From positions 1 through 64,000 of the forward strand of contig DAIDHW010000004.1 of assembly GCA_027451865.1 (NCBI GenBank): a stretch of 64,000 nucleotides of DNA, in the 5' to 3' direction. The notes beneath the pieces are model-generated. The model was not told where the DNA came from. It was given only the letters and a program-made list of their open reading frames with translations, and did no database searches. The translations under genes and the position numbers were made by a program. Position 1 is the stretch's first letter; each line of letters starts with the position of its first letter. Source of the stretch: Leptolyngbyaceae cyanobacterium clean351. Lineage in GTDB: Bacteria; Cyanobacteriota; Cyanobacteriia; DAIDHW01. This document shows positions 1-64,000 of this stretch, piece by piece.

Positions 1-971
1 CCCCGTCCGAATCCTCCCAGACTGAAGCTGACCCCCCCCCAGAGGAAGAGGAAAGTTCAACTCCGCCTAGTTTGCCCGAAGACTTTGTCTTTGATCCAGA
101 AGGGATTATCCTGGACCCGGCGGTGTTGGCCTTCGCCCAAGCCAGCACCCAGCGCCAGGGCAAGTCCGGGTCCCGTAGCCAAATCCTTTCCCAGGACCGT
201 GGCCGTTACATTAAACCGGTGCTGCCCAAGGGGAGCGGTGGGCGGATTGCTGTGGATGCCACCCTCCGGGCCGCTGCCCCCCACCAGAAATCTCGCCGGC
301 AGCGCTACCCGGAGCGCCGTCTAGTAGTAGAGCCTGAGGATGTACGCTCTAAACAGTTGGTCCGGCGGGCCGGGGCCCTAGTGATTTTCCTCGTAGACGC
401 CTCGGGTTCCATGGCCCTTAACCGGATGCAGGCAGCTAAGGGAGCGGTGATGCAGCTGCTAACGGAAGCCTACGAGAACCGTGACCAGGTGGCTTTGATT
501 CCCTTTCGGGGTGAAGCAGCGGAGGTGCTTTTACCTCCGACCCGCTCAATCACCAACGCCCGCCGCCGTCTCGAGCGGCTCCCCTGCGGTGGCGGCTCTC
601 CCCTAGCCCATGGCCTTACCCAGGCGGTGCGGGTGGGGGTGAATGCCCGCCAATCAGGAGACGTAGGCCAGGTGATGATCGTGGCCATCACCGATGGCCG
701 CAGTAATATTTCCCTAGCCCGCTCCCTCGGGGAACCCCTGGACGGGGATCAAAAGCCAGACATCAAGGGAGAGCTGTTGGACATTGCTGCGAAAATCCGT
801 CACCTGGGGATTAAACTCCTGGTAATTGACACGGAAAATAAGTTTGTCTCTACAGGTTTTGGCCAGGAGTTAGCCCAAAAGGCAGACGGCAAATACTATC
901 ATCTACCCCGCACTACTGACCAGGCCATTGCCAACGTGGCCCGCCAGGCGATCGGGGATATGAGAAGCTAG
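1..971 (+). CDS. chlD: Magnesium chelatase subunit D (ChlD), 5'-truncated by window edge
   Basis: C-terminal half of the AAA+/integrin-I subunit of Mg-chelatase, which works with ChlI and ChlH to insert Mg into protoporphyrin IX, the first committed step of chlorophyll synthesis. The frame is open from base 3, so the gene begins upstream of the window. Bases 3-80 encode a Pro/Glu/Ser-rich acidic linker typical of the region between the AAA+ and integrin domains. A MIDAS motif (D-A-S-G-S, about bases 396-410) and a later I-T-D-G-R motif mark the von Willebrand A-type domain. The TTG at 72 is an internal codon, not a start. The stop lies 6 bases before purK. Identity is very secure. Confidence 0.96.
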
Positions 972-977
972 GAACCT

Positions 978-2126
978 ATGGGCTTACCGAGCCGCATTGG
1001 GGTCATCGGAGGGGGGCAGCTAGCTTGGATGATGGCCAAGGCTGCCCCAGCCCTCGGCCTAGAACTAATAGTGCAAACTCCCCATCCCCAGGACCCGGCG
1101 GTGGCGGCGGCGGCTGGGGTGGTCTGGGGAAGCCTGCAGGACCTGGAGGCCACTGCCGAGCTAGCCCGCCAGTGTAGGGTAATTACCTTCGAAAATGAGT
1201 TCGTTGACCTGGAGGGGCTCGGGACATTAGCCGCAGCGGGCGTCTGTTTCCGGCCCTCCCTAACCAGCTTGACTCCCCTCCTAGACAAATACCATCAGCG
1301 CTGTTTTCTCCGGGATCTGGGCTTGCCCGTGCCCAGGTTTATAGGTCTAGACCAGGGGGCAGACTCGGCTGACTTAGCGGCGGCGGTGGCGGCACTGGGC
1401 CTGCCCCTAGTGGTAAAAACTCGCCGCCACGGCTATGACGGCCAGGGCACCTTTATCCTCCGGGACCCGGCAGAGCTGCCGTCCCTGGGTTCTCAACCGG
1501 TTTTGCTAGAAACCTACGTCCCCTTTGTTCAGGAGCTAGCAGTAGTGGCGGCCCGCTCCCTAGGGGGCGAAGTGGTCTTTTACCCTCCGACCACCACCTA
1601 CCAAAGGGACCAGGTTTGTCGTTGGGCCTTGGCTCCGGCCCTAGTCTCCCCGGCGGTGGTCGCAGAACTTGACCGGATCACCCGGGTAGTTTTGGAAACC
1701 CTGAGGGTAGTGGGCGTCTGGGCCCTGGAATTTTTCCTGACTGCCACTGGGGAGCTGTTGGTAAACGAAATTGCCCCCCGCACCCATAACTCGGGCCACT
1801 ATACCCTAGATGCCTGCCCCACCTCCCAATTTGAGCAGCACCTACGGGCGGTGGCGGGCTTCCCCCTGGGGGAGACCCAACTCCACTGCCCCGGGGCAGT
1901 GATGGTTAACCTGCTAGGCTATGAGCATGCCCAGGGGGATTACCTAAGACAACGTCAACTCCTCGCTGCCCTGCCAGGGGCCCATCTCCACTGGTATGGC
2001 AAGGGGGGGTCCCGGCCCGGCCGTAAACTCGGACACGTGACTATTCTCCTCGGGGAGGGGTCTAGCCTCCAGACCCAGGAGCGAATCCGAGAGGTAGAGG
2101 CTCTTTGGTACCCAGACTCCCCCTAA
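978..2126 (+). CDS. purK: 5-(carboxyamino)imidazole ribonucleotide synthase PurK
   Basis: ATP-grasp enzyme of de novo purine synthesis that carboxylates AIR to N5-CAIR using ATP and bicarbonate. At 382 aa it has the usual length. The N-terminal G-G-G-Q-L nucleotide-fold motif is followed by an F-E-N-E motif, and the ATP-grasp loop K-T-R-R-x-G-Y-D-G-Q-G starts near residue 147. N-E-I-A-P-R-T-H-N-S-G-H is the conserved metal/substrate segment. It starts 6 bases after chlD, so the two are probably co-transcribed. Its TAA stop shares bases with the stop of the convergent methyltransferase gene. In several cyanobacteria the 6S RNA gene follows purK; there is no room for it here. Confidence 0.95.
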   Translation: MGLPSRIGVIGGGQLAWMMAKAAPALGLELIVQTPHPQDPAVAAAAGVVWGSLQDLEATAELARQCRVITFENEFVDLEGLGTLAAAGVCFRPSLTSLTPLLDKYHQRCFLRDLGLPVPRFIGLDQGADSADLAAAVAALGLPLVVKTRRHGYDGQGTFILRDPAELPSLGSQPVLLETYVPFVQELAVVAARSLGGEVVFYPPTTTYQRDQVCRWALAPALVSPAVVAELDRITRVVLETLRVVGVWALEFFLTATGELLVNEIAPRTHNSGHYTLDACPTSQFEQHLRAVAGFPLGETQLHCPGAVMVNLLGYEHAQGDYLRQRQLLAALPGAHLHWYGKGGSRPGRKLGHVTILLGEGSSLQTQERIREVEALWYPDSP

Positions 2127-3277
2127 AGAGACTGCCTCAAACCTAACAAGGGCACCTGAATCTGGGTGGGGGTGAGTCCCTTAGCTTGAATGAGCACCGT
2201 AAAGTTACCGAGGCCCCGGGGGTCTAGGAGCAAGTGCAGGTTCTGGCGGCGCCCCAGACGCTGATTAATATCTCCTAGGGGGGCTGCCGGGTCCCCTAGG
2301 GCTGCTAGCCGCTCCCCCAAGCCTAGGGCCATTAGGAACAGGGCTTGGGGGCTTTGGCCTAGATTGACAAGGCTAAGTTTACTCCCGTGGCGTTCTAGGG
2401 CAGTAAAGTTGACGTGGGCGGTGATGTCCTGCCGCCCCACCTGGTAGTAGGGGTCGTTGTGGTGTTGATGGCGGTGGTAGCATTGGAGGGTTCCCTGGTG
2501 GCGATAGGGGCTGTAGTAGCTGTGGGCAGGGTAGCCGTAGTCAATGGTGATCAAGAACCCTTGGCGCAGACGCCCGGCCACCGCCCTGAGCCAATCGAGG
2601 GCCCCTAGGTTTATCTCCGTGCGGTAGCCTTCAGGGTAGGGGGGGGTCGTTAGATTAATCCCCAGCTCCGTCAGGTAAGCTTGCAGGTGCGGGGTAGAGG
2701 GGGGTTGGAGAACCTCTTGACAGGTGTCATCGGCAGCGACGGTCACAAACACCTCCCACAGCTGGCCAGCGGACCAGACTACCTGGTGCACCGGGAAGGC
2801 GTCTACTAACTCGTTACTAAAACAGCAGCCTACCAGGGACTCGGGGGCAATCTCCTCCCAAGTACACCAGATAACCGGCAGACCACGCTTTCTCTGCACC
2901 TTGACCATGGCGGCGGACCGCTCGATGATCCGGTACTCGAGGGCCTGGTAAAACCTCGGGTCCGCCTGGGCTAGGTAACTGAGTAGTTCGGCTGCCAGAA
3001 CCCCTTGCCCAGCCCCCATCTCCAGGAGCGTAAAGGGTTCAGGATACTCAAGAATCTCCCACATCTGGCGCAGCTGTTTGGCCAGGAGTTGGGCAAAATC
3101 TGGCCCCAGGTGGGGGGCAGTGATAAAGTCCCCCCGGGTGCCAATCTGCTCCGCCTGGGTGGCGTAGTAGCCGCAGGTGGGGTGGTATAGAGCCAGGTCC
3201 ATAAACTGGACAAAGGGAACCGGCCCGCAAGCTTGGATTTTGGCTTTTATTTCCTGTTGAAGCTTGACGTGGGGCAT
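2123..3277 (-). CDS. Class I SAM-dependent methyltransferase, MidA/NDUFAF7 (COG1565) family
   Basis: 384-aa SAM-dependent methyltransferase. In mitochondria this family methylates an arginine of a complex I subunit during assembly; in cyanobacteria a role with NDH-1 is plausible but inferred. Visible family features are an N-terminal F-x-x-F-M-x-x-A-L-Y-x-P-x-x-G-Y-Y segment, the glycine-rich SAM loop L-L-E-M-G-A-G-Q-G near residue 105, F-S-N-E-L-V-D-A-F-P, and I-D-Y-G-Y in the second half. It lies 3 bases downstream of rsmI on the same strand, so the pair is likely an operon. Confidence 0.88.
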   Translation of the reverse strand: MPHVKLQQEIKAKIQACGPVPFVQFMDLALYHPTCGYYATQAEQIGTRGDFITAPHLGPDFAQLLAKQLRQMWEILEYPEPFTLLEMGAGQGVLAAELLSYLAQADPRFYQALEYRIIERSAAMVKVQRKRGLPVIWCTWEEIAPESLVGCCFSNELVDAFPVHQVVWSAGQLWEVFVTVAADDTCQEVLQPPSTPHLQAYLTELGINLTTPPYPEGYRTEINLGALDWLRAVAGRLRQGFLITIDYGYPAHSYYSPYRHQGTLQCYHRHQHHNDPYYQVGRQDITAHVNFTALERHGSKLSLVNLGQSPQALFLMALGLGERLAALGDPAAPLGDINQRLGRRQNLHLLLDPRGLGNFTVLIQAKGLTPTQIQVPLLGLRQSL

Positions 3278-3280
3278 GGG

Positions 3281-4135
3281 CTAGGGGAGGTCTACTTCTA
3301 GGGGGATTTCTAGGGCTAACTGGTAGAGGCGCTGCCGGGGTAGGTGGACTTCCTGGGCTAAGTGGCGGCTAGCCTGGGAGCGGGACATCCCTCCCCTGAT
3401 CAGGCGAGTCAACTCGTTCTTCAAGTGTTCAGAACTAGGGGGAGGGGGAGGACTAGCCCCCGCCACTACTAGGGTGAACTCCCCGCAGGGGTGACGAAAA
3501 TAGTCCAGGGCTCCCTGCAGGTCCCCCCGCCAGAACTGTTCATAAATCTTGGTTAATTCCCTGCCAACTACTACCCCCCGCCCTGCCCCCAGGTATTGTA
3601 CCAGATCTGCCAGGGTGCGTACTAGGCGGTGGGGAGCCTCGTAGAGGACCATGGTCCGCTCCTCCAACCCCAGGGCTGCCAGGCGCTGCTGCCGCTCCTG
3701 GCCCCGAGGGGGCAAAAACCCCTCAAAGCAAAATCTGGTTGCCGCCAGCCCGGCCGCGCCCAGGACGGTCACCACCGCGCTGGGGCCGGGAATCGGGACT
3801 ACGGGAATCTGGGCTTGGGCGCAGGCTTGCACCAACTCTAGGCCCGGATCAGCAATGGTGGGCATGCCCGCGTCGCTGACCAAGGCCACCCTTTGACCTG
3901 AATGCAACCGCTCGAGGAGTTCCGGTAGCCGGCTGGCGTGGTTATGGTCGTGGTAGCTCAGTTGGGGGGTATCAATCTGGTAGTGGCGCAATAGATGGCC
4001 GGTGTGGCGGGTATCCTCGGCAGCCACTAGGTCGACTGCTTGCAGGACCCGCAGAGCCCGCAGGGTAATATCCTCCAGGTTGCCGATCGGGGTTGCCACT
4101 AGGTACAGGGCCGGGGGCAGGGGACCACTACTCAT
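3281..4135 (-). CDS. rsmI: 16S rRNA (cytidine1402-2'-O)-methyltransferase RsmI
   Basis: Tetrapyrrole-methylase-fold enzyme that 2'-O-methylates C1402 of 16S rRNA. The N-terminal L-Y-L-V-A-T-P-I-G-N-L-E-D-I-T signature, A-E-D-T-R-H-T, S-D-A-G-M-P and P-G-P-S-A are diagnostic. The open frame extends upstream to 4285, but that would run into lepA. The ATG at 4135 places the signature near the N-terminus as in the family (284 aa). The C-terminal helical part (S-R-S-Q-A-S-R-H-L-A-x-E) is present. It is divergent from lepA with a 90-base gap. Confidence 0.95.
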   Translation of the reverse strand: MSSGPLPPALYLVATPIGNLEDITLRALRVLQAVDLVAAEDTRHTGHLLRHYQIDTPQLSYHDHNHASRLPELLERLHSGQRVALVSDAGMPTIADPGLELVQACAQAQIPVVPIPGPSAVVTVLGAAGLAATRFCFEGFLPPRGQERQQRLAALGLEERTMVLYEAPHRLVRTLADLVQYLGAGRGVVVGRELTKIYEQFWRGDLQGALDYFRHPCGEFTLVVAGASPPPPPSSEHLKNELTRLIRGGMSRSQASRHLAQEVHLPRQRLYQLALEIPLEVDLP

Positions 4136-4225
4136 GGGGGGCGCAACCAAAAATCGGTGTAAAATAATCCCAACAGGTATCCTCTGCCAAATCTCTACCC
4201 CCAGAGTGTGCCGGGATCTATCCCC

Positions 4226-6034
4226 ATGACTGATGTTCCTGTCGCTCGGATCCGCAATTTTTGTATTATCGCCCACATCGACCATGGTAAATCAACCCTG
4301 GCCGACCGGCTCCTGGAGTTCACAGCCACAGTCAAATCCCGGGACATGAAAGAGCAGTTCCTGGACAACATGGACCTGGAGCGCGAGCGGGGAATCACCA
4401 TCAAGCTGCAGGCGGCCCGCATGAGCTACCTAGCCGAGGATGGGAAGGTCTACGTCCTCAACCTCATTGATACCCCTGGTCATGTGGACTTCTCCTACGA
4501 GGTGTCCCGTTCCCTGGCGGCCTGCGAAGGAGCTTTGCTGGTGGTGGATGCTTCCCAAGGGGTAGAGGCCCAGACCTTGGCCAATGTCTATCTAGCCTTG
4601 GAAAATAACCTGGAAATTATTCCCGTCCTCAACAAGGTAGACTTGCCGGGGGCTGACCCGGAGCGGGTTAAGCAGGAGATCGAAGAGGTCATTGGCTTAG
4701 ACTGCAGCGGTGCCATCCTGGCTTCGGCTAAGGAGGGGATTGGGATCAAGGAGATCCTCGAGTCGATCGTGCACCTAGTGCCTCCCCCCCGGGACACCAC
4801 CCAGGAACCCCTGCGAGCTTTAATCTTCGACAGCTACTACGACAGCTACCGCGGGGCGATCGCCTACTTCCGAGTCATGGATGGTCAGCTAAAGCAGGGG
4901 GATACGATTCTGCTGATGGCCTCCGGGGGGGAATATGCCGTCGATGAGATTGGCTACCTCGCCCCCACCCAGGTACCGGTAGGGGAACTCCACGCCGGAG
5001 AGGTGGGTTACCTGGCAGCCGCCATCAAGACCGTGGAGGCGGCCCGGGTAGGTGACACCATCACCCTCCTGCGGCACCCGGCCGCCACCCCCCTAGCCGG
5101 TTACGCCGAAGCTAACCCGATGGTCTTTTGTGGCCTCTTTCCCACCGACGCGGACCAGTTCCCGGACCTACGGGAAGCCCTAGAAAAGCTCAAACTCAAC
5201 GACGCCGCCCTCCATTACGAACCGGAGACCTCTACTGCCATGGGCTTTGGCTTCCGGTGTGGCTTCCTAGGCCTGCTGCACATGGAAATCGTCCAGGAGC
5301 GCCTAGAGCGGGAGTACAACCTCGACTTGATCATCACTGCCCCCTCAGTGGTCTACAAGGTAGTACTCAATTCCGGGGAAGAGATTTATATCGATAACCC
5401 CAGCAACCTCCCCCGCCCCGAGCACCGGCAGCGGATCGAGGAACCCTACGTCCGGGTGGAGATGCTCTCCCCCGAAGAGTACATTGGTTCCTTGATGGAA
5501 CTGAGCCAAAACCGCCGGGGGGTCTTCCAGGACATGAAGTACCTCACCCGCGGCCGGGCCACTCTGGTGTACGAGATCCCCCTGGCGGAGGTAGTAACGG
5601 ACTTTTTCGACCAAATGAAATCCCGCTCCCGGGGCTACGCCAGTATGGAGTACCACCTGATCGGCTACCGGGAAAACCCCTTGGTGTTGATGGATATCCT
5701 GATCCAGAATGAGCCCGTCGATGCCCTAGCAATGATTGTCCATCGGGATAAAGCCTACGCCGTCGGTCGCTCCCTAGTGGAAAAACTCCGGGAATTGATC
5801 CCCCGTCACCAGTTCAAGATCCCGATCCAAGCCAGCATTGGTTCGCGGATTATTGCCAGTGAACACATTCCTGCCCTGCGCAAGGACGTACTTGCTAAGT
5901 GCTACGGAGGAGACATCAGTCGCAAGAAAAAGCTCCTCCAGAAGCAGGCCAAGGGTAAAAAACGCCTCAAGTCCATCGGTACAGTAGACGTGCCCCAGGC
6001 AGCCTTTATGGCGGTACTGCGCCTAGAGCACTGA
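4226..6034 (+). CDS. lepA: Elongation factor 4 (LepA), ribosomal GTPase
   Basis: Translational GTPase (EF4) that acts on stalled or mistranslocated ribosomes. At 602 aa it is the standard length. The G-domain motifs are intact: A-H-I-D-H-G-K-S-T (G1), D-T-P-G-H (G3) and N-K-V-D (G4). The LepA-specific C-terminal domain ends in the basic K-K-K-L-L-x-K-Q-K-x-G-K-K-R segment. The frame allows a GTG at 4208, but the ATG at 4226 gives the M-T-D-V-P-V-x-R-I-R-N-F start I expect for cyanobacterial LepA. An A/T-rich stretch near 4160-4170 could hold its promoter. Confidence 0.97.
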
Positions 6035-6254
6035 TAACCCCAAAGGGATCACAGATCCAGCATGGAGCGTTGGCAACTCGGCAAACCCGGGAGCGACCGG
6101 GAGACCGAAGGATCACTGGGGCTACACCTGCAACCATAACGACAGTAAAACCCAGGGGAAGGACCATATTATCCCCATCTGAGCGGGTAAATTCCAATGG
6201 AGCAAAACAGGGCACATAAGACAGGGGATAAAGTTAATCGGCCCCTGCCAAGTC

Positions 6255-6362
6255 CTAGCCTAAGGGGATTATTAATGAAATACAAAAAATGACCCCTACC
6301 AGGGCCATGTAGGCATTGGGGTCTATCCGTCGAAGGCATTTACAGAACTCATCTGCCTCAAT
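6255..6362 (-). pseudogene. Second fragment of the same putative relic
   Basis: A 35-codon open stretch on the minus strand, downstream of the 6401-6628 fragment in transcription order. It encodes a polar and basic part (E-F-C-K-C-L-R-R-I-D-P-N-A-Y) followed by a 17-residue hydrophobic end (M-A-L-V-G-V-I-F-C-I-S-L-I-I-P-L-G) that could span a membrane. No proper start codon is present before the hydrophobic part. It is interpreted as the C-terminal remnant of a broken gene, weakly supported. Confidence 0.28.
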
Positions 6363-6400
6363 TTATCCCTAGGAGGGCAATGGCTGGAGGGCCAAAGAGC

Positions 6401-6628
6401 TCAGGCTGGTCGCAACCGGACAATCAGCCCTGCAAATCCTACCAAGGCGATTCCACTAGACATCCAGCAGAGATCAGTACGTCCATTGACCCGGCGGTCG
6501 CGAATCCAGTTCAGGTTACCTACCAGTGGCTTTTCAGCTGCCTTATGGGTTATCTTTGTGGAACTTTTATTCAGAAATTCCAGATAATATAGTTCTCTCT
6601 TGCACTCTAGATCAAAGTTAAGGAAGAG
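6401..6628 (-). pseudogene. Probable gene relic, minus strand, membrane-protein-like
   Basis: A 75-codon stop-to-stop stretch without ATG, GTG or TTG until an internal ATG at 6463. The translation looks protein-like: charged and aromatic at first (K-R-E-L-Y-Y-L-E-F-L-N-K), then basic (N-W-I-R-D-R-R), then a hydrophobic run ending at I-A-L-V-G-F-A-G-L-I-V. Just past the stop, a short hydrophobic stretch continues in another frame (P-E-L-F-G-P-P-A-I-A-L-L-G), followed by the 6255-6362 stretch in a further frame. I read this as one decayed small membrane protein gene with frameshifts. I do not recognise the family, and chance openness in G+C-rich DNA is the alternative. Confidence 0.35.
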
Positions 6629-6817
6629 CTAAGACCTCGAGCCAAGCCGACGAGGATACTGGTGGCTCAAGACAATACCCATGGGGTCAAGGGCTAGGAA
6701 GACTTGACTGGGAGTCATCCTGCACTATCTCGAGAAGATGGTTTGAGGGATCTAGGGGCTGACGACTGCTGTTAGGAGATAATAAAGAGTCAGCAACAGT
6801 GTGGGAGCACTGCCAGC

Positions 6818-9800
6818 ATGGGCAAGTTTCTTGAATACCTCCACCGGCCAGACCGCCCCGTAATCGTTTTTGACGGGGCTATGGGTACTTCTTTGCAGAA
6901 TCAACGGCTCACAGCGGCGGACTTTGGTGGTCCCGAGTACGAGGGCTGTAATGAGTACCTAGTCCACACCAAACCGGAGGCTGTAGCTCAAGTGCACCGG
7001 GAATTTCTGGCGGCCGGCGCCCAGGTAATCGAAACCGACACCTTTGGGGGCTCCCCTCTGGTCCTGGCTGAATACAACCTAGCCGAGCGCGCCTACGAGC
7101 TCAACCGGACAGCAGCTAGCCTGGCACGGGGGGTAGCGGCGGAATTCTCCCAGCCCGAGCGGCCCAGGTTTGTGGCCGGGTCTATGGGCCCGGGGACTAA
7201 GTTGCCTACTCTTGGCCACATCGACTACGACACCCTCACCGCAGCCTTCCAAGTCCAAGCCTTGGGACTGTTAGATGGAGGAGTTGATCTATTCATTGTT
7301 GAAACCTGCCAAGACCTCCTGCAGATTAAGGCAGCCCTCCATGCCCTGGAAACCGTATTTAAGCAACGGGGGGAGCGGCGGCCCCTCATGGTGTCTGTAA
7401 CCATAGAGGTACAGGGGACCATGCTAGTGGGCTCGGAAATCAGTGCGGTTGTGACTGCCCTTGCTCCCTACCCCATCGATATCCTCGGACTCAACTGCGC
7501 CACTGGTCCAGACCAGATGGCTGAGCACGTGCGCTACCTGTGTGACCACTCCCCCTTTGTAGTTTCCTGTATCCCCAATGCTGGTCTGCCGGAAAATGTG
7601 GGGGGCCACGCCCACTACCGTCTCACCCCCCTGGAGTTGCGTCTAGCCCTAACCAGATTCATTGCCGACTGGGGGGTACAAGTGGTCGGAGGCTGCTGCG
7701 GCACTACCCCCGACCACATCCGCCAAATTGCCGAGGCAGCGGCGGAGCTGCAACCACGGGTGCGTCATCCCATTCTGGTACCGGCTGCCTCCTCTATCTA
7801 CACCGCCCAGCCCTACACTCAGGAAAATTCTTTTCTCATCATTGGAGAGCGGCTCAACGCCAGCGGCTCAAAAAAGTGCCGAGATCTGCTTAATCAGGAG
7901 GAGTGGGATGGCCTAGTGGCCCTGGCCCGGGCTCAGGTCAAGGAGGGCGCCCAGATCCTAGACGTAAACGTGGACTACGTGGGCCGGGATGGGGTGCGAG
8001 ACATGGGGGAGCTAGTCGGCCGGCTGGTGACCAGTGTCAATCTCCCCCTGATGCTCGACTCCACTGAGGGAGACAAGATGGAAGCGGGGCTCAAAAAAGC
8101 CGGCGGCAAGTGTCTTCTTAACTCTACAAACTTTGAAGACGGAGAGCCACGCTTCTATCGGATCCTTGATCTGGCCAAAACCTATGGGGCGGCAGTAGTA
8201 GTAGGCACCATCGATGAGCAGGGGATGGCTCGCACCGCGGAGCGTAAGTTTGCCGTGGCCCAGCGGGCCTACCAAGCAGCTATTAACTACGGAATTCCCC
8301 CCCAGGAGCTTTTCTTTGACCCCCTGGCCCTGCCCATCTCCACCGGCATCGAGGAAGACCGCCGCAACGGTCAGGCCACCCTCGAGGCTATCCGCCGTAT
8401 CCGCAGGGAATTGCCCGACTGTCACGTGGTCTTAGGGGTTTCCAATATTTCCTTTGGGCTACATCCCCTCGCCCGGGTGGCGCTAAATTCAGTCTTTTTA
8501 CACATGGCCATGGCAGCGGGATTGGACGCAGCTATCGTCAGCCCCAATAAGATCCTTCCCTTAGCCAAGATTGACCCCCAAGACCGAGACGTGTGCGAAG
8601 AGTTAATTCTTGACCAGCGGCGCTTTGAGGGCCAGGTGTGTACCTACGACCCCCTCGGAGAGCTCAGCCGGCGCTTTGCCGGTTTGAGCGCTAGCGCTCC
8701 CAAGGCGGTGCCGACGGACCTGCCCCTTGAGGAGCGGCTGCAGCGCCACATTATTGATGGGGAACGCCAGGGTCTTGAGGCAACCCTAAAGCTAGCCTTA
8801 GAGCAATACCCGCCCCTGGAAATTATCAACACCTATCTCCTAGAGGGGATGCGGGTAGTGGGGGAACTCTTTGGTTCAGGGCAGATGCAACTGCCCTTTG
8901 TGCTGCAATCTGCAGAAACCATGAAGGCGGCGGTAGCCTTCCTCGAACCCCTCATGGAGAAGCAAAGCCAGCAGGGTAAGGGGACAGTGGTAATCGCCAC
9001 GGTCAAGGGGGATGTGCACGACATTGGTAAAAACCTAGTGGATATCATCCTCACTAATAATGGCTACCGGGTGATTAACCTGGGGATTAAGCAGACAGTA
9101 GACCGGATCATTGCCGCCTACCGGGAGCACAAAGCCGACTGCATCGCCATGAGCGGGTTGTTAGTTAAATCTACCGCCTTCATGAAGGAGAACCTGGAGG
9201 TGTTTAACCAGGAGGGGATTACGGTGCCGGTGATCCTTGGGGGAGCCGCCTTGACCCCCAAGTTTGTTTATGAAGATTGCCAAAAAACCTACCGGGGGCA
9301 AGTTATCTACGGCAAGGATGCCTTTTCTGACCTGCACTTCATGGATAAGCTCATGGCTGCCAAGGCCGCCGGCCAGTGGGAAGACCTGCGCGGCTTAGCG
9401 GAAACTGTCCCGGCCGTCCCTCCCGCTCCCCCTGAGCCCCTAGACCCTCAGCTGCCGGCGGACAACCAGCCCTCGGCGGCGGTAGCCCGGGACATCCCCC
9501 GGCCCCAACCCCCCTTCTGGGGTACGCAGATTTTGCGTGGGGAAGATATACCTCTGGCGGAAGTCTTTAGTTATCTAGACCAGCAGGCTCTAATCGCCGG
9601 GCAGTGGCAGTTTCGCAAACCCCAAACCCAGTCTAAGGAAGAGTACCAGGCCTTCTTGAGCGCCAAGGTATATCCCATCCTAGAGGCTTGGCAGCAGCGA
9701 GTTATCGAGGAGCAGCTCCTAGAGCCCCAGGTGGTCTACGGCTATTTCCCTGTCCAGGCAGCAGGGAACTCCCTGCATCTATTTGACCCCGACCAACCCG

Positions 9801-10294
9801 GGCAGTCGGTCGCCACCTTCACCTTCCCCCGCCAAAGGTCCCTCAGTCGGCTTTGTATCGCCGACTTTTTTGCCGCTGACCAGCAGGATGTGCTGCCGAT
9901 GCAGGCAGTTACCGCCGGGGAGAAGGCCACAATTTTTTCCCAATCGTTATTTGTAAACAACCAGTATACAGACTACCTGTACTTCCACGGCCTAGCAGTG
10001 CAGGTAGCGGAAGCCTTGGCCGAGTGGGTGCATGCCCGGATCCGCCGTGAGTTGGGCTACGCCGACCAGGAGCCTACTGCCCTGCGGGACATCCTGGCCC
10101 AGCGCTACCAGGGCAGTCGCTACAGTTTTGGCTACCCGGCCTGTCCTAACCTCCAAGACCAGCACACCCTGCTTGACCTATTGGGAGCCGAGCGCATCGG
10201 TCTGCACATGGACGAAACTGAACAGTTGTATCCCGAGCAGTCCACCACGGCTCTGGTGGTCTACCACCCCGCCGCCCGCTACTTCAGTGCCTAA
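6818..10294 (+). CDS. metH: Cobalamin-dependent methionine synthase MetH
   Basis: Transfers a methyl group from 5-methyl-THF to homocysteine through methylcobalamin. At 1158 aa it is slightly shorter than the E. coli enzyme. Four modules appear in order. The homocysteine/zinc barrel carries the zinc ligands C227, C293 and C294 (the latter in G-G-C-C-G-T). The pterin-binding barrel starts around residue 340 with [11 protein letters not shown]. The cobalamin cap and Rossmann domain carry D732-x-H-D-I-G, whose His is the lower axial B12 ligand. The reactivation domain includes [12 protein letters not shown] Pro/Ala-rich linker at about residues 860-900 precedes the last module. The cell therefore needs cobalamin or pseudocobalamin. 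Confidence 0.97.
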
Positions 10295-10349
10295 GCGAGG
10301 CAACCCGGGGATAACCTATGATAGCCTTGTCACCCATCTGTGCCAACCT

Positions 10350-10541
10350 ATGACCGAAATTAATTGTCAGGAAGCCTGCACCAACGGTTGTGTCCTGGGG
10401 GAGAACTGCCCACACCTGGCCTACAGAAGTGCTGCCTCCCAATTTATTGCTGAAACTCCCCTAGACCGGATGCTAGAAATTGCCGAGGAGTCACTCCAGC
10501 GCCGCCGCCGCCAGCCTCCGAAATGGGTCAGCCAGGACTAG
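10350..10541 (+). CDS. Small Cys-rich conserved cyanobacterial protein, 63 aa
   Basis: The start is the ATG at 10350, in an otherwise shadow frame that also overlaps the end of metH. Four cysteines (C6, C10, C14, C20) fall in the first 20 residues with spacing C-x3-C-x3-C-x5-C, suggesting metal or Fe-S binding or a redox-sensitive loop. A helical part follows (L-D-R-M-L-E-I-A-E-E) and then a P-P-K-W-V end. I recall near-identical small proteins as widespread and cyanobacteria-restricted, without a known function. It lies 55 bases after metH and 44 before trnY. The function is not assigned. Confidence 0.8.
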   Translation: MTEINCQEACTNGCVLGENCPHLAYRSAASQFIAETPLDRMLEIAEESLQRRRRQPPKWVSQD

Positions 10542-10585
10542 ACAGAAGGATAGCACTAATGCGAGAATGTGAATCTGTGGGAAAA

Positions 10586-10670
10586 GGGTCGGTGCCCGAG
10601 TGGTTAATGGGGGCGGACTGTAAATCCGCTGGCTATGCCTACGCTAGTTCGAATCTAGCCCGGCCCACCA
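10586..10670 (+). tRNA. trnY: tRNA-Tyr (GUA)
   Basis: A cloverleaf can be drawn by hand. The acceptor stem GGGTCGG pairs with CCGGCCC (one G-T). The anticodon arm is GCGGA-CTGTAAA-TCCGC with anticodon GTA at 10620-10622. A long variable arm typical of tRNA-Tyr follows, and the T arm carries GTTCGAATC. The discriminator A is at 10667, and the next three bases happen to be CCA. It is followed 9 bases later by tRNA-Thr; the trnY-trnT neighbourhood is also kept in chloroplasts. Confidence 0.96.
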
Positions 10671-10679
10671 CAATCTCCT

Positions 10680-10751
10680 GCCCGTGTAGCTCAGTGGCAG
10701 AGCACACCCTTGGTAAGGGTGAGGTCATGAGTTCAATCCTCATCACGGGCT
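10680..10751 (+). tRNA. trnT: tRNA-Thr (GGU)
   Basis: The acceptor stem GCCCGTG pairs perfectly with CACGGGC. The D arm is GCTC...GAGC. The anticodon arm is CACCC-TTGGTAA-GGGTG with anticodon GGT. The T arm is ATGAG-TTCAATC-CTCAT. Discriminator T is at 10751, and CCA is not encoded. The dacB start codon lies only 7 bases downstream, so tRNA and mRNA are probably released from a common transcript by tRNA 3' processing (inference). Confidence 0.96.
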
Positions 10752-10758
10752 TTCAGTT

Positions 10759-12162
10759 GTGAGGGGTTGGGTTCTCTCCCTCCTGTTAGGAGCAGGAGTA
10801 GCTGGTCTGGGGTGGCCAGTCCTTGCCACCACCTGCGGACCGCGGTTTGCCGCCACTGCTAATAGTCTCTTAAATGACTCGGCCACCCACTGGGCCGTAT
10901 TAATCCAATCTGCCCCAGGCAAAACCCTCTACGCCTATCAGCCCCAGCGCCTGCTAGTACCCGCCTCCAATACCAAAATTCTCACTACGGCGGCGGTTTT
11001 AACCCGACTAGGCAGTGGCTTCCAAATTCGCACCTCTATATACCAGGTGGCTACTCCCCCGGACCGAGTAGTGTTGCGCCTAGTGGGCAGAGGTGACCCT
11101 GGTTTCACCGATGTCCAGTTAGAAAACCTGGTTCAACAGCTCAGGCAGCGGGGAATCACCCGTATCGACCAATTCTTCCTTGAAGAGCGGTACTTTTCCG
11201 ACCCGGCCACCAATCCTACCTGGGGTAGCGATGACTTTGCCGATGGCTACATTGCCCCCTTGAGTGGGCTGATTTTGAATCAGAACCAACGGCAGCTAAA
11301 GTTGTACCCCCGAGAGCCAGGCCAGCCCCTGCAGATTCAGTGGGAGGACAACCAGGACCCTGAGGGCTGGGTAGTAATCAACCAAACTACTACTACCAGC
11401 CCCCGGGGCCCAGAGTACATTGCAGTCACCCGCGACCTAGACCGCCACCGGGTAGTCATTGAGGGGCAGTTGCGGGCCGGCTCCCAGCCAGACGACGAGG
11501 GGATAACTGTCCTCCACCCGGTCGATTACTTTATCGCTCACCTGCGCCAAGCCTTGGCCACGGCCCATATCTCCGTGGGTTCCATCCAAGTGGCCACTGG
11601 TCCTGCCCCCCAGGCCGAGACGGAGATCGCCGCCGTTGAGTCACCCCCCCTAGCCGACCTAGTCGCCACCACAAACCACGAAAGCAATAACTTCTATGCC
11701 GAAGCCCTGATGCGGGTCCTCGGCCGAACTATGGGCCTCCCGGGGGTGGAAGCTGTAGGTAGGGTACTCACCAACCTAGGGGTGGACCCCCACACCTACC
11801 ACCTCGAGGATGGCTCGGGTCTATCCCACCAAAACTACGTCAGCCCCGAGGCTCTGGTAGAGACCCTCACCCGTATGGCCCAGGGTCCCCAGGGGCCAGC
11901 TTTTATGGCTTCTCTGTCTACGGCGGGAGAAAGCGGCACTCTCAAGGACCGCTTCCGGGACACGCCCCTCCAGGGGGAATTTCTCGGCAAGACAGGGACC
12001 CTATCTGGGGTAGCTAGTCTCTCAGGGTACTTGCTGCGGCCCGGGGCTAGTCCTTGGGTGGTGAGTATAATTGGCAATGGAGCAAGCAGCAGCTCGATTC
12101 GCTCCCATATTGACCAGCTATTGTTGACCCTGGACCGGGATTGTTCACTCAAGCGCCCCTAG
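10759..12162 (+). CDS. dacB: D-alanyl-D-alanine carboxypeptidase/endopeptidase, PBP4 (DacB) family
   Basis: Periplasmic peptidase S13 that trims and cleaves peptidoglycan cross-bridges. It is 467 aa from a GTG start, with a signal peptide of about 23 residues ending at L-A-T-T. The penicillin-binding triad is visible: S70-x-x-K in P-A-S-N-T-K, S-N-N after N-H-E, and K-T-G near residue 406 (F-L-G-K-T-G-T-L). A large insertion domain sits between SxxK and SxN, as in the family. The start is close behind trnT. The 3' end overlaps the convergent murB by 18 bases. Confidence 0.92.
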
Positions 12163-13041
12163 ACCTTCACCAAAGTCTCCCCAGAGGCGGACCTCTGGTT
12201 GCAGGTGGATTGCCCAACGCTCTAGGACTCTTGCCTGCACGTGCCGGATTAATTTGAATACATCCGTGGCCGTGGCCTGGTCTACGTTGAGTATAAAGTT
12301 GGCGTGGCGATGAGCTACCTGGGCTCCCCCTAGGCGATACCCCTTCAAGCCAGTTTGTTCTATTAGCCAGCCGGCCGAGTGGGGAGCAGGATTGCGAAAT
12401 ACACTGCCGCAACTAGGCCAGTCGTAGGGCTGAGTACTATGGCGTTGATGAAGGAGCTCCTGGGTGGTAGCGATCACCCTTTGAGGGTCCGCCCCGGGGA
12501 CTAGCTGGAAAGTAGCCTGGGTGACTAGGTATCCCCCGGCCTGGAGACTAGAGGTGCGATAGCTGTAGCCAAGCTCCCTGGCTCCCCAGACCTGGTGCTC
12601 CCCGGTGTTGGTAAGCACATCGGCGCTCACCAACACATCCGCTGTACAACCCTGGTGGGCCCCGGCATTCATCACCACGGACCCCCCTACGGTTCCCGGT
12701 ATCCCCACCGCCCACTCGATCCCTTGCCAACCACGTTTAGCCGCCTGACGAGCTAGGTGTACTAAGGACTGACCGGCTAGGGCCCTCACCTGGCCCGTAG
12801 CGGGGTCAAAACTAGTCTGATGTAGGTTGCGACTGGAAATTACCAACCCCGGTAAGCCCCGGTCACTTACAAGGAGATTAGACCCAGCCCCGAGAAAGGT
12901 CACCGGCAACCCCTGGTCCCTGGCCCAAGCCCAATCAGCCTGCAACTGCTCCAGGGAAGCCGGAGCACTAAACCACTCGGCCAAACCACCTACCCGGAGG
13001 GTAGTCAGGGGGGCAAGGGATACTTGGGGAGTAGGAGACAA
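12145..13041 (-). CDS. murB: UDP-N-acetylenolpyruvoylglucosamine reductase MurB
   Basis: FAD enzyme that reduces UDP-GlcNAc-enolpyruvate to UDP-MurNAc, the second committed step of peptidoglycan synthesis, in the cytosol. At 298 aa it belongs to the shorter type. The N-terminal P-L-T-T-L-R-V-G-G segment, FAD-binding [15 protein letters not shown], catalytic-Ser region C-G-S-V-F-R-N-P and late H-A-N-F-I-x-N motif are all present. It lies 2 bases downstream of ndhO on the same strand, so they share a transcript. It overlaps dacB at its end. Confidence 0.96.
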
Positions 13042-13043
13042 GG

Positions 13044-13265
13044 CTAGGCAGAGGCAGCGTAGGCGGCCAACTGGTCAACGCGTAACCAGACGTTAGGGGT
13101 GGGAGCGGCAAACTTCACTAGGGCATAATCTGCCCGCAGATCAACTATTTCCCCAGGGGTCTGCAGAACATACTGCGGCCATCGAGGGTCACTAGCCTGA
13201 GCCTCTAGGCTGGTGGTGAGCTTTTCCTGGACCACCCTTACCAAATCACCTTTTTTCATTGCCAT
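13044..13265 (-). CDS. ndhO: NAD(P)H-quinone oxidoreductase subunit O (NdhO)
   Basis: Small hydrophilic subunit found only in the photosynthetic NDH-1 complexes of cyanobacteria and chloroplasts. It sits at the ferredoxin-docking peripheral arm and affects cyclic electron flow. It is 73 aa. The start [10 protein letters not shown], the G-E-I-V-D-L-R-x-D-Y-A-L-V-K-F block and the [10 protein letters not shown] end match the family as I know it. The neighbour murB has no known functional link. Confidence 0.92.
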
Positions 13266-13338
13266 GATTATCCTGAGGACTGCGTAGGTTAACTATCTAA
13301 AGATTATAGGGGGAGCGACGGCCAGCACTACCCATGGC

Positions 13339-14292
13339 ATGATCCAAATTATGGCCTACCTCCCCAGTCTGATAGTCATTTGTGGCCCCACTGCCACGGG
13401 CAAAACGAGTTTAGCCCTGGCCTTGGCAGTTGACCTGCCGGCAGTGATCCTCAGCGCCGACTCCCGAGCCTGCTACCGGGATTTTGATCTCGGAACCGCC
13501 AAGCCGAGCCGAGCCGACCAACAACGGGTCCCCCATGCCCTATTGGATATCTGCGACCCCCGGGAGACCCTCACCCTGGCCACTTACCAGGACCTGGCCC
13601 AAGGAGTAATTCGGCGCTGCCATGACCAGGGCCAACTGCCCTTCCTAGTCGGCGGCACTGGTCTTTACATCCGCTCAGTTACAGCTGGTCTGCAAATTCC
13701 CCGTGTCCCCCCCCAGCCCCAGTTGCGCTCCCAACTCCAAGCCCTCGGTTTAGCTCAATTGTACGCCTACCTCCGGCAGATTGATCCCGGAACAACCATT
13801 CATCCCCACGACCTCGGGCGGATCTTACGCTCCTTGGAAGTGGGGTACGTAACGGGCCAGCCCCTCTCCCAGCACCAGGGGAAGGCTCCCCCTCCCTACC
13901 CCATCCTCAAACTAGGCCTGGACTGCCTTGGCCCGGGAGCTCTAGAGCGGCGGATCGCCAGACGCACCGAGGAGATGTTGCAAGCCGGCCTAGTGGAGGA
14001 AGCTCAGCACCTGCGCCAGCACTACGGTGACCAGCTGCCCCTGTGGCAGACCCTCGGCTACCGGGAGGTGCTGCGCTATCTCCAGGGGGAAATTTCCCTA
14101 TCCGAGGCTCACGCCCAGATCCTGACCGCCACCCGTCAATTGGCCAAACGCCAGCGCACCTGGTTCCGGGGCGAACCCGACCTCCAGTGGTTAGATAGTG
14201 ATGATCCAGACCTGGTAACTAAGGCCAAGGCCCTAGTAGAAGATTTTTTGCTTGGGGGGAGAGCCGTGGTATGGCCAGGCGTAGTATCATGA
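13339..14292 (+). CDS. miaA: tRNA dimethylallyltransferase MiaA
   Basis: Adds a dimethylallyl group to N6 of A37 in tRNAs reading UNN codons. It is 317 aa from the ATG at 13339; the ATG at 13351 would also serve. The P-loop G-P-T-A-T-G-K-T, S-A-D-S-R motif, D-I-C-D-P, V-G-G-T-G-L-Y-I and the tRNA-binding segment with Q-x-x-x-K-R-Q-x-T-W-F-R near the end are intact. It is divergent from ndhO. A TATAGG-like hexamer lies about 30 bases upstream. Confidence 0.96.
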   Translation: MIQIMAYLPSLIVICGPTATGKTSLALALAVDLPAVILSADSRACYRDFDLGTAKPSRADQQRVPHALLDICDPRETLTLATYQDLAQGVIRRCHDQGQLPFLVGGTGLYIRSVTAGLQIPRVPPQPQLRSQLQALGLAQLYAYLRQIDPGTTIHPHDLGRILRSLEVGYVTGQPLSQHQGKAPPPYPILKLGLDCLGPGALERRIARRTEEMLQAGLVEEAQHLRQHYGDQLPLWQTLGYREVLRYLQGEISLSEAHAQILTATRQLAKRQRTWFRGEPDLQWLDSDDPDLVTKAKALVEDFLLGGRAVVWPGVVS

Positions 14293-14320
14293 CATAGCTC
14301 ATTTAGGCGCCAGCCTGGCC

Positions 14321-15064
14321 ATGGTTGACCCCCTCCTTGTAGTCCACGATGTCCACGCGGGTTATGTGCCCGGCCTGTCTATTCTCCAGGGGGTAAACCT
14401 GCGAGTAGACCCAGGGGAGCTGATAGCCGTAATTGGTCCCAACGGGGCCGGCAAATCCACCCTGGCTAAGACGATTTTTGGCCTACTGACTCCCCACCAG
14501 GGCCAGATCAAGTTTGCAGGCCAGGACATCAGTGGTCTTAAGTCTAACTTGCTCGTCCAGCGGGGAATGGGTTATGTTCCCCAGATTGCCAATGTGTTTC
14601 CTTCCCTGACCATTGAAGAGAACCTGGAAATGGGGGCCGTTTTACACCATGGCCCCCTCGCCCCCTTGAAGGAAAAGGTCTATGCTGCTTTTCCAGCCCT
14701 GGCAAAGCGCCGTCGTCAGCGGGCAGGGACCCTCTCCGGGGGAGAGCGCCAAATGCTAGCCATGGGCCGGGCTCTGATGCTTGAGCCAAAATTGCTGATC
14801 CTGGATGAGCCCTCCGCCGCCCTTTCCCCCATGCTAGTCAGCAGCACCTTTAGACAAATTCAAGCTATCAATCAAACCGGTACCGCCATCATTCTGGTGG
14901 AGCAAAATGCCCGGCGGGCTCTAGCCCTGGCCCACCGGGGCTATGTCCTTGATAGCGGCCGGGATTGTTTTGAGGGACCGGGGTCTGAGCTTCTAGAAGA
15001 CCCCAAGGTAGGGGAACTATACCTGGGGACAGCCGGCGAAGAGTTCCGAGACGCTACGCTATAG
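14321..15064 (+). CDS. ABC transporter ATP-binding protein, LivF/NatE-like
   Basis: ATPase of the branched-chain or neutral amino-acid (HAAT) family, 247 aa. Walker A G-P-N-G-A-G-K-S-T lies near residue 46. The Q-loop region is G-Y-V-P-Q, the signature is L-S-G-G-E-R-Q, Walker B is L-L-I-L-D-E-P, and the switch histidine is replaced in V-E-Q-N-A, as is usual in LivF. No permease or binding-protein gene is adjacent, so partners must be encoded elsewhere; the substrate is therefore open. It is 28 bases after miaA. Confidence 0.88.
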   Translation: MVDPLLVVHDVHAGYVPGLSILQGVNLRVDPGELIAVIGPNGAGKSTLAKTIFGLLTPHQGQIKFAGQDISGLKSNLLVQRGMGYVPQIANVFPSLTIEENLEMGAVLHHGPLAPLKEKVYAAFPALAKRRRQRAGTLSGGERQMLAMGRALMLEPKLLILDEPSAALSPMLVSSTFRQIQAINQTGTAIILVEQNARRALALAHRGYVLDSGRDCFEGPGSELLEDPKVGELYLGTAGEEFRDATL

Positions 15065-15084
15065 TGTCAGGAATTTAGCAGGGA

Positions 15085-15462
15085 TTGATCAGGACTGTGG
15101 TGATAATACAGCTGTTGTTGGTGGGTCTGGTAGCCGGGGTCGCCGGCGGGATGTTTGGTATCGGCGGCGGGGCGATTATGGTCCCGGCCATGGTGCTGCT
15201 GTTGGGCATGGGCCAGAAGCTGGCTACTGGTACTTCCTTAGCGGCTCAGATTCTCCCCATCGGTATCCTGGGGGCAGTAGTGTACTACCAGGAGGGCAAT
15301 CTGCGAATTAGAGATGCCCTATGGATCGCCGGGGGGCTAGTGGTAGGGAACCTCCTAGGAGCCCTATTTGCCAACCAAACCTTCGTGTCCGGTGAGTTAC
15401 TGAAAAAACTCTACGGAGTAATGCTTTTAGGTCTAGGCCTGCGCTACCTGCTCGGCCGGTAG
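15085..15462 (+). CDS. Half-size TauE/SafE-type membrane permease
   Basis: 125-aa membrane protein with about four hydrophobic helices and the family repeat G-V-A-G-G-M-F-G-I-G-G-G near residue 20, plus G-T-S-L-A-A-Q. Standard TauE/SafE anion permeases are twice as long, with two such halves. This protein has one half and would need to dimerise, unless a partner lies elsewhere. The start is TTG at 15085 or GTG at 15097; no clear SD separates them. It lies 20 bases after the ABC ATPase and overlaps the convergent cyclophilin gene by 30 bases. The transported ion is unknown. Confidence 0.8.
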   Translation: MIRTVVIIQLLLVGLVAGVAGGMFGIGGGAIMVPAMVLLLGMGQKLATGTSLAAQILPIGILGAVVYYQEGNLRIRDALWIAGGLVVGNLLGALFANQTFVSGELLKKLYGVMLLGLGLRYLLGR

Positions 15463-16548
15463 AATTAAGTTTTCTCCCCCTTCCACCACGCGAGCAGAGG
15501 TGATCTGGTCGCCGGCCCGCAGACGTCCAAGGACCTCCTTACCAGCGGTCACATAGCCAAATACTGCGTAGCGTCCATCTAGGAGGTTAAGTCCGGCGGG
15601 GGTGAGTTCCGGCTCGAAGAGGAAAAAGAAAAATTGAGAAGAGGCGCCGTTGGGGGCATCCCCAGGCCGAGCCATGGCAACGGCTCCGTAGGCGGCAAAG
15701 GGGAGAACCGGTTCGTCCCGGTAGCGACCAAGGTCTTCCAGGGTGGCTCCGTAGACGGGTTGGCTATCACCCTTAACCAGGATTTCTAAGGGGATAGTCC
15801 GCTCTCGGCCCGTTTGGGGGTCGACAAAGCCTACTGCCGGCCCGGGGGGGTCACCCGCTTGCAGCACGTAGGACTCCTCAGCCCGAGTAAAAGTCAACCT
15901 ATCATAAAACCCCCGCTGGACTAGATCGACAAAGTTGCCGGCCGTCAAGGGGGCACTGTAGCCATCAACGACAATTCTCAGGTCACCCTTGGCCGTAGCC
16001 ATTTCCACAGTAGCCCGACCCCGCAGCCGGGGGAGATAGTTGTAGGCTGAGGGGGGAGCAAAGGGGGCGGACTGCACCATCATCTCTTCGAGCTTGCCCA
16101 CCAACTCCAGGGCTTGACTGCGCGCCTGCCAGGTGGCCTCCTTATCCTTAGCGTCAGCAGCCGAGCGCAAATCCGCCAGAGCAGCTTTAAGCTGGAGAAA
16201 CAAAGATTGAGCCTGGGGAATTTGCTGGCCTTGGACCGCCCCGAGAATAGTTTTTTCTTGACCGGTCAGAACTGCCGTTGCCTGCTCAACGTCCCGAGTT
16301 ACTGCCCCCCAGCGCTTCACCGCCCGCAGTTGATTGCCGATGTCCTCCAGATTAGCTTGAATTTCCCGGATCGGGGCATTTTGGACTGGTAAGGCTGAGC
16401 GTAAAATGGCCCGGCCATCAGTGACTGCGTTGCCGGCAGGCAGCCGACTGACCCGGTCTGCCGTGGCTGCACCTGTCCCTGCAGCCCACCACACTACAAG
16501 GACCAGCAAGGCAAGCAATCCGGTTCTGATCTGGGGGCGGCCGGTCAT
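15433..16548 (-). CDS. Lumenal cyclophilin-type peptidyl-prolyl isomerase, CYP38/TLP40-like
   Basis: 371-aa exported protein. The N-terminal signal ends near residue 30 (G-A-A-T-A-D). A helical domain of about 150 residues with Gln/Ala-rich heptads follows, and then a cyclophilin fold (A-G-N-F-V-D-L-V-Q-R-G-F-Y, F-F-F-F-L-F). The arrangement matches plant CYP38/TLP40 and its cyanobacterial homologue, which assist photosystem II assembly in the thylakoid lumen. As in that group, the cyclophilin active-site residues are poorly kept, so it may be a chaperone rather than an isomerase (inference). It overlaps the TauE gene at its 3' end. Confidence 0.88.
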   Translation of the reverse strand: MTGRPQIRTGLLALLVLVVWWAAGTGAATADRVSRLPAGNAVTDGRAILRSALPVQNAPIREIQANLEDIGNQLRAVKRWGAVTRDVEQATAVLTGQEKTILGAVQGQQIPQAQSLFLQLKAALADLRSAADAKDKEATWQARSQALELVGKLEEMMVQSAPFAPPSAYNYLPRLRGRATVEMATAKGDLRIVVDGYSAPLTAGNFVDLVQRGFYDRLTFTRAEESYVLQAGDPPGPAVGFVDPQTGRERTIPLEILVKGDSQPVYGATLEDLGRYRDEPVLPFAAYGAVAMARPGDAPNGASSQFFFFLFEPELTPAGLNLLDGRYAVFGYVTAGKEVLGRLRAGDQITSARVVEGGENLILPAEQVAQA

Positions 16549-16585
16549 TATGTTCTCCTAAGGATAGACCAATTTAATTCTGCCA

Positions 16586-17242
16586 TTAATCAGTGCCGGG
16601 GGAAGACAGTAACTGATACTTCATCACAAAGTGCACCAGGGATGCCCGATTGCTGGTTTCCGTCTTGCGCAGCAGGTGGCTAATGGTTTTCTCTACCGTC
16701 CGGGGACTCAAGTGCAACTCAGCGCCGATCTGGCTGTTGGAGAGGCCCTGAGCTAGAAGTTTGAGCAGCTGCAGTTCTCGTTGTGTAGGCTGCCAGGGGG
16801 ATGCAGAGGGGTCTGGGGTCATAAAGCCGCGGTAACTGTACTCCCAGGCCGTCTGGATCATTTGGGCGCGCTCTAGCAGGTGGTGGACTGCAGCCCCTAG
16901 CTCCTGCAGATCAAAGGGCTTGGGTAAGTATAGATCACAGCCTACTTGATAGCCCCGGATGCGTTCCTGGACTCGGGTCCGCTCAGTCAGGAAGATTACT
17001 GGCAACAGGCGGAGGTCCAAATGCTGACGCAGGCGGCTCACGAGTTCGTAGCCATCTAAATTCGGCATGGCAATATCGGCTACTAGCAGGTGAGGCCGCT
17101 GACGAGTCAGGGAGTCCAAAGCCTCTTGACCGTTGGCGGCAGCAGTTACGGCGTAACCGGAGGCCTCCAAAAAATCTGTAATCGACAGGCGGATCCCCGG
17201 GTCGTCCTCAGCCACCAGTATGATTGTAGTCATGGTGCGCAA
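16586..17242 (-). CDS. NarL-type response regulator, Ycf29/Rre1-like
   Basis: 218-aa regulator. The receiver domain has an acidic pocket (A-E-D-D at 11-14), phosphoacceptor D56 in V-A-D-I-A-M-P, and K in L-P-K-P-F. The C-terminal LuxR-type HTH (residues about 145-205) carries L-A-Q-G-L-S-N-S-Q-I-G and S-P-R-T-V-E-K-T-I. The segment G-x-D-x-Y-L-P-K-P-F-x-L-x-E-L resembles the chloroplast-encoded Ycf29 and cyanobacterial Rre1 group, stress regulators usually partnered with Hik34/Hik2. No kinase gene is adjacent. ATG at 17242 or 17233 can both start it. Confidence 0.82.
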   Translation of the reverse strand: MRTMTTIILVAEDDPGIRLSITDFLEASGYAVTAAANGQEALDSLTRQRPHLLVADIAMPNLDGYELVSRLRQHLDLRLLPVIFLTERTRVQERIRGYQVGCDLYLPKPFDLQELGAAVHHLLERAQMIQTAWEYSYRGFMTPDPSASPWQPTQRELQLLKLLAQGLSNSQIGAELHLSPRTVEKTISHLLRKTETSNRASLVHFVMKYQLLSSPGTD

Positions 17243-17407
17243 AACCAGAGTGAGTTAGTTGGGCCATCCAGTCTGATTTCACCAGCAACATTGCCAGAAG
17301 AAGCGGCCATCTCCCAGTATAACCAGTATCCCCCTCGCGGCAGTATTGCTGGGCTGCCTAAGGTGCTCTGGAGACTAAACTTATGTAGAGACTGGGAGAA
17401 CGTTAAC

Positions 17408-18859
17408 GTGTCAACTGTTTCGTCAGGTTCTAAACTCCTTGCTTGCCCCACCCACCACCCGGTAGTGGTTTTTCTGAGTCTGCTAGTTAGCACTGCCACG
17501 ATAATTTTTTTCCTGGCCAGTAGCATCCGCCACCAACTATTCCACTCCGGGGCTTGGGACCTGGGCATCTTTGACCAGGCAGTATATCTTATCAGCCAGG
17601 GTGAACCTCCCCTGTCCTCCTTCCTTGGATTTCCGATTCTGGGGGACCACTGTGCTTTAATTCTCTATCCCCTCAGCTTGCTCTACCGCCTCTACCCCTC
17701 CGTGTACTGGTTGTTTGCGGTTCAAGCCCTGGCCCTGGCCCTTGGATCTGTACCAGTGTACGTTCTGGCTCGGGCCGCAGCCCTGGGCCATGAATTGGCC
17801 GGGAGCTTAGCGATAGCTTACCTGCTTTATCCTCTGCTTTTTAATTTGAGTCTGTTCGACTTTCACCCGGAGGTGATCGCCTTACCCGCCCTACTAGGGG
17901 CAGTAGTGGCAGCCCGGCGGGGACACTGGATTGCCTTTGGGGCTTTAGTAGCTCTGGTCTTAAGCTGCAAGGCCGTCTTGGGGTTAACGGTGGCCGCCCT
18001 AGGGATTTGGCTTGCCGGCTGGGAAAAACGCTATCGATGGGGAGTGGTAACAACTCTAGCGGGATTAGGGTGGTTTGGGATCGCCTACGGGGTAATTGTT
18101 CCCTTAGTGGGGGGCCCCGCTGCTTCGATCAATCGCCAAGCCCATCGCTTCAGTTATCTGGGGAATACAGCGGGGGAAATTGCCCGCAACCTATTCCTAG
18201 ACCCGGGGGCAGTGATAGTTCATCTATTTACACTGGACAACCTACTGTACTTAATCCTAGTCGCTCTGCCGGTGGGGTGGGCTTTCTCCTGGTCTGGCCT
18301 GGGAAACCTCATCCCAGCCTTGCCCACCCTGGGAATTAATCTCCTAGCCGACGTCCCAGAGCAAAAAAACCTCGTCGACCAGTATTCCCTCGCGGTGTTG
18401 CCCTTTTTATTTGTAATGGCTGCCCAGATTGGCAAGGGCTGGCACCGGCGGCGATGGCTAATCATCGGTTGGTCCCTAGCTGCCTTTTTGGCCTTAGCTA
18501 AGTATGGTTACTTTGGATCGATCTATCTTGACTCTCTGGACACCTGGCAGGCCACCCGCGAGGCCGTCGCCCTAGTCCGAGGGTCGGGGGGTGTCCTTAC
18601 TACCCACGACATTGCTCCGCACCTGAGTCACCGGGAGGTGATTAAATTTACTGACGAGCATCTGCCACCCCCAGACTGGAGACAGTTTGACTACGTGCTC
18701 TTGAACGTCAAGCACCCCGGCTGGTTAAGCAGCCCCGAATTCGCCCAGGGTTTAGTCAGGCAGCTACAGCATAACCCCCGGTTCCATTTAGTATTTAGTC
18801 AAGACCAGGTATACCTATTTCAGGCCACCGGAGTCTGCTGCAGTTCAGGGCGCTCGTGA
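17408..18859 (+). CDS. DUF2079 integral membrane protein, GT-C-like
   Basis: Polytopic protein with about ten hydrophobic segments. The W-D-L-G-I-F-D-Q-A segment in the first external loop, followed by L-G-D-H, fits the DUF2079 family and resembles the acidic catalytic loop of GT-C glycosyltransferases. A sugar-transfer role is an inference. The frame is open from 17090, but that part lies antisense to the response regulator and lacks a membrane-protein look. I take GTG at 17408 (483 aa), preceding a short polar N-terminus and the first helix; the start is uncertain. The 3' end overlaps the ferredoxin gene by 40 bases. Confidence 0.82.
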   Translation: MSTVSSGSKLLACPTHHPVVVFLSLLVSTATIIFFLASSIRHQLFHSGAWDLGIFDQAVYLISQGEPPLSSFLGFPILGDHCALILYPLSLLYRLYPSVYWLFAVQALALALGSVPVYVLARAAALGHELAGSLAIAYLLYPLLFNLSLFDFHPEVIALPALLGAVVAARRGHWIAFGALVALVLSCKAVLGLTVAALGIWLAGWEKRYRWGVVTTLAGLGWFGIAYGVIVPLVGGPAASINRQAHRFSYLGNTAGEIARNLFLDPGAVIVHLFTLDNLLYLILVALPVGWAFSWSGLGNLIPALPTLGINLLADVPEQKNLVDQYSLAVLPFLFVMAAQIGKGWHRRRWLIIGWSLAAFLALAKYGYFGSIYLDSLDTWQATREAVALVRGSGGVLTTHDIAPHLSHREVIKFTDEHLPPPDWRQFDYVLLNVKHPGWLSSPEFAQGLVRQLQHNPRFHLVFSQDQVYLFQATGVCCSSGRS

Positions 18860-19050
18860 TCTAGGATTGCTCCCTCTACGGGACAAACCTGCAGGCAGAT
18901 CCCGCAATCAATGCACGTGGCAAAGTCAATCCAGTACCAGTCAGTGCCGCGGCGGTTTTTCCCCGGGCCCGGGTGAATGCAGGCCACCGGACAAGCCTCC
19001 ACACAATCACTAATACCTTCACAGGTTTCCGTCACGATGGTATGGGCCAT
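18820..19050 (-). CDS. Bacterial-type 4Fe-4S dicluster ferredoxin, 76 aa
   Basis: Two cysteine groups: C10, C16, C20, C24 (the first cluster, with unusual spacing) and C46-x2-C49-x2-C52-x3-C56-P. The conserved H-P-G-P-G-K-N and D-W-Y-W-I-D-F blocks match a widespread cyanobacterial bacterial-type ferredoxin, probably the Synechocystis Fed8 group. It is not PsaC, which has different spacing and no W-Y-W. It is a soluble electron carrier whose partner is unknown. It lies 16 bases downstream of a flavin reductase on the same strand, which makes electron transfer between the two worth testing. Confidence 0.88.
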   Translation of the reverse strand: MAHTIVTETCEGISDCVEACPVACIHPGPGKNRRGTDWYWIDFATCIDCGICLQVCPVEGAILDHERPELQQTPVA

Positions 19051-19066
19051 AAAATTCCCCCTAGGG

Positions 19067-19642
19067 TTAGACGGGTTGACGCAAACGCAGAGGGCGGATC
19101 AGACCTCGGTCCCGTTCGGCGTCCTCTTGACGTTTGGCACTCAGAGCAGCGAGTACCTCCGGTCCCAGGCTGGCGATCGCCTCGAGCTTCCGCAGCGGTG
19201 GCACCCCGGTGTTGAAGTGATGCTGCACCACATCGGCCAGATATACTATGCGGTCCCCCAGGTCTAGGTAATCTCCCACCTCGCACTCAGCCCAACCACA
19301 GGTATCAGGCAACAGGGGTATGCCGGAATCAGTATACCCAACCTCAATCCCAGTCAGTTTATCAAACTCCCGCCCGGAGCGCAGGCCAAAGTGGGGGACC
19401 CAGGTCTGCTGGTGGGCACTGAGCAAGTTGACCACAAAGCGGCCACTCCCGTGGATTAGGCTTTGGGTAAAATTCTGCGAGGATATAGCTGCCATTACCC
19501 GCATCCGTTCGGGAATCAGGGTAGCCAGCATCACCCAGGTGGCCACCTGACCACTACGCTGGCCCTGATGAGTACTGGTGAGCACGAATATTTCGTGGTT
19601 GGTGAGGGAAAAGATGGACTCGAGAGGAGTGTCTGTTTGCAT
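19067..19642 (-). CDS. Flavin reductase-like FMN-binding split-barrel protein
   Basis: 191-aa protein of the flavin reductase/DIM6-NTAB family. It opens with a beta-rich stretch (N-H-E-I-F-V-L-T-S) and then T-W-V-M-L-A-T-L-I-P and F-V-V-N-L-L, typical of the split barrel that binds FMN and uses NAD(P)H. A C-terminal basic extension follows R-Q-E-D-A-E-R-D-R. It is encoded just upstream of a ferredoxin gene. Substrate and partner oxygenase are unknown; cyanobacterial homologues are often linked to flavin-dependent redox proteins. Confidence 0.8.
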   Translation of the reverse strand: MQTDTPLESIFSLTNHEIFVLTSTHQGQRSGQVATWVMLATLIPERMRVMAAISSQNFTQSLIHGSGRFVVNLLSAHQQTWVPHFGLRSGREFDKLTGIEVGYTDSGIPLLPDTCGWAECEVGDYLDLGDRIVYLADVVQHHFNTGVPPLRKLEAIASLGPEVLAALSAKRQEDAERDRGLIRPLRLRQPV

Positions 19643-19694
19643 GGGGAGAAGGGAGGGAGGGCAATCCCCTAGAACTCGCTCTGATTATAGCCCT

Positions 19695-20678
19695 TCAGCC
19701 ACCAATTTGGGACATGGTGCGAGTGTAAACCCCCCCGGCAGTTCCGGCATCCCGCTGCTCAAAGTTGATTTGGGCTTTGTGCACTAGTAGCTCGGCCACC
19801 TGAGCCCGCAGGTCCTGCAGGGCCTGACCTTGGCGGAGGGGGGTCTTCAAGTCTATCTGGCCAGTTTCGTTGAGTAGGCAGGGCCGTAGCCAGCCATCAG
19901 CGGAAAGGCGCAGGCGGTTACAGCGCTGACAGAAGCACTCAGACATCTGGCTGATAAAGCCGAGGGTACCCTGAGCATTGGGCATCTGAAACACATCGGC
20001 AGGACCATTGCCTAGCACTTGGGCTGGTTCTAGGCCCCACCGGTCGCGGATTTGCCGGCGCAGTTCCGCCGAGGGGACCCAGCCGCGCTCCCCAAATAGG
20101 GTTGAATTGCCGATGGGCATAAATTCAATGAAACGGACATGCCAAGGGTAGTCTAGGGTCAGGGCAGCTAAATCTAACACTTCCTGGTCATTCAGGCCAG
20201 GGATGACGACGACATTTAACTTGAGGGGGGCAAAACCCAGCCGGTAGGCCGCCATGATCCCGGCCCACACCTGAGCCCAGCGGTTGGCTCCACCGCCGAC
20301 AATTTGGGCAAACACCTCAGGGCGCAGGGAATCAAGGCTAATATTCAGCCGTCGCAAACCCGCCCCGTAAAGGTCCTCCGCTAGGGCAGGGAGGCGGAAG
20401 CCGTTGGTGGTCATCGCCAGGTCCTGGGTTTGGGGCAAAGAGGCAATAGCCCGGACCAGATCAACCACCCCAGGGCGCAGGAGGGGTTCCCCCCCAGTGA
20501 GCCGAAACCGGCTAAATCCTAGGGGAATAAACACCTCCTGCAGCAACTGCAGGATTTCTGCCTCGGTAAGCAATTCCGGACCCAAAATCTGGTCTAGTTC
20601 TGTTTCCTGGGGCAGACAATACTGGCAACGGAAGTTGCAGCGGTCAATAAGACTGATGCGCAAGTAGTCTACCTTCAT
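19695..20678 (-). CDS. moaA: GTP 3',8-cyclase MoaA (molybdenum cofactor)
   Basis: Radical-SAM enzyme for the first step of molybdopterin synthesis, converting GTP to 3',8-cyclo-7,8-dihydro-GTP for MoaC. The N-terminal cluster is C-N-F-R-C-Q-Y-C. The second cluster is in [12 protein letters not shown] with a later R-P-C-L. The C-terminal G-G double-glycine tail, which enters the active site, is present (Q-I-G-G). The ATG at 20678 gives [10 protein letters not shown]; the upstream ATG at 20705 adds 9 residues. No other moa genes lie nearby. Confidence 0.96.
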
Positions 20679-20716
20679 GGTTAGAAATTCTAACCTATCC
20701 CTCACTGGTTAGACGC

Positions 20717-21214
20717 CTAGCCGCGGCACTGCCGGAAAGCCTGCCTGAGCTGACTTTTTTGACTGGAGTTCAAAACCCCCATTAGTTGTTGCCTTTCCCC
20801 CCGCTCTAGGGTTTGAATTTGCTGTTGTTGGCCTGAGGTCAAACTGAGGCCATCGAGGGCCCGCTTGAGATTATGGTCACTTCTGAGGGCTTGGCGGAAT
20901 TGTTGCTGCTGGTCCCCGTTGAGAATCGCCTCTACTTGGGAGAGTTCCTGGCGATGCTGGGACTTGATCTGGGAGCGCTGACTATCGGTGAGACCAATTT
21001 GCTGCAGGGCATCTTTCAGACATTGGTTGCCACCGGCAGGTTTGGGGTGGCCCATGCCGTTCCCAGGACTGTTAACAGGGGTGTTGCCCAGGCTAATCCC
21101 TGGGCTGGGACTAGGGGAAGACTTCAACCCTTGAATCAGCCGGCGACAACCAGCAGTGCCGGTAAGTAGCAGAGCAGCAATTACGACCCCTGGTAACCAT
21201 TGACGCAGTTGCAT
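20717..21214 (-). CDS. Lipoprotein with Spy/CpxP-like Gln-rich helices
   Basis: 165 aa from the ATG at 21214, which gives a basic n-region, a hydrophobic stretch and a lipobox T-A-G-C near residue 23. A Ser/Pro/Gly linker follows, then helices rich in Gln with two L-T-x-x-Q-x-x-Q-I repeats, reminiscent of the LTxxQ motif of the Spy/CpxP periplasmic chaperone fold. A role in envelope stress is inferred only from that resemblance. It lies upstream of moaA and downstream of a PBP gene on the same strand. Confidence 0.7.
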   Translation of the reverse strand: MQLRQWLPGVVIAALLLTGTAGCRRLIQGLKSSPSPSPGISLGNTPVNSPGNGMGHPKPAGGNQCLKDALQQIGLTDSQRSQIKSQHRQELSQVEAILNGDQQQQFRQALRSDHNLKRALDGLSLTSGQQQQIQTLERGERQQLMGVLNSSQKSQLRQAFRQCRG

Positions 21215-21325
21215 TTTTTTCCTATTCCTAAAAAGTTGAGCCGAGGCCACTTCGGGGAGACAAACCGGGACCCGGGTCCCCTTGGGCCTGGATATACTCT
21301 ACTTCACCCCGGCCTGGGTAGATTT

Positions 21326-23239
21326 CTAGGGGCTAGGGAATTGACGAGGATTGGGAAAGTTTTCAGCCGGTTCTTTAGCCAGAGCCTTTTCCATAAACTG
21401 GCGCCACACGGGTGCCGCTAGCCCCCCACCCACCGCTGTTGAGCCTAGGCTACTGTCGTCATCATTACCAGCCCAGACGGCTGTGGCTAGCTGGGGCACG
21501 TAACCAACAAACCAGGCATCGCGCTCATCGGAGGTGGTGCCAGTTTTCCCAGCTGCCGGCCGGGACAGTTGGGCAGCCACCCCTGTGCCCTTTGCAATCA
21601 CCCCCTCAAGCACCGAGGTCAAAGACGCCGTAGCCCAGGAGTTTAATACCAGTTGGGGCTGGGGGGTATTGTCAAGCAGAACGTTACCGTAGCTGTCACT
21701 GACCCGCAGGATAATGGTAGCTGGGGCAAACCAACCGTTGCTGGCAAAAGCAGCGTAGGCGTTGGCCATTTCCAGGGGACTTATTCCCATATCTCCCAGA
21801 GGCAAAGAGACCACTGGTTCTAGGGGAGTTGTAATCCCGAGGGTACGACAGGTTTGAATAACATTATCCAAACCCACGTACTGTCCCAGGCGCACCGCGG
21901 GAATATTCCGAGAGTACTCTAGGGCTCGTCTGAGGGTGATCCGGCCCCAGAAGGTCCGGTCGTAGTCGTGAGGGGTATACCAACCGCCGTTGCCATCGGG
22001 ATAACTGACGGGGCTGTCATCGATCGGGGAATCGGGGTTGTACTTCCCAGAGGCAAAAGCGGTGTAGTAGACAAAGGGCTTGAAGGCTGAACCTGGTTGG
22101 CGCCGAGCTTGAGTAGCTCGATTGTACTGACTCTTGGCGTAGTCGACCCCACCAACAACCGCCTTAATAAAATGGGTGCGTGGGTCGACGGCGATCAGGG
22201 CCATTTGGCCGATGGTATAACCCTGGCGGACTAGTTCCTTCTGGCCGGCAGTGACCACGGCCTGGGCCATTTGTTGGGTTTCCAGGGCAATGGTGGTTTG
22301 TACCTGCATCCCCCCTCGACGCAGGGCCTCTGATCCGAAGTGATCCACTAGCTCTGCCACCACCACATCGGTAGCGTAGGGGGTGACGCTCGGCTCAAAA
22401 GGGCTGACCTTCTTGAGGACTATGGGTTCGGCTAGGGCGGCTGCTTGCTGGGCGGGGGTGATCCACCCAAGTTGGCGCATCCGCCCCAGGACAAGTGCTT
22501 GACGCTCCTTGGCGATCCGTAAACTGGCGAAGGGATTGTAGTCCTCGGGAGCTTGGATCATCCCAGCCATCATGGCTGCTTCCCCCAGGGTCAGGTCTGC
22601 GGCCGGTTTGCCAAAGTAGGTTTCCGCTGCCGTTTGAGCCCCGTAATCGTTGCGACCCCAGTAGACCTGATTGAGGTACATCTCCAAAATCTGGTTTTTG
22701 CTGAATACCTGGGATAAACGTACCGAAAGTACAGCCTCAGCTAATTTACGGGCTAGGGCTTGTTTGGGAGTCAGAAAAAGATTTTTGACCAGCTGCATTG
22801 GGATGGTTGAACCCCCCTCCACAATCCGGTCTGCCTGCAAGTCGGCCATGAAAGCCCGCAGAATTCCAACCGGATTAACCCCGGGGCTGTAGTAGAAGGA
22901 ACTATCTTCAATCGCTAAGACAGCCCGTTTGAGGTGAGGAGAAATAGCATCTAGGGGCACTACCTGGCGGTTAGCTTCCCCGTGAATGCTATCGAGTAGC
23001 CGGCCATTAACGTCGTAAATGTGTGTGGTTTGGCTGGGTATATAGTTCTGCAAAACCCGCACGTCCGGCAGGTCCCGCAGGCTAACAGCCAAGCCCACTA
23101 GGCCACCGGCCACTATGGCACTGGTTAGAAGGATCATGAATAGGATGATCCTGAGGGCAATCCTGTAGATACCCCGGCGAAAGTAGGCGCTGGGGGTAAG
23201 GGGGGTAGAGCGATGCTGAGTAGATGGGCGGGCAGCCAC
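21326..23239 (-). CDS. Class A penicillin-binding protein (PBP1A type)
   Basis: 637-aa bifunctional peptidoglycan polymerase. A cytoplasmic Ser/Thr/Arg-rich N-terminus and one helix (about 25-55) lead into the GT51 glycosyltransferase domain with catalytic E in A-I-E-D-S-S-F-Y, G-G-S-T-I-P-M-Q-L-V-K and Y-L-N-Q-V-Y-W-G. The transpeptidase domain has S-x-x-K (G-S-A-F-K-P), S-R-N and K-T-G-T. Cyanobacteria carry several such genes, so no paralogue letter is given. It begins the minus-strand run towards moaA. Confidence 0.93.
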   Translation of the reverse strand: MAARPSTQHRSTPLTPSAYFRRGIYRIALRIILFMILLTSAIVAGGLVGLAVSLRDLPDVRVLQNYIPSQTTHIYDVNGRLLDSIHGEANRQVVPLDAISPHLKRAVLAIEDSSFYYSPGVNPVGILRAFMADLQADRIVEGGSTIPMQLVKNLFLTPKQALARKLAEAVLSVRLSQVFSKNQILEMYLNQVYWGRNDYGAQTAAETYFGKPAADLTLGEAAMMAGMIQAPEDYNPFASLRIAKERQALVLGRMRQLGWITPAQQAAALAEPIVLKKVSPFEPSVTPYATDVVVAELVDHFGSEALRRGGMQVQTTIALETQQMAQAVVTAGQKELVRQGYTIGQMALIAVDPRTHFIKAVVGGVDYAKSQYNRATQARRQPGSAFKPFVYYTAFASGKYNPDSPIDDSPVSYPDGNGGWYTPHDYDRTFWGRITLRRALEYSRNIPAVRLGQYVGLDNVIQTCRTLGITTPLEPVVSLPLGDMGISPLEMANAYAAFASNGWFAPATIILRVSDSYGNVLLDNTPQPQLVLNSWATASLTSVLEGVIAKGTGVAAQLSRPAAGKTGTTSDERDAWFVGYVPQLATAVWAGNDDDSSLGSTAVGGGLAAPVWRQFMEKALAKEPAENFPNPRQFPSP

Positions 23240-23350
23240 AGAGGAGGGGGTCTAGGGGGAAGTCAAGGGAGAAGAATGACGCGGATGAGCTGACCAGCAG
23301 CTAGACTGATCTAGACATGCTACAGTTTTTTCTCCCCTATCGCCATAGTA

Positions 23351-24574
23351 ATGTCCAATTCCCTCCGCGCACCAGAGCCTTTAGATTGGCTATACCGGGG
23401 TGGTAGTGAAATTTTTCCCGACCAGCCTGAATCAGATGACCCCCATCAAAATATCCGCCAGCGGTTGCGTCAGGGAGCCAAACTGCGGGTAAAGCTGGGT
23501 ATTGACCCAACCGGCAGTCAAATCCACCTCGGTCACAGTACGATTTTCCGGAAGCTGCGGGCCTTCCAGGACCAGGGGCATACCGCAGTGCTGATTATTG
23601 GTGACTTCACGGCCCAGGTAGGAGACCCGACGGGCAAATCAGAGGTGAGACGACAACTAACGGTGACCGAGGTAAACCAAAATGCCGCTACTTACCTAGA
23701 GCAACTCAGACCGCTGCTAGACTTTGACACTCCCGGGCGGCTGGAGGTGCACTACAATTCGACCTGGTTAACCTCCCTGGATTTAGGGCAGATCCTCGAA
23801 CTACTCGCCACCATGACTTTAGGACAAATGCTCGCCAAGGAGGGCTTCTCTGAGCGACATCACCAGGGCAATCCCGTCTACTTACACGAGTTCCTCTACC
23901 CCCTCCTCCAAGGCTACGACTCAGTGGCAGTGAAGGCGGATGTGGAGTTAGGGGGGACTGACCAGAAGTTTAATTTGGCTGTGGGGCGCGACCTACAGCG
24001 CCATTTCCACCAAGAGCCCCAGTTTGGTCTCCTGCTACCGATTTTGCCTGGTCTAGATGGAGTGCAAAAAATGTCTAAGTCTCTGGGGAATTTTGTCGCC
24101 CTAGGGGAGGACCCCTTGACAATGTATTCCAAGTTGGAAAAGGTTCCCGATCAAGTAATTAATCAATACTATGAACTACTGACGGATTACCCCCTCGATC
24201 AACTGCCGGTTGACCCCCGGGAGCGCCAGAAAACCCTAGCCTTAGCTGTGGTTACCCAATACCACGGGGCAGCGGTGGCGGCAGCAGCCCAAGCTTCAGC
24301 CATGGCCTTGATCCAGGGTGACCCAAGCCCTACTGATAACTTGCCGGAGTTTGGCTTATCCGGGGTCCACTTTCCCTTGAAGTTGTTTTACCTTCTGCGG
24401 GCTAGTGGTCTCTGTCAAAGCAGTTCCGAGGCCCGCCGCCAGCTTCAGGGGGGAGCTGTCAAACTCGATGGGCAACGGGTAACCGATGTGGACCTGGAGT
24501 TTGCCACTCCTGAGCAGCTGTACCACAAGGTGGTGCAGTTAGGCAAAAGTCACTTCCTCAAGTTGGTACCCTAA
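23351..24574 (+). CDS. tyrS: Tyrosyl-tRNA synthetase
   Basis: 407-aa class I aminoacyl-tRNA synthetase. The HIGH-type motif is H-L-G-H, followed by the tyrosine pocket G-D-F-T-A and [13 protein letters not shown] is intact. A C-terminal S4 RNA-binding domain carries [14 protein letters not shown]. The overall pattern fits the TyrZ-like bacterial subtype. It is divergent from the PBP gene and 5 bases upstream of pyrF, so likely co-transcribed. Confidence 0.96.
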
Positions 24575-24579
24575 ATCCT

Positions 24580-25272
24580 ATGCACCCCGCCCAGCGGCTG
24601 ATTATCCCCCTTGATGTCGCCAGTCTTGACCAAGCTCTAACTCTAGTGGACCAAATTCCCCAAGCTAACTTTTGGAAGGTGGGACTAGAGTTATTTTTAG
24701 CTACCGGTCCCGGGGTCCTGCAGGAATTGCGACAGCGGCAGAAACGAGTCTTTCTAGACTTGAAATTCCACGATATCCCTAATACTGTAGCTGCCGCCTG
24801 CCGCCAAGGGGAAGCGTGGTCCCTAGACCTGCTTACCATCCATGCAAGTGTGGGTCGGCAGGGCCTCCAGGCGGCCCAGGCAGCCCTCGGGGGGGCACGC
24901 CTAGTTGCTGTCACTCTCCTCACTAGCATCAGCGCCGAACAGTTGCGTGAAGACCTCCAGGTACCCCTTGACCCCTCCGCCTATGTTCTGCATCAAGCCC
25001 GATTAGCTCAGGAGTGTGGCTTGGCTGGCGTAGTCTGCTCTCCCCAGGAGGCTGCCCTAGTCCGCCAAGCCTGCGGTGAGGACTTTCTCGTGGTCTGTCC
25101 GGGAGTGCGGCCGGCCTGGACTGATTCCCAGGACCAAGCCCGCACCCTCACCCCGTCCATGGCCCTAGCAGCTGGGGCTGACTACCTGGTGGTTGGCCGA
25201 CCAATCACCCGTGCCCCCCATCCCGCCCAAGCCTTTGAGCGAGTCTGCAGCGAGTTAGCCCAATTCTTTTAG
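24580..25272 (+). CDS. pyrF: Orotidine 5'-phosphate decarboxylase PyrF
   Basis: Final step of UMP synthesis. It is 230 aa, the short bacterial type. The N-terminal P-L-D-V motif, the catalytic D-L-K-F-H-D-I-P-N-T-V block (Lys/Asp array), P-G-V-R-P and the late G-A-D-Y-L-V-V-G-R-P-I phosphate loop are all present. It is probably translated with tyrS. The end overlaps the convergent uracil-DNA glycosylase gene by 18 bases. Confidence 0.96.
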   Translation: MHPAQRLIIPLDVASLDQALTLVDQIPQANFWKVGLELFLATGPGVLQELRQRQKRVFLDLKFHDIPNTVAAACRQGEAWSLDLLTIHASVGRQGLQAAQAALGGARLVAVTLLTSISAEQLREDLQVPLDPSAYVLHQARLAQECGLAGVVCSPQEAALVRQACGEDFLVVCPGVRPAWTDSQDQARTLTPSMALAAGADYLVVGRPITRAPHPAQAFERVCSELAQFF

Positions 25273-25926
25273 CTTACGCTTGACCGACTGCATATCTTGC
25301 CAGGTAAGCCATTTGGGGCCCCCCCGCTCTGGGGAGGCATTGCGCAGCAGGTAGGAGGGATGAAAGATGGGAAGACACTGGCGACCCTGCCAGTCAAACC
25401 ACTGGCCGCGGATCTTGGTAATCGGGTCTTTCATACCCGTGAGCCCCCGCACGGCTGTGGCCCCCGCCAGGAGGATGACCGCTGGATTAACCAGACGGAT
25501 CTGCTCGTGGAGGTAGGGAATACAGGCTGCTACCTCCTCCGGGGTAGGCACCCGATTATCAGGAGGACGGCACTTGACAATGTTGCAGATATACACATCC
25601 CGGTCGGGATTAAGTTCCACAGATAGGAGAATCTTGTCCAGAAGTTGACCTGCCTTACCCACAAAGGGCAAACCGGTTTCATCTTCGTTTTGACCAGGAC
25701 CCTCCCCGATCACCATGAGGGTTGCCTGGGGATTCCCTCGGGCCACTACCACATTCTTACGGGTCAACCCCAGGCCACACCGCTGACATTGGACACAATC
25801 ACTCCCTAGCTCAGCCAAGTCCCCGTAGGTGCCGGGGGGGATGGGGACCCGGGAGTCTTGGGGAATCTGGTCTCGCTGGGCGGGCGGGTCTGGCAGGGAA
25901 AATAGATCCATTTGCATCGGCGGCAA
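25255..25926 (-). CDS. Uracil-DNA glycosylase, family 4 (Fe-S)
   Basis: 223-aa base-excision repair enzyme. Family 4 features are G-E-G-P-G-Q-N-E-D (catalytic motif 1), F-V-G-K-A-G, H-P-S-Y-L-L-R (motif 2) and four cluster cysteines: a C-x2-C pair in the N-terminal part, then K-C-R-P-P-D-N-R and a Cys 15 residues later in E-V-A-A-C. This family is common in thermophiles and in cyanobacteria. It lies 30 bases downstream of the CPBP gene. Confidence 0.92.
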   Translation of the reverse strand: MPPMQMDLFSLPDPPAQRDQIPQDSRVPIPPGTYGDLAELGSDCVQCQRCGLGLTRKNVVVARGNPQATLMVIGEGPGQNEDETGLPFVGKAGQLLDKILLSVELNPDRDVYICNIVKCRPPDNRVPTPEEVAACIPYLHEQIRLVNPAVILLAGATAVRGLTGMKDPITKIRGQWFDWQGRQCLPIFHPSYLLRNASPERGGPKWLTWQDMQSVKRKLKELG

Positions 25927-25956
25927 CCCTGAGGCGGATGATTTTTTTCTAGCCTA

Positions 25957-27405
25957 CTAGTTAGGAGCGCCGCTGCCTAGGATATACAAGCTCAGTAAGG
26001 TGGTGCTGTTCCACAGGCCATGGATCACCATGGTGGCCAAAAGATTACGACACCGGCTGTAGACGACTCCTAGGACTAGACCGAGGGTCATCAGGGGTAA
26101 TACCTCCGAGACACTCTGATGGGCTAGGGCAAACAGGAGGCTACTGCAGCCAATTGCCCCCGGCAGGGACAGGTAACGAGCTAGGGAAGGCAGCAAAAAG
26201 CCCCGAAAGAGAATTTCCTCAAAAAAAGGGGCGGCGGCACAGGCAGTGAAAGCCATGCAAGCAAAGGCAAACCAATTCTGGTCGGCCAAGATCAGATGTA
26301 GAAGGGGGTTACTGCCGCCTTTGCCGTGCCAGATCTGGTCGTTGATTACCGCCACTAGGGTTACTAAGGGCACCGCCACTAGGTAGCCGCCTACCCCCCA
26401 CCCTAACCAGTTCCCTCGTCCGCTGATGACTAACCAGCCACTCGGAAGGGGTAAGTAGGGCCACAGGGACATCCAGAGTACCCCTAACCCGGCCCCCGCA
26501 AACAGCACATAGTAGACGAGAATGACAACTGCTTCACCGGTCACGGACAAGGACTCCGGCCCAACATGCAGCAGCCGTAGACCCAGGGGCACTAGGGCTT
26601 GACCAATGGCCACCGGCACCAGGAAAAAGGCCAGCACGAACACCTGCACAATGGTCTCCCCAGTCCAGGGCACGGACCAGGGCTGGGGGCGGCTAGTCCA
26701 GAGAGTTTTACGACCGAGCAAAAACCGAACCACCAGAATAACACTCAAGCCACTGCCGAGCAGAATCCCCCCCCCTGACACCAGACTGAGGGTGATTAGT
26801 TTAATTACAGCTCTCCAGGCCGCCGTCTGTTCTTGGGCTCGGAGGACCGCCAAGGCAGCTGGGTTGGCTTGGAGTCGGTAGATTCTGCCTAGGGCCTGGT
26901 AGCGAAACCACCCCTTGAGGGTAGATTCTACCTCCCCCGCACTATCCTGGGACACCCGGGGGGGCTCGCTCCAAAGACCGATGAGATCGCGGGCTGTGAC
27001 AGCTACCTCCCCCTGGCCTGACTCGGCCTGCTGCCAGGTTCCTAGGGCCGCCTGGGGCTGGCCAGCTGCCGCCTGGAGCGTGCCAATTAGCAAGTCTGCT
27101 TGGGAGATCTGGGGTGAGCTGGGTTGGACCTGCTGGAGTTGTTGACGCAGGGCTTGGTAGTCCTCCAAGGACTTTTGGAGGACGTTTTTCCCTAACAGGG
27201 AGTCACGGACTACACTCCACTGACTTTGACTGGGTTTAGGCTGCCAGGCAGAGGCCTGTAACAGCAGATCGGTTTGATAAACTTGGATTTGACCTTGGAT
27301 TTGGGGTTCTTGCCAACTAGCTAGGAGAGACCGGCTGAGGGAAACTACTGCCAGAATTGTTAGCAGGGCAAGAAGCAGGCGCCTAAGGGTTTTAATCGTC
27401 ATCAA
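25957..27405 (-). CDS. CPBP-family intramembrane metalloprotease with large N-terminal extension
   Basis: 482 aa. An N-terminal helix (about 8-28) is followed by some 170 polar, Gln-rich residues, presumably outside the membrane, then about seven helices. The CPBP (Abi/CAAX) motifs lie near the C-terminus: E-E-x-x-F-R-G in P-F-F-E-E-I-L-F-R-G, F-A-L-A-H-Q, and H-G-L-W-N-S. These place the glutamates and histidines that bind the metal. The substrate is unknown. In cyanobacteria and chloroplasts relatives affect thylakoid or envelope functions. Confidence 0.87.
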   Translation of the reverse strand: MMTIKTLRRLLLALLTILAVVSLSRSLLASWQEPQIQGQIQVYQTDLLLQASAWQPKPSQSQWSVVRDSLLGKNVLQKSLEDYQALRQQLQQVQPSSPQISQADLLIGTLQAAAGQPQAALGTWQQAESGQGEVAVTARDLIGLWSEPPRVSQDSAGEVESTLKGWFRYQALGRIYRLQANPAALAVLRAQEQTAAWRAVIKLITLSLVSGGGILLGSGLSVILVVRFLLGRKTLWTSRPQPWSVPWTGETIVQVFVLAFFLVPVAIGQALVPLGLRLLHVGPESLSVTGEAVVILVYYVLFAGAGLGVLWMSLWPYLPLPSGWLVISGRGNWLGWGVGGYLVAVPLVTLVAVINDQIWHGKGGSNPLLHLILADQNWFAFACMAFTACAAAPFFEEILFRGFLLPSLARYLSLPGAIGCSSLLFALAHQSVSEVLPLMTLGLVLGVVYSRCRNLLATMVIHGLWNSTTLLSLYILGSGAPN

Positions 27406-27725
27406 AAGTTTAATCCTGAAAGTTAGTCCTGATGCCTAGGCGGGTTTCCTTTGGCTCTCCCCAGTACCCACAATAGGGCCATCTCTGACTGAGGTGGCCC
27501 CTGAGGGAGACCACATTATATCAACTGACTTGAGAACCTAACTAACGCCCATGAATCAAGGACCCCCCAGACCGTCTGGCTAGGTTGGGGAACTTAGTCA
27601 TACCACCTTCTCAAACCAGTTAGCTATCCTGGAGGGGCGAAGGGGATTTCAGAGGGGCCGGGGAAGGATGAGCCTTGCTCAATTACAGCACTGATGGCAA
27701 CATTTGCGTCCGTTAACCACCCCTG
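27406..27725. other. 320-bp divergent intergenic region
   Basis: Lies between the divergent CPBP and CesA-like genes and must hold both promoters. I see no gene longer than a few codons with a credible start, no tRNA and no repeat. A tract at about 27513-27525 (ACATTATATCAAC) is the most promoter-like patch. No strong hairpin was found. Confidence 0.5.
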
Positions 27726-29948
27726 GTGAGTGCAGTTATGCGTAAAACCATCACCCCTGAATCTAGCCAACACACTTTTAGCAGCCCGTTTGTCCAGGCG
27801 CGACTTGCAGTCCTAGCCATGTTGGGGGTGCTGGCCGGTTCGGCTCTGGCGGTCTTGGGGTGGTTTACCCAAGAGGGAAAGCTTCTAGCCCTAGTGCAAG
27901 CGGGAGAGGGGTGGCTGAACAGTCTTTACCGCACCCCTGAATTTATTCACCTGGAGCAATTATGTACCCCCACCCTTAGCCTCTGGCTGGGAGCTCTCGG
28001 GGTAATGAGCCTGTCCCCCCAACCCCGGCCCTGGTCGCGCTCCTTAGTAGTCTTAACTTTGATTGCCCTAACCGGGCAGTACTACACCTGGCGACTATCT
28101 ACCCTCAACCTGGCCGGCTGGGTTACCAGTGGGTTTAGTGTTGGCTTGCTGGGTTTAGAAACAATTGTGATCATCAGTAACCTGATCCTATTATTTTTGA
28201 TGCTGCAGAGGCAACCACCTGTCCCTGTGGCCCAGGTCGAGGCTGTACCTAGCGTCGATGTTTTCATCCCTACCTATAACGAACCGGCATTTATCCTCCA
28301 GCGCACCGTTATTGGTTGCCAAGCCCTGGATTATCCTTGCTACCGGGTCTATTTGCTCGATGACACCCGTCGGCCAGAGGTCCGAGCCTTAGCCCAGGAG
28401 CTAGGCTGCAACTATATCACTCGCCCAGATAATCGCCATGCCAAGGCCGGGAATCTCAACCATGCCCTCAGCCATACCCAGGGAGACCTGATTGCAGTTT
28501 TTGATGCGGACTTTATCCCCACCAAAAACTTTCTGCAGCGGACAGTGGGATTTTTCGGTGACCCCCAGATTGCCCTAGTGCAAACCCCCCAGTCCTTCTA
28601 TAATTGCGACCCAATTGCCCGCAATCTGGGGTTAGAGAATGTGTTGACTAACGAGGAAGAGGTTTTTTACCGTCATGTGGAGCCGATCCGGCAGGTGGTA
28701 GGGAGCGTGATCTGCTCCGGGACCTCCTTTGTGGCCCGGCGGCGAGCCCTAGAGCAGACCGACGGTTTTTTTACTGACTCCCTCAGTGAGGACTACTTCA
28801 CCGGCGTACAGTTGTCAGCTTTGGGGTATGGGCTGGTTTACTTGAATGAAAAGCTCAGTGCCGGTCTAGCAGCAGAAAACATCGGTGCCCAGGCCATCCA
28901 GAGACTGCGGTGGGCTCGGGGGACCCTACAGGCTTTTTTCATCAAGGCTAACCCCCTGACAATCCCGGGATTAAGTATCCTGCAGCGTCTTGCTCACAGC
29001 GAGGGGTTGCTACATTGGTTTACCAATCTTGCCCGAGTCGCTTTTTTGGTAGCCCCCCTGGCCTACTCTTTCTTTGGGGTCATTCCCATCCGGGCTGCGG
29101 CGGTAGACCTGATTCGGTTCTTTGTCCCCTACTATCTGCTGCAGTTGACCACTTTTTCTTGGCTGAATCATCGCAGTCGTTCGGCATTCTTATCTGATAT
29201 CTACGAGGTGATCTTGGCTTTTCCCCTGGCGGTGACGGTGATTCAAGTCCTGTGCAACCCCTTTGGCAGGGGATTTCAGGTCACCCCCAAGGGCAATTCT
29301 AGCCATCAGTATCGGTTTAATTGGCCCTTGGGCTGGCCTCTAGTGCTACTTTTTGTCCTGACTGCCCTCAGTCTATGGCGCAACCTAGGCTTCTGTTTAA
29401 TAAATACCCTTGACAGCTGGTATCCGAAGGGGTTGAGCTTAGGCTGGCTATGGAGCACTTATAACCTAATAATCCTCGCCTTAGCCCTACTAGTGTTGCT
29501 GGATGTGCCAGCTCCTGACCCCTACCCCTGGTTTGATCTAAGCCGGCCAGTGCGGCTGCGGGTTGCTAACCAGGACTACTGGGGCAACACCACTATGATC
29601 TCGGAAGGGGGAGCCCTGGTAACTCTGACGAGCAACCTGGCAGTTCCTTTACCCCTGCCGTCAGGGACCCTGGAGGTGATGGGGGAGGGAGTTTGTCTGC
29701 CAGTCCAACTGGAGTTTGTGGATTGCCAAGGGGAGCTGCCACAGGTGCAACTGCGTTTCTTGCCTGCTCCCCTAGCCCAAACTCGCTTGTTGATTGCCCT
29801 GCTTTACTGTCGCCCGGGGCAATGGAAAAGCCTTAAAGCCCCGGGAGAGCTCCAGGCCCTCGGGATCATCCTTAGGATTCTCCTGCGGCCGCGAATTTTC
29901 TCAGGTTCCCCGGCCTCAATCACCCCGGTGCAGGTGGGCCAGCTTTGA
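27726..29948 (+). CDS. CesA/BcsA-like membrane glycosyltransferase family 2
   Basis: 740 aa. Four helices precede the cytosolic GT2 domain, whose motifs are D-V-F-I-P-T-Y-N-E, L-D-D-T-R, D-A-D, S-E-D (equivalent to TED) and Q-R-L-R-W-A-R-G (the Q-x-x-R-W gate). More helices and a C-terminal domain in the position of PilZ follow. These features fit cellulose synthases such as the Thermosynechococcus protein tied to cold- and light-induced aggregation. The PilZ c-di-GMP signature is degenerate (R-P-V-R-L-R, then S-E-G-G without the Asp). No bcsB or bcsZ gene is adjacent. The start is GTG 27726 or ATG 27738. Confidence 0.88.
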   Translation: MSAVMRKTITPESSQHTFSSPFVQARLAVLAMLGVLAGSALAVLGWFTQEGKLLALVQAGEGWLNSLYRTPEFIHLEQLCTPTLSLWLGALGVMSLSPQPRPWSRSLVVLTLIALTGQYYTWRLSTLNLAGWVTSGFSVGLLGLETIVIISNLILLFLMLQRQPPVPVAQVEAVPSVDVFIPTYNEPAFILQRTVIGCQALDYPCYRVYLLDDTRRPEVRALAQELGCNYITRPDNRHAKAGNLNHALSHTQGDLIAVFDADFIPTKNFLQRTVGFFGDPQIALVQTPQSFYNCDPIARNLGLENVLTNEEEVFYRHVEPIRQVVGSVICSGTSFVARRRALEQTDGFFTDSLSEDYFTGVQLSALGYGLVYLNEKLSAGLAAENIGAQAIQRLRWARGTLQAFFIKANPLTIPGLSILQRLAHSEGLLHWFTNLARVAFLVAPLAYSFFGVIPIRAAAVDLIRFFVPYYLLQLTTFSWLNHRSRSAFLSDIYEVILAFPLAVTVIQVLCNPFGRGFQVTPKGNSSHQYRFNWPLGWPLVLLFVLTALSLWRNLGFCLINTLDSWYPKGLSLGWLWSTYNLIILALALLVLLDVPAPDPYPWFDLSRPVRLRVANQDYWGNTTMISEGGALVTLTSNLAVPLPLPSGTLEVMGEGVCLPVQLEFVDCQGELPQVQLRFLPAPLAQTRLLIALLYCRPGQWKSLKAPGELQALGIILRILLRPRIFSGSPASITPVQVGQL

Positions 29949-30049
29949 GGAGTTAGCGCCGGAAAGCTTAAATTATTCAGCACTAAAAGGCACATTTGAC
30001 AAGGTCCAACTTAGCATGAGACCTAAGAACCACCTTGCCAGGACCTTCC

Positions 30050-30418
30050 ATGGAAAACTTCGCCAGACAAATCGCCGCTTTAACTCAGAAAGTGGACCTG
30101 TTGGTCGAACATCTTGAGCAGGTTAGCAACAAGGTTACCATCCTTCTAAGCCACGTCCAACAGCAAGGAGAGCTAGAACGCGAATCCGGCCCTGGTTGCC
30201 ATCGGGGGGCCTACACCCTCCCGGCACTCCAAAGCCCAGACTTAAGTCACAAAGACGTCCTAGTGGACTACCCTAATCCTGAAGGGGGCAGTTACGGGGC
30301 CGACAAGCTGATCACCCCTGAGTTGCAGGTGCAGCGCCTGACTGCCCAGCTGACTGCGGCCTACAACCGCATGGCAGCCCTAGAAGAGCAAATTTTGGCC
30401 CGGCGAGTACTCCCCTAA
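30050..30418 (+). CDS. Conserved cyanobacterial coiled-coil protein, 122 aa
   Basis: The ATG at 30050 starts a heptad-rich helix (I-A-A-L-T-Q-K-V-D-L-L-V-E-H-L) and a loop with D-V-L-V-D-Y follows. A second helix near the C-terminus (T-P-E-L-Q-V-Q-R-L-T-A-Q-L-T-A-A-Y) closes the protein. I believe the C-terminal block is conserved among cyanobacteria but know no function. No signal peptide or membrane segment is present. It overlaps the convergent CobT-like gene by 39 bases. Confidence 0.68.
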   Translation: MENFARQIAALTQKVDLLVEHLEQVSNKVTILLSHVQQQGELERESGPGCHRGAYTLPALQSPDLSHKDVLVDYPNPEGGSYGADKLITPELQVQRLTAQLTAAYNRMAALEEQILARRVLP

Positions 30419-31486
30419 TTTCCGCACTAGGGCTTCAATAGTCTCGAGCATCTGTTCTTGGGACCACCCCCGGTAGAGGTGGGCGGCGATAGCACATCCC
30501 CCCGCCCCTACTCCCTCCTTGACGTAGCCCCGTTCGTAGATTTGCAGGGGTGGATAGGCAGACTGAGCGAAACTGAGCTGGGTGGCTATCAGGGTAAGGG
30601 AGGGGATTTGCGCTGCTAAGCCTGGGGTGTCCCCCGTCGGGTCCTCAGCTACCCAGCGGGTGGTCCCCACTACTACCTGTTCCGGTTGCCAGGTGTGCCG
30701 GTCAGCGAGAGCCAAAATCAGGGCGTACACCGCTAGCATTTGAGTCCCCCCGGCCAGGAGCACCCCACAGGTGTTGCTCGCGGCCATGGTCATGGCTGCC
30801 ACTACCACCTGCATTGGGTCACCGACAGCGGCCACCAGATCCAGGGGGTCCCGAGACAATTTAGCTCGTTCCAACCCCTGGGAAACCAGCTGCCATTTTT
30901 GGTGGTGGTTGCATACGGGATGGCTGCTGTTCACCCGGCCGGCTGCCGCCACTCCCAGCCCCGTTAACAGGGCCAGGGCCGTACTAGTACCTCCGACTAC
31001 ACATTCCCCCAAAACCAAGTATCCTTTTCCCACCCTGCAGGCTAGCTGGCGGCCCCAGGTCAGGCCCTGCTGAAATAGGTGTTCGACACAGGTCCGGTCC
31101 ATGGCAGCCCCCGAGCTGAGGCAACGGGCGGGGGACCCCCCTAGGGAAATTGTCCAGACGGGCGAAGGCTCAGGCAAACCAGCATCAAAAATTAGGACCG
31201 GAATGTCAAGAGCACTCAGGAGGGCACGGGAGATCAGTACTGGCGAAGCTCCCCCGGGCAGGGGGGGCAAGGGATACTGGGGGGCTGGCTGGGGACCAAA
31301 CCGGAGGAACTCACCATCGGCCAGGGCCGTATGCCGGCGATGGGTGGGGGTCGCCCCAGCGGCGGAGATGCCGGGCACCAGGGCGGTGGCGGTAAACCCC
31401 AGGACACAGGCAAACAGGGGTTTGTGACCCTGGTAGCGCTCCTGCCAGGTCTGGGCTGCTAGGGGATTGGTGTAGGTGCGATTCAC
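30380..31486 (-). CDS. CobT-like nicotinate-nucleotide phosphoribosyltransferase family protein
   Basis: 368 aa, of the cyanobacterial/archaeal CobT-like group. The classic enzyme makes alpha-ribazole phosphate, the lower ligand of cobalamin; the cyanobacterial form may serve pseudocobalamin. Visible features are L-G-E-C-V-V-G-G-T-S-T-A, G-D-P-M-Q, L-A-G-G-T-Q-M and a late G-Y-V-K-E-G-V-G-A-G-G. It starts 4 bases inside the end of the DUF2232 gene (ATGA-type overlap), so the pair is translated together. The cobalamin-dependent MetH elsewhere in the window gives a metabolic link. Confidence 0.82.
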   Translation of the reverse strand: MNRTYTNPLAAQTWQERYQGHKPLFACVLGFTATALVPGISAAGATPTHRRHTALADGEFLRFGPQPAPQYPLPPLPGGASPVLISRALLSALDIPVLIFDAGLPEPSPVWTISLGGSPARCLSSGAAMDRTCVEHLFQQGLTWGRQLACRVGKGYLVLGECVVGGTSTALALLTGLGVAAAGRVNSSHPVCNHHQKWQLVSQGLERAKLSRDPLDLVAAVGDPMQVVVAAMTMAASNTCGVLLAGGTQMLAVYALILALADRHTWQPEQVVVGTTRWVAEDPTGDTPGLAAQIPSLTLIATQLSFAQSAYPPLQIYERGYVKEGVGAGGCAIAAHLYRGWSQEQMLETIEALVRKLGEYSPGQNLLF

Positions 31487-32118
31487 AGGCCCTCCTCGTC
31501 TACCAGACTCTTTACCCAGTCAGGGGGTGGGGAAATTGGGTTCCCCAAGCGTTCTAGGAGTACCCAGGCTACCACGTGGATCGCAAACAGGTAAATGACG
31601 CTCTGGAGAAACAAAGTCCCGACGACCAACAGTTGAACCAGGAAAATACTAGGGGTAGCAAGCAACCCCAAGCGGTCAAATCCCCAGGCTAACCAGGTGT
31701 GAATCTGGACCGTCAGATAGCGCCACAGGTCATCCCCCGCCAGCACAGACAATAGCCAGATCTGAAATACTAACCCGGCGGTGCTCAGGACGGCCCCCCA
31801 GAGAATAGCGCTCAACCACGACCGCCTTCGGTGCCAGGCAAATCCCAGGACAATCCCCAGTAGGCCGTAGGGGATGAGAAATTGGATACTGCGGGCGGGG
31901 CCAATCAACACCGACAGCAGTAGGGTAGTGACTAGATTAGTCATCCAGGCAGCTCGCCGGCCCCACCGTAAATAACTAAGGGCAATAGGCAAGGGGAAAA
32001 ACAACCTAAGTAGGGGACTAAGACCGAGGTACAAACCAACGATCCACACCAAGCCGCCAGTGCTAGATAGCAAAGCGGTTTCGACCAAGGCAAGGGGACG
32101 GCGATCCATAGGGAGCAA
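31483..32118 (-). CDS. DUF2232 family membrane protein
   Basis: 211 aa with about six hydrophobic helices and a short polar C-terminus. The segment P-L-P-I-A-L-S-Y-L-R-W-G in helix 2 is the block I associate with DUF2232. The function is unknown; some relatives are grouped with ECF-type vitamin transporter S components. Here it is fused by overlap to a CobT-like gene, which supports a cobamide or cobalt-related role (inference). It starts 31 bases from the divergent trnR. Confidence 0.72.
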   Translation of the reverse strand: MLPMDRRPLALVETALLSSTGGLVWIVGLYLGLSPLLRLFFPLPIALSYLRWGRRAAWMTNLVTTLLLSVLIGPARSIQFLIPYGLLGIVLGFAWHRRRSWLSAILWGAVLSTAGLVFQIWLLSVLAGDDLWRYLTVQIHTWLAWGFDRLGLLATPSIFLVQLLVVGTLFLQSVIYLFAIHVVAWVLLERLGNPISPPPDWVKSLVDEEGL

Positions 32119-32149
32119 AGCGGGGGGATGCTAATATAGTTTGGCAGTT

Positions 32150-32223
32150 GGGGCTGTAGCTCAGATGGATAGAGCGAGCGCCTCCTAAGCGCTAGGTCGA
32201 GGGTTCGAATCCCGCCAGTCCCG
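32150..32223 (+). tRNA. trnR: tRNA-Arg (CCU)
   Basis: The acceptor GGGGCTG pairs with CAGTCCC (one G-T). The D arm is GCTC...GAGC. The anticodon arm is AGCGC-CTCCTAA-GCGCT with anticodon CCT, and the T arm is GAGGG-TTCGAAT-CCCGC with one mismatch. Discriminator G is at 32223; CCA is not encoded. The last 32 bases lie antisense to the 3' end of the neighbouring ABC ATPase frame. Confidence 0.96.
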
Positions 32224-33460
32224 TGGTCAAACTCTCCTGGGCTTTCATCGTCCAAGTGCAGGGGATGGCCAATTTCCCGTGCCTACCCCCGGGCACCTCT
32301 ACGCATTGCCAGGAGTCCTCCTCATACACCGGGAATTGCAGGGCATCCACCCGGTCGTAGAGGCGATGACCGTAGAGGACAGGGATGATTTTGTAGGTCC
32401 TTTTTTCCAGGAAGACCCCCGCCGGGAGCTCCACGGTCGCCAGAAACTCCCCCGGCCGGCGGGGACACTCGAGGCCGCTATCTTGGGGCATGGAGACGAA
32501 AATGGGTTCCCCCAGATCGTCAGCCACCATACAGGAAAGGCGAAGATCGTCAAGGGGCTCGCGGAGAGTAAACTCTAGACCCACGGAGAGTCGCGAAGTC
32601 AGCAGGACGCACTCGGGGGGGTGGTGGGTAGCCTGGTCAATCAGCCAGACCCGGCGGAAGTAAGCTTCCCGGACGGTAGGTTGGGACCTACTCCATTGGA
32701 CCGTCAGGTCAGTAGAGTCCTTTAGGTAAGCTCGAATTACCTCCCGGGGAGCACCCACCTGGACAATTGCCCCCTGGCGGATCAGAAGAGCCCGGGAACA
32801 GGTCCTCTCAATGGCTGCCATGTTGTGGCTAATAAACATGATTGTCCTACCACTCTCCTGGACTACCCTTTCCATCGTACCTAGGCACTTTTTTTGGAAG
32901 GCAGCGTCCCCTACCGCTAGGACCTCATCGACTAAGAGAATCTCAGACTCTAGGTGAGCAGCAACGGCAAAGGCCAAGCGTACATACATCCCCGATGAGT
33001 AACGCTTAACCGGGGTATCTAAAAACTTTTCTGTCTCCGCAAAGGCAACTATTTGGTCAAACTTACGCTTGATCTCTTGCCGCTGCATGCCCAACACCGC
33101 CCCGCTGACGTAAATATTCTCTCTCCCCGTCAGCTCCGGATGAAACCCTGTCCCTACTTCGAGTAGGGAAGCGACTCTGCCCCGCAACACCGCTCGGCCT
33201 TGACTCGGTCTGGTGACCCGGGCGAGGATTTTCAGCAGGGTGCTCTTGCCCGCCCCGTTAGCTCCCACCACCCCCATCACTTCCCCCGGGTCTACCTGCA
33301 GGTTAATATCCCGCAAAGCCCAAAACTCCTCCGTCTGAAGACGCCTAGGGCCCGACAATCGCCCCCAGAGGTCTTCCCGGAGGGTGGAGTAGCCCTTAGC
33401 GCGGCTAGAGCGCAGGTGGTAGACCTTAGCTAGATGCTCAATGGAGATGCTGGGATACAT
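32192..33460 (-). CDS. Polysaccharide-export ABC ATPase with Wzt-like C-terminal domain
   Basis: 422 aa. The N-terminal nucleotide-binding domain (1-250) has G-A-N-G-A-G-K-S-T, Y-S-S-G-M (signature), L-L-V-D-E-V and an I-S-H-N switch, in the KpsT/Wzt style. The additional C-terminal beta domain (about 270-410) resembles the O-antigen-binding part of Wzt, which recognises the glycan end. No Wzm permease is adjacent. The reading frame ends inside the antisense strand of trnR, with a tail G-L-A-G-F-E-P-S-T that is simply the translated tRNA. The original stop was probably lost or lies elsewhere. Confidence 0.88.
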   Translation of the reverse strand: MYPSISIEHLAKVYHLRSSRAKGYSTLREDLWGRLSGPRRLQTEEFWALRDINLQVDPGEVMGVVGANGAGKSTLLKILARVTRPSQGRAVLRGRVASLLEVGTGFHPELTGRENIYVSGAVLGMQRQEIKRKFDQIVAFAETEKFLDTPVKRYSSGMYVRLAFAVAAHLESEILLVDEVLAVGDAAFQKKCLGTMERVVQESGRTIMFISHNMAAIERTCSRALLIRQGAIVQVGAPREVIRAYLKDSTDLTVQWSRSQPTVREAYFRRVWLIDQATHHPPECVLLTSRLSVGLEFTLREPLDDLRLSCMVADDLGEPIFVSMPQDSGLECPRRPGEFLATVELPAGVFLEKRTYKIIPVLYGHRLYDRVDALQFPVYEEDSWQCVEVPGGRHGKLAIPCTWTMKAQESLTTGLAGFEPST

Positions 33461-33520
33461 TGGGAGGCAAGAGCGCTACCGCAAGGGGTTAAGGGCTACC
33501 TCAGTCTATCCCCAATCCGC

Positions 33521-34363
33521 TCAGCGAGCTGCTAACTCCAGTTCCGCTAGACTTGCCCCAGGGTAGTAATCCCCAAGGATTTGCTGGTAATTGTAGCCCT
33601 TAGCGGCTAAGGCCTCGGCGCCGGTCTGACTCATTCCCAGGCCATCATGGGCTTGGAGAACCACCTGGTCGGTCGAGGCGTAAAGGGAAATCACGATTCC
33701 CCCTCGATAACTGAGAATCTGGCCCGTGGTAGCCAAAACTGCTGCCTGGGTCCGGGGGGTTTCCCCGTCTAAGCCGCGGTACACTTGCCAGGCTTGATCA
33801 TTCCCTAGTTGGTAGAATTGGCTCGCCGGCCGGACGTAGTGTGCCACTGCGTAGGAGCGGGCAGCAACAGCCTGGGCCTTGAGGGCTTCTAGGGACCAGT
33901 AGGCAGGCATTTCACAACCCACCACACTAAACAGGTACTCCTCTAGGGGGACTTGATTCACCACCAGAATACCGTTGCCCTCGCGGATCAGGCGCAACCT
34001 GCCCCGATACCAGTGTCGCCCCGCGTAGACAAACCCCTGACCCTGGGGCACCAGCCAAACCGAGGCAGGACCTTGCCAACTGCCGAGGCTAATGCCACCC
34101 TCGTCCCCCGGCCTAGCGTAGACGGCCTTCCCGGCTGGGAGGGTCTGGAGGATTTGGCCCTGGTCATTCAGGACCACTCCCGGACCGGAAGTGGCCACCG
34201 GTAAGGAGGTAACTCCTTGATCAATTTCCACGGACATCTGTAGGGCCTGGGAGGCAGCAGGAGGCTGGGCAGGTCTCACCAGGGCCACCTGGTGAGCTGG
34301 GGCTGAGGGGGCAAAGGGAAGGACAGAAACCAAACCTGTCCCCAAGAGTTTCAATAGACCCAT
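33521..34363 (-). CDS. SpoIID/LytB domain protein
   Basis: 280 aa from the ATG at 34363, which gives a signal-like N-terminus ending around A-P-A-H-Q. The SpoIID signature is clear: Y-R-G-R-L-R-L-I, L-E-E-Y-L-F-S-V-V-G-C-E-M-P, W-S-L-E-A-L-K-A-Q-A-V-A-A-R-S-Y-A and G-M-S-Q-T-G-A. In spore formers the domain is a lytic transglycosylase acting on denuded glycan; cyanobacterial forms are presumed cell-wall remodelling enzymes. The frame runs upstream to 34450, but that would place 29 polar residues before the signal. Confidence 0.88.
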   Translation of the reverse strand: MGLLKLLGTGLVSVLPFAPSAPAHQVALVRPAQPPAASQALQMSVEIDQGVTSLPVATSGPGVVLNDQGQILQTLPAGKAVYARPGDEGGISLGSWQGPASVWLVPQGQGFVYAGRHWYRGRLRLIREGNGILVVNQVPLEEYLFSVVGCEMPAYWSLEALKAQAVAARSYAVAHYVRPASQFYQLGNDQAWQVYRGLDGETPRTQAAVLATTGQILSYRGGIVISLYASTDQVVLQAHDGLGMSQTGAEALAAKGYNYQQILGDYYPGASLAELELAAR

Positions 34364-34608
34364 GATTGTATTTTGAGACGGATGTTGAAGACTTAGGGGG
34401 AACTCAGTGGTCACACTCCAGCTTCCCACTTTACCACAGCCTGTTACCACAGCTTAGGGATTGTTAGTCATTTAACAAAGGTACATCTACGCGTAACCTC
34501 CTTTCACAAACTTAAAGAAATTCCAAAAAGTCCCAGGTTGAGCCCAGATTTGCCGTTAGAGTGTTCCCAGCCGGTCTAGTATCCGTTTCGACTTTTGTTG
34601 CTCAACTT

Positions 34609-35544
34609 ATGGTTGACTCTACCCTCAAAACTCCTGCTCTGGAGGAATCTCCCCGTCTGCGGGAGCAGCTGCGTCTCCTAATTTTAGGCACTGCCGCCCT
34701 GACTTTGTTCCTGATGGCCTTGGGGAGCGCTACCCGGGTTATGGACGCAGGTCTGGCCTGTCCTGACTGGCCCCTGTGTTACGGGACAGTTCTGCCCAGA
34801 GCCCAGATGAATTTACAGGTGTTTCTCGAATGGTTCCACCGCCTGGTAGCCTCCTGTGTCGGCATGACCGTCGTAACCCTGACTGCCCTGAGCTGGTGGA
34901 AAAGGGTGGCTTTGCCCCGGTGGCTCCCTTGGGCTATGACGGGAGCCCTAGCTCTGGTGGTCTTACAAGGAGTCCTAGGGGGTTTGACCGTCACTGAACT
35001 ACTGCGGTTTGACATTGTCACCGCGCACCTGGGCACCGGCCTGCTGTTCTTCACGGTCCTGGTGGCTACCGGTCTGGGCCTGACTCCCTACCAGGGTTTA
35101 GGTACTGCAGATAAGCTCACAGGGTGGTCCTTGACAGCAGCCCTGTTAGTTTACGGTCAGAGTATTTTGGGGGCCTTAGTGGCTTCCCGTTGGGCTGTGC
35201 ACCTATGCCTGGGGTCTGGGGATCTATGTCAGGTGATGCACAATCACCTACTTGGGGTGGTCCCAGCCAGTGGCAGCACCCTGACGTTGGTAGTCCTAGC
35301 TTGGCGCACCCCGAGTCTACATCCTTACCTGCGGCACCTGCGTAATTTGGCTGCCGTGCTTCTGGGGGTCCAGGTGAGTCTAGGGTTAGCTACCCTGTAC
35401 TTGCGTCTGCAGATTGCGGCCCTCACCGTTGCCCACCAAGCAGTGGGAGCACTGCTTCTAGGTACCCTGGTGGCGTTCACAGTTCTTTGCTTGCGTGACT
35501 CTTGGTGGGCAGCTACCTCCCCGCTCACCCCTAAGCGCCCCTAG
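34609..35544 (+). CDS. ctaA: Heme A synthase CtaA
   Basis: Oxidises heme O to heme A for cytochrome c oxidase. 311 aa with eight helices in two four-helix halves. The heme-ligand histidines are seen in E-W-F-H-R and T-A-H-L in the first half, then M-H-N-H and V-A-H-Q-A-V in the second. The first external loop carries the Cys pair C-P-D-W-P-L-C. A GTG at 34561 would add 16 residues; I prefer the ATG. The next gene is ctaB, 32 bases on. Confidence 0.93.
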
Positions 35545-35576
35545 AGTCTCCCGTCTTACTAAGGAATATCAAACCC

Positions 35577-36530
35577 ATGCAAGAGTCTATCAGCACCCCT
35601 ACTCGTCCCTACCATGAGAACTTGGGTCAGGTCCTGCTGAGTTATTGGCAGCTGACTAAGCCACGGATTATTTTGTTGTTACTCATTACCACTATGGGTG
35701 GGATGTGGTTGGGTGCCCATGGGATGGTCGAGGCACCCCTAGCCTTAGTTACTTTAACCGGGGGGGCCCTAGCAGCAGCGGCAGCTAACGCTATCAATTG
35801 TCTTTACGACCGAGACATAGATGGAATTATGGAGCGCACCCGTCATCGGCCTTTGCCCTCGGGGCGGATCCAACCCCAGGACGCCCTCGTGTTTGCCTGT
35901 GTCCTAGCATTGCTTTCCTTTGGTCTGCTCAGCTGGTTTGTCAACCTCCTGAGCGCTAGTTTAGCCATGGCCGGGATCATTTTCTATGTTTGGATTTACA
36001 CCCATCTGCTTAAGCGTCACAGCCCACAAAATATCGTCATTGGCGGAGCTGCGGGGGCTATTCCTCCCCTGGTAGGCTGGGCAGCCGTGACTGGTGACCT
36101 AAGCTGGGCAGCCTGGGTACTGTTTGGGATTATTTTTCTATGGACACCCCCCCACTTTTGGGCCCTGGCAATTATGATTCGTGATGACTACGCCGAAGTC
36201 AAGGTGCCCATGTTACCCGTGGTGGTGGGTAACCTGTCCACAGCCCGGCAGATTTTCATTTATACTCTGATACTTCTGCCCTTCACCTTGCTACTGGTTT
36301 ATCCCCTAGGAACCCTTGGCCCCGTTTACGCTGTCTGGGCTTTGGTGCTAGGGGGAGTATTTATTACCAAGGCTTGGGGATTAGTGCGGCAGCCCGATGA
36401 CCGTCAACAGGCTCGGTCAGTGTTTAAGTACTCAATACTTTACCTAATGCTGCTGTGTGTGGGGATTCTGGTGGATACTCTGCCAGTCACGGTCTGGGTG
36501 TCAGGTTTTCTCGCAGCCCCCCTCATTTAA
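35577..36530 (+). CDS. ctaB: Protoheme IX farnesyltransferase CtaB
   Basis: UbiA-family prenyltransferase that makes heme O from heme B and farnesyl diphosphate. 317 aa, with about nine helices. Both aspartate-rich motifs are visible: N-C-L-Y-D-R-D-I-D (N-x3-D-x3-D) and D-D-Y-A-E-V-K, and T-K-P-R at the N-terminus. Together with ctaA it supplies heme A, so an aa3-type oxidase must be encoded elsewhere. Confidence 0.95.
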
Positions 36531-36601
36531 GCTTCTTCCTAGTCACTTTGGTGATCGTTTCCGGCATAATGAAGCAGTGGTATGTCCACTGCTTTTGGCC
36601 T

Positions 36602-37090
36602 ATGAAGAATTTGTTTACCCCGGCCATGATTAAGGTGGCGTTGGGATTTTTATGCTGGTTTTTAGCGATTAGCTCTCCGGTCTGGGCCGAAGACTATAAT
36701 AAGGGCTTCCTGGTGAATGCTGACTTTTCCGGTCGGGACTTGACCGACTCTAGTTTCACCAAAGCTAACCTGCGTCAGAGTAACTTTGCCCAAGCCAATC
36801 TTGAGGGGGTAAGCCTGTTTGCCGCCAACCTAGAGGGAGCCAACCTGGAAGGGGCTAACCTTAGTCATGCCACCCTAGACACGGCCCGCTTAACTGACGC
36901 TAACCTCCACAATGCCATCCTGGTCGGGGCCTTTGCCTTCAACGCCAAGTTTCAGGGGGCGATCATAGACGGAGCTGACTTTACTGATGTGGAGCTGCGG
37001 CGGGATGCCCAACACCTCCTGTGCCAGGTAGCCCAAGGCCGCAACCCAGTAACTGGCCGCCAAACCCGCGATACCCTTGATTGTCCCTGA
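36602..37090 (+). CDS. Exported pentapeptide-repeat protein
   Basis: 162 aa from the ATG at 36602, which gives a clean signal peptide ending V-W-A before E-D-Y. At least ten A-N/D-L-x-x or A-x-F-x-x pentapeptides follow, giving a right-handed beta-helix of a few coils, and then a C-terminal part with a Cys pair (L-L-C...L-D-C). It is similar in layout to lumenal pentapeptide proteins such as plant TL17/TL20.3. The function is unknown. An upstream ATG at 36569 adds 11 residues. The stop lies 6 bases before lpxD. Confidence 0.84.
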   Translation: MKNLFTPAMIKVALGFLCWFLAISSPVWAEDYNKGFLVNADFSGRDLTDSSFTKANLRQSNFAQANLEGVSLFAANLEGANLEGANLSHATLDTARLTDANLHNAILVGAFAFNAKFQGAIIDGADFTDVELRRDAQHLLCQVAQGRNPVTGRQTRDTLDCP

Positions 37091-37096
37091 ACTCGT

Positions 37097-38137
37097 ATGC
37101 GCTTGAGTCAACTAGTTGCGAATCTGGGCTCTCAGGTGAGAGCCCATAGCCTAGCCACTTGGGGGGAGCTAGACCCATCCTTGACTGGAGTTAGCGCTAT
37201 CAACCAAGCCCTGCCGGGCACCATCAGTTACGTCGACAGCCGTAAGTACGCAGCCGCAATCCAGCAGACTCAGGCTAGTGCTCTGATTTTACCCCTTGAC
37301 CCCGAGTTACAAGCTCAAGCCCTGGGGCGGGGGATCGCCTGGATTGCTGCTCCCCAACCCCGGCTGTTGTTTGCCCAAGTCCTCGAACAGTTTTATCCTC
37401 CCCTAGTCCCTACTCCCGGTATTCACCCCACGGCGGTGATCGATAGCAGCGCCCAAGTGGGAGAGGGGGTGTACGTGGGGCCTTACGCAGTAATTGGTCC
37501 TGGGGTAAGGGTAGGGGATGGGGCCCAGATTTATCCCCAGGTGGTAATCTACCCCCAAGCCCAGATTGGGGAGCGCTGCATTCTCCATGCCGGCTGCGTG
37601 ATCCATGAACGAACCCAGATGGGGGCAGATTGCATTGTTCACAGTGGTGCCGTCATTGGCGGCGAAGGGTTTGGATTTGTAGCTACTCCCACCGGGTGGC
37701 ACAAGATGCCCCAGGTTGGGCGCGTAGTCCTTGGGCAGGGAGTAGAGATCGGCTGTCATAGTGCTGTGGACCGGCCAGCCCTGGGGGAAACCAGGATCGG
37801 TCAGGGCACTAAGATTGACAATTTGGTCCAGGTGGGCCACGGTTGTCAGATTGGCCAAGACTCCCTGCTATGTGCCCAGGTAGGCTTAGCGGGACGGGTC
37901 AACCTAGGCCAGGGAGTAGTCCTAGCCGGACAGGTAGGAATTGCCACGGAGGTCTCCCTCGGGGACCGGGTGACCGCCACAGCCCGGGCCGGGATCATCA
38001 GTGACATCCCAACCGGATCCGTGGTCTCCGGACATCCGGCCGTGCCCCATCGCCAGTGGTTGCGCACCTCAGCCCTGCAAAGCCGCCTGCCGGAGATCTA
38101 CCAGGCCCTGCGCCGCCAGGGTAATCCTGACCTTTAG
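37097..38137 (+). CDS. lpxD: UDP-3-O-acylglucosamine N-acyltransferase LpxD
   Basis: 346 aa. The N-terminal uridine-binding domain (1-100) is followed by a left-handed beta-helix with hexapeptide repeats from about residue 110 (I-H-P-T-A-V-I, V-G-E-G-V-Y-V-G and so on). The catalytic His region is G-G-E-G-F-G-F. It adds the N-linked acyl chain in lipid A synthesis. It stands apart from the lpxC-fabZ-lpxA-lpxB operon in this window. The stop shares bases with the convergent SYLF gene stop. Confidence 0.95.
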   Translation: MRLSQLVANLGSQVRAHSLATWGELDPSLTGVSAINQALPGTISYVDSRKYAAAIQQTQASALILPLDPELQAQALGRGIAWIAAPQPRLLFAQVLEQFYPPLVPTPGIHPTAVIDSSAQVGEGVYVGPYAVIGPGVRVGDGAQIYPQVVIYPQAQIGERCILHAGCVIHERTQMGADCIVHSGAVIGGEGFGFVATPTGWHKMPQVGRVVLGQGVEIGCHSAVDRPALGETRIGQGTKIDNLVQVGHGCQIGQDSLLCAQVGLAGRVNLGQGVVLAGQVGIATEVSLGDRVTATARAGIISDIPTGSVVSGHPAVPHRQWLRTSALQSRLPEIYQALRRQGNPDL

Positions 38138-38835
38138 CCTCGGCCAGCCACGGCGCGGTCTAGGACCTCATCAAAGCGCGCCACCACCGGGTAGGTGGGG
38201 AGGTTGCCGTTAAAGATCTGCTGGACCGTAATTCCTCGCCGGCCATAGAATTCGGCGTTACGGTCTTGGTCCACCGCGATTTTTGACCCCTCTAGGGTCA
38301 CCCCGCCAAATAAACCCTTGCTTTGGGCATATGAGTAGATGTCCGTGTTCTGCTGGGCATCGTTAACGGCCACGGCCTGGGAACCCACAGGACCTGCCGT
38401 CCCCGAGACACTTCCCCCTAGGGTGAAGTCATTGGTGAGGATAGTACGTACGCTATGGCGATTGCGAAAGACCAGAATGATGTTGCTGCTTTGGGCGCCG
38501 AATTGTAACCCGAAGCTGCCACTACTAATGGTGATGAAGGCGGGATTTGTCCAGCCACCATCCGCCCTGCGCAGCAAGATAATACCCTTACCACCACTAC
38601 CGCCGAAAATAAACCCCGCCTTGATCACTTGGGGAAAAACGGCGATCGCTTGGGCGTTGCGCAGTACCCAGGGGGGAATACGGGTGCTGGGGTTAGCCAT
38701 CATGCTCTGGAGGGCAGCTGTGGCGGACCGGACCGTATCTACAGCTCCTTCCCGATCGGCTCGCACAGGGTAGGCTGTAGTGACAAGAGCCGCAGTCAAA
38801 ACGACCGGAACGGTCCAAAAAGGACGCAGATTCAT
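38134..38835 (-). CDS. Exported SYLF (Ysc84) domain protein
   Basis: 233 aa from the ATG at 38835. The signal peptide ends near V-R-A-D. The SYLF core is recognisable: I-A-V-F-P-x-V-I-K-A-G-F-I-F-G-G, G-K-G, S-S-G-S-F-G-L-Q-F-G-A-Q-S and L-F-G-G-V-x-L-E-G-S. The domain binds phosphoinositides in eukaryotes; the bacterial role is unknown, with lipid contact in the periplasm being a fair guess. It stands alone as a transcription unit. Confidence 0.88.
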   Translation of the reverse strand: MNLRPFWTVPVVLTAALVTTAYPVRADREGAVDTVRSATAALQSMMANPSTRIPPWVLRNAQAIAVFPQVIKAGFIFGGSGGKGIILLRRADGGWTNPAFITISSGSFGLQFGAQSSNIILVFRNRHSVRTILTNDFTLGGSVSGTAGPVGSQAVAVNDAQQNTDIYSYAQSKGLFGGVTLEGSKIAVDQDRNAEFYGRRGITVQQIFNGNLPTYPVVARFDEVLDRAVAGRG

Positions 38836-38891
38836 AGGAGTCCTCACGGGTAAACTCACCTCCTACCCTACTCGACACTGATCCGGAATGT

Positions 38892-40058
38892 CTAGCTTGG
38901 CAACAGTTTTAGGATTTGTTTAGCCGCCCGTTTACATACCCCCGGCTCTCCGAGGGCTTGGCGCAGCTGGTGGTAGTCTTGCTGTAACTTTTGCCGGCGC
39001 TGGGGGTCAGTTAGCAGGGCACGGGCCTCCCGCACAATATTGGCGGCAGTCACCTCCTCCTGAAGCAACTCCGGTACAACGGAGGCCATCGCTACGAGGT
39101 TAACTGGGGACATGAAGGGAATTGAAAACCTCAGCACCCGCCGCGCCACCCAGGCAGTCAGGGGATGGAGGCGATAAACAACCACCTGCGGCACTCCCAG
39201 AAGGGCAATCTCCAGATTAGCTGTCCCCGATTTAGTGATCGCCAGATCCGCTGCCGCCAGGACGGTCTGACTGTCTCCCCGCACTAGAGTGGCCCTTAAA
39301 TCATACTGGTCTATAGCTGCCTGCAGGGCTGGAGTGTAACGCTCTAGGGCTACTGGGATCCAGAAATCCATCTGGGGGAACTGCTGCTGTAGTTGAACCG
39401 CAGCAGCACAGATTATCGGCAGCAAATACTGCAACTCCTGGGGGCGAGAGGCAGGCAGGAGAGCTACAGCGATCCGGTCATCCCTCACCCCTAGGGCGGC
39501 GCGGGCTTGGGCTCGGGGGGGGTGGGGTTGGTCTAGGAGGGGATGGCCAACCCAAACCACCTCCATCCCCCGGTCCCGAAAGTAGCTCGCTTCTGCTGGA
39601 AAAATTGCCAACAGGCAGTCGGCAATTTGAACAATTTTACTGGTGTGACGGGAATTGTAGGACCAGACCCATTCCTGGGGGGCAATGTAATAAACTACGG
39701 GGATCTGGGGGTGGACCCGGTTCATAAACCAGCCCAAACTCAGGTTGGGGCCCATGTAGTCAATTAGGATTACTAAATCAGGGGGGGCTTGGCGTAGGTG
39801 GTGGCGGGCTTGTCTTTGAATGCGTAAGGTAGGCCACAGCTGGGGCAGGGATTCCCAGATTCCTACCGAGCCGATGGCGCTAGTCTCCCCCACCAGAGTC
39901 GCACCGGCCTGGGCCATCCGCTCCCCTCCTAGGGCTGTAATAGTCAGATCCAAACCCTCCGCCTCGGCACAGGCAATTAGGGCTTGCACTAGCAGGGCCC
40001 CTTGGAGATCCCCGGAAACTTCACCAGTACTAATGAACAGTCGATAGGGGCGCGGCAT
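38892..40058 (-). CDS. lpxB: Lipid-A-disaccharide synthase LpxB
   Basis: 388-aa GT19 enzyme joining UDP-diacylglucosamine and lipid X. Motifs: F-I-S-T-G-E-V-S-G-D near the start, I-D-Y-M-G-P-N-L, Y-I-A-P-Q-E-W-V-W, L-L-P-A-S-R-P-Q-E, and S-G-T-A-N-L-E in the donor-binding region. It is last in the minus-strand purC-to-lpxB operon and starts at the stop of lpxA with a one-base overlap (TAATG). Confidence 0.95.
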   Translation of the reverse strand: MPRPYRLFISTGEVSGDLQGALLVQALIACAEAEGLDLTITALGGERMAQAGATLVGETSAIGSVGIWESLPQLWPTLRIQRQARHHLRQAPPDLVILIDYMGPNLSLGWFMNRVHPQIPVVYYIAPQEWVWSYNSRHTSKIVQIADCLLAIFPAEASYFRDRGMEVVWVGHPLLDQPHPPRAQARAALGVRDDRIAVALLPASRPQELQYLLPIICAAAVQLQQQFPQMDFWIPVALERYTPALQAAIDQYDLRATLVRGDSQTVLAAADLAITKSGTANLEIALLGVPQVVVYRLHPLTAWVARRVLRFSIPFMSPVNLVAMASVVPELLQEEVTAANIVREARALLTDPQRRQKLQQDYHQLRQALGEPGVCKRAAKQILKLLPS

Positions 40059-40876
40059 TAGTCTTCAAGGTCCCGGCCCCGCCGGCCTGGGGTAAGTCCC
40101 CGCCGGCCCGGGAGCATCGAGTCTCGGCAAAAGCTCTGCAGATGTTCAAGAACCTCGTGCTCTCCCAGCTGCCCCAGCTGATCGAGGGCTTCACTCAGGT
40201 GCAAGTTGGAGCGGTACAGAAGTCTAAAGGCCTTCTTCAAGGCCAGGAAGACTTGACCAGCGTGACTGCTACTCAGACCCGCGCGACGCAACCCCACGAG
40301 GTTAAGGGAGCGCACCCGGGAGGGATTACCCTCCACTAACATAAAGGGAGGCACATCCCGGTCGATGCGGGCCATGCCACCAACCATGGCCAAGCGACCC
40401 ACCTGAACAAATTGGTGGACCCCTACCAGACCGCCAATCCGAGCCTGGGACTCAACCCGCACATGACCTGCCAATTGCACCCCGTTGGTAATCACTACTT
40501 GGTCACTGATCACACAGTTGTGACCGATGTGGGTATAGGCCATCAACAAGTTGGAATTGCCGATGATCGTCTCTTCAGTGGCGTGGGTAGCGCGATTAAT
40601 GGTTACGTACTCCCGGATGCAGTTGTCGTCGCCAATCCGCACGCCGCTCGGGGCGCCATCGTACTTTAGGTCCTGTGGCTCAAGACCAATGGCTGCCCCC
40701 GGATAGATCTGGTTACGGGCACCAATCATAGCTGGTCCGTAAATTACCGCGTGGGCCCCTACCACGGTAGCGGGGCCAATTGCTACTTGGTTACCAATCA
40801 CTGCCCCCGGGCCAACGCTAACTGTTGGGTCTAGGTTCGCCCCAGGATGCACTACGGCGGTCGGATGGATGTTCAT
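40058..40876 (-). CDS. lpxA: UDP-N-acetylglucosamine acyltransferase LpxA
   Basis: 272 aa from the ATG at 40876. It catalyses the first step of lipid A synthesis with a hydroxyacyl-ACP donor. Left-handed helix repeats run from I-H-P-T-A-V-V to about residue 190. The catalytic His sits in A-Y-T-H-I-G-H-N-C. The C-terminal helical region carries L-N-L-V-G-L-R-R-A-G. It lies 28 bases after fabZ, and the same cell supplies the hydroxyacyl-ACP used by fabZ and lpxA, giving the usual flux branch. Confidence 0.95.
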   Translation of the reverse strand: MNIHPTAVVHPGANLDPTVSVGPGAVIGNQVAIGPATVVGAHAVIYGPAMIGARNQIYPGAAIGLEPQDLKYDGAPSGVRIGDDNCIREYVTINRATHATEETIIGNSNLLMAYTHIGHNCVISDQVVITNGVQLAGHVRVESQARIGGLVGVHQFVQVGRLAMVGGMARIDRDVPPFMLVEGNPSRVRSLNLVGLRRAGLSSSHAGQVFLALKKAFRLLYRSNLHLSEALDQLGQLGEHEVLEHLQSFCRDSMLPGRRGLTPGRRGRDLED

Positions 40877-40904
40877 GCCCCCTCCTCCAAACTGCACCAG
40901 CTAG

Positions 40905-41348
40905 TCAGTCGACTAAAGAGAACATCAGCTCCCCCTCAGCTACCCGTTGACCATCCACTTGCGCTGTGCCCGCCATCTTACCAAAGCGGCGCCGCTTAAT
41001 CGTCAGCAATTCCACTTCCATGATCAACTGGTCTCCCGGCACTACGGGCCGCCGGAAGCGTACCTTGTCGATACCGGCAAACATAAATAACCCCGCTGGG
41101 GTTTCCGGCATCTGGGTCAGAACTACACCACCCACCTGAGCCATCGCCTCAATAATCAGTACCCCAGGCATGATGGGGCGCCCGGGAAAGTGACCTTGAA
41201 AGTGGGGCTCATTGAAGGTAACGTTTTTAATCCCTACTGCCTTGACACCGGGTACATACTCGATAATCCGGTCAACCAGGGAGAAGGGATAGCGGTGGGG
41301 GAGCAGCTGCTGGATAACTTCGACAGGGAGGATAGGGGAGGTATTCAT
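40905..41348 (-). CDS. fabZ: 3-hydroxyacyl-ACP dehydratase FabZ
   Basis: 147-aa hot-dog dehydratase of fatty-acid elongation. The catalytic segments [26 protein letters not shown] and the central helix are intact. It overlaps the end of lpxC by 4 bases (ATGA). Placing fabZ between lpxC and lpxA is the arrangement seen across Gram-negatives and balances phospholipid and lipid A synthesis. Confidence 0.96.
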
Positions 41349-42214
41349 GGGGACGATGGCAAAGGGGAGACTTGGACAACAAGAGCCCGCGCTAAGTCAA
41401 TATGAAGGCGGTGACTGGCCTTGTAGGCTAAAACGTGGGCATGGGGGAAAAATCCCAACAGACTCAAGTCCCCTATCAAGTCTAAGAGTTTATGACGCAC
41501 AGGTTCATTGCTAAAGCGCAAAGGGGGATTGAGCCAACCCTGAGAACCACACACTAGGGCATTGTCTAAGCTCCCCCCCCTGATCAGCCCCTGGGACCTT
41601 AACTGCTCAAGTTGGTGAGCCAGCCCAAAGGTCCGGGCCGGGGCAATCTCAGTGCCAAAGGTGGAACAGTTAAGGTCCCAGCTGTACCATTGGCTGCCAA
41701 TTGCCTCTAGCTCAAAGTCAATACCATAGGTGAGGCGACAGGTAGGAGCGGGTAAAGCCACCACAAAAGCATCTGCGGCCTGAACCGCGACCGGTTGCTC
41801 AGGTCCCAGAACTAATCGGGAATGACTAGCTTGGGAAACCACCCCGACCCGCTCGATTTGCTCAACCCAAGGAGCAGCTGACCCGTCGAGGAGGGGGACC
41901 TCCGGACCATCTACCTCTACCTGGGCATTGTCTACCCCTAGCCCTGCCAGAGCCGCCAGGAGATGTTCCACCGTGCGCACCCGGGCTTCAGGGGTGCCTA
42001 GCTCCGTCGACAGTTGGGTGTGTTGCACAAAGTCTAAGTGGGCGGGGATTCTCGGGGCAAATGGCAGGTCAACTCGGACAAATACCCGGCCCTGGTCTGG
42101 GGGGGCGGGGGCAACCCGGACGGTAGTGACCTCACCGGTGTGCAAGCCCACACCAGACAGAAGAAAACTACCACCTAGGGTGTTTTGAGGCTCGAGGCAG
42201 TAATTAGCACTCAT
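41345..42214 (-). CDS. lpxC: UDP-3-O-acyl-N-acetylglucosamine deacetylase LpxC
   Basis: 289-aa zinc deacetylase, the committed step of lipid A synthesis. Zinc and catalytic motifs: T-V-E-H-L-L-A-A-L, a D-G-S-A-A-P-W substrate loop, and [10 protein letters not shown]. The N-terminus [10 protein letters not shown] is diagnostic. It starts immediately at the end of the bamA gene. Regulation by FtsH degradation is known in E. coli and cannot be judged here. Confidence 0.95.
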
Positions 42215-44251
42215 CTAAAACCGTTGTCCAATCCCAAAGTTGAACTGACTTCCCCCCTGGATATTGAAGCCGTAATCAATACGGATGGGTCCTACCGGCG
42301 AATTAATCCGCACTCCTAAACCCGCAGCAGCGCCACTGCCAGGCAGGCCCCGCACGTTTCCAGGCTGGCCAGGGACTAGTCCTTGAGAACCAAGAGCACT
42401 AGCCGCATCGACGAAAACGGCCCCACCAACAATGCGGAAAATAGGAAAACGGTACTCTACCGTACCTTGGACAAAATACCGACCACTGCCTACCTCACCC
42501 TCTCCATAACCCCGCACCGAGTTACTGCCCCCGAGCACAAAGGCTTCGTAGGGGGGTAAATCTCCTACTACTGCACCGCCCTGCACGTTGAAGGCTAGAA
42601 CTTGCACTCCCTTATTGCGCAGAGGCAGGAAGCGCACCGGAATGTAGTAGCTGTAGCTGCTGCGGACCCGGTTAAACAGAATACTACCAGAGCCAATTGG
42701 AATTGACTGTTCAGTAGCGACTGTGAACACAGTCCCCCGGGAGGGATTGATGCGGTTATTGCGGGTATCCCGGACTAGGCCAAACTGAATTGTGGTTAAG
42801 TCATCTACCCCACTCCGGCTGAAGCTGAGCAGCTCCCCGTTGTCAGAGGTAGCTGTGACGTAACCATGGGAGTCAAGGATAGCCACGTGTTGGTAGAGGA
42901 AACCTAGAGAAGCAGTCCAGGGAGAAGGATGCAAGGGGTCTTTACCTAGGGGCCGGGTAAAGGTCACCTCCGCCCCGGTCCGGTCAATGACCGGATCATC
43001 GCCGTTGGGCAGGTGGATATTAGCGTTGTTACCGTTGAACACCAGGGAGATGGACTGGTGCTTAAACACGTCAATGGTGTAGCCCAGGTGGTGGGGATTG
43101 TTCTTAATCCAGGGGTCTGAATAGCTGAGGTCAAACAGTAGGTCCCGCTGCCCCACTTCCACCTCTGCCCCTAGTTTCTGATCCCGGCCCCGGAAATTAT
43201 CTTGGTTGTAACTGGCAGTGCCAAATAGACCACTCGCAGAGCTGATCCCAGCCCCGACCCCAATGTTACCGTTGCGTTTCTGACTAACATTTAAGATTAC
43301 CACTACCTTGCGCGGGTCAGCACCAGGTTTCAGGTTAACCTTCACATCGGTGAAAATCCCTAGGTCGTAAAGGCGCTTGAGGTCTTGCTGAACCGTATCG
43401 CGGTTGAAAACCTCTCCCGGTTTAAGTTCTAGTTCACGCAGAACAATGTAGGGTTTGGTGTAGGCCTTAACTGGTCTCCCTTTAGAGTCTACTGCCTGAC
43501 CATCTTTGCCCAGGAAGTTAACCTGAATACTCTCCACCACCCCCTCAGCTATATTCAGGGTGACGGTCCCGTCATCACTGACCTGAGGTGCCCCCACCAC
43601 TTGGGCTAACACATAACCGTGGTCTTGATACCACTGATTGAGTTGTTGGATCCCCTCCTTTAAATGGCCCAAGTTGAGGATCTGGCCGTACTCGGGACTA
43701 AAGATTCGCTGCAATTCCTGCGGGGGGAGGACTTTTGTGCCCGTCGCCTGTACCTGTTTAAGGACCGGGTTAGCTTGCACTTGAAAGGTGACTTTGACGC
43801 CGAAGGGGGTATCCGCGGCTGAGACCCGGACCTGGGAAAATAACCCGATGGCGAAGATGGCGTTGACGTCATTTTGCAGTTGGGCTTGGGTAGTTACTTG
43901 ACCAGGGCGGGTCTGAATAACTTGGTAAACCTTCTGAGCTAGGTCCCCTTTTACCCCCTCCACCGACACCTCAGTCACCAAGATCCTAGTTTGATCATCA
44001 CCGGAGGAGTTGTCTGGTGTCCCTAAGTCCTGGGGAGCTGGGGAGTTGTCTGGTGTCCCTAGGTCCTGGGGAGCTGGGGAGTTGTCTGGCACGGAGAAAT
44101 CTGGGCGAGGAGCGGAATTATCCTGGCCGACCGGCAGTTGGAGCTGGTCTGAGGAGGGTATTTGCTGGGCATAAACTCCCCGGGGAGCCGACACCATCCC
44201 AGCAATTGCCACCATCAGGAACACGGGACAACAACGAACTACCTTCGGCAC
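42215..44251 (-). CDS. bamA: Omp85/BamA outer-membrane assembly protein
   Basis: A signal peptide (start at GTG 44251, giving M-P-K-V-V-R-C-C-P-V and cleavage after V-Y-A) precedes a Pro/Asp-rich linker with two 12-residue repeats. Three POTRA-like modules follow, and then a 16-strand beta-barrel with the L6-loop signature (V-R-G-Y-G-E-G-E-V-G). It inserts beta-barrel proteins and is homologous to Toc75. The open frame reaches 44311 and would overlap purC by 8 bases. Co-transcription with lpx genes links barrel assembly with LPS supply. Confidence 0.93.
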   Translation of the reverse strand: MPKVVRCCPVFLMVAIAGMVSAPRGVYAQQIPSSDQLQLPVGQDNSAPRPDFSVPDNSPAPQDLGTPDNSPAPQDLGTPDNSSGDDQTRILVTEVSVEGVKGDLAQKVYQVIQTRPGQVTTQAQLQNDVNAIFAIGLFSQVRVSAADTPFGVKVTFQVQANPVLKQVQATGTKVLPPQELQRIFSPEYGQILNLGHLKEGIQQLNQWYQDHGYVLAQVVGAPQVSDDGTVTLNIAEGVVESIQVNFLGKDGQAVDSKGRPVKAYTKPYIVLRELELKPGEVFNRDTVQQDLKRLYDLGIFTDVKVNLKPGADPRKVVVILNVSQKRNGNIGVGAGISSASGLFGTASYNQDNFRGRDQKLGAEVEVGQRDLLFDLSYSDPWIKNNPHHLGYTIDVFKHQSISLVFNGNNANIHLPNGDDPVIDRTGAEVTFTRPLGKDPLHPSPWTASLGFLYQHVAILDSHGYVTATSDNGELLSFSRSGVDDLTTIQFGLVRDTRNNRINPSRGTVFTVATEQSIPIGSGSILFNRVRSSYSYYIPVRFLPLRNKGVQVLAFNVQGGAVVGDLPPYEAFVLGGSNSVRGYGEGEVGSGRYFVQGTVEYRFPIFRIVGGAVFVDAASALGSQGLVPGQPGNVRGLPGSGAAAGLGVRINSPVGPIRIDYGFNIQGGSQFNFGIGQRF
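44006..44089 (-). repeat. 36-bp direct repeats in the bamA linker
   Basis: Two 36-bp units at 44006-44041 and 44042-44077 and a 12-bp start of a third at 44078-44089 (GGAGTTGTCTGG on the plus strand). The first two differ by a single base. They encode D-N-S-P-A-P-Q-D-L-G-T-P twice, in frame, in the linker between signal peptide and POTRA region. Length changes here would leave the protein in frame. Confidence 0.85.
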
Positions 44252-44303
44252 CTGCACACCCCAAGCGTCTAAACTGTGCCATTCTACCCCATCTCTAAAC
44301 CGT

Positions 44304-45029
44304 TCACCCAAAAAAAGGATGGGAGAGGACCAAATCTAAAACTCGTTGGTAGGCTGTTGATACGTTCCCTAGGTCCTGACGAAAGCGGTCCTTATCGAGA
44401 ATGCGCTCTTGGGGGTCTGCTTGGGTTTGGTCCCAGAGGCGGCAAGTGTCGGGACTAATCTCATCCCCTAGTACTAGAGCGCCGGCAGCATCACAACCGA
44501 ACTCTAGCTTAAAGTCCACCAGGGTCACCCCGCAGGCCTGGAAAAACTGGCCCAAAATCTCATTTACCTGCAATGCCAACTTGTAAATTTGGTCTACCTG
44601 GTCAAGCCTAGCTAAATTCAGCAGCTGTAGGCGGTCTATAGTTAACAAAGGGTCTCCCAGGGCGTCATTCTTATAGTAGAAGTCCACCAGAGGTGGGTTG
44701 AGGGGAGTAGCTAAGGGCAAGCCAGTCTGGGCGCAAAGACTGCCAGCCGCCAGGTTACGTACCACCACCTCTAGAGGGATAATTTTCAGAGCCCGCACCC
44801 GGATTTCCCGGGGCGAGAGCTGGTCAATAAAGTGGTTAGGGATTCCTAGTTCAGCTAAGTATTGAAACAAACGTGCCGAAATTGTGCAGTTAATGGCTCC
44901 CTTGTCTGCAATCTGACCCCGTTTTTGAGCGTTGAAGGCAGTAGCATCATCCTTGAAGTGGGCTATGAGTATCTCTGGATCCGGGCTCTGGTAGATTATC
45001 TTCGCTTTGCCTTCGTAGAGTTTGATCAT
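44304..45029 (-). CDS. purC: SAICAR synthetase PurC
   Basis: Joins CAIR and aspartate in purine synthesis. 241 aa from the ATG at 45029, which gives the usual M-I-K-L-Y-E-G-K-A-K start. The D-D-A-T-A-F-N loop, N-x-I-S and E-I-S-P-D-T-C-R-L-W segment are conserved. Upstream in-frame start codons up to 45071 fall inside the leader hairpins. It heads the operon with bamA and the lpx genes, the usual cyanobacterial order. purK of the same pathway is at the left end of the window. Confidence 0.95.
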   Translation of the reverse strand: MIKLYEGKAKIIYQSPDPEILIAHFKDDATAFNAQKRGQIADKGAINCTISARLFQYLAELGIPNHFIDQLSPREIRVRALKIIPLEVVVRNLAAGSLCAQTGLPLATPLNPPLVDFYYKNDALGDPLLTIDRLQLLNLARLDQVDQIYKLALQVNEILGQFFQACGVTLVDFKLEFGCDAAGALVLGDEISPDTCRLWDQTQADPQERILDKDRFRQDLGNVSTAYQRVLDLVLSHPFFG

Positions 45030-45080
45030 TGAGGCGACTAAGGGAGGTAACTGCAGATCTAAAGTTAGCAAGAAAACTAT

Positions 45081-45125
45081 CCGCTCCCGTCCCTAGCAAC
45101 TAGGAGTTTCTGGGGGCAGGAGCGG
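45081..45125 (-). terminator. Hairpin before purC, terminator- or attenuator-like
   Basis: On the minus strand CCGCTCC (45119-45125 on the plus map) pairs with GGAGCGG (45081-45087), and the stem continues with a T-G and further pairs. After the stem comes A-T-A-G-T-T-T-T-C, a short T-rich run, 50 bases before the purC start. The position suits attenuation of purC. The T-run is weak, so an mRNA-stabilising 5' hairpin is an alternative. Confidence 0.4.
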
Positions 45126-45210
45126 TCTAGTAGAGTCTTCAAGTCAGAACCCAACTACCGGAAGGGACTCCCAGTCAGCCTCAGTCCTGAGGAAATTTGC
45201 CATCCGGAGA

Positions 45211-45294
45211 CTAAATGCCTTCCGAGAGAGCAGCTCCGGCGCGTAGCCAGTTATCTCCAACTTGATGACTCAGGCATTTACTACTGTTTTGCAT
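45211..45294 (-). CDS. Small leader ORF upstream of purC, 27 aa
   Basis: The ATG at 45294 follows an exceptional SD, A-A-G-G-A-G-G-T-G, with eight bases from GGAGG to the start; most genes here have weak or no SD. The peptide begins M-Q-N-S-S-K-C-L-S-H and ends A-L-S-E-G-I. Its 3' coding part and stop form one arm of a 9-bp inverted repeat whose other arm is early in the ORF. It may be a leader peptide for attenuation, a real small protein, or part of a structured RNA. I do not recognise it. Confidence 0.45.
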   Translation of the reverse strand: MQNSSKCLSHQVGDNWLRAGAALSEGI

Positions 45295-45372
45295 GAGCAT
45301 CACCTCCTTAGGGTTTTTTCCCGAGGATCAAGATAACATAAATAATGTCCTGATTGTCAGGGACTTTTCGCC

Positions 45373-45528
45373 ATGACTGCTCCTCTCGAAACCCCTCCTG
45401 ACCCTAGCTACGTCAAACTCGCCATGCGCCACATGGTGAAACGGCGGGGCTTGTCCTTGCTGCACTTTACTTTGACGGCAACCGCCCTGATTGCCCTGCT
45501 GGTGGGACTAGCCTACTTGACTCGCTAG
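45373..45528 (+). CDS. DUF3285 small membrane protein, 51 aa
   Basis: ATG at 45373. The peptide has a conserved P-S-Y-V-K-L-A-M-R-H-M-V block, basic residues, and one C-terminal hydrophobic helix ending in G-L-A-Y-L-T-R. This matches the cyanobacterial DUF3285 family as I recall it, which commonly lies upstream of ybeY. The function is unknown. The topology predicted is a positive N-terminus inside with a single C-terminal anchor. Confidence 0.82.
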   Translation: MTAPLETPPDPSYVKLAMRHMVKRRGLSLLHFTLTATALIALLVGLAYLTR

Positions 45529-45614
45529 GGAGCAGGCCGAGTATTCCTACCAAAGCGCAACTGGGGATGCTATACCTTAAACTGGTAACGCCGAAGTTTT
45601 GTTGAGGACAAAAG

Positions 45615-46106
45615 TTGCACACGGAAGTGACCATCCAAGATTGTCAGACCCGCCTAGGCTTGGAGCCCTCAGTTTGGCAGACTTGGTTCACGGGGTGGCT
45701 TGAGTCATTAGACCCCCACCTTTCCCCCCAGGATGCCTACGAGCTTTGCCTGCGCCTCACCGACGACCAGGAGGTGAAACAGCTCAACTCCCAGTTCCGG
45801 AGCCGGCTAGAACCTACGGATGTGTTAGCTTTTCCCAACCTGGGGGGTCTCTCCCTGGCCCAGGAACCTTTATATTTAGGGGATATTGTGATCTCCGTAG
45901 ACACTGCCCAACGCCAGGCAGACCAGTATGGTCACTCCCTGAAGACGGAAGCAGCCTGGCTTGCTACCCACGGTCTTCTGCACCTCATCGGGTGGGACCA
46001 CCCCGATGAAAGCTCTCTACAAAAAATGTGGTCGTGGCAAGGCAAACTGCTAACCCTGGTAGGCCTTGAACCCCCCGTAGCCTTCCGGGAGGAACTTGAC
46101 TCTTAG
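45615..46106 (+). CDS. ybeY: Endoribonuclease YbeY (rRNA maturation)
   Basis: 163-aa metal-dependent RNase needed for 16S rRNA 3' maturation and ribosome quality control. The zinc motif H-x3-H-x5-H is seen in H-G-L-L-H-L-I-G-W-D-H. The R-x-x-x-x-T-D-V-L-A-F block and G-D-I-V-I-S are conserved. I choose the TTG at 45615 because GAGGA at 45604-45608 sits 6 bases upstream; GTG at 45627 is the alternative. Confidence 0.93.
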   Translation: MHTEVTIQDCQTRLGLEPSVWQTWFTGWLESLDPHLSPQDAYELCLRLTDDQEVKQLNSQFRSRLEPTDVLAFPNLGGLSLAQEPLYLGDIVISVDTAQRQADQYGHSLKTEAAWLATHGLLHLIGWDHPDESSLQKMWSWQGKLLTLVGLEPPVAFREELDS

Positions 46107-46109
46107 TTT

Positions 46110-46580
46110 ATGACACCCGACTACATTCCCCCCGACTTAGATTCTTTTCCCTCCCCGCCCCGTTCAGGTAAGCAAAGACTGCTCGCCTGGCGAGTTGCCC
46201 CGGGCCTGTGGGCAAGTTTCCAGTACGCCGGAGCCGGCTTAGCCTACGCCTTCCGCAGTCAGCGTAATTTCCGGATCCACTCGCTGATTGCCGCCTGTGC
46301 CCTGACCCTAGGTGGGATTTTACATCTACCGGCTGTGGAAGTGGCGGTGATTGGTTTGACGGTCGGGGCGGTACTAGCCCTGGAACTAATCAATACAGCC
46401 ATCGAATCCGTAGTTGACTTGACGGTCAAACAGACCTTCCATGAACTAGCCAAAATCGCTAAGGATTGCGCAGCGGCGGCAGTCCTAGTAACAGCCCTCG
46501 TATCTACACTAGTGGCAGCCCTCCTGCTCCTGCCCCCCCTGCTACAACTGCTGGTCTATAGTTTGAATTCCCTTCCTTGA
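46110..46580 (+). CDS. dgkA: Diacylglycerol/undecaprenol kinase DgkA family
   Basis: 156 aa with three membrane helices after a polar N-terminus of about 40 residues. The family block is complete: A-G-L-A-Y-A-F-R-S-Q-R-N-F-R-I-H, then E-L-I-N-T-A-I-E-S-V-V-D-L and A-K-D-C-A-A-A-A-V. In Gram-positives and cyanobacteria this enzyme type phosphorylates undecaprenol, the lipid carrier for cell wall and glycans. It is 3 bases after ybeY. Confidence 0.92.
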   Translation: MTPDYIPPDLDSFPSPPRSGKQRLLAWRVAPGLWASFQYAGAGLAYAFRSQRNFRIHSLIAACALTLGGILHLPAVEVAVIGLTVGAVLALELINTAIESVVDLTVKQTFHELAKIAKDCAAAAVLVTALVSTLVAALLLLPPLLQLLVYSLNSLP

Positions 46581-46593
46581 ACCAGGAGCAACC

Positions 46594-47166
46594 TTGATTC
46601 TGATCATTGATAACTATGACAGCTTCACCTATAACCTGGTCCAGTACCTGGGGGAGTTAGGGGCCCAGACTCAGGTATGCCGCAATGACCAAGTGAGTCT
46701 AGACCAGATCAGGGCTTGGTCTCCCCGGGGGATTGTCATCTCCCCTGGACCCGGCCGCCCGGAAAACGCAGGTATCTGTCCGGAATTAATCCAGGAACTG
46801 GGGCCAACCGTCCCTCTGTTGGGGGTGTGCTTGGGACATCAAGGGATTGGCCAGGTCTTTGGCGGCAAGATTATTCCTGCTCAGGAACTGATGCACGGCA
46901 AGACCTCCCCGGTCTACCACAAGGGGGTAGGGGTATTTGCGGGCCTAGACCAGCCCTTTATCGCCACTCGCTACCATAGCTTAGTTATAGAATCGGCTAC
47001 TTGTCCTGAGGTTTTGGAGGTCACAGCCTGGGTAGAGGACGGTACAATTATGGGGGTCCGGCACCGGGATTACCCCCACCTCCAAGGGGTGCAGTTCCAC
47101 CCCGAAAGCATCCTGACTCACCAGGGTAAAGACCTACTAAAGAATTTCTTACAGTCCTTGGGGTAG
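46594..47166 (+). CDS. trpG: Anthranilate/aminodeoxychorismate synthase glutamine amidotransferase
   Basis: 190-aa class I glutaminase giving ammonia for tryptophan or folate synthesis. D-N-Y-D-S-F-T-Y-N-L start, P-G-P-G-R-P, catalytic Cys in G-V-C-L-G-H-Q and the His-Glu pair in F-H-P-E-S are present. A TTG start is supported by AGGAG at 46584-46588, five bases away. The dgkA-trpG order is common in cyanobacteria. It could equally be called pabA, since one subunit often serves both pathways. Confidence 0.92.
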   Translation: MILIIDNYDSFTYNLVQYLGELGAQTQVCRNDQVSLDQIRAWSPRGIVISPGPGRPENAGICPELIQELGPTVPLLGVCLGHQGIGQVFGGKIIPAQELMHGKTSPVYHKGVGVFAGLDQPFIATRYHSLVIESATCPEVLEVTAWVEDGTIMGVRHRDYPHLQGVQFHPESILTHQGKDLLKNFLQSLG

Positions 47167-47174
47167 ATTCGCCT

Positions 47175-47945
47175 ATGAAACGGAGACAACTTTTACGCTA
47201 CCTCCAGGGGGGGGGCCTGGCGGTGATGGGCACCCTCCTGACCAAGGTAGGTGGCTCTCGAGCAGCTAGCCCCCTAACCATCCAGTGGTTAGGGCATATG
47301 TGCTTTTTATTTACTGGGTCTGGCCGGCGAGTACTGGTCGATCCTTTCAAACCCATAGGTTGCACCGCTGGCTATCGTCCCCCTAAGCCCTTAGCAGACG
47401 TGGTGCTCATCAGTAGCCAGCTTCTAGATGAGGGGTATGTGACAGGCCTGCCGGGTAATCCCCAAGTCTTGTACCAACCAGGGGTCTTCCGCGCCGGGGG
47501 AATCCAGTTCCAGGGGATCTCCATGGACCACGACCTGAACCAAGGCTACCAGTTCGGCGTCAATGTGGCCTGGAAGTGGTCCATGGAAGGTATCAACATT
47601 CTGGACTTAGGGGGGGCCGCAGCACCCATCACCATTGACCAGCAGATTTTAATGGGCCGGCCCGATGTGCTCCTAGTACCGGTAGGGGGAGGCCCAAAGG
47701 CCTACGACCCCCCCCAGGCTATCCAAGCTATTGAGACCCTGAAACCTCGCATCGTCATTCCCACCCAGTACTGGACCCAGGCGGCCGACCCTAGCCAGTG
47801 TGACCTGGTCACCTTGCAAAACTTCCTCACCCTCCTGAACAAGCACCAAGCCGTCCAAACCTTGCCGGGGGATACTCTAGTACTCACTCCCCAGGCACTG
47901 CCCACCAAGGGGACCCGGGTCGAGGTGTTCACGTATAACTTTTAG
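47175..47945 (+). CDS. Exported MBL-fold (UlaG-like) protein lacking the metal motif
   Basis: 256 aa. The N-terminal K-R-R-Q-L-L-R-Y-L region followed by a hydrophobic stretch and A-A-S suggests export, possibly Tat-like. The beta-lactamase fold is recognisable in I-Q-W-L-G-H-M-C-F-L-F and V-L-V-D-P-F, but where H-x-H-x-D-H belongs the sequence reads I-S-S-Q-L-L-D-E-G. I recall cyanobacterial relatives with the same loss, so it is a family trait and not decay of this copy. The role is unknown. Confidence 0.75.
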   Translation: MKRRQLLRYLQGGGLAVMGTLLTKVGGSRAASPLTIQWLGHMCFLFTGSGRRVLVDPFKPIGCTAGYRPPKPLADVVLISSQLLDEGYVTGLPGNPQVLYQPGVFRAGGIQFQGISMDHDLNQGYQFGVNVAWKWSMEGINILDLGGAAAPITIDQQILMGRPDVLLVPVGGGPKAYDPPQAIQAIETLKPRIVIPTQYWTQAADPSQCDLVTLQNFLTLLNKHQAVQTLPGDTLVLTPQALPTKGTRVEVFTYNF

Positions 47946-48016
47946 CAGTTTTACGTTGAGCGCCCTGGTTGAAACAGTAGTTTAGTTACCCAGTGGGCTG
48001 TAGAGACCCGACCCCC

Positions 48017-50032
48017 ATGGCTGATCTGGGACTAATATTTACTCTGCTTTTGGTGAGCACCTTAACAGGGTGCTTGCCCGGCCTTTGGTTGCCTGACTGG
48101 ATCCGGGGAAAGTTTTTGGCAGTTCCGGTTTTGGGTTTTGGTTTGTTTGGAGTCTTTGCTACTCTACTCTACCAGGCAGGCCTCTCACCCCAGGTCAGCC
48201 TATACCTAGTCCCGGCTATCTCCCTTGCCCTTGCCCTAGGGTTGGGGAGTAGGCCCAGGCTGAGACTGAACAGGGAGCATCTAGGATTTGCCGGTGTCTG
48301 GTGCGGAGCAGTCCTGGTAGCCCTCATACCTAAATGGATAGGGGGAGAGCAGTTCTATGCTTTCCAACTAAACCCTTGGGACCAACTCGGCTACCTGTCA
48401 GAAGCCGTCGCCTACAGCCAGCATAGTTACAGTTATCTTTACCACCTGAGTAACAGCCAAGACCCGGTCCTCCTGTACGGCCAACACGAGTTATCCGCTC
48501 GGCCTACCATTGCCATTATCCTGGCAGCCGTAGATAAATTGTTTGGTCCAACTCTGATGTCATTTAGTTACACCTACCTGGTGTTCCTGCAGGTAAGTAG
48601 TCTGATAGCGGGGACATTTTTAATCGTCAATGTATTTTCCGCTAATCTGTGCAGAGCCGCCTTGGTTAGCGGGGGAATTGCCATCGGTTTTTGTGGACAG
48701 TACGTATTGGATATTGACGCCTGGAGTGAGTTAGGATCCCTGCCGATAGCTTTGGTTGGCTATTGCCTGCTGATAGTTTGCAAAGACCCCTCTCGCCTAG
48801 AAGTCTCTGGGCAGCTGGAGGTTCTAGGGAAATGGGTAGCTTTGGATGCCATCATCTTCACTTCCCTCATGTTCTTCTACCCAGAAATAGTTATGGTCTA
48901 TGGGATCGGCTTTCTGATAGTTACTATCAACTCTTTGAGTTACTTATCAGGGGAAACCGGCCGGCTATTGGTGGGTAGTCTGCTCCTGAGTCTGGCGATC
49001 ACGGGCATACTTTTGGCTCTCTCCTATGAGGGGACTTTGGGATTTTTCGTGGGCCAGTTTAAGTACTCGGCGGCGGGACCCAAAGAAGCTTGGTTAACCA
49101 ACTTCTCATCATACAACCAGTACCTAATCGGCAAAGATCTACTATCTTGGGACCCAGACCCAGCTACCTATCCCCAACAAATCCGCCTCTTCGGCTTGAG
49201 TAGCCTTATCTACGGTTTATTCTCCCTGCCCATTAATGTTTTTATGTCGGTGGTTGGTTTAGGCTATCTCTTGCTTGATAACAGCTATCCTCTCCTTCTG
49301 CGAGTTAGTCAAAAGCTAGTTCTCTATGGCCTAGTTTACTACTGGCTTAGGAGTATATTCAGGGAGATTAAACTCGCCATTAAAACCCGGTCTCCACACA
49401 GTCCTAGAGGTTTTTACCTGGGCTTGATGGGAATGAGTTTAATACCCATTGCTTTGACAATTAGTGGGGGAAGAATTTGGTTTGTTGGCAAGTCTTTGTC
49501 CATGATTATGCCGCTAATTTGTATCGCCATGGCTTCTCCCCTGTGGGGCAGTCCTCGGAGAGATAACCTTGGGCCCGAGCGCTTCGGTAGGTTGATCGCC
49601 GCGGCGTTTGTGGCCTTGAGTATTTCTTTGGCGATAATGAGAGCAGCCTCGGTTGATCCCCAGACAGGCTGGTTCGCAGGAAGTTACCCAGTCTACGTCA
49701 TCAATGGGGAGGACCGCCAAGCCAAGCTGAATTACTCTTGGCAGCTAGGGACCCTAGTTCCCCAACTTAAAGCTTGCTCCCGGGTGGCTGTAGATATTAG
49801 CAACCCGGATAACCAGAGTGGCCACTTAGCCCGATATGTGGAACTTTATTTAGATGACCTCGGAATTACCTGGTTTTCTATCCCGAGAACCCATACCCTC
49901 TCCCACAGACTAGGTAAAGACCTCGGCTTCCATCCCCCCTTACCCCATCCCCAGTGCCTGATTACGGACCACCCTGAACCTCCCCAATTCCCAGGTCAAC
50001 AGGTGTTCTCTCTGCGGCGGGCGGGAGCCTAG
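48017..50032 (+). CDS. Large polytopic membrane protein, GT-C-like, unknown family
   Basis: 671 aa from the ATG at 48017, with roughly a dozen helices and an extracytoplasmic C-terminal domain of about 120 residues. The first large loop holds W-D-Q-L-G-Y-L-S-E-A, which resembles the acidic loop motif of GT-C glycosyltransferases. A glycan-modifying role is an inference from that. Base composition is lower in G+C than the neighbours (see findings), hinting at transfer. I do not recognise the family. Confidence 0.7.
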   Translation: MADLGLIFTLLLVSTLTGCLPGLWLPDWIRGKFLAVPVLGFGLFGVFATLLYQAGLSPQVSLYLVPAISLALALGLGSRPRLRLNREHLGFAGVWCGAVLVALIPKWIGGEQFYAFQLNPWDQLGYLSEAVAYSQHSYSYLYHLSNSQDPVLLYGQHELSARPTIAIILAAVDKLFGPTLMSFSYTYLVFLQVSSLIAGTFLIVNVFSANLCRAALVSGGIAIGFCGQYVLDIDAWSELGSLPIALVGYCLLIVCKDPSRLEVSGQLEVLGKWVALDAIIFTSLMFFYPEIVMVYGIGFLIVTINSLSYLSGETGRLLVGSLLLSLAITGILLALSYEGTLGFFVGQFKYSAAGPKEAWLTNFSSYNQYLIGKDLLSWDPDPATYPQQIRLFGLSSLIYGLFSLPINVFMSVVGLGYLLLDNSYPLLLRVSQKLVLYGLVYYWLRSIFREIKLAIKTRSPHSPRGFYLGLMGMSLIPIALTISGGRIWFVGKSLSMIMPLICIAMASPLWGSPRRDNLGPERFGRLIAAAFVALSISLAIMRAASVDPQTGWFAGSYPVYVINGEDRQAKLNYSWQLGTLVPQLKACSRVAVDISNPDNQSGHLARYVELYLDDLGITWFSIPRTHTLSHRLGKDLGFHPPLPHPQCLITDHPEPPQFPGQQVFSLRRAGA

Positions 50033-50105
50033 AGTGAAGATACCTAATTAGTCGTCTAGAGCATCCTACTCCCCAGAGCCAAAGGCTGGAGTGGGGGCGG
50101 CAAGA

Positions 50106-50111
50106 TATAAT
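50106..50111 (+). promoter_or_regulatory. Consensus -10 box before the multicopper oxidase
   Basis: TATAAT in the context GATATAATC, 30 bases before the ATG at 50141. No good -35 is found at the expected distance. A hairpin-prone stretch (50070-50098, AGCC-AAA-GGCT at its tip) lies just upstream and may terminate the preceding transcript or bind a regulator. Confidence 0.45.
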
Positions 50112-50140
50112 CTAAGGGAAGAAAAATACTTTTCCTTGCC

Positions 50141-51583
50141 ATGTCTCAGCCAGGGCCAATCAACCGTCGCCGCTTTTTGGGTCTGGGAGTGTGCACCCTC
50201 GGGGCAGCGTACCTAGGCCGCCGGAGTCTGGCCGCCTTCGCGCCACCCCTGGTTGAGTTTTCCCTTGTAGCGCGCGCCCAACGCGTCCAGCTGGCGGGAC
50301 ATCCTGCCTCTTTGATCACCTACAACGGTTTGGTTCCTAGCCCCCGGCTGGAATTTCGGCCGGGAGATACGGTCCGTGTGCACTTCCATAACCAACTCGG
50401 GGAAGCGACTAATCTCCATTTCCATGGCCTCCATGTTTCTCCCCAAGGCCACGGGGACAACGTTTTTCTGCACATCTCGCCTGGAGAGCGCTTCACCTAC
50501 GAATTCACCCTCCCTGAGAATCATCCCGCAGGCCTATTTTACTACCATCCCCACCTGCACGGTCGGGTCGCCGAGCAGGTATTCAGGGGCCTAGGGGGGA
50601 TGCTGGTGGTGCGAGGCGACATAGACGAGATCCCGGCGGTTAAAAGCGCCCGGGAAGAATTTTTGTTTCTCAAGGACTTTGCCCTAGACAATCAGGGGGA
50701 GATCATTCCCCCTACTCCCGCCGAGCGCATGAATGGCCAAGAAGGGTCCCTGGTTACCGCCAATGGTCAAGTTAACCCCACATGGACGATTCCCCAGGGG
50801 GGGCTGGTGAGGTTGCGTATTCTCAATGGTTCCCGAGCGCGATTCTACCGCTTGGCCCTGCAGGGTCATCCCTTGTACTTGATTGCCACAGATGGCAGAG
50901 CTCTTGCTAAGCCAGTGGAGCTACAAGAGTTACTCCTCGCCCCCGCTCAGCGGGCTGAAGTTTTAATTCAAGGTAACCAGCCGGCTGGCAATTATCGGCT
51001 AATGGACCTTCCCTACGACCGGGGAGGGATGATGACTAGACCCCAAGCGGCTCCGATTTTGATCGCTACCCTCTCCTATCGAGGGTCAGTCCCTCCCTTA
51101 TCCTTGCCGACTGAACTAATTCCAGTCTCCCCTGTGCCGGAACCAACCCGGGTCCGGCAAATCAAGTTTTCCATGGGTATGGGTGGTATGGGCACGATGG
51201 ATGGCATGGGTGGCATGAACAGCATGATGGGCATGAACGGTGGCTCCCCCATGCGGTTTTTGATCAATGACCGCACCTTTGACCCCAACCGGGTAGATGC
51301 CTTGGTTAAACTCGGGACGGTGGAGGAATGGGAACTGATGAATGTGGATCCAGACCACATGGACCATGTCTTCCACATCCACACCAACCAGTTTCAAATT
51401 ACCCACCGCAATGGCGTTCCCGAGCCCTACCTGGCCTGGCGAGACATAGCCCTAATGCGGGGAGGCGAGACGGTGCGGATCCGCATCCCCTTTAGGGACT
51501 TCCCCGGTCGCACTGTCTACCACTGCCACACCCTAGACCACGAGGATCTGGGGATGATGGGAGTGGTGGAGATGAAGGCTTAA
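50141..51583 (+). CDS. Exported multicopper oxidase (Tat substrate)
   Basis: 480 aa. The Tat signal has R-R-R-F-L-G-L at residues 9-15. Three cupredoxin domains are inferred from copper ligand motifs: H-F-H-G-L-H and H-P-H-L-H-G in the first, then M-D-H-V-F-H-I-H and Y-H-C-H-T-L-D-H-E-D-L-G-M-M in the last. A Met-rich loop of about 24 residues with some ten Met lies between domains 2 and 3 (bases 51172-51243), like the cuprous-ion binding loop of CueO. A function in copper tolerance or metal oxidation is likely. Confidence 0.92.
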   Translation: MSQPGPINRRRFLGLGVCTLGAAYLGRRSLAAFAPPLVEFSLVARAQRVQLAGHPASLITYNGLVPSPRLEFRPGDTVRVHFHNQLGEATNLHFHGLHVSPQGHGDNVFLHISPGERFTYEFTLPENHPAGLFYYHPHLHGRVAEQVFRGLGGMLVVRGDIDEIPAVKSAREEFLFLKDFALDNQGEIIPPTPAERMNGQEGSLVTANGQVNPTWTIPQGGLVRLRILNGSRARFYRLALQGHPLYLIATDGRALAKPVELQELLLAPAQRAEVLIQGNQPAGNYRLMDLPYDRGGMMTRPQAAPILIATLSYRGSVPPLSLPTELIPVSPVPEPTRVRQIKFSMGMGGMGTMDGMGGMNSMMGMNGGSPMRFLINDRTFDPNRVDALVKLGTVEEWELMNVDPDHMDHVFHIHTNQFQITHRNGVPEPYLAWRDIALMRGGETVRIRIPFRDFPGRTVYHCHTLDHEDLGMMGVVEMKA

Positions 51584-51603
51584 GGATGGCAGAGATAGTA
51601 TTT

Positions 51604-51631
51604 TTGACTGATAATCTAGGTAAACTATAAA
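51604..51631 (+). promoter_or_regulatory. Sigma70-type promoter upstream of the 51.66-kb pseudogene
   Basis: TTGACT at 51604-51609 and TATAAA at 51626-51631, with a 16-base spacer, 26 bases before the ATG at 51658. It is a close match to the consensus, and the promoter appears intact although the gene is broken. Confidence 0.5.
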
Positions 51632-51657
51632 GAACTAACAGATTAGTTCCTAGTCCC

Positions 51658-52565
51658 ATGGATTATGTCGTGCGGCAGCAGCTGGAGACCATCCTTCAAT
51701 ATAGGTGACAGTCCCTCCTCGAAGACCCACCCACCCTGTGCCAACTCTTGACCGATGGTTGTGGCAGCGGCCATCAGGAGGATATTGATTACCTAATAAC
51801 CGCCCTAGCGCGGCAGGTCCCCATAAATTCTCTCGCCAGCTTCTGTTTAGCAACCTGCAAAAGGATCTGGAGGATAACTGCGGCTTACCTCGGAGGGCCG
51901 CCCAAGGGACTGTGGAGTCTTGGGCTATAGCTCTGAAGGTGAGGCTGCCCCAGGACCAGGATTCAGGGGCGATCCCCCCGACTGTCCTAGCCCCCGCCCC
52001 TCGATTTTCGCCCTCCCTGGTCTCTAACCCGCCCCCGCCGAGCCCCTCCCTACCCCTGCTGAATATCATCAGTCTCACCTGTGCTATTGCTGCCCTGGTC
52101 GGCACCGGGATTTTCTTTGCCTTCCAACAAGGGCAAAGGGACGTGGTAGTTAAGACCATAGCCCAAACCCCCCCGACCCCCAGCTCCATTCCCACTCCAG
52201 CCACAACTCCCCAGACGGAGGTCAGGCTGACCCCCACCACTCCGGTGACAGGTGAACAGGTACCACCTGACCAGTATGGAGCTACTGACCCGCTGATATC
52301 CTCCACCCCAGACACCTACGCTTTCAACTTCCCCCAGGCTAGTTGCGGCGATCCTCCTGGTAGTGGCTCCGTGTGGTATCCAGTGTTTATTGACAATGGT
52401 GATTTAGCGGCGATCCAAGAGCAGCTTTGTGCCGATGCTCTACCTACGGTTAGGCAAGACACCGGGTTGCCCACCGTCCAGGTAGCCAGCTTCAGCTCCC
52501 TAGAAAAGGCACAAGCCTTTGCTCGAGTCGTAGGCGGCGATGTGGGTAGCCCCTACTATCCTTAG
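51658..52565 (+). pseudogene. Broken gene: helical domain + membrane anchor + SPOR-like tail (nonsense and frameshift)
   Basis: The ATG at 51658 reads R-Q-Q-L-E-T-I-L-Q, then TGA at 51706, then L-L-E-D-P-P-T-L-C and A-L-A-R-Q-V-P-I-N-S-L-A-S. After 51840 the sense continues in another frame as L-L-F-S-N-L-Q-K-D-L and E-S-W-A-I-A-L, open to 52565. Together they rebuild a helical domain I recall from many cyanobacterial proteins. A Pro-rich linker, one helix and a tail with V-Q-V-A-S-F-S-S-L-E-K-A-Q-A-F follow. The intact 3' part (from GTG 51912) alone could still be made. Confidence 0.72.
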
Positions 52566-52584
52566 AGCTGGCAGACCCAGACAG

Positions 52585-53034
52585 TTATACCTTACGAGCT
52601 CGACTGACCGTCTGAGGCTGGGTGCCCACGAGTAAAGCTAGGGCTCGGTCCGGTAGCCCGGCTACCACTTGCCGGTCAAAATAGTTTTCCAACTGACCAA
52701 TGATGGCAGCAGCCCGCTCCAAGGGGTTTTCAGCCTGGGTCAACTCGTGCACCAGCCTGATCCACTGGCGGCGGATCAGGTAGGCACTGCGGCGTTCGTC
52801 GTAACTTTGGGGGGTGACTAGGGAAAAGTTACCGATCGGAATTAACCACTGGCAATCCCGGTCAAAGGGACCCCCCACTACCGCCCCAGGGCCGGCAAAT
52901 TCCGCATGGAATCTCTTCCCTACTATCAAGCCGTTGCGGCGTTTCTTATTGACAATCAAGACCTCCCCCTGGCAAATGCGAGCCACTAGTTCCGACTTGG
53001 CCAAGAGCTCCTCAGGTAATGGCGACTGATTCAT
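52585..53034 (-). CDS. Conserved protein with Crp-like C-terminal HTH
   Basis: 149 aa. A beta-rich N-terminal half is followed by helices (E-N-P-L-E-R-A-A-A-I-I-G-Q-L) and a C-terminal motif L-A-L-L-V-G-T-Q-P-Q-T-V-S-R-A-R that resembles the DNA-recognition helix of Crp/NtcA regulators. It lacks a full cyclic-nucleotide domain. The ATG overlaps the rodZ stop by 4 bases, so it belongs to the rluB-rodZ operon. The function is not known to me. Confidence 0.62.
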   Translation of the reverse strand: MNQSPLPEELLAKSELVARICQGEVLIVNKKRRNGLIVGKRFHAEFAGPGAVVGGPFDRDCQWLIPIGNFSLVTPQSYDERRSAYLIRRQWIRLVHELTQAENPLERAAAIIGQLENYFDRQVVAGLPDRALALLVGTQPQTVSRARKV

Positions 53035-53828
53035 GGTCCCTTGGCGGGCCTTGGGGATCTAGCCGATTTGGGGGCAACAACTGTCAATTGCCGCACCGTC
53101 CCTAAAGGCCCAAGGAGGTAAGGTTTTTGGTTATTTATACTCACCCAAACCCCCCCGGCGTTTCCCGCTCGCATGCTTAACTTTTCTTGGGCAGTCCAGG
53201 TTGCCTGGGATCCCTGGGGCATCACTCCTGCAAATACAGGTTTACCATCTCTTAGCACCTGAATCCAGGAGGGTTGGCGGAGTACCACGTGCACCTGAAT
53301 CGAGTTAGAAGTAGCTACAGAAGGGCGCGGGCTAGGGGCAGCAACTGAGGGAATGGGTAAGGGGGCACGGGGGATATTATTCTGGTACAGCAGAAGTAGG
53401 GAAAGGCTGTGGACAGATAGACCAATCAATAGGATATAGGTTAAGTAGAGATGTAAGGGGTGCAGCCGGGCAGCAGGCAGGGTCAACCAAGTTCCCCGCC
53501 GAGGCCGGGGGGTGCCGCCGAGAGAAAAGGTACCTGCTACCTGTTCCCCGTTATCCCCCAGGGCATCGGCAAACCGGCGGACCAGGCCCTGGAGGTAAAT
53601 AGGCTCCGGCAGCTTACTCAGGTTCCCCTCCTCAATCGCCTTTAGTTGGCTGACTCGAATATGAGTTACAGTACAGACTTCGTCCAGGGACATCCCCTGA
53701 GCTTCTCGCTTTTGCCGCAGACGCGCCCCCACCCGTGCTAATTTGGCGGCCTGCTCCTCCTCAGGTTTCAGGGCTGGTTTTTCCCAACGCTTCCATAACA
53801 CCATAGGGTTTGCTACTGAGGTTGACAA
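53031..53828 (-). CDS. rodZ: RodZ-like cytoskeletal protein
   Basis: 265 aa. The N-terminal HTH (about 30-100) has R-L-R-Q-K-R-E-A-Q-G-M-S-L-D-E-V and I-R-V-S-Q-L-K-A-I-E-E-G. A transmembrane helix follows at about 125-150, then a Pro-rich linker and a DUF4115-like beta domain (W-I-Q-V-L-R-D-G-K). This is the RodZ architecture; RodZ links MreB to the wall synthesis machinery and sets cell shape. It overlaps the rluB end by 16 bases. Confidence 0.86.
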   Translation of the reverse strand: MSTSVANPMVLWKRWEKPALKPEEEQAAKLARVGARLRQKREAQGMSLDEVCTVTHIRVSQLKAIEEGNLSKLPEPIYLQGLVRRFADALGDNGEQVAGTFSLGGTPRPRRGTWLTLPAARLHPLHLYLTYILLIGLSVHSLSLLLLYQNNIPRAPLPIPSVAAPSPRPSVATSNSIQVHVVLRQPSWIQVLRDGKPVFAGVMPQGSQATWTAQEKLSMRAGNAGGVWVSINNQKPYLLGPLGTVRQLTVVAPKSARSPRPAKGP

Positions 53829-54541
53829 CTCTGACTTTTTAAATAAGCAATTTCGGTGGTGGTCAAGGGGCGACTCGCACCGTAGGGGAGTCCTCCGAGG
53901 TTGAGAGAGCCAATCGAGGTGCGATGTAAGCGCAATACTACATGACCCAACTGCTCAGCTACCCGGCGGATTTGACGATTGCGGCCTTCCCGGAGAACCA
54001 CCTCCAGAAGTGTTTGGTCTGCCTGACTGCCCAGGACCTGCACCCGGGCCGGAGCAGTCAGCTGCCTATCAAGGAGAACACCTTGACGCCAGGCCTGCAA
54101 AACTCCCTCGGAAGGACGGCCCTGCACCAGCACCTCATAGGTTTTGGGTATCTGATGTTGCGGATGGGTCAAGCAGTAGGTCAGTTGGCCATCATTAGTC
54201 AGGACCAGAGCCCCAGTGGAGTTCAGGTCTAGGCGACCGACGGGATGTACACCGTCTCGAAGATGAGCCGGGATCAGATCGGGCACAGTCGGGCGTCCCT
54301 GGGGGTCGCTGCAGGTGCAGATAACCCCCAGGGGTTTGTGCACTAGAAAGTACACCTGACTAGGAGTAGCCCGTACCTCTCGGCCATCAATTGTAATCCT
54401 ATCTACGGCCAAGTCAGCACCCTGGCCTAGGTGAGCTCGCTGGCCATTTACCATCACTCGACCAGCTAAAATTAGGGTCTCAGCTCCCCGGCGGGAGGCT
54501 AACCCTGACTGGGAAATGATTTTCTGCAGCCGTTGTTGCAT
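53813..54541 (-). CDS. rluB: rRNA pseudouridine synthase, RsuA/RluB family
   Basis: 242 aa from the ATG at 54541, which gives the usual R-L-Q-K-I-I-S-Q-S-G-L-A-S-R-R S4 domain. The catalytic domain has V-G-R-L-D-L-N-S-T-G-A-L-V-L-T-N-D-G with the active Asp, and E-G-R-N-R-Q-I-R-R. It likely modifies 23S U2605, although RsuA and RluE relatives are hard to separate by eye. The frame stays open to 54652, but that extension is not family-like. Confidence 0.88.
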   Translation of the reverse strand: MQQRLQKIISQSGLASRRGAETLILAGRVMVNGQRAHLGQGADLAVDRITIDGREVRATPSQVYFLVHKPLGVICTCSDPQGRPTVPDLIPAHLRDGVHPVGRLDLNSTGALVLTNDGQLTYCLTHPQHQIPKTYEVLVQGRPSEGVLQAWRQGVLLDRQLTAPARVQVLGSQADQTLLEVVLREGRNRQIRRVAEQLGHVVLRLHRTSIGSLNLGGLPYGASRPLTTTEIAYLKSQSCQPQ

Positions 54542-54708
54542 AGGATCAAGGTGCCCAAACTGAACCCCAGACATGGTCATCCCCAGCTTAGTATTCCCGT
54601 TAACTGGCTGACGCGGAGGACATACTGTGGAGATAGAAGCCATCATGACCATATTTTAAGATGACCTCGCATCAAAACTTAATATCGAAACCCGATAGGC
54701 AATATAAA

Positions 54709-54726
54709 CCCCTACTAAGCTAGGGG
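54709..54726 (-). terminator. Rho-independent-type terminator after sphS
   Basis: Minus-strand sequence CCCCTA-GCTTAG-TAGGGG followed by T-T-T-A-T-A-T-T. The 6-bp stem has a 6-base loop, 14 bases beyond the sphS stop. A short but well-placed intrinsic terminator separating sphS from rluB. Confidence 0.55.
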
Positions 54727-54739
54727 CGAGGGAGTCACC

Positions 54740-55996
54740 TCACTCGGTGCCTAGGGGTTGAGGCAGCCAAATCTGCAACCAAGCCCCCCCTGTGACTGGA
54801 TGATTGCTAGCGGTCACCTTGCCAGCGTGGGCCTCAATGATTTGGCGCACGATCGCCAAACCGAGACCTGTGCCCGAGCGGCTATCAGGGCGAGCACGGG
54901 ACAAATCAGCCCGGTAAAACCGGTCAAACACGTGGGGCAGGGCGCTGGCGGGAAACCCACTTCCCTCATCGATCACCTGCAGATGGATCTGTTGACTAGC
55001 ATCAACATCTAGGAAAACCTGAATACTCTTGTGGTCAGGGCTATGCTTGATGCCATTGTCCAACAAATTGATCATGACCCGGTACAAGCGCTGACGGTCC
55101 GCCAGGATGACTAGGCTATCGGGGCCATTGTAGGTCAAGTCCAGGTGCTTTTGGCGGGCTAACAGATCGAGACTAGACCAGGCTGAGTGAATTATTGGCA
55201 CCAAATCTAGGTAAGTGAGAGCTAAGGAACGGGAGCTGCCGGTCTTGAGAGCACTCAGTTCTAGAAGGTCTTGGACTAGGTCTCCCAACCGGACTACTTC
55301 GGCTAACAAGCGATCCGCCCAAGGCCGCAAATTTTCATCTAAGCGAGCCTGGAGTGTTTCTGCCACTAGGCGAATAGACGTCAGGGGAGTTTTCAATTCG
55401 TGGGCAACATCCGAGGTCCAGCGCTCCTGCTGGACGGCCAGGTCAACCAATTCTTGGCGATTTTCAAGAAAGACCCCCACGCGTCCTTGGGTTAAGGGAA
55501 AACCAATGCCCCGGAGCGCGTAGGCGGGCTCTTGAATCGGCACCTCCGGGTCCAGACAAACCGGGTGAAAGATCCAAATTTGCTGGACCGAGCGCTGTCT
55601 AGACCGAGTTTGCTCAATTAGTCGGTCAAGTTCGTAGGAGCGGACTAACTCCAGCAATAAGCGCTGTCGCCCAGGGTCATAGTCCTTAATTTGCAACAAC
55701 TGAACTGCCAGGGGGTTACACCACAGGATGCGGTTATCACCATCGACCAATAGGGTACCTAGGGGAGCTTGCCACAGTAACTTCTGCCAACTATGAAGTT
55801 GGGTAGCCAAGGACTGGGACTGCTGCTGGAGAGTACTGATGGCGGCGGAGATTTGGAATCCCAGGGAAAGCTGCGCTGGTGCCGCCTGGGGATACAAAGA
55901 CTGCAATAGCCTAGTCAGGTCCCGCTCCATGCGAATCCGATGCCAGCCTAGCAGGCACAATCCACAGATTAACCCCAGCAGAAACCCAAGAATCAC
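54740..55996 (-). CDS. sphS: Phosphate-sensing histidine kinase SphS (PhoR type)
   Basis: 418 aa. One N-terminal hydrophobic helix (1-20) and a helical linker precede a PAS domain (about 70-120, L-L-V-D-G-D-N-R-I-L-W-C-N-P). The HisKA phosphoacceptor is in D-V-A-H-E-L-K-T-P-L-T-S, followed by N, G1, F and G2 boxes (N-L-L-D-N-G, D-E-G-S-G-F, F-D-R-F-Y-R, G-T-G-L-G-L-A). It lies 68 bases after sphR. In Synechocystis SphS senses low phosphate and its N-terminal region is required. Confidence 0.84.
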   Translation of the reverse strand: MILGFLLGLICGLCLLGWHRIRMERDLTRLLQSLYPQAAPAQLSLGFQISAAISTLQQQSQSLATQLHSWQKLLWQAPLGTLLVDGDNRILWCNPLAVQLLQIKDYDPGRQRLLLELVRSYELDRLIEQTRSRQRSVQQIWIFHPVCLDPEVPIQEPAYALRGIGFPLTQGRVGVFLENRQELVDLAVQQERWTSDVAHELKTPLTSIRLVAETLQARLDENLRPWADRLLAEVVRLGDLVQDLLELSALKTGSSRSLALTYLDLVPIIHSAWSSLDLLARQKHLDLTYNGPDSLVILADRQRLYRVMINLLDNGIKHSPDHKSIQVFLDVDASQQIHLQVIDEGSGFPASALPHVFDRFYRADLSRARPDSRSGTGLGLAIVRQIIEAHAGKVTASNHPVTGGAWLQIWLPQPLGTE

Positions 55997-56064
55997 AGCC
56001 TATGGTCCTAGTCCGGGATGGTTAACAGAGTGCCAGCTAGGAGCCCTAACCGGCGCTCAGGAAT

Positions 56065-56817
56065 CTACCCTAAACGATAGCCAAACCCCCGCACAGTTTG
56101 TAGGATTTGGGGATGACTTGGGTCTACTTCTACTTTTTCCCGCAACCAGCGGATGTGGACATCAACAGTTTTACTGTCACCCATGAAGTCATTGCCCCAG
56201 ACCCTTTCTAGGAGCTGGTCCCGAGACCAAACTCGCCGCGGGTGACGCATAAACAACTCCAGGATCCGAAACTCCTTAGGAGAAAAGTTAACTTCTGTCC
56301 CTCTGACCACTACTCGGCACTCCTGTAGAAATAGGGTAATGTCGGCAAACTTGAGGATTTGATCCTCAGGAATAGTGGTTTCCGGGGAGCGGTAGCGACG
56401 CTGCAGGGCCCGGCAACGGGCTATGAGTTCCCGCATGCCAAAGGGCTTAGTGAGGTAGTCATCCGCTCCCACTTCCAAACCTACCACCCGGTCAGTTTCA
56501 GTACCCCGGGCACTGAGGATTAAAATTGGCACGTTGCTCCCCTGACGCCGCAGCAGGCGACACAGGTCCAGGCCATTGATATAGGGCAGCATCAAGTCCA
56601 GAATGATTAAGTCAAAAGGTGGCGTCAGTTCGGCAGCAGAGAGCTGTTCATAGGTCATTTCTAGGGCCGTGCGGCCATCCCCAGCCGTAACCACTTCGTA
56701 CCCTTCACCCCCTAGGGCAAAGGCTAAGGTCTCACGAATCAGTTCCTCATCTTCAACAATTAAAACTCTTCCCAGTTTGAGCGCCGCTTGGGATTTAGTG
56801 GGTTGGGCGAGTAACAT
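56065..56817 (-). CDS. sphR: Response regulator SphR (OmpR/PhoB type)
   Basis: 250 aa. The receiver domain has E-D-E-E, phosphoacceptor Asp in L-I-I-L-D-L-M-L-P and Lys in L-T-K-P-F. The winged-helix DNA-binding domain carries S-P-K-E-F-R-I-L-E-L and S-K-T-V-D-V-H-I-R-W-L-R-E-K and ends G-F-G-Y-R. Adjacent sphS makes the phosphate-starvation pair plausible. Pho-box targets were not searched. Confidence 0.86.
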   Translation of the reverse strand: MLLAQPTKSQAALKLGRVLIVEDEELIRETLAFALGGEGYEVVTAGDGRTALEMTYEQLSAAELTPPFDLIILDLMLPYINGLDLCRLLRRQGSNVPILILSARGTETDRVVGLEVGADDYLTKPFGMRELIARCRALQRRYRSPETTIPEDQILKFADITLFLQECRVVVRGTEVNFSPKEFRILELFMRHPRRVWSRDQLLERVWGNDFMGDSKTVDVHIRWLREKVEVDPSHPQILQTVRGFGYRLG

Positions 56818-56886
56818 AGGTTTGATGAGGCTGCCTTTATACCTGACTGGGTTTCACATCCGCACAGATCTTATCACCTCAGGACC

Positions 56887-59800
56887 ATGGCTAATTCTCC
56901 CCCTCATCCCTGGCGTGGGCGACTCCTGTGGTCTGCTGCTATTTCCCTGGGGGCATTAACCCTGGGAGTAGGTGCAGGAGCATGGTGGCTGAGCGACCAC
57001 CTGAGCGGCTTAGTGGGAAGTAACTTGACTCGTATCCTGGGACGGCCAGTAGTAATAGGCCCTGTAACCAGATTAACCCCAGACCACGTGGAGTTTGGTC
57101 CATCTAAAATGCTCCCGCAACCGCGGGACCGGAGCTCTTTAACTATTCAAGCCCTCGAGGTTAAGTTTAACCCCTGGCAGCTAATCTGCCAAGGCCAGCT
57201 CCAGGGAACAGTTAATCTGGTTTCGCCGCGTTTGAACCTGGTTCAAGGAACAGACGGGCGTTGGCTGGAGAGTGCCCATCCCTCCTTTCCTCCCCAGGGT
57301 TGGATGACGGTCAAGCGGCTACAGATTAGCCTCCACCAAGCCCTAGTCCGGGTGTCTCCCCTACACCTGCCGGCCCAACTACTCACCGCCGTAGCGGGCC
57401 AGGCTACCCTCACCCCTGGTCAGCTGCAGTTTTCCCTCCAGGGCCAGAGAAAATTAGGGGGCGCCTTCCGGCTGCAGGGGCAGGACACCCCGGCAGCTAT
57501 CACCTTGAGGGCCCAGGTTCTGGGAGTGCCAGCAGCTAGTCTGCCGCCTTTACCGTCCTTAGGGTGGCAACTGCGCGGCGGGGAAGTAACCGGTCAGCTG
57601 CGGGTCTCCTCGCGCCGCCACGCCCCCCTCCACCTTGTCGCCCAGGCTAACCTTGAGCACTTAACCGTACGGGGCTCGGACCGGCTGGTGCTCCAAACCC
57701 ACCCGGCCCACCTGCGTACGGTCCAGGCTGTTACCGGTACCCTCACCTACAACAACTCTCAGGGGCGACTGAGCCTCGACTTACAAGGAAGGCTCGGAGG
57801 CCCCCTCCTGGTTAAGGGGTGGCTGGAGCTTCACCCCTATCGGGGGAACCTGGCCATCACCGCCTGGCGGTTACCAGCAAAGGTCCTTAGTCAAGCTTTT
57901 CGGATACCTGTGACAATCCGGGCTGGTCACCTAGACACCCGGGTCCACGTCTCCTGGCAGGCCAATCATCTACCTCAACTACAGGGGAGTGCTACCCTCC
58001 AAGGGCTGACCGCTGTAGTCCCCGGTTTACCGCGGCCGTTACGCTCAGGTGCCGGCAAAATCAAACTCCAGGGACTTACCGCCTACTTCTCCTCGGTACG
58101 CACCACCTATGGAGGTATTCCTCTCCTAGCCCGGGGAAACCTGAATTGGCAACGGGGCTTCGACCTGCAGGTGCAAACAAACTGGGTGGCAGCTCCCCTG
58201 GCCCTGGCGGCTCTCCAGATTAATCCCCCTTTACCCACCAGGGGTTGGGTCCGGGCCCCCTTCCATATCAGTGGCCCCCTGAAGGCCCCCCTCCTGGTGG
58301 GCACAGTCCAAGGGGATTTGCAGATTGACCGGGTGCCCCTCCCAACAGTCCGAGGGAGATTCCGGCTCGAGGATGGCTATCTACAGGTGACGGCGATCCA
58401 GGCCCGACCCCTAGGGGGGGGATTAGTAACTGGCCGCGCCCAGGGACATCCCCTAGGCGTGATGGCCATTACCCTAAGAGGTACAAACCTAGCGGGAGAC
58501 CAGCTAGGGCGCCTCTACGGGCTGCCCCCTGAGGTGCACTTAGGTCCGATGGGTGGCCAACTCAGGATCCAAGGGCTCCTCACTAATCCCCAAATCCTAG
58601 TCAACTTTCAAGCTCCCCAAGGCGATCCGCCACTGGGGGGTGCCCTGGAAATTTATCATCCTGGTCCCCAGTGGAGCGCTACTGGTCTGGTGCACTTCCC
58701 CCAGGGCCTAGCAGTAATTCGCCAGGCAATTACCAGTCAAGTACACGTTACCCCAGAGGTGATCACTATCCGACATGCCACCGCCCCAGGATTTCTGGCC
58801 CGGGGGAAGATTTTCCCTGACCACCTACAGTTACACCTAGAGCTTCATCACTATCCTTTAGCCCAGGTAGTCGGTTTTAACCTGGCGGGCACTACTAATC
58901 TACAAGGAGACCTCACAGGGCCTCTCGGTAGCCCCCAACTCAAGGCTGACCTAGAAACCAGCCCTCTCAGGTGGGGCAGCTATGAATTGCTCAGTCCCCT
59001 GAGGGGTGCCCTCTCCTCCACCCCCCGGCTAGTAGCCCTCAATCTTAGGGGAGCCCAAACCCGAGTGGACTTGGCCCTGGACAGGAGCACCCTTAGGCCA
59101 GAGCAGTTCTTCCTCCAGCGGGGCCAAGCCATCGCCAGGGGCACACTCCAAGGCCAAGATCTAGTCGGCCAAGTGAGTAGTTTGCCGCTGACTAGCGTCC
59201 ACATTTCCCTAGGTGGCCTAGGAGATATAACTGGCATCGCTAGCGCTCAGTGGCGATACAATTTCCCCACCCAGACCCTCACTGGTCAGCTGCAGGTCAA
59301 CCAGGCAGGCCTGAATCAATTCCAGGGGGCTTCCTTGCGAGGACAACTTATTGCCACAAGAAACCTCCTGGTCCTGAGTGATGCCCAGTTAATCCACGGC
59401 TCCAGTAAATACTTGCTCAACCTCAAGGCCCACTGGGGTCAGCGCCTGGAAGTAGCAGGGCAATTAGTTGTGCCCCACGCCCAAGTGCAAGACCTAGAAG
59501 AAGTCTTGATAAGGGGACCTAAACCCACTCCCGGAGCAACTGCTGCTGACCTTAGCCCAGTCACCATTGGGGACCCCCAAGCCTCTTTACTGGCCCAGAT
59601 CGACACCTTCAGTCACCTGCATTACACACCCCAACCGCCCTTGCCCATCTCTCCTAAAGGGGAGTTCCAGGGGCAGGTGACTTTTAGGGGCAGTCCCAAC
59701 CCAGACCAGCCTGCTTTACAGGGCAGCTTCACCTTCCAAGCCCAGGACCTAGTCTGGGGTCAGGCCCGGGCCGACCACCTAGTAACCTATGGTCAGTTTA

Positions 59801-61575
59801 CCCCTCAAGCCCTGACTATCGAGGCTTTTAACTTAGGGTTTGGCGGGGGGACAGCCAGTTTTCAAGGGCGCCTAGGCCAAGGACAGCAAGGACATCTAGA
59901 AATCCATGACTACCCCCTAGCCTTAACTAGCCAGGGGGTAGACCTCCAGGGTCACCTAGAGGGGGCAATAAACCTCGCCGGCTCCTTAACCTACCCACAA
60001 CTGCAGGGGCAGCTATCCCTAAGGGCTGCCACTCTGAATCGGAGTCCTCTACCCGTCGCCCAGGCAACCTTTAGTTACCTAGCCCCCCAACTGCAGGTCC
60101 AAGGCCGATCCCTAGTGGGCAATCCCCCTCAACCCGTGACGGTCTGGGGCACCATTCCCTACCAACTTCCTTGGGATAAGGTAACTCCTGGGCCACCCCT
60201 GGATCTAAACCTAGACCTTCGTAACCAGGCCCTAGCCTTGGTCAATTTATTTACTAACCGCATCGAATGGCTGACTGGGCTAGGCCTAGCTCGGATCAGG
60301 GCCCAGGGCTCCCTAGCTCACCCCCAAATCTCTGGTCGTGTTCAGCTGCACAACGCCAGCTTCAAGATCCAAGGCATCCCAGACCAGATCACACACCTGG
60401 ACACTCAGATTACCTTGGTACCCGGACAGGTCCAAGTCAAAAGCTTCCATGGCCAACTGAGTCAAGGGCAAGTGACTGCCCAGGGTAATTTGCCCTTGAC
60501 CCCCGGGGCAGCGGTCCCCACCCTTCAAGTGCACCTAGAGCGGCTGCTCCTAGATTTGCCCAAGCTCTATCAGGGACAAGCGAGCGGCGACTTAGAAGTT
60601 ACCGGTTCTCTCCCGGCCCCCGCCTTGGGAGGGTCACTCACCCTCAGCCAAGGTCGGGTATTTCTGGCGGGTTCCTCGTTGCCAAGTCACCAGGAGCAGG
60701 AGCTGCCACCCTTAAGGTTTCATAATCTCAAGCTTAATCTGGCTGACCGGCTTCAGGTTGTCGAGCCGCCAGTCCTCGATCTGGTTTCCCAAGGGGGTCT
60801 CATCCTTGACGGCACCCTAGCGGCACCTGAGCCGACGGGAGAGATAGCCTTTACTGAGGGGGGGGTTAACCTATTCACCAGCAGGCTTGAGCTCAATCGC
60901 CGCCAACAAAACTTCGCTAGGTTCACTGGCTCCCTTGACCCCGAATTGCATCTAGGCTTGGAAACCAAGGTCACGGAAGTCACAGGAGGGAGCTTAACCT
61001 CCCTTAACCCCCTAGGGAATTTTGCCGGAGGCAACTCTATTGCCGTATCTCCCGACTTTTATGGCCATAACCTAGATTCCCTGCAAACCATTCAGGTCTA
61101 CCTGCAGGTGCAAGGTAAAGCGAGTGACCTCAAGGAACACTTCAACCAAGTAGTTACCTTAAACAGTAATCCCTCCCGGTCAGCAGCGGAGATTGTAGCT
61201 TTACTGGGGGGGGGATTTACTGGTCCTCTACTGCAGGGGAATAGTTCCTTGGCCCTGACCACCCTTGCCAGCTCAGTCCTGTTCACCAGCGCTCAAGGTT
61301 TATTTGATCGACTGTTGAGTAGCAGGTTTGATTTTCGGCTTTTCCCTAGTCTCATTCCGGCGGAGAATGGCACCTCTAGCCTCAGTTTTGGCGGCGAAAT
61401 AGCTTACCGCATTGACCGCCAGATCTCCCTGTCAGTGCTGCAGATCCTCACAGGCCCAGAACGACCTACCCGTTTCAACGTCAACTATCAGCTAGGAGAC
61501 CACTTGGAACTGCGGGCCACTACCAATTTCCAGGGGGATAACATTGGGGTTCTGGAGTATCGCCAACAGTTTTAG
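56887..61575 (+). CDS. tamB: TamB/Tic236-like inter-membrane protein (DUF490)
   Basis: 1562 aa. One N-terminal helix (about 12-34) anchors it in the inner membrane. A very long beta-rich region with repeated short strands (G-x-L-x-V-x-G type) follows, and the conserved C-terminal TamB domain (about 1250-1562) ends with barrel-like aromatic segments and R-Q-Q-F. In plants the homologue Tic236 links inner-membrane translocon to Toc75; in cyanobacteria it is the bridge to Omp85, present here as bamA. AsmA-like repeats now suggest lipid transfer. Start ATG 56887. Confidence 0.93.
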   Translation: MANSPPHPWRGRLLWSAAISLGALTLGVGAGAWWLSDHLSGLVGSNLTRILGRPVVIGPVTRLTPDHVEFGPSKMLPQPRDRSSLTIQALEVKFNPWQLICQGQLQGTVNLVSPRLNLVQGTDGRWLESAHPSFPPQGWMTVKRLQISLHQALVRVSPLHLPAQLLTAVAGQATLTPGQLQFSLQGQRKLGGAFRLQGQDTPAAITLRAQVLGVPAASLPPLPSLGWQLRGGEVTGQLRVSSRRHAPLHLVAQANLEHLTVRGSDRLVLQTHPAHLRTVQAVTGTLTYNNSQGRLSLDLQGRLGGPLLVKGWLELHPYRGNLAITAWRLPAKVLSQAFRIPVTIRAGHLDTRVHVSWQANHLPQLQGSATLQGLTAVVPGLPRPLRSGAGKIKLQGLTAYFSSVRTTYGGIPLLARGNLNWQRGFDLQVQTNWVAAPLALAALQINPPLPTRGWVRAPFHISGPLKAPLLVGTVQGDLQIDRVPLPTVRGRFRLEDGYLQVTAIQARPLGGGLVTGRAQGHPLGVMAITLRGTNLAGDQLGRLYGLPPEVHLGPMGGQLRIQGLLTNPQILVNFQAPQGDPPLGGALEIYHPGPQWSATGLVHFPQGLAVIRQAITSQVHVTPEVITIRHATAPGFLARGKIFPDHLQLHLELHHYPLAQVVGFNLAGTTNLQGDLTGPLGSPQLKADLETSPLRWGSYELLSPLRGALSSTPRLVALNLRGAQTRVDLALDRSTLRPEQFFLQRGQAIARGTLQGQDLVGQVSSLPLTSVHISLGGLGDITGIASAQWRYNFPTQTLTGQLQVNQAGLNQFQGASLRGQLIATRNLLVLSDAQLIHGSSKYLLNLKAHWGQRLEVAGQLVVPHAQVQDLEEVLIRGPKPTPGATAADLSPVTIGDPQASLLAQIDTFSHLHYTPQPPLPISPKGEFQGQVTFRGSPNPDQPALQGSFTFQAQDLVWGQARADHLVTYGQFTPQALTIEAFNLGFGGGTASFQGRLGQGQQGHLEIHDYPLALTSQGVDLQGHLEGAINLAGSLTYPQLQGQLSLRAATLNRSPLPVAQATFSYLAPQLQVQGRSLVGNPPQPVTVWGTIPYQLPWDKVTPGPPLDLNLDLRNQALALVNLFTNRIEWLTGLGLARIRAQGSLAHPQISGRVQLHNASFKIQGIPDQITHLDTQITLVPGQVQVKSFHGQLSQGQVTAQGNLPLTPGAAVPTLQVHLERLLLDLPKLYQGQASGDLEVTGSLPAPALGGSLTLSQGRVFLAGSSLPSHQEQELPPLRFHNLKLNLADRLQVVEPPVLDLVSQGGLILDGTLAAPEPTGEIAFTEGGVNLFTSRLELNRRQQNFARFTGSLDPELHLGLETKVTEVTGGSLTSLNPLGNFAGGNSIAVSPDFYGHNLDSLQTIQVYLQVQGKASDLKEHFNQVVTLNSNPSRSAAEIVALLGGGFTGPLLQGNSSLALTTLASSVLFTSAQGLFDRLLSSRFDFRLFPSLIPAENGTSSLSFGGEIAYRIDRQISLSVLQILTGPERPTRFNVNYQLGDHLELRATTNFQGDNIGVLEYRQQF

Positions 61576-61949
61576 CTTGAGGGGGACGGGCTGGGGCTAC
61601 AGGTAGGTAAGGGGCTGGAGAGGCCAGGGGAGACCGATGGGCCAGGGGAGACCGATGGGCCAGGGGAGACCGATGGGCTCGGGGAGACTGATGGGCTCGG
61701 GGAGACTGATGGGCTCGGGGAGACTGATGCGCTCGGGGAGACTGATGCGCTCGGGGAGACTGATGCGCTCGGGGAGACTGATGCGCTCGGGGAGACTGAT
61801 GCGCTCGGGGAGACTGATGCGCTCGGGGAGAAATTAGGCTGTTCGGTCAGACCAGGATCAGGAGCAAGGGAAGACTGCAGATTACCGCAGGCAGTCGGCA
61901 ATAGCAACAGCGCAGCAGCTAACAAGATACGGCGGTACAAGTTACGCAT
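61572..61949 (-). CDS. Lipoprotein with Ser-Pro tandem hexapeptides
   Basis: 125 aa. The signal has two arginines and a Leu/Ala run with a lipobox P-T-A-C at C21. After a 19-residue spacer the protein is built of hexapeptides: six S-P-S-A-S-V, three S-P-S-P-S-V, two S-P-G-P-S-V and a final S-P-G-L-S-S, then a Ser/Pro tail. No domain follows, so it seems to be a lipid-anchored flexible stalk. It is convergent with tamB and shares a TTAG stop overlap. Not recognised beyond that. Confidence 0.66.
61614..61829 (-). repeat. 18-bp tandem repeat array, 12 units
   Basis: Twelve 18-bp units, eleven giving perfect hexapeptide codings at 61632-61829 and one diverged unit at 61614-61631. Units fall in three homogeneous blocks of six, three and two. 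The plus-strand core is G-G-G-G-A-G-A-C-T-G-A-T in the six-unit block and G-G-G-G-A-G-A-C-C-G-A-T in others. Block structure implies stepwise duplication by slippage. Confidence 0.9.
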
Positions 61950-62000
61950 GGTTCCTCCCCCAGGATTACTGGCTTGCTTTTTGCTTCAACATAGGCCACC

Positions 62001-62723
62001 CTACAAGACTCCCTCTTGCTCAAGAGAGGCAATCATTTGTAAAGCTCGAGGATCCCCCAGGCGCAGCAGAGATGAGCGGGCATCCTCCCGCACGCCTAAG
62101 TCAGGGTCCTCTACTAGGGCTTCTATCAGAGCATCCACGGCGGTGGCGTAGACCACATTCGAGGGTAGCTCTCGACACAGCTGCCCGAGCGACCAGGCAC
62201 AATTGCTGCGCACGACCGGGACTGGGTCTTGGCGCAGGGCTTCAATTAAGGCTGGGAGAGAACCTAGCACGGCCTCATACCCCAACTCGCCCATCTGAGC
62301 TAGGGAACTGGCTGCCCAGAGTCTCACCGCCGAAATATCGGTTTTGAGGGCATTAACTAAGGGGGCTAGGGAACGCGGGTCCCGACAGTTGCCCAGGGCC
62401 CAAACAATTCCTTTACGCACGTACCCATTCCAATCCCGGCTCAGTTGATCAATCAGGGGTTCTACAGCCTCAGGGGCAGGATTACGGCCTAGGGCGTAGG
62501 CGCTACTCACCCTTACCAAGGGACAGCCATCACGCAATAGATGCACCAAAGCCGGAATAGCTCGCGGGTCCTGCAGATCACAAAATGCCCGGCTAGCCTC
62601 CATGCGGTCTTGCACCTCCGGGGATGTCAACAACTCCAGCATGACCACCGGGTCAACCACAAGCTGGGAGTCGGCCGTCAGGTCATCAAGGGGGCTGGCC
62701 GTATCCGGCAAATAGTCATCCAT
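62001..62723 (-). CDS. HEAT-repeat protein, IaiH-like
   Basis: 240 aa of about six HEAT-type repeats ([47 protein letters not shown]). An acidic N-terminus (D-D-Y-L-P-D) precedes them. Layout and length resemble the cyanobacterial HEAT protein IaiH that binds the iron-sulfur scaffold IscA, but phycobilin lyase relatives share the fold. It is likely a protein-binding scaffold; the partner is unknown. Confidence 0.7.
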
Positions 62724-62858
62724 GGTTAGCTTTCAACACCACAAACAACATTATTCCATGGCTCCTAACTCATGCTACGTTGGGCAAAGTGACTTTGCCG
62801 GAAACATCGTTGGGCTTAGACCCCGGACTCACCTCAAATCTCAGTGCCAACCCCGCCC

Positions 62859-63422
62859 ATGAACTCTTACTCGATCGCACTTTTTGGCACTAGTGCTGAC
62901 CCACCAACCCAGGGACACGAGGCGATTGTAGTATATCTAGCTGCCCAGTTCGATCACGTAGCGGTCTGGGTTGCCCACAATCCCCTCAAGCAGCACCACG
63001 CCTCCCTAGAACAGCGAATGGCGATGATGCAGTTGCTGATTACCCCTCTTCCCTACCCAAATATTGGTTTTTACCCCTCCTTGAGTGACCCCCATACCCT
63101 AGTGACGGTCGAGCGGGCTCGGCAGCAGTGGCCGGCCGCCGATTTCACTCTGGTGGTCGGATCGGATGTTGTGTACCAACTACCCTACTGGCACCAAAGT
63201 CAAGCCCTCCTAGCCCAGGTAAAGCTTTTGGTAATCCCGCGGCCTGGCTGTCCCCTGGCGCCCGATACCTTAGCTGCCTTGGCCACCGAAGTTAAGGTGG
63301 CCGATTGGCAGGGGCCCCCTGGATCCTCCACCGCTAGTCGGGAGGGAAAAGACCTAGAGGTCCTTACCCCAGCAATCCGGGCCTACGCTCGCACTCACCA
63401 GTTATACAACTGGCCCAGGTAG
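62859..63422 (+). CDS. nadD: Nicotinate-nucleotide adenylyltransferase NadD
   Basis: 187 aa from the ATG at 62859, placing A-L-F-G-T-S-A-D-P-P-T-Q-G-H (the nucleotidyltransferase motif with G-x-H) near the N-terminus. The later segment S-S-T-A-S-R matches the I-S-x-T-x-x-R phosphate loop. It makes NaAD from NaMN and ATP in NAD synthesis. A GTG at 62844 would add five residues. Cyanobacteria also have a NadM/NadD family spread, so the exact substrate bias is inferred. Confidence 0.85.
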   Translation: MNSYSIALFGTSADPPTQGHEAIVVYLAAQFDHVAVWVAHNPLKQHHASLEQRMAMMQLLITPLPYPNIGFYPSLSDPHTLVTVERARQQWPAADFTLVVGSDVVYQLPYWHQSQALLAQVKLLVIPRPGCPLAPDTLAALATEVKVADWQGPPGSSTASREGKDLEVLTPAIRAYARTHQLYNWPR

Positions 63423-63490
63423 CCTAGGGGCACGGGATAGGAACCAGAAATGGTAAAGTTTTTATTAAAAGCCTAACTACAGTTACCCTG

Positions 63491-64000
63491 GTGTCTGCTG
63501 AGACTGACCCGTCTGCTTCCCTTCAGCTGTTGTTGTTTGTCGACCGCCGTCCTACCTCACTGCCTCAAATCCAGCGGATCCGGTCTCGCCTGCAACACCT
63601 GCAAAGTCAATACTCCTTCCATCTGCAGACCATCGATATTACTGAGGAGCCATATTTGGCTGAGTATTTCAAGCTAGTTGCTTCCCCAGCCCTAGTTAAG
63701 ATTTGCCCTGAACCCCGCCAAATCCTCGCCGGCACAGAACTGATCACACAGCTAGAGACCTGCTGGCCGCGGTGGTTAGCAGCCGTTGACTCCAGCAATC
63801 CCCCCTCCTCTCCCCAAGTTCCGGTAGTCGACACCTCAGTCCTGATTCAATTCACCGATGAGATCTTTCGCCTCAAGCAGCGGCAGCAGGAGTTAGAAGA
63901 ACAGCTACAGTTCAAGAATCGCATGATTTCTGCCCTTGCCCACGATCTGCGCAATCCCCTGACTGCCACCTCAATTGCCTTAGAAACCATGGAGATGGGT
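63491..64000 (+). CDS. sasA: Clock-output histidine kinase SasA, 3'-truncated by window edge
   Basis: The frame is open from the GTG at 63491 to the window end (170 codons). The N-terminal KaiB-like domain (residues about 10-100: L-L-L-F-V-D-R-R-P, thioredoxin-like strands, [11 protein letters not shown]) is the SasA hallmark. A linker, a coiled segment ([10 protein letters not shown]) and the HisKA box [11 protein letters not shown] follow. It binds KaiC and phosphorylates RpaA. No SD; the start follows an A/T-rich stretch. Confidence 0.95.

Follow-up and report, generated by a model that had tools for sequence, protein, structure and literature searches.

The window analysed here is a 64,000-nucleotide stretch of contig DAIDHW010000004.1 from Leptolyngbyaceae cyanobacterium clean351, and its minus strand carries purC at 44307..45029 (PF01259, E 1.4e-83), as a preliminary description of this DNA had already recognized. 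Upstream of purC, on the same strand, we predict an RNA gene of approximately 250 nt (about 45324-45071, 254 nt), with its ends placed from a -10-like box and a terminator. This box, TATCTT (45330..45335, inside TATGTTATCTTG), belongs to the RNA’s own putative promoter and is followed by an extended Shine-Dalgarno sequence, AAGGAGGTGAT (45299..45309), and by a short ORF, MQNSSKCLSHQVGDNWLRAGAALSEGI (45211..45294), which comprises 27 codons from the ATG at 45294 to a TAG stop. A predicted start-codon hairpin, P0 (45268..45298), pairs 45298-45294 with 45272-45268. The ORF also contains the 5′ strand of a long helix, P1-P3 (45228..45271), made up of segments 45271-45264, 45263-45256, 45251-45245, 45240-45234 and 45230-45228; its 3′ strand, GAGUCCCUUCCGGUAGUUGGGUUCUGACUUGAAGACUC, lies at 45133..45170. 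Both strands show covariation, and between them is a variable domain (45171..45222) whose length and sequence differ among species. The element closes with a 3′ hairpin and T-run (45070..45131; 45131-45115 paired with 45091-45076, T-run at 45076-45070), a predicted Rho-independent terminator, and purC lies outside it as a neighbor. The RNA as a whole folds better than its shuffled versions (z = -3.06), with 1 of 200 shuffles equally good.

The comparison rests on 139 rows, 123 of them distinct, with some loci representing the same genome reached twice. The motif AGGAGGTGATGC[CT]CATG served to pick all of the 109 first loci, namely the window and L032-L140 except L057; for L061-L140, a pattern reaching AGTAGTAWA was used as well. 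Because of this motif-based choice, the invariance of the Shine-Dalgarno sequence and ATG in our first alignment, A1, exists by construction; the frame, the stop and the pairing of the long helix were not fixed by the selection. A1 holds 31 sequences aligned with MAFFT and not fitted to any structure, and the structure was derived from A1 itself. It took 31 of 32 representatives, leaving out L090, which has a very long variable domain; L077 and L094, whose 3′ ends were not found by the expression (L094 is cut by its contig), had been dropped before the representatives were chosen. The covariance model R1 was built from the 31 A1 sequences, which thus match it by construction. A second alignment, A4, comprises 88 chosen sources fitted to the model structure. 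Across A1 and the rows extended upstream, the elements follow the same 5′ to 3′ order: -10-like box, extended Shine-Dalgarno sequence, ORF, variable domain, conserved 3′ half, and terminator hairpin with T-run.

At a threshold of E ≤ 0.01, R1 found a match in 294 of 388 sampled genomes of the class, with a best E of 2.7e-71 and a single copy in each listed genome except G038, which has two. Among the class genomes with no R1 match, the 20 listed include eight of family f2 and seven of family f16, and there are 74 further ones. A sample of the phylum gave matches in 96 of 292 genomes, of which 95 belong to the same class, the source genome included; a single weak match (E 4.4e-5) was observed in a different class of the same phylum (G440, C14:104395-104502). 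On the window, itself one of the 31 source sequences of the model, R1 covers 45316-45070 with 187.9 bits. Similarly, blastn with 45372-45040 as the query detected relatives in other cyanobacteria from the Shine-Dalgarno sequence onward, with identities of up to 87% and E values down to 8.4e-21; the accompanying tally of 388/388 carries no weight, because the limit was E ≤ 10. A renewed search of 30 genomes, selected for their diverged hits, recovered a match in every one of them, and in the weakest copies (L230, L232, L233 and L234) little is left beyond the Shine-Dalgarno sequence and the start of the ORF. One diverged candidate, L231 (1501-1673 in G125, E 4.7e-8), starts with GTG; it comes from a 2.4 Mb genome in family f2, whose other listed members mostly have no match, and it may be a picocyanobacterial form.

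The box upstream of the RNA is recurrent: TGTG[TC]TA occurs approximately 20-90 nt before the Shine-Dalgarno sequence in 97 of the 139 rows, duplicates included, against a shuffled mean of 2.4 and a maximum of 6. The window, which counts as one of these rows, is without TGTG and has TATG in its place. A sigma-70 scan found no promoter here, since it demands a -35 box. Many families commonly have a ACCGTTTAGG-like stretch approximately 10-15 nt before the Shine-Dalgarno sequence (for instance L033, L209, L225 and others), which is missing in the window. On the opposite side of the promoter region, positions 45373-45528 of the plus strand encode a 51-aa DUF3285 protein (PF11688, E 3.6e-23), whose gene is oriented away from the RNA gene and starts approximately 40 nt from the -10-like box; the two promoters may therefore overlap.

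At the other end, the hairpin and T-rich run previously noticed before purC are indeed present, as part of the same structured RNA: the hairpin is followed by TTTTCTT and lies approximately 40 nt before the purC ATG at 45029. In A1, 96.3% of its cells are paired, both sides change in 8 of 15 pairs, and the ACCGC/GCGGATAG stem is kept in sequence as well as in pairing. A simple terminator scan did not list the 45131-45076 hairpin, probably owing to the interruption of its stem and to the ATAG between stem and T-run.

The unusual strength of the Shine-Dalgarno sequence, which the preliminary description had pointed out, is borne out by scoring. AAGGAGG is present at 45309-45303 of the minus strand, 8 nt 5′ of the ATG at 45294, within an 11-nt match to what we take to be the complement of the 16S 3′ end; the best match before the first ATG of 48 mechanically defined ORFs of at least 150 aa in the window is 7 nt, and 38 of them reach 3-4 nt. 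Among the 30 diverged model hits, GGAGG is retained in all 30, and the start codon is ATG in 27, GTG in two and absent in one. The 27-codon ORF described earlier (45294-45211) is likewise real and conserved in relatives. It occurs in 122 of 123 distinct 5′ sequences, in 93 of which the ATG exists by construction, and the exception, L234, has no start. Of these 122 ORFs, 112 have 23 codons (100) or 24 codons (12); six have 17 codons, and lengths of 26, 27 (the window), 28 and 30 codons occur once each. All three stops are used (TAA 68, TAG 49, TGA 5). The window reaches 27 codons instead of the usual 23 because it has TCG where most relatives stop. Even among the diverged ORFs, 20 of 29 have 23-24 codons, and where diverged copies have gained codons the frame is kept and the usual end is still read. 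In most sequences a stop comes sooner in the other two frames (medians of 10 and 3 codons), which stay open for at least 17 codons in 41 of 122 (first) and 1 of 122 (second). The 17-codon ORFs of L210, L219 and L222, all of family f26, stop just before helix P3.

The encoded peptides provide a more ambiguous picture. An N-terminal D/E-S-S-K is common among them, and a serine codon has changed from AGT to TCT or TCG in L208 and L233, the latter a weak hit. The conserved C-terminus, RLCAGAVL, coincides with the strands of helix P2-P3. Mean column entropy over codons 2-23 is 0.76, 0.82 and 0.80 bits at positions 1, 2 and 3, respectively, in a set of 55 rows, none of them found by the pattern, and thus no third-position excess is detected there. 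A Pfam search with a typed, consensus-like peptide gave no match, and a table of small Synechocystis proteins, with its lower size limit of 26 aa, is indecisive for this peptide. Our comparison suggests that the ORF is probably translated, and that selection acts more plainly on frame and stop than on the amino acids, given the lack of a third-position excess and the placement of the C-terminus on helix strands.

According to the consensus fold and pair counts, the second half of the ORF, codons 8 to 23, pairs with the 3′ half of the RNA. In A1, both sides change in 23 of 46 pairs, which amounts to 128 changed cells against a shuffled mean of 35.6 and 16-21 in slid controls; in the structure-fitted A4, the same holds for 39 of 46 pairs and 443 cells against 97.8 in shuffled data. 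The helix joining the ORF to the 3′ half is thus supported by comparison. A single-copy RNA in most of the sampled class genomes, with ORF and helix overlaid, points to strong selection on this RNA. Of the 9-bp arms that had been proposed for the ORF, the repeat itself exists (45280-45272 with 45220-45212, enclosing a 51-nt loop), but it occurs in only 1 of the 31 aligned sequences, that of the window, and is therefore not a conserved structure. At least one perfect 9-bp repeat appears in 28 of 2000 mononucleotide shuffles of the 120-nt stretch. The four-codon extension of the window ORF (45225-45211) holds most of the repeat’s 3′ arm, and the 5′ arm lies in codons 5-8.

Bases are shared between P0 (GCCCA:UGGGU) and the outer pairs of the long helix (GGGUC:GACCC), so the RNA could switch between the two. 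P0 is paired in all 31 A1 rows, where its 5′ strand is nearly fixed by construction, and has at least four of its five pairs in 82 of 88 A4 rows and in 19 of 25 diverged rows. In thermodynamic predictions, which take no account of kinetics and in which the two helices exclude each other by geometry, the median pair probability of P0 is 0.98 in the 5′ prefix and 0.02 in the full RNA; P0 is favored (above 0.5) in 27 of 31 prefixes and 2 of 31 full RNAs, and the rival long helix is predicted in 27 of 31 full RNAs. Triple co-changes are consistent with this sharing of bases: the window carries C21T, G47A and C211T (A1 numbering), which fit both helices, and L229 preserves both through changes in columns 20, 48 and 210. 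The switch would nevertheless not be universal, as P0 falls below four of five pairs in 6 of 88 rows (L206, L217, L218, L220, L225 and L228) and the outer pairs of the long helix do so in three (L205, L222 and L226). For the window, the predicted full fold contains a weak P3 (probability 0.18) and a Shine-Dalgarno sequence that is mostly paired (accessibility 0.17), which argues against an open start site in this copy.

The preliminary description had interpreted the whole region as a regulated leader of a purC-bamA-lpx operon, an interpretation that the comparison does not sustain. R1 finds the RNA in most of the sampled class genomes, next to other genes elsewhere, and a covariance search of purC loci detected it at none of 29 others at E ≤ 1; on this ground we rejected a purC leader. 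Where both are on one contig, the RNA and purC are widely separated, by about 21 kb in G017, by 32 kb in G007 and by 2.6 Mb in G024, to give three examples. Among the 109 oriented loci (window included), 78 have an upstream ORF, which is PsbD in 23 and NadC-like in 12. Pterin-4a-carbinolamine dehydratase or an OprB porin is among the first two downstream ORFs in 75 of 109 loci, and of the 105 loci with a downstream ORF, the first one shares the strand of the RNA in 90 and has the opposite strand in 15. These neighbor families were checked on one representative each; the upstream representative was called Photo_RC, which we take to be the D2 protein (PsbD), and the Nostoc locus tags alr4548-4550 are presumably linked to psbD and the porin, although the literature on these tags yielded a single paper, which concerns Yfr1. 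The varying neighbors, together with the other purC loci, indicate a preferred neighborhood of which purC is no part. On this comparative evidence, the RNA is a gene of its own rather than a control region of purC.

We next consider which RNA this is. A threshold search of Rfam with the window stretch and 20 related loci found no family, the purine riboswitch included, in agreement with the earlier remark that no such riboswitch could be recognized. When the search was made permissive, for the window stretch and one strong relative, all matches were at chance level (E 1.8 to 6.5) and far under the thresholds, and Rfam 15 has no family matching the element; a purine riboswitch or another Rfam family was therefore rejected. 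A plasmid-borne element and a phage-borne element were also rejected, the plasmid search and the phage search (exact pattern only) being without a match. 6S RNA (RF00013) is a stand-alone RNA with a long rod-like fold, and the element resembles it in both respects; however, the genome’s own 6S RNA is at C1:996998-997183 and RF00013 has no match at the locus, so this candidate was rejected as well. Leader-peptide attenuators combine a short ORF behind a strong Shine-Dalgarno sequence with mutually exclusive helices and a terminator. The element has all of these, but here the downstream gene varies and no helix is exclusive with the terminator. Like the dual-function SgrS/SgrT as described in PMC5126843, it carries, in one RNA, a short ORF along with another conserved region, with the difference that here the ORF itself is one strand of the conserved helix.

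The closest correspondence is with ncl0160, a transcript described in the ncl0160 text of PMC4734099 from Synechocystis sp. PCC 6803 with a Nostoc homologue. According to that text, its 83 homologues contain a stretch of 23-25 codons that invariably follows a ribosome-binding site and is likely translated, with mostly ATG and a few GTG starts and with 47 TAA, 34 TAG and 2 TGA stops; it is widespread in cyanobacteria, marine picocyanobacteria being outside the survey. Our element agrees in its ribosome-binding site and ORF length (23-24 codons in most copies, as against 27 in the window), in its mostly ATG and occasional GTG starts, in the similar proportions of all three stops, and in its presence in most sampled cyanobacteria. 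Since every feature that can be compared with this text agrees, the element very probably belongs to the ncl0160 family, as a likeness by description and not by sequence: a pattern search in named genomes gave at least 114 stretches, and the 80 listed and used, all cyanobacterial by title, come from records other than the ncl0160 strains (Synechocystis and Nostoc). The window copy differs in lacking the usual stop. The supplement of PMC4734099 holds a predicted fold of one strain; a covarying helix that joins the ORF to the 3′ half, a P0/P1 switch or a copy beside purC does not appear in its ncl0160 text. A literature search for the name ncl0160 returned PMC4734099 alone, and no function of this RNA was found in the searched literature. 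The element is thus an RNA under strong selection that has neither a function in that literature nor a family in Rfam 15, and our covariance model would allow annotation pipelines to name it.

Comparison across these genomes supports a promoter-like box, a Shine-Dalgarno sequence, an ORF whose frame and stop are preserved, a long helix and a terminator, all of them independent of purC; from these we infer a transcription start, translation, a switch and a role for the freed 3′ half. As the best explanation, although a tentative one, we propose a stand-alone cyanobacterial small-RNA gene whose product would be a translation-gated switch. As long as the RNA consists of its 5′ part alone, P0 would hold the start codon; synthesis of the 3′ half would then let the longer helix, using the same GGGU, displace P0 and free the start site. 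A ribosome on the ORF would then strip the long helix and bare the 3′ strand UUCCUYCCGGCAGUC..., making it available for interaction with another RNA, with a protein or with a nuclease, so that translating the ORF would be more important than the peptide produced. The broader idea that a near-universal cyanobacterial RNA senses translation in this way, through a helix swap followed by ribosomal unlocking of a trans-acting 3′ half, is doubtful. If it is true, frame and stop would be kept because the path of the ribosome, rather than the peptide, is the signal. The six distinct copies of only 17 codons speak against such a gate, as a ribosome translating them would leave part of the helix uncovered. 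Through the alignment, the covariance model and the specified base pairs, the mechanism can be tested directly in laboratory cyanobacteria.

Two other readings are possible without being probable. The RNA may be a small mRNA whose purpose is the 23-aa peptide, with a structure that only protects or regulates that mRNA; the conservation of the frame with all three stops, the common D/E-S-S-K and the two serine codon swaps would fit, whereas codons 2-23 show no third-position excess, the RLCAGAVL end coincides with helix strands and is not reached in the six shortest distinct copies, and the consensus-like peptide has no Pfam match. It may also be an ordinary trans-acting sRNA, or a protein-binding RNA, in which the ORF is a by-product that sets level or lifetime through being translated. 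A stand-alone gene with a terminator, whose stem ACCGC/GCGGATAG is conserved beyond the needs of pairing, is in line with this, as are the numerous examples of sRNAs encoding small proteins mentioned in PMC5521070, but a frame and stop kept in nearly every distinct sequence exceed what a by-product needs. We prefer the translation-gated switch to both because a kept stop and unrelaxed codons fit a ribosome whose path matters.

Control of the adjacent gene is less probable. A cis-acting leader that attenuates the downstream gene, purC here and the dehydratase or porin elsewhere, is unlikely: the predominantly same-strand downstream ORFs, the recurrence of dehydratase and porin genes, and the short distance to purC in the window speak for it, but the downstream genes differ, some are on the other strand, and the remaining purC loci are without the RNA. 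In addition, P0 and P1 share no bases with the terminator stem and no helix excluding the terminator was seen, so that the switching helices stand clear of it and no antiterminator is apparent. A purC-specific or purine-sensing leader is very improbable indeed, having its position in its favor and the Rfam results and the other purC loci against it. For a stand-alone gene placed as in the window, transcription may, in this one organism, read through into purC approximately 40 nt past the terminator.
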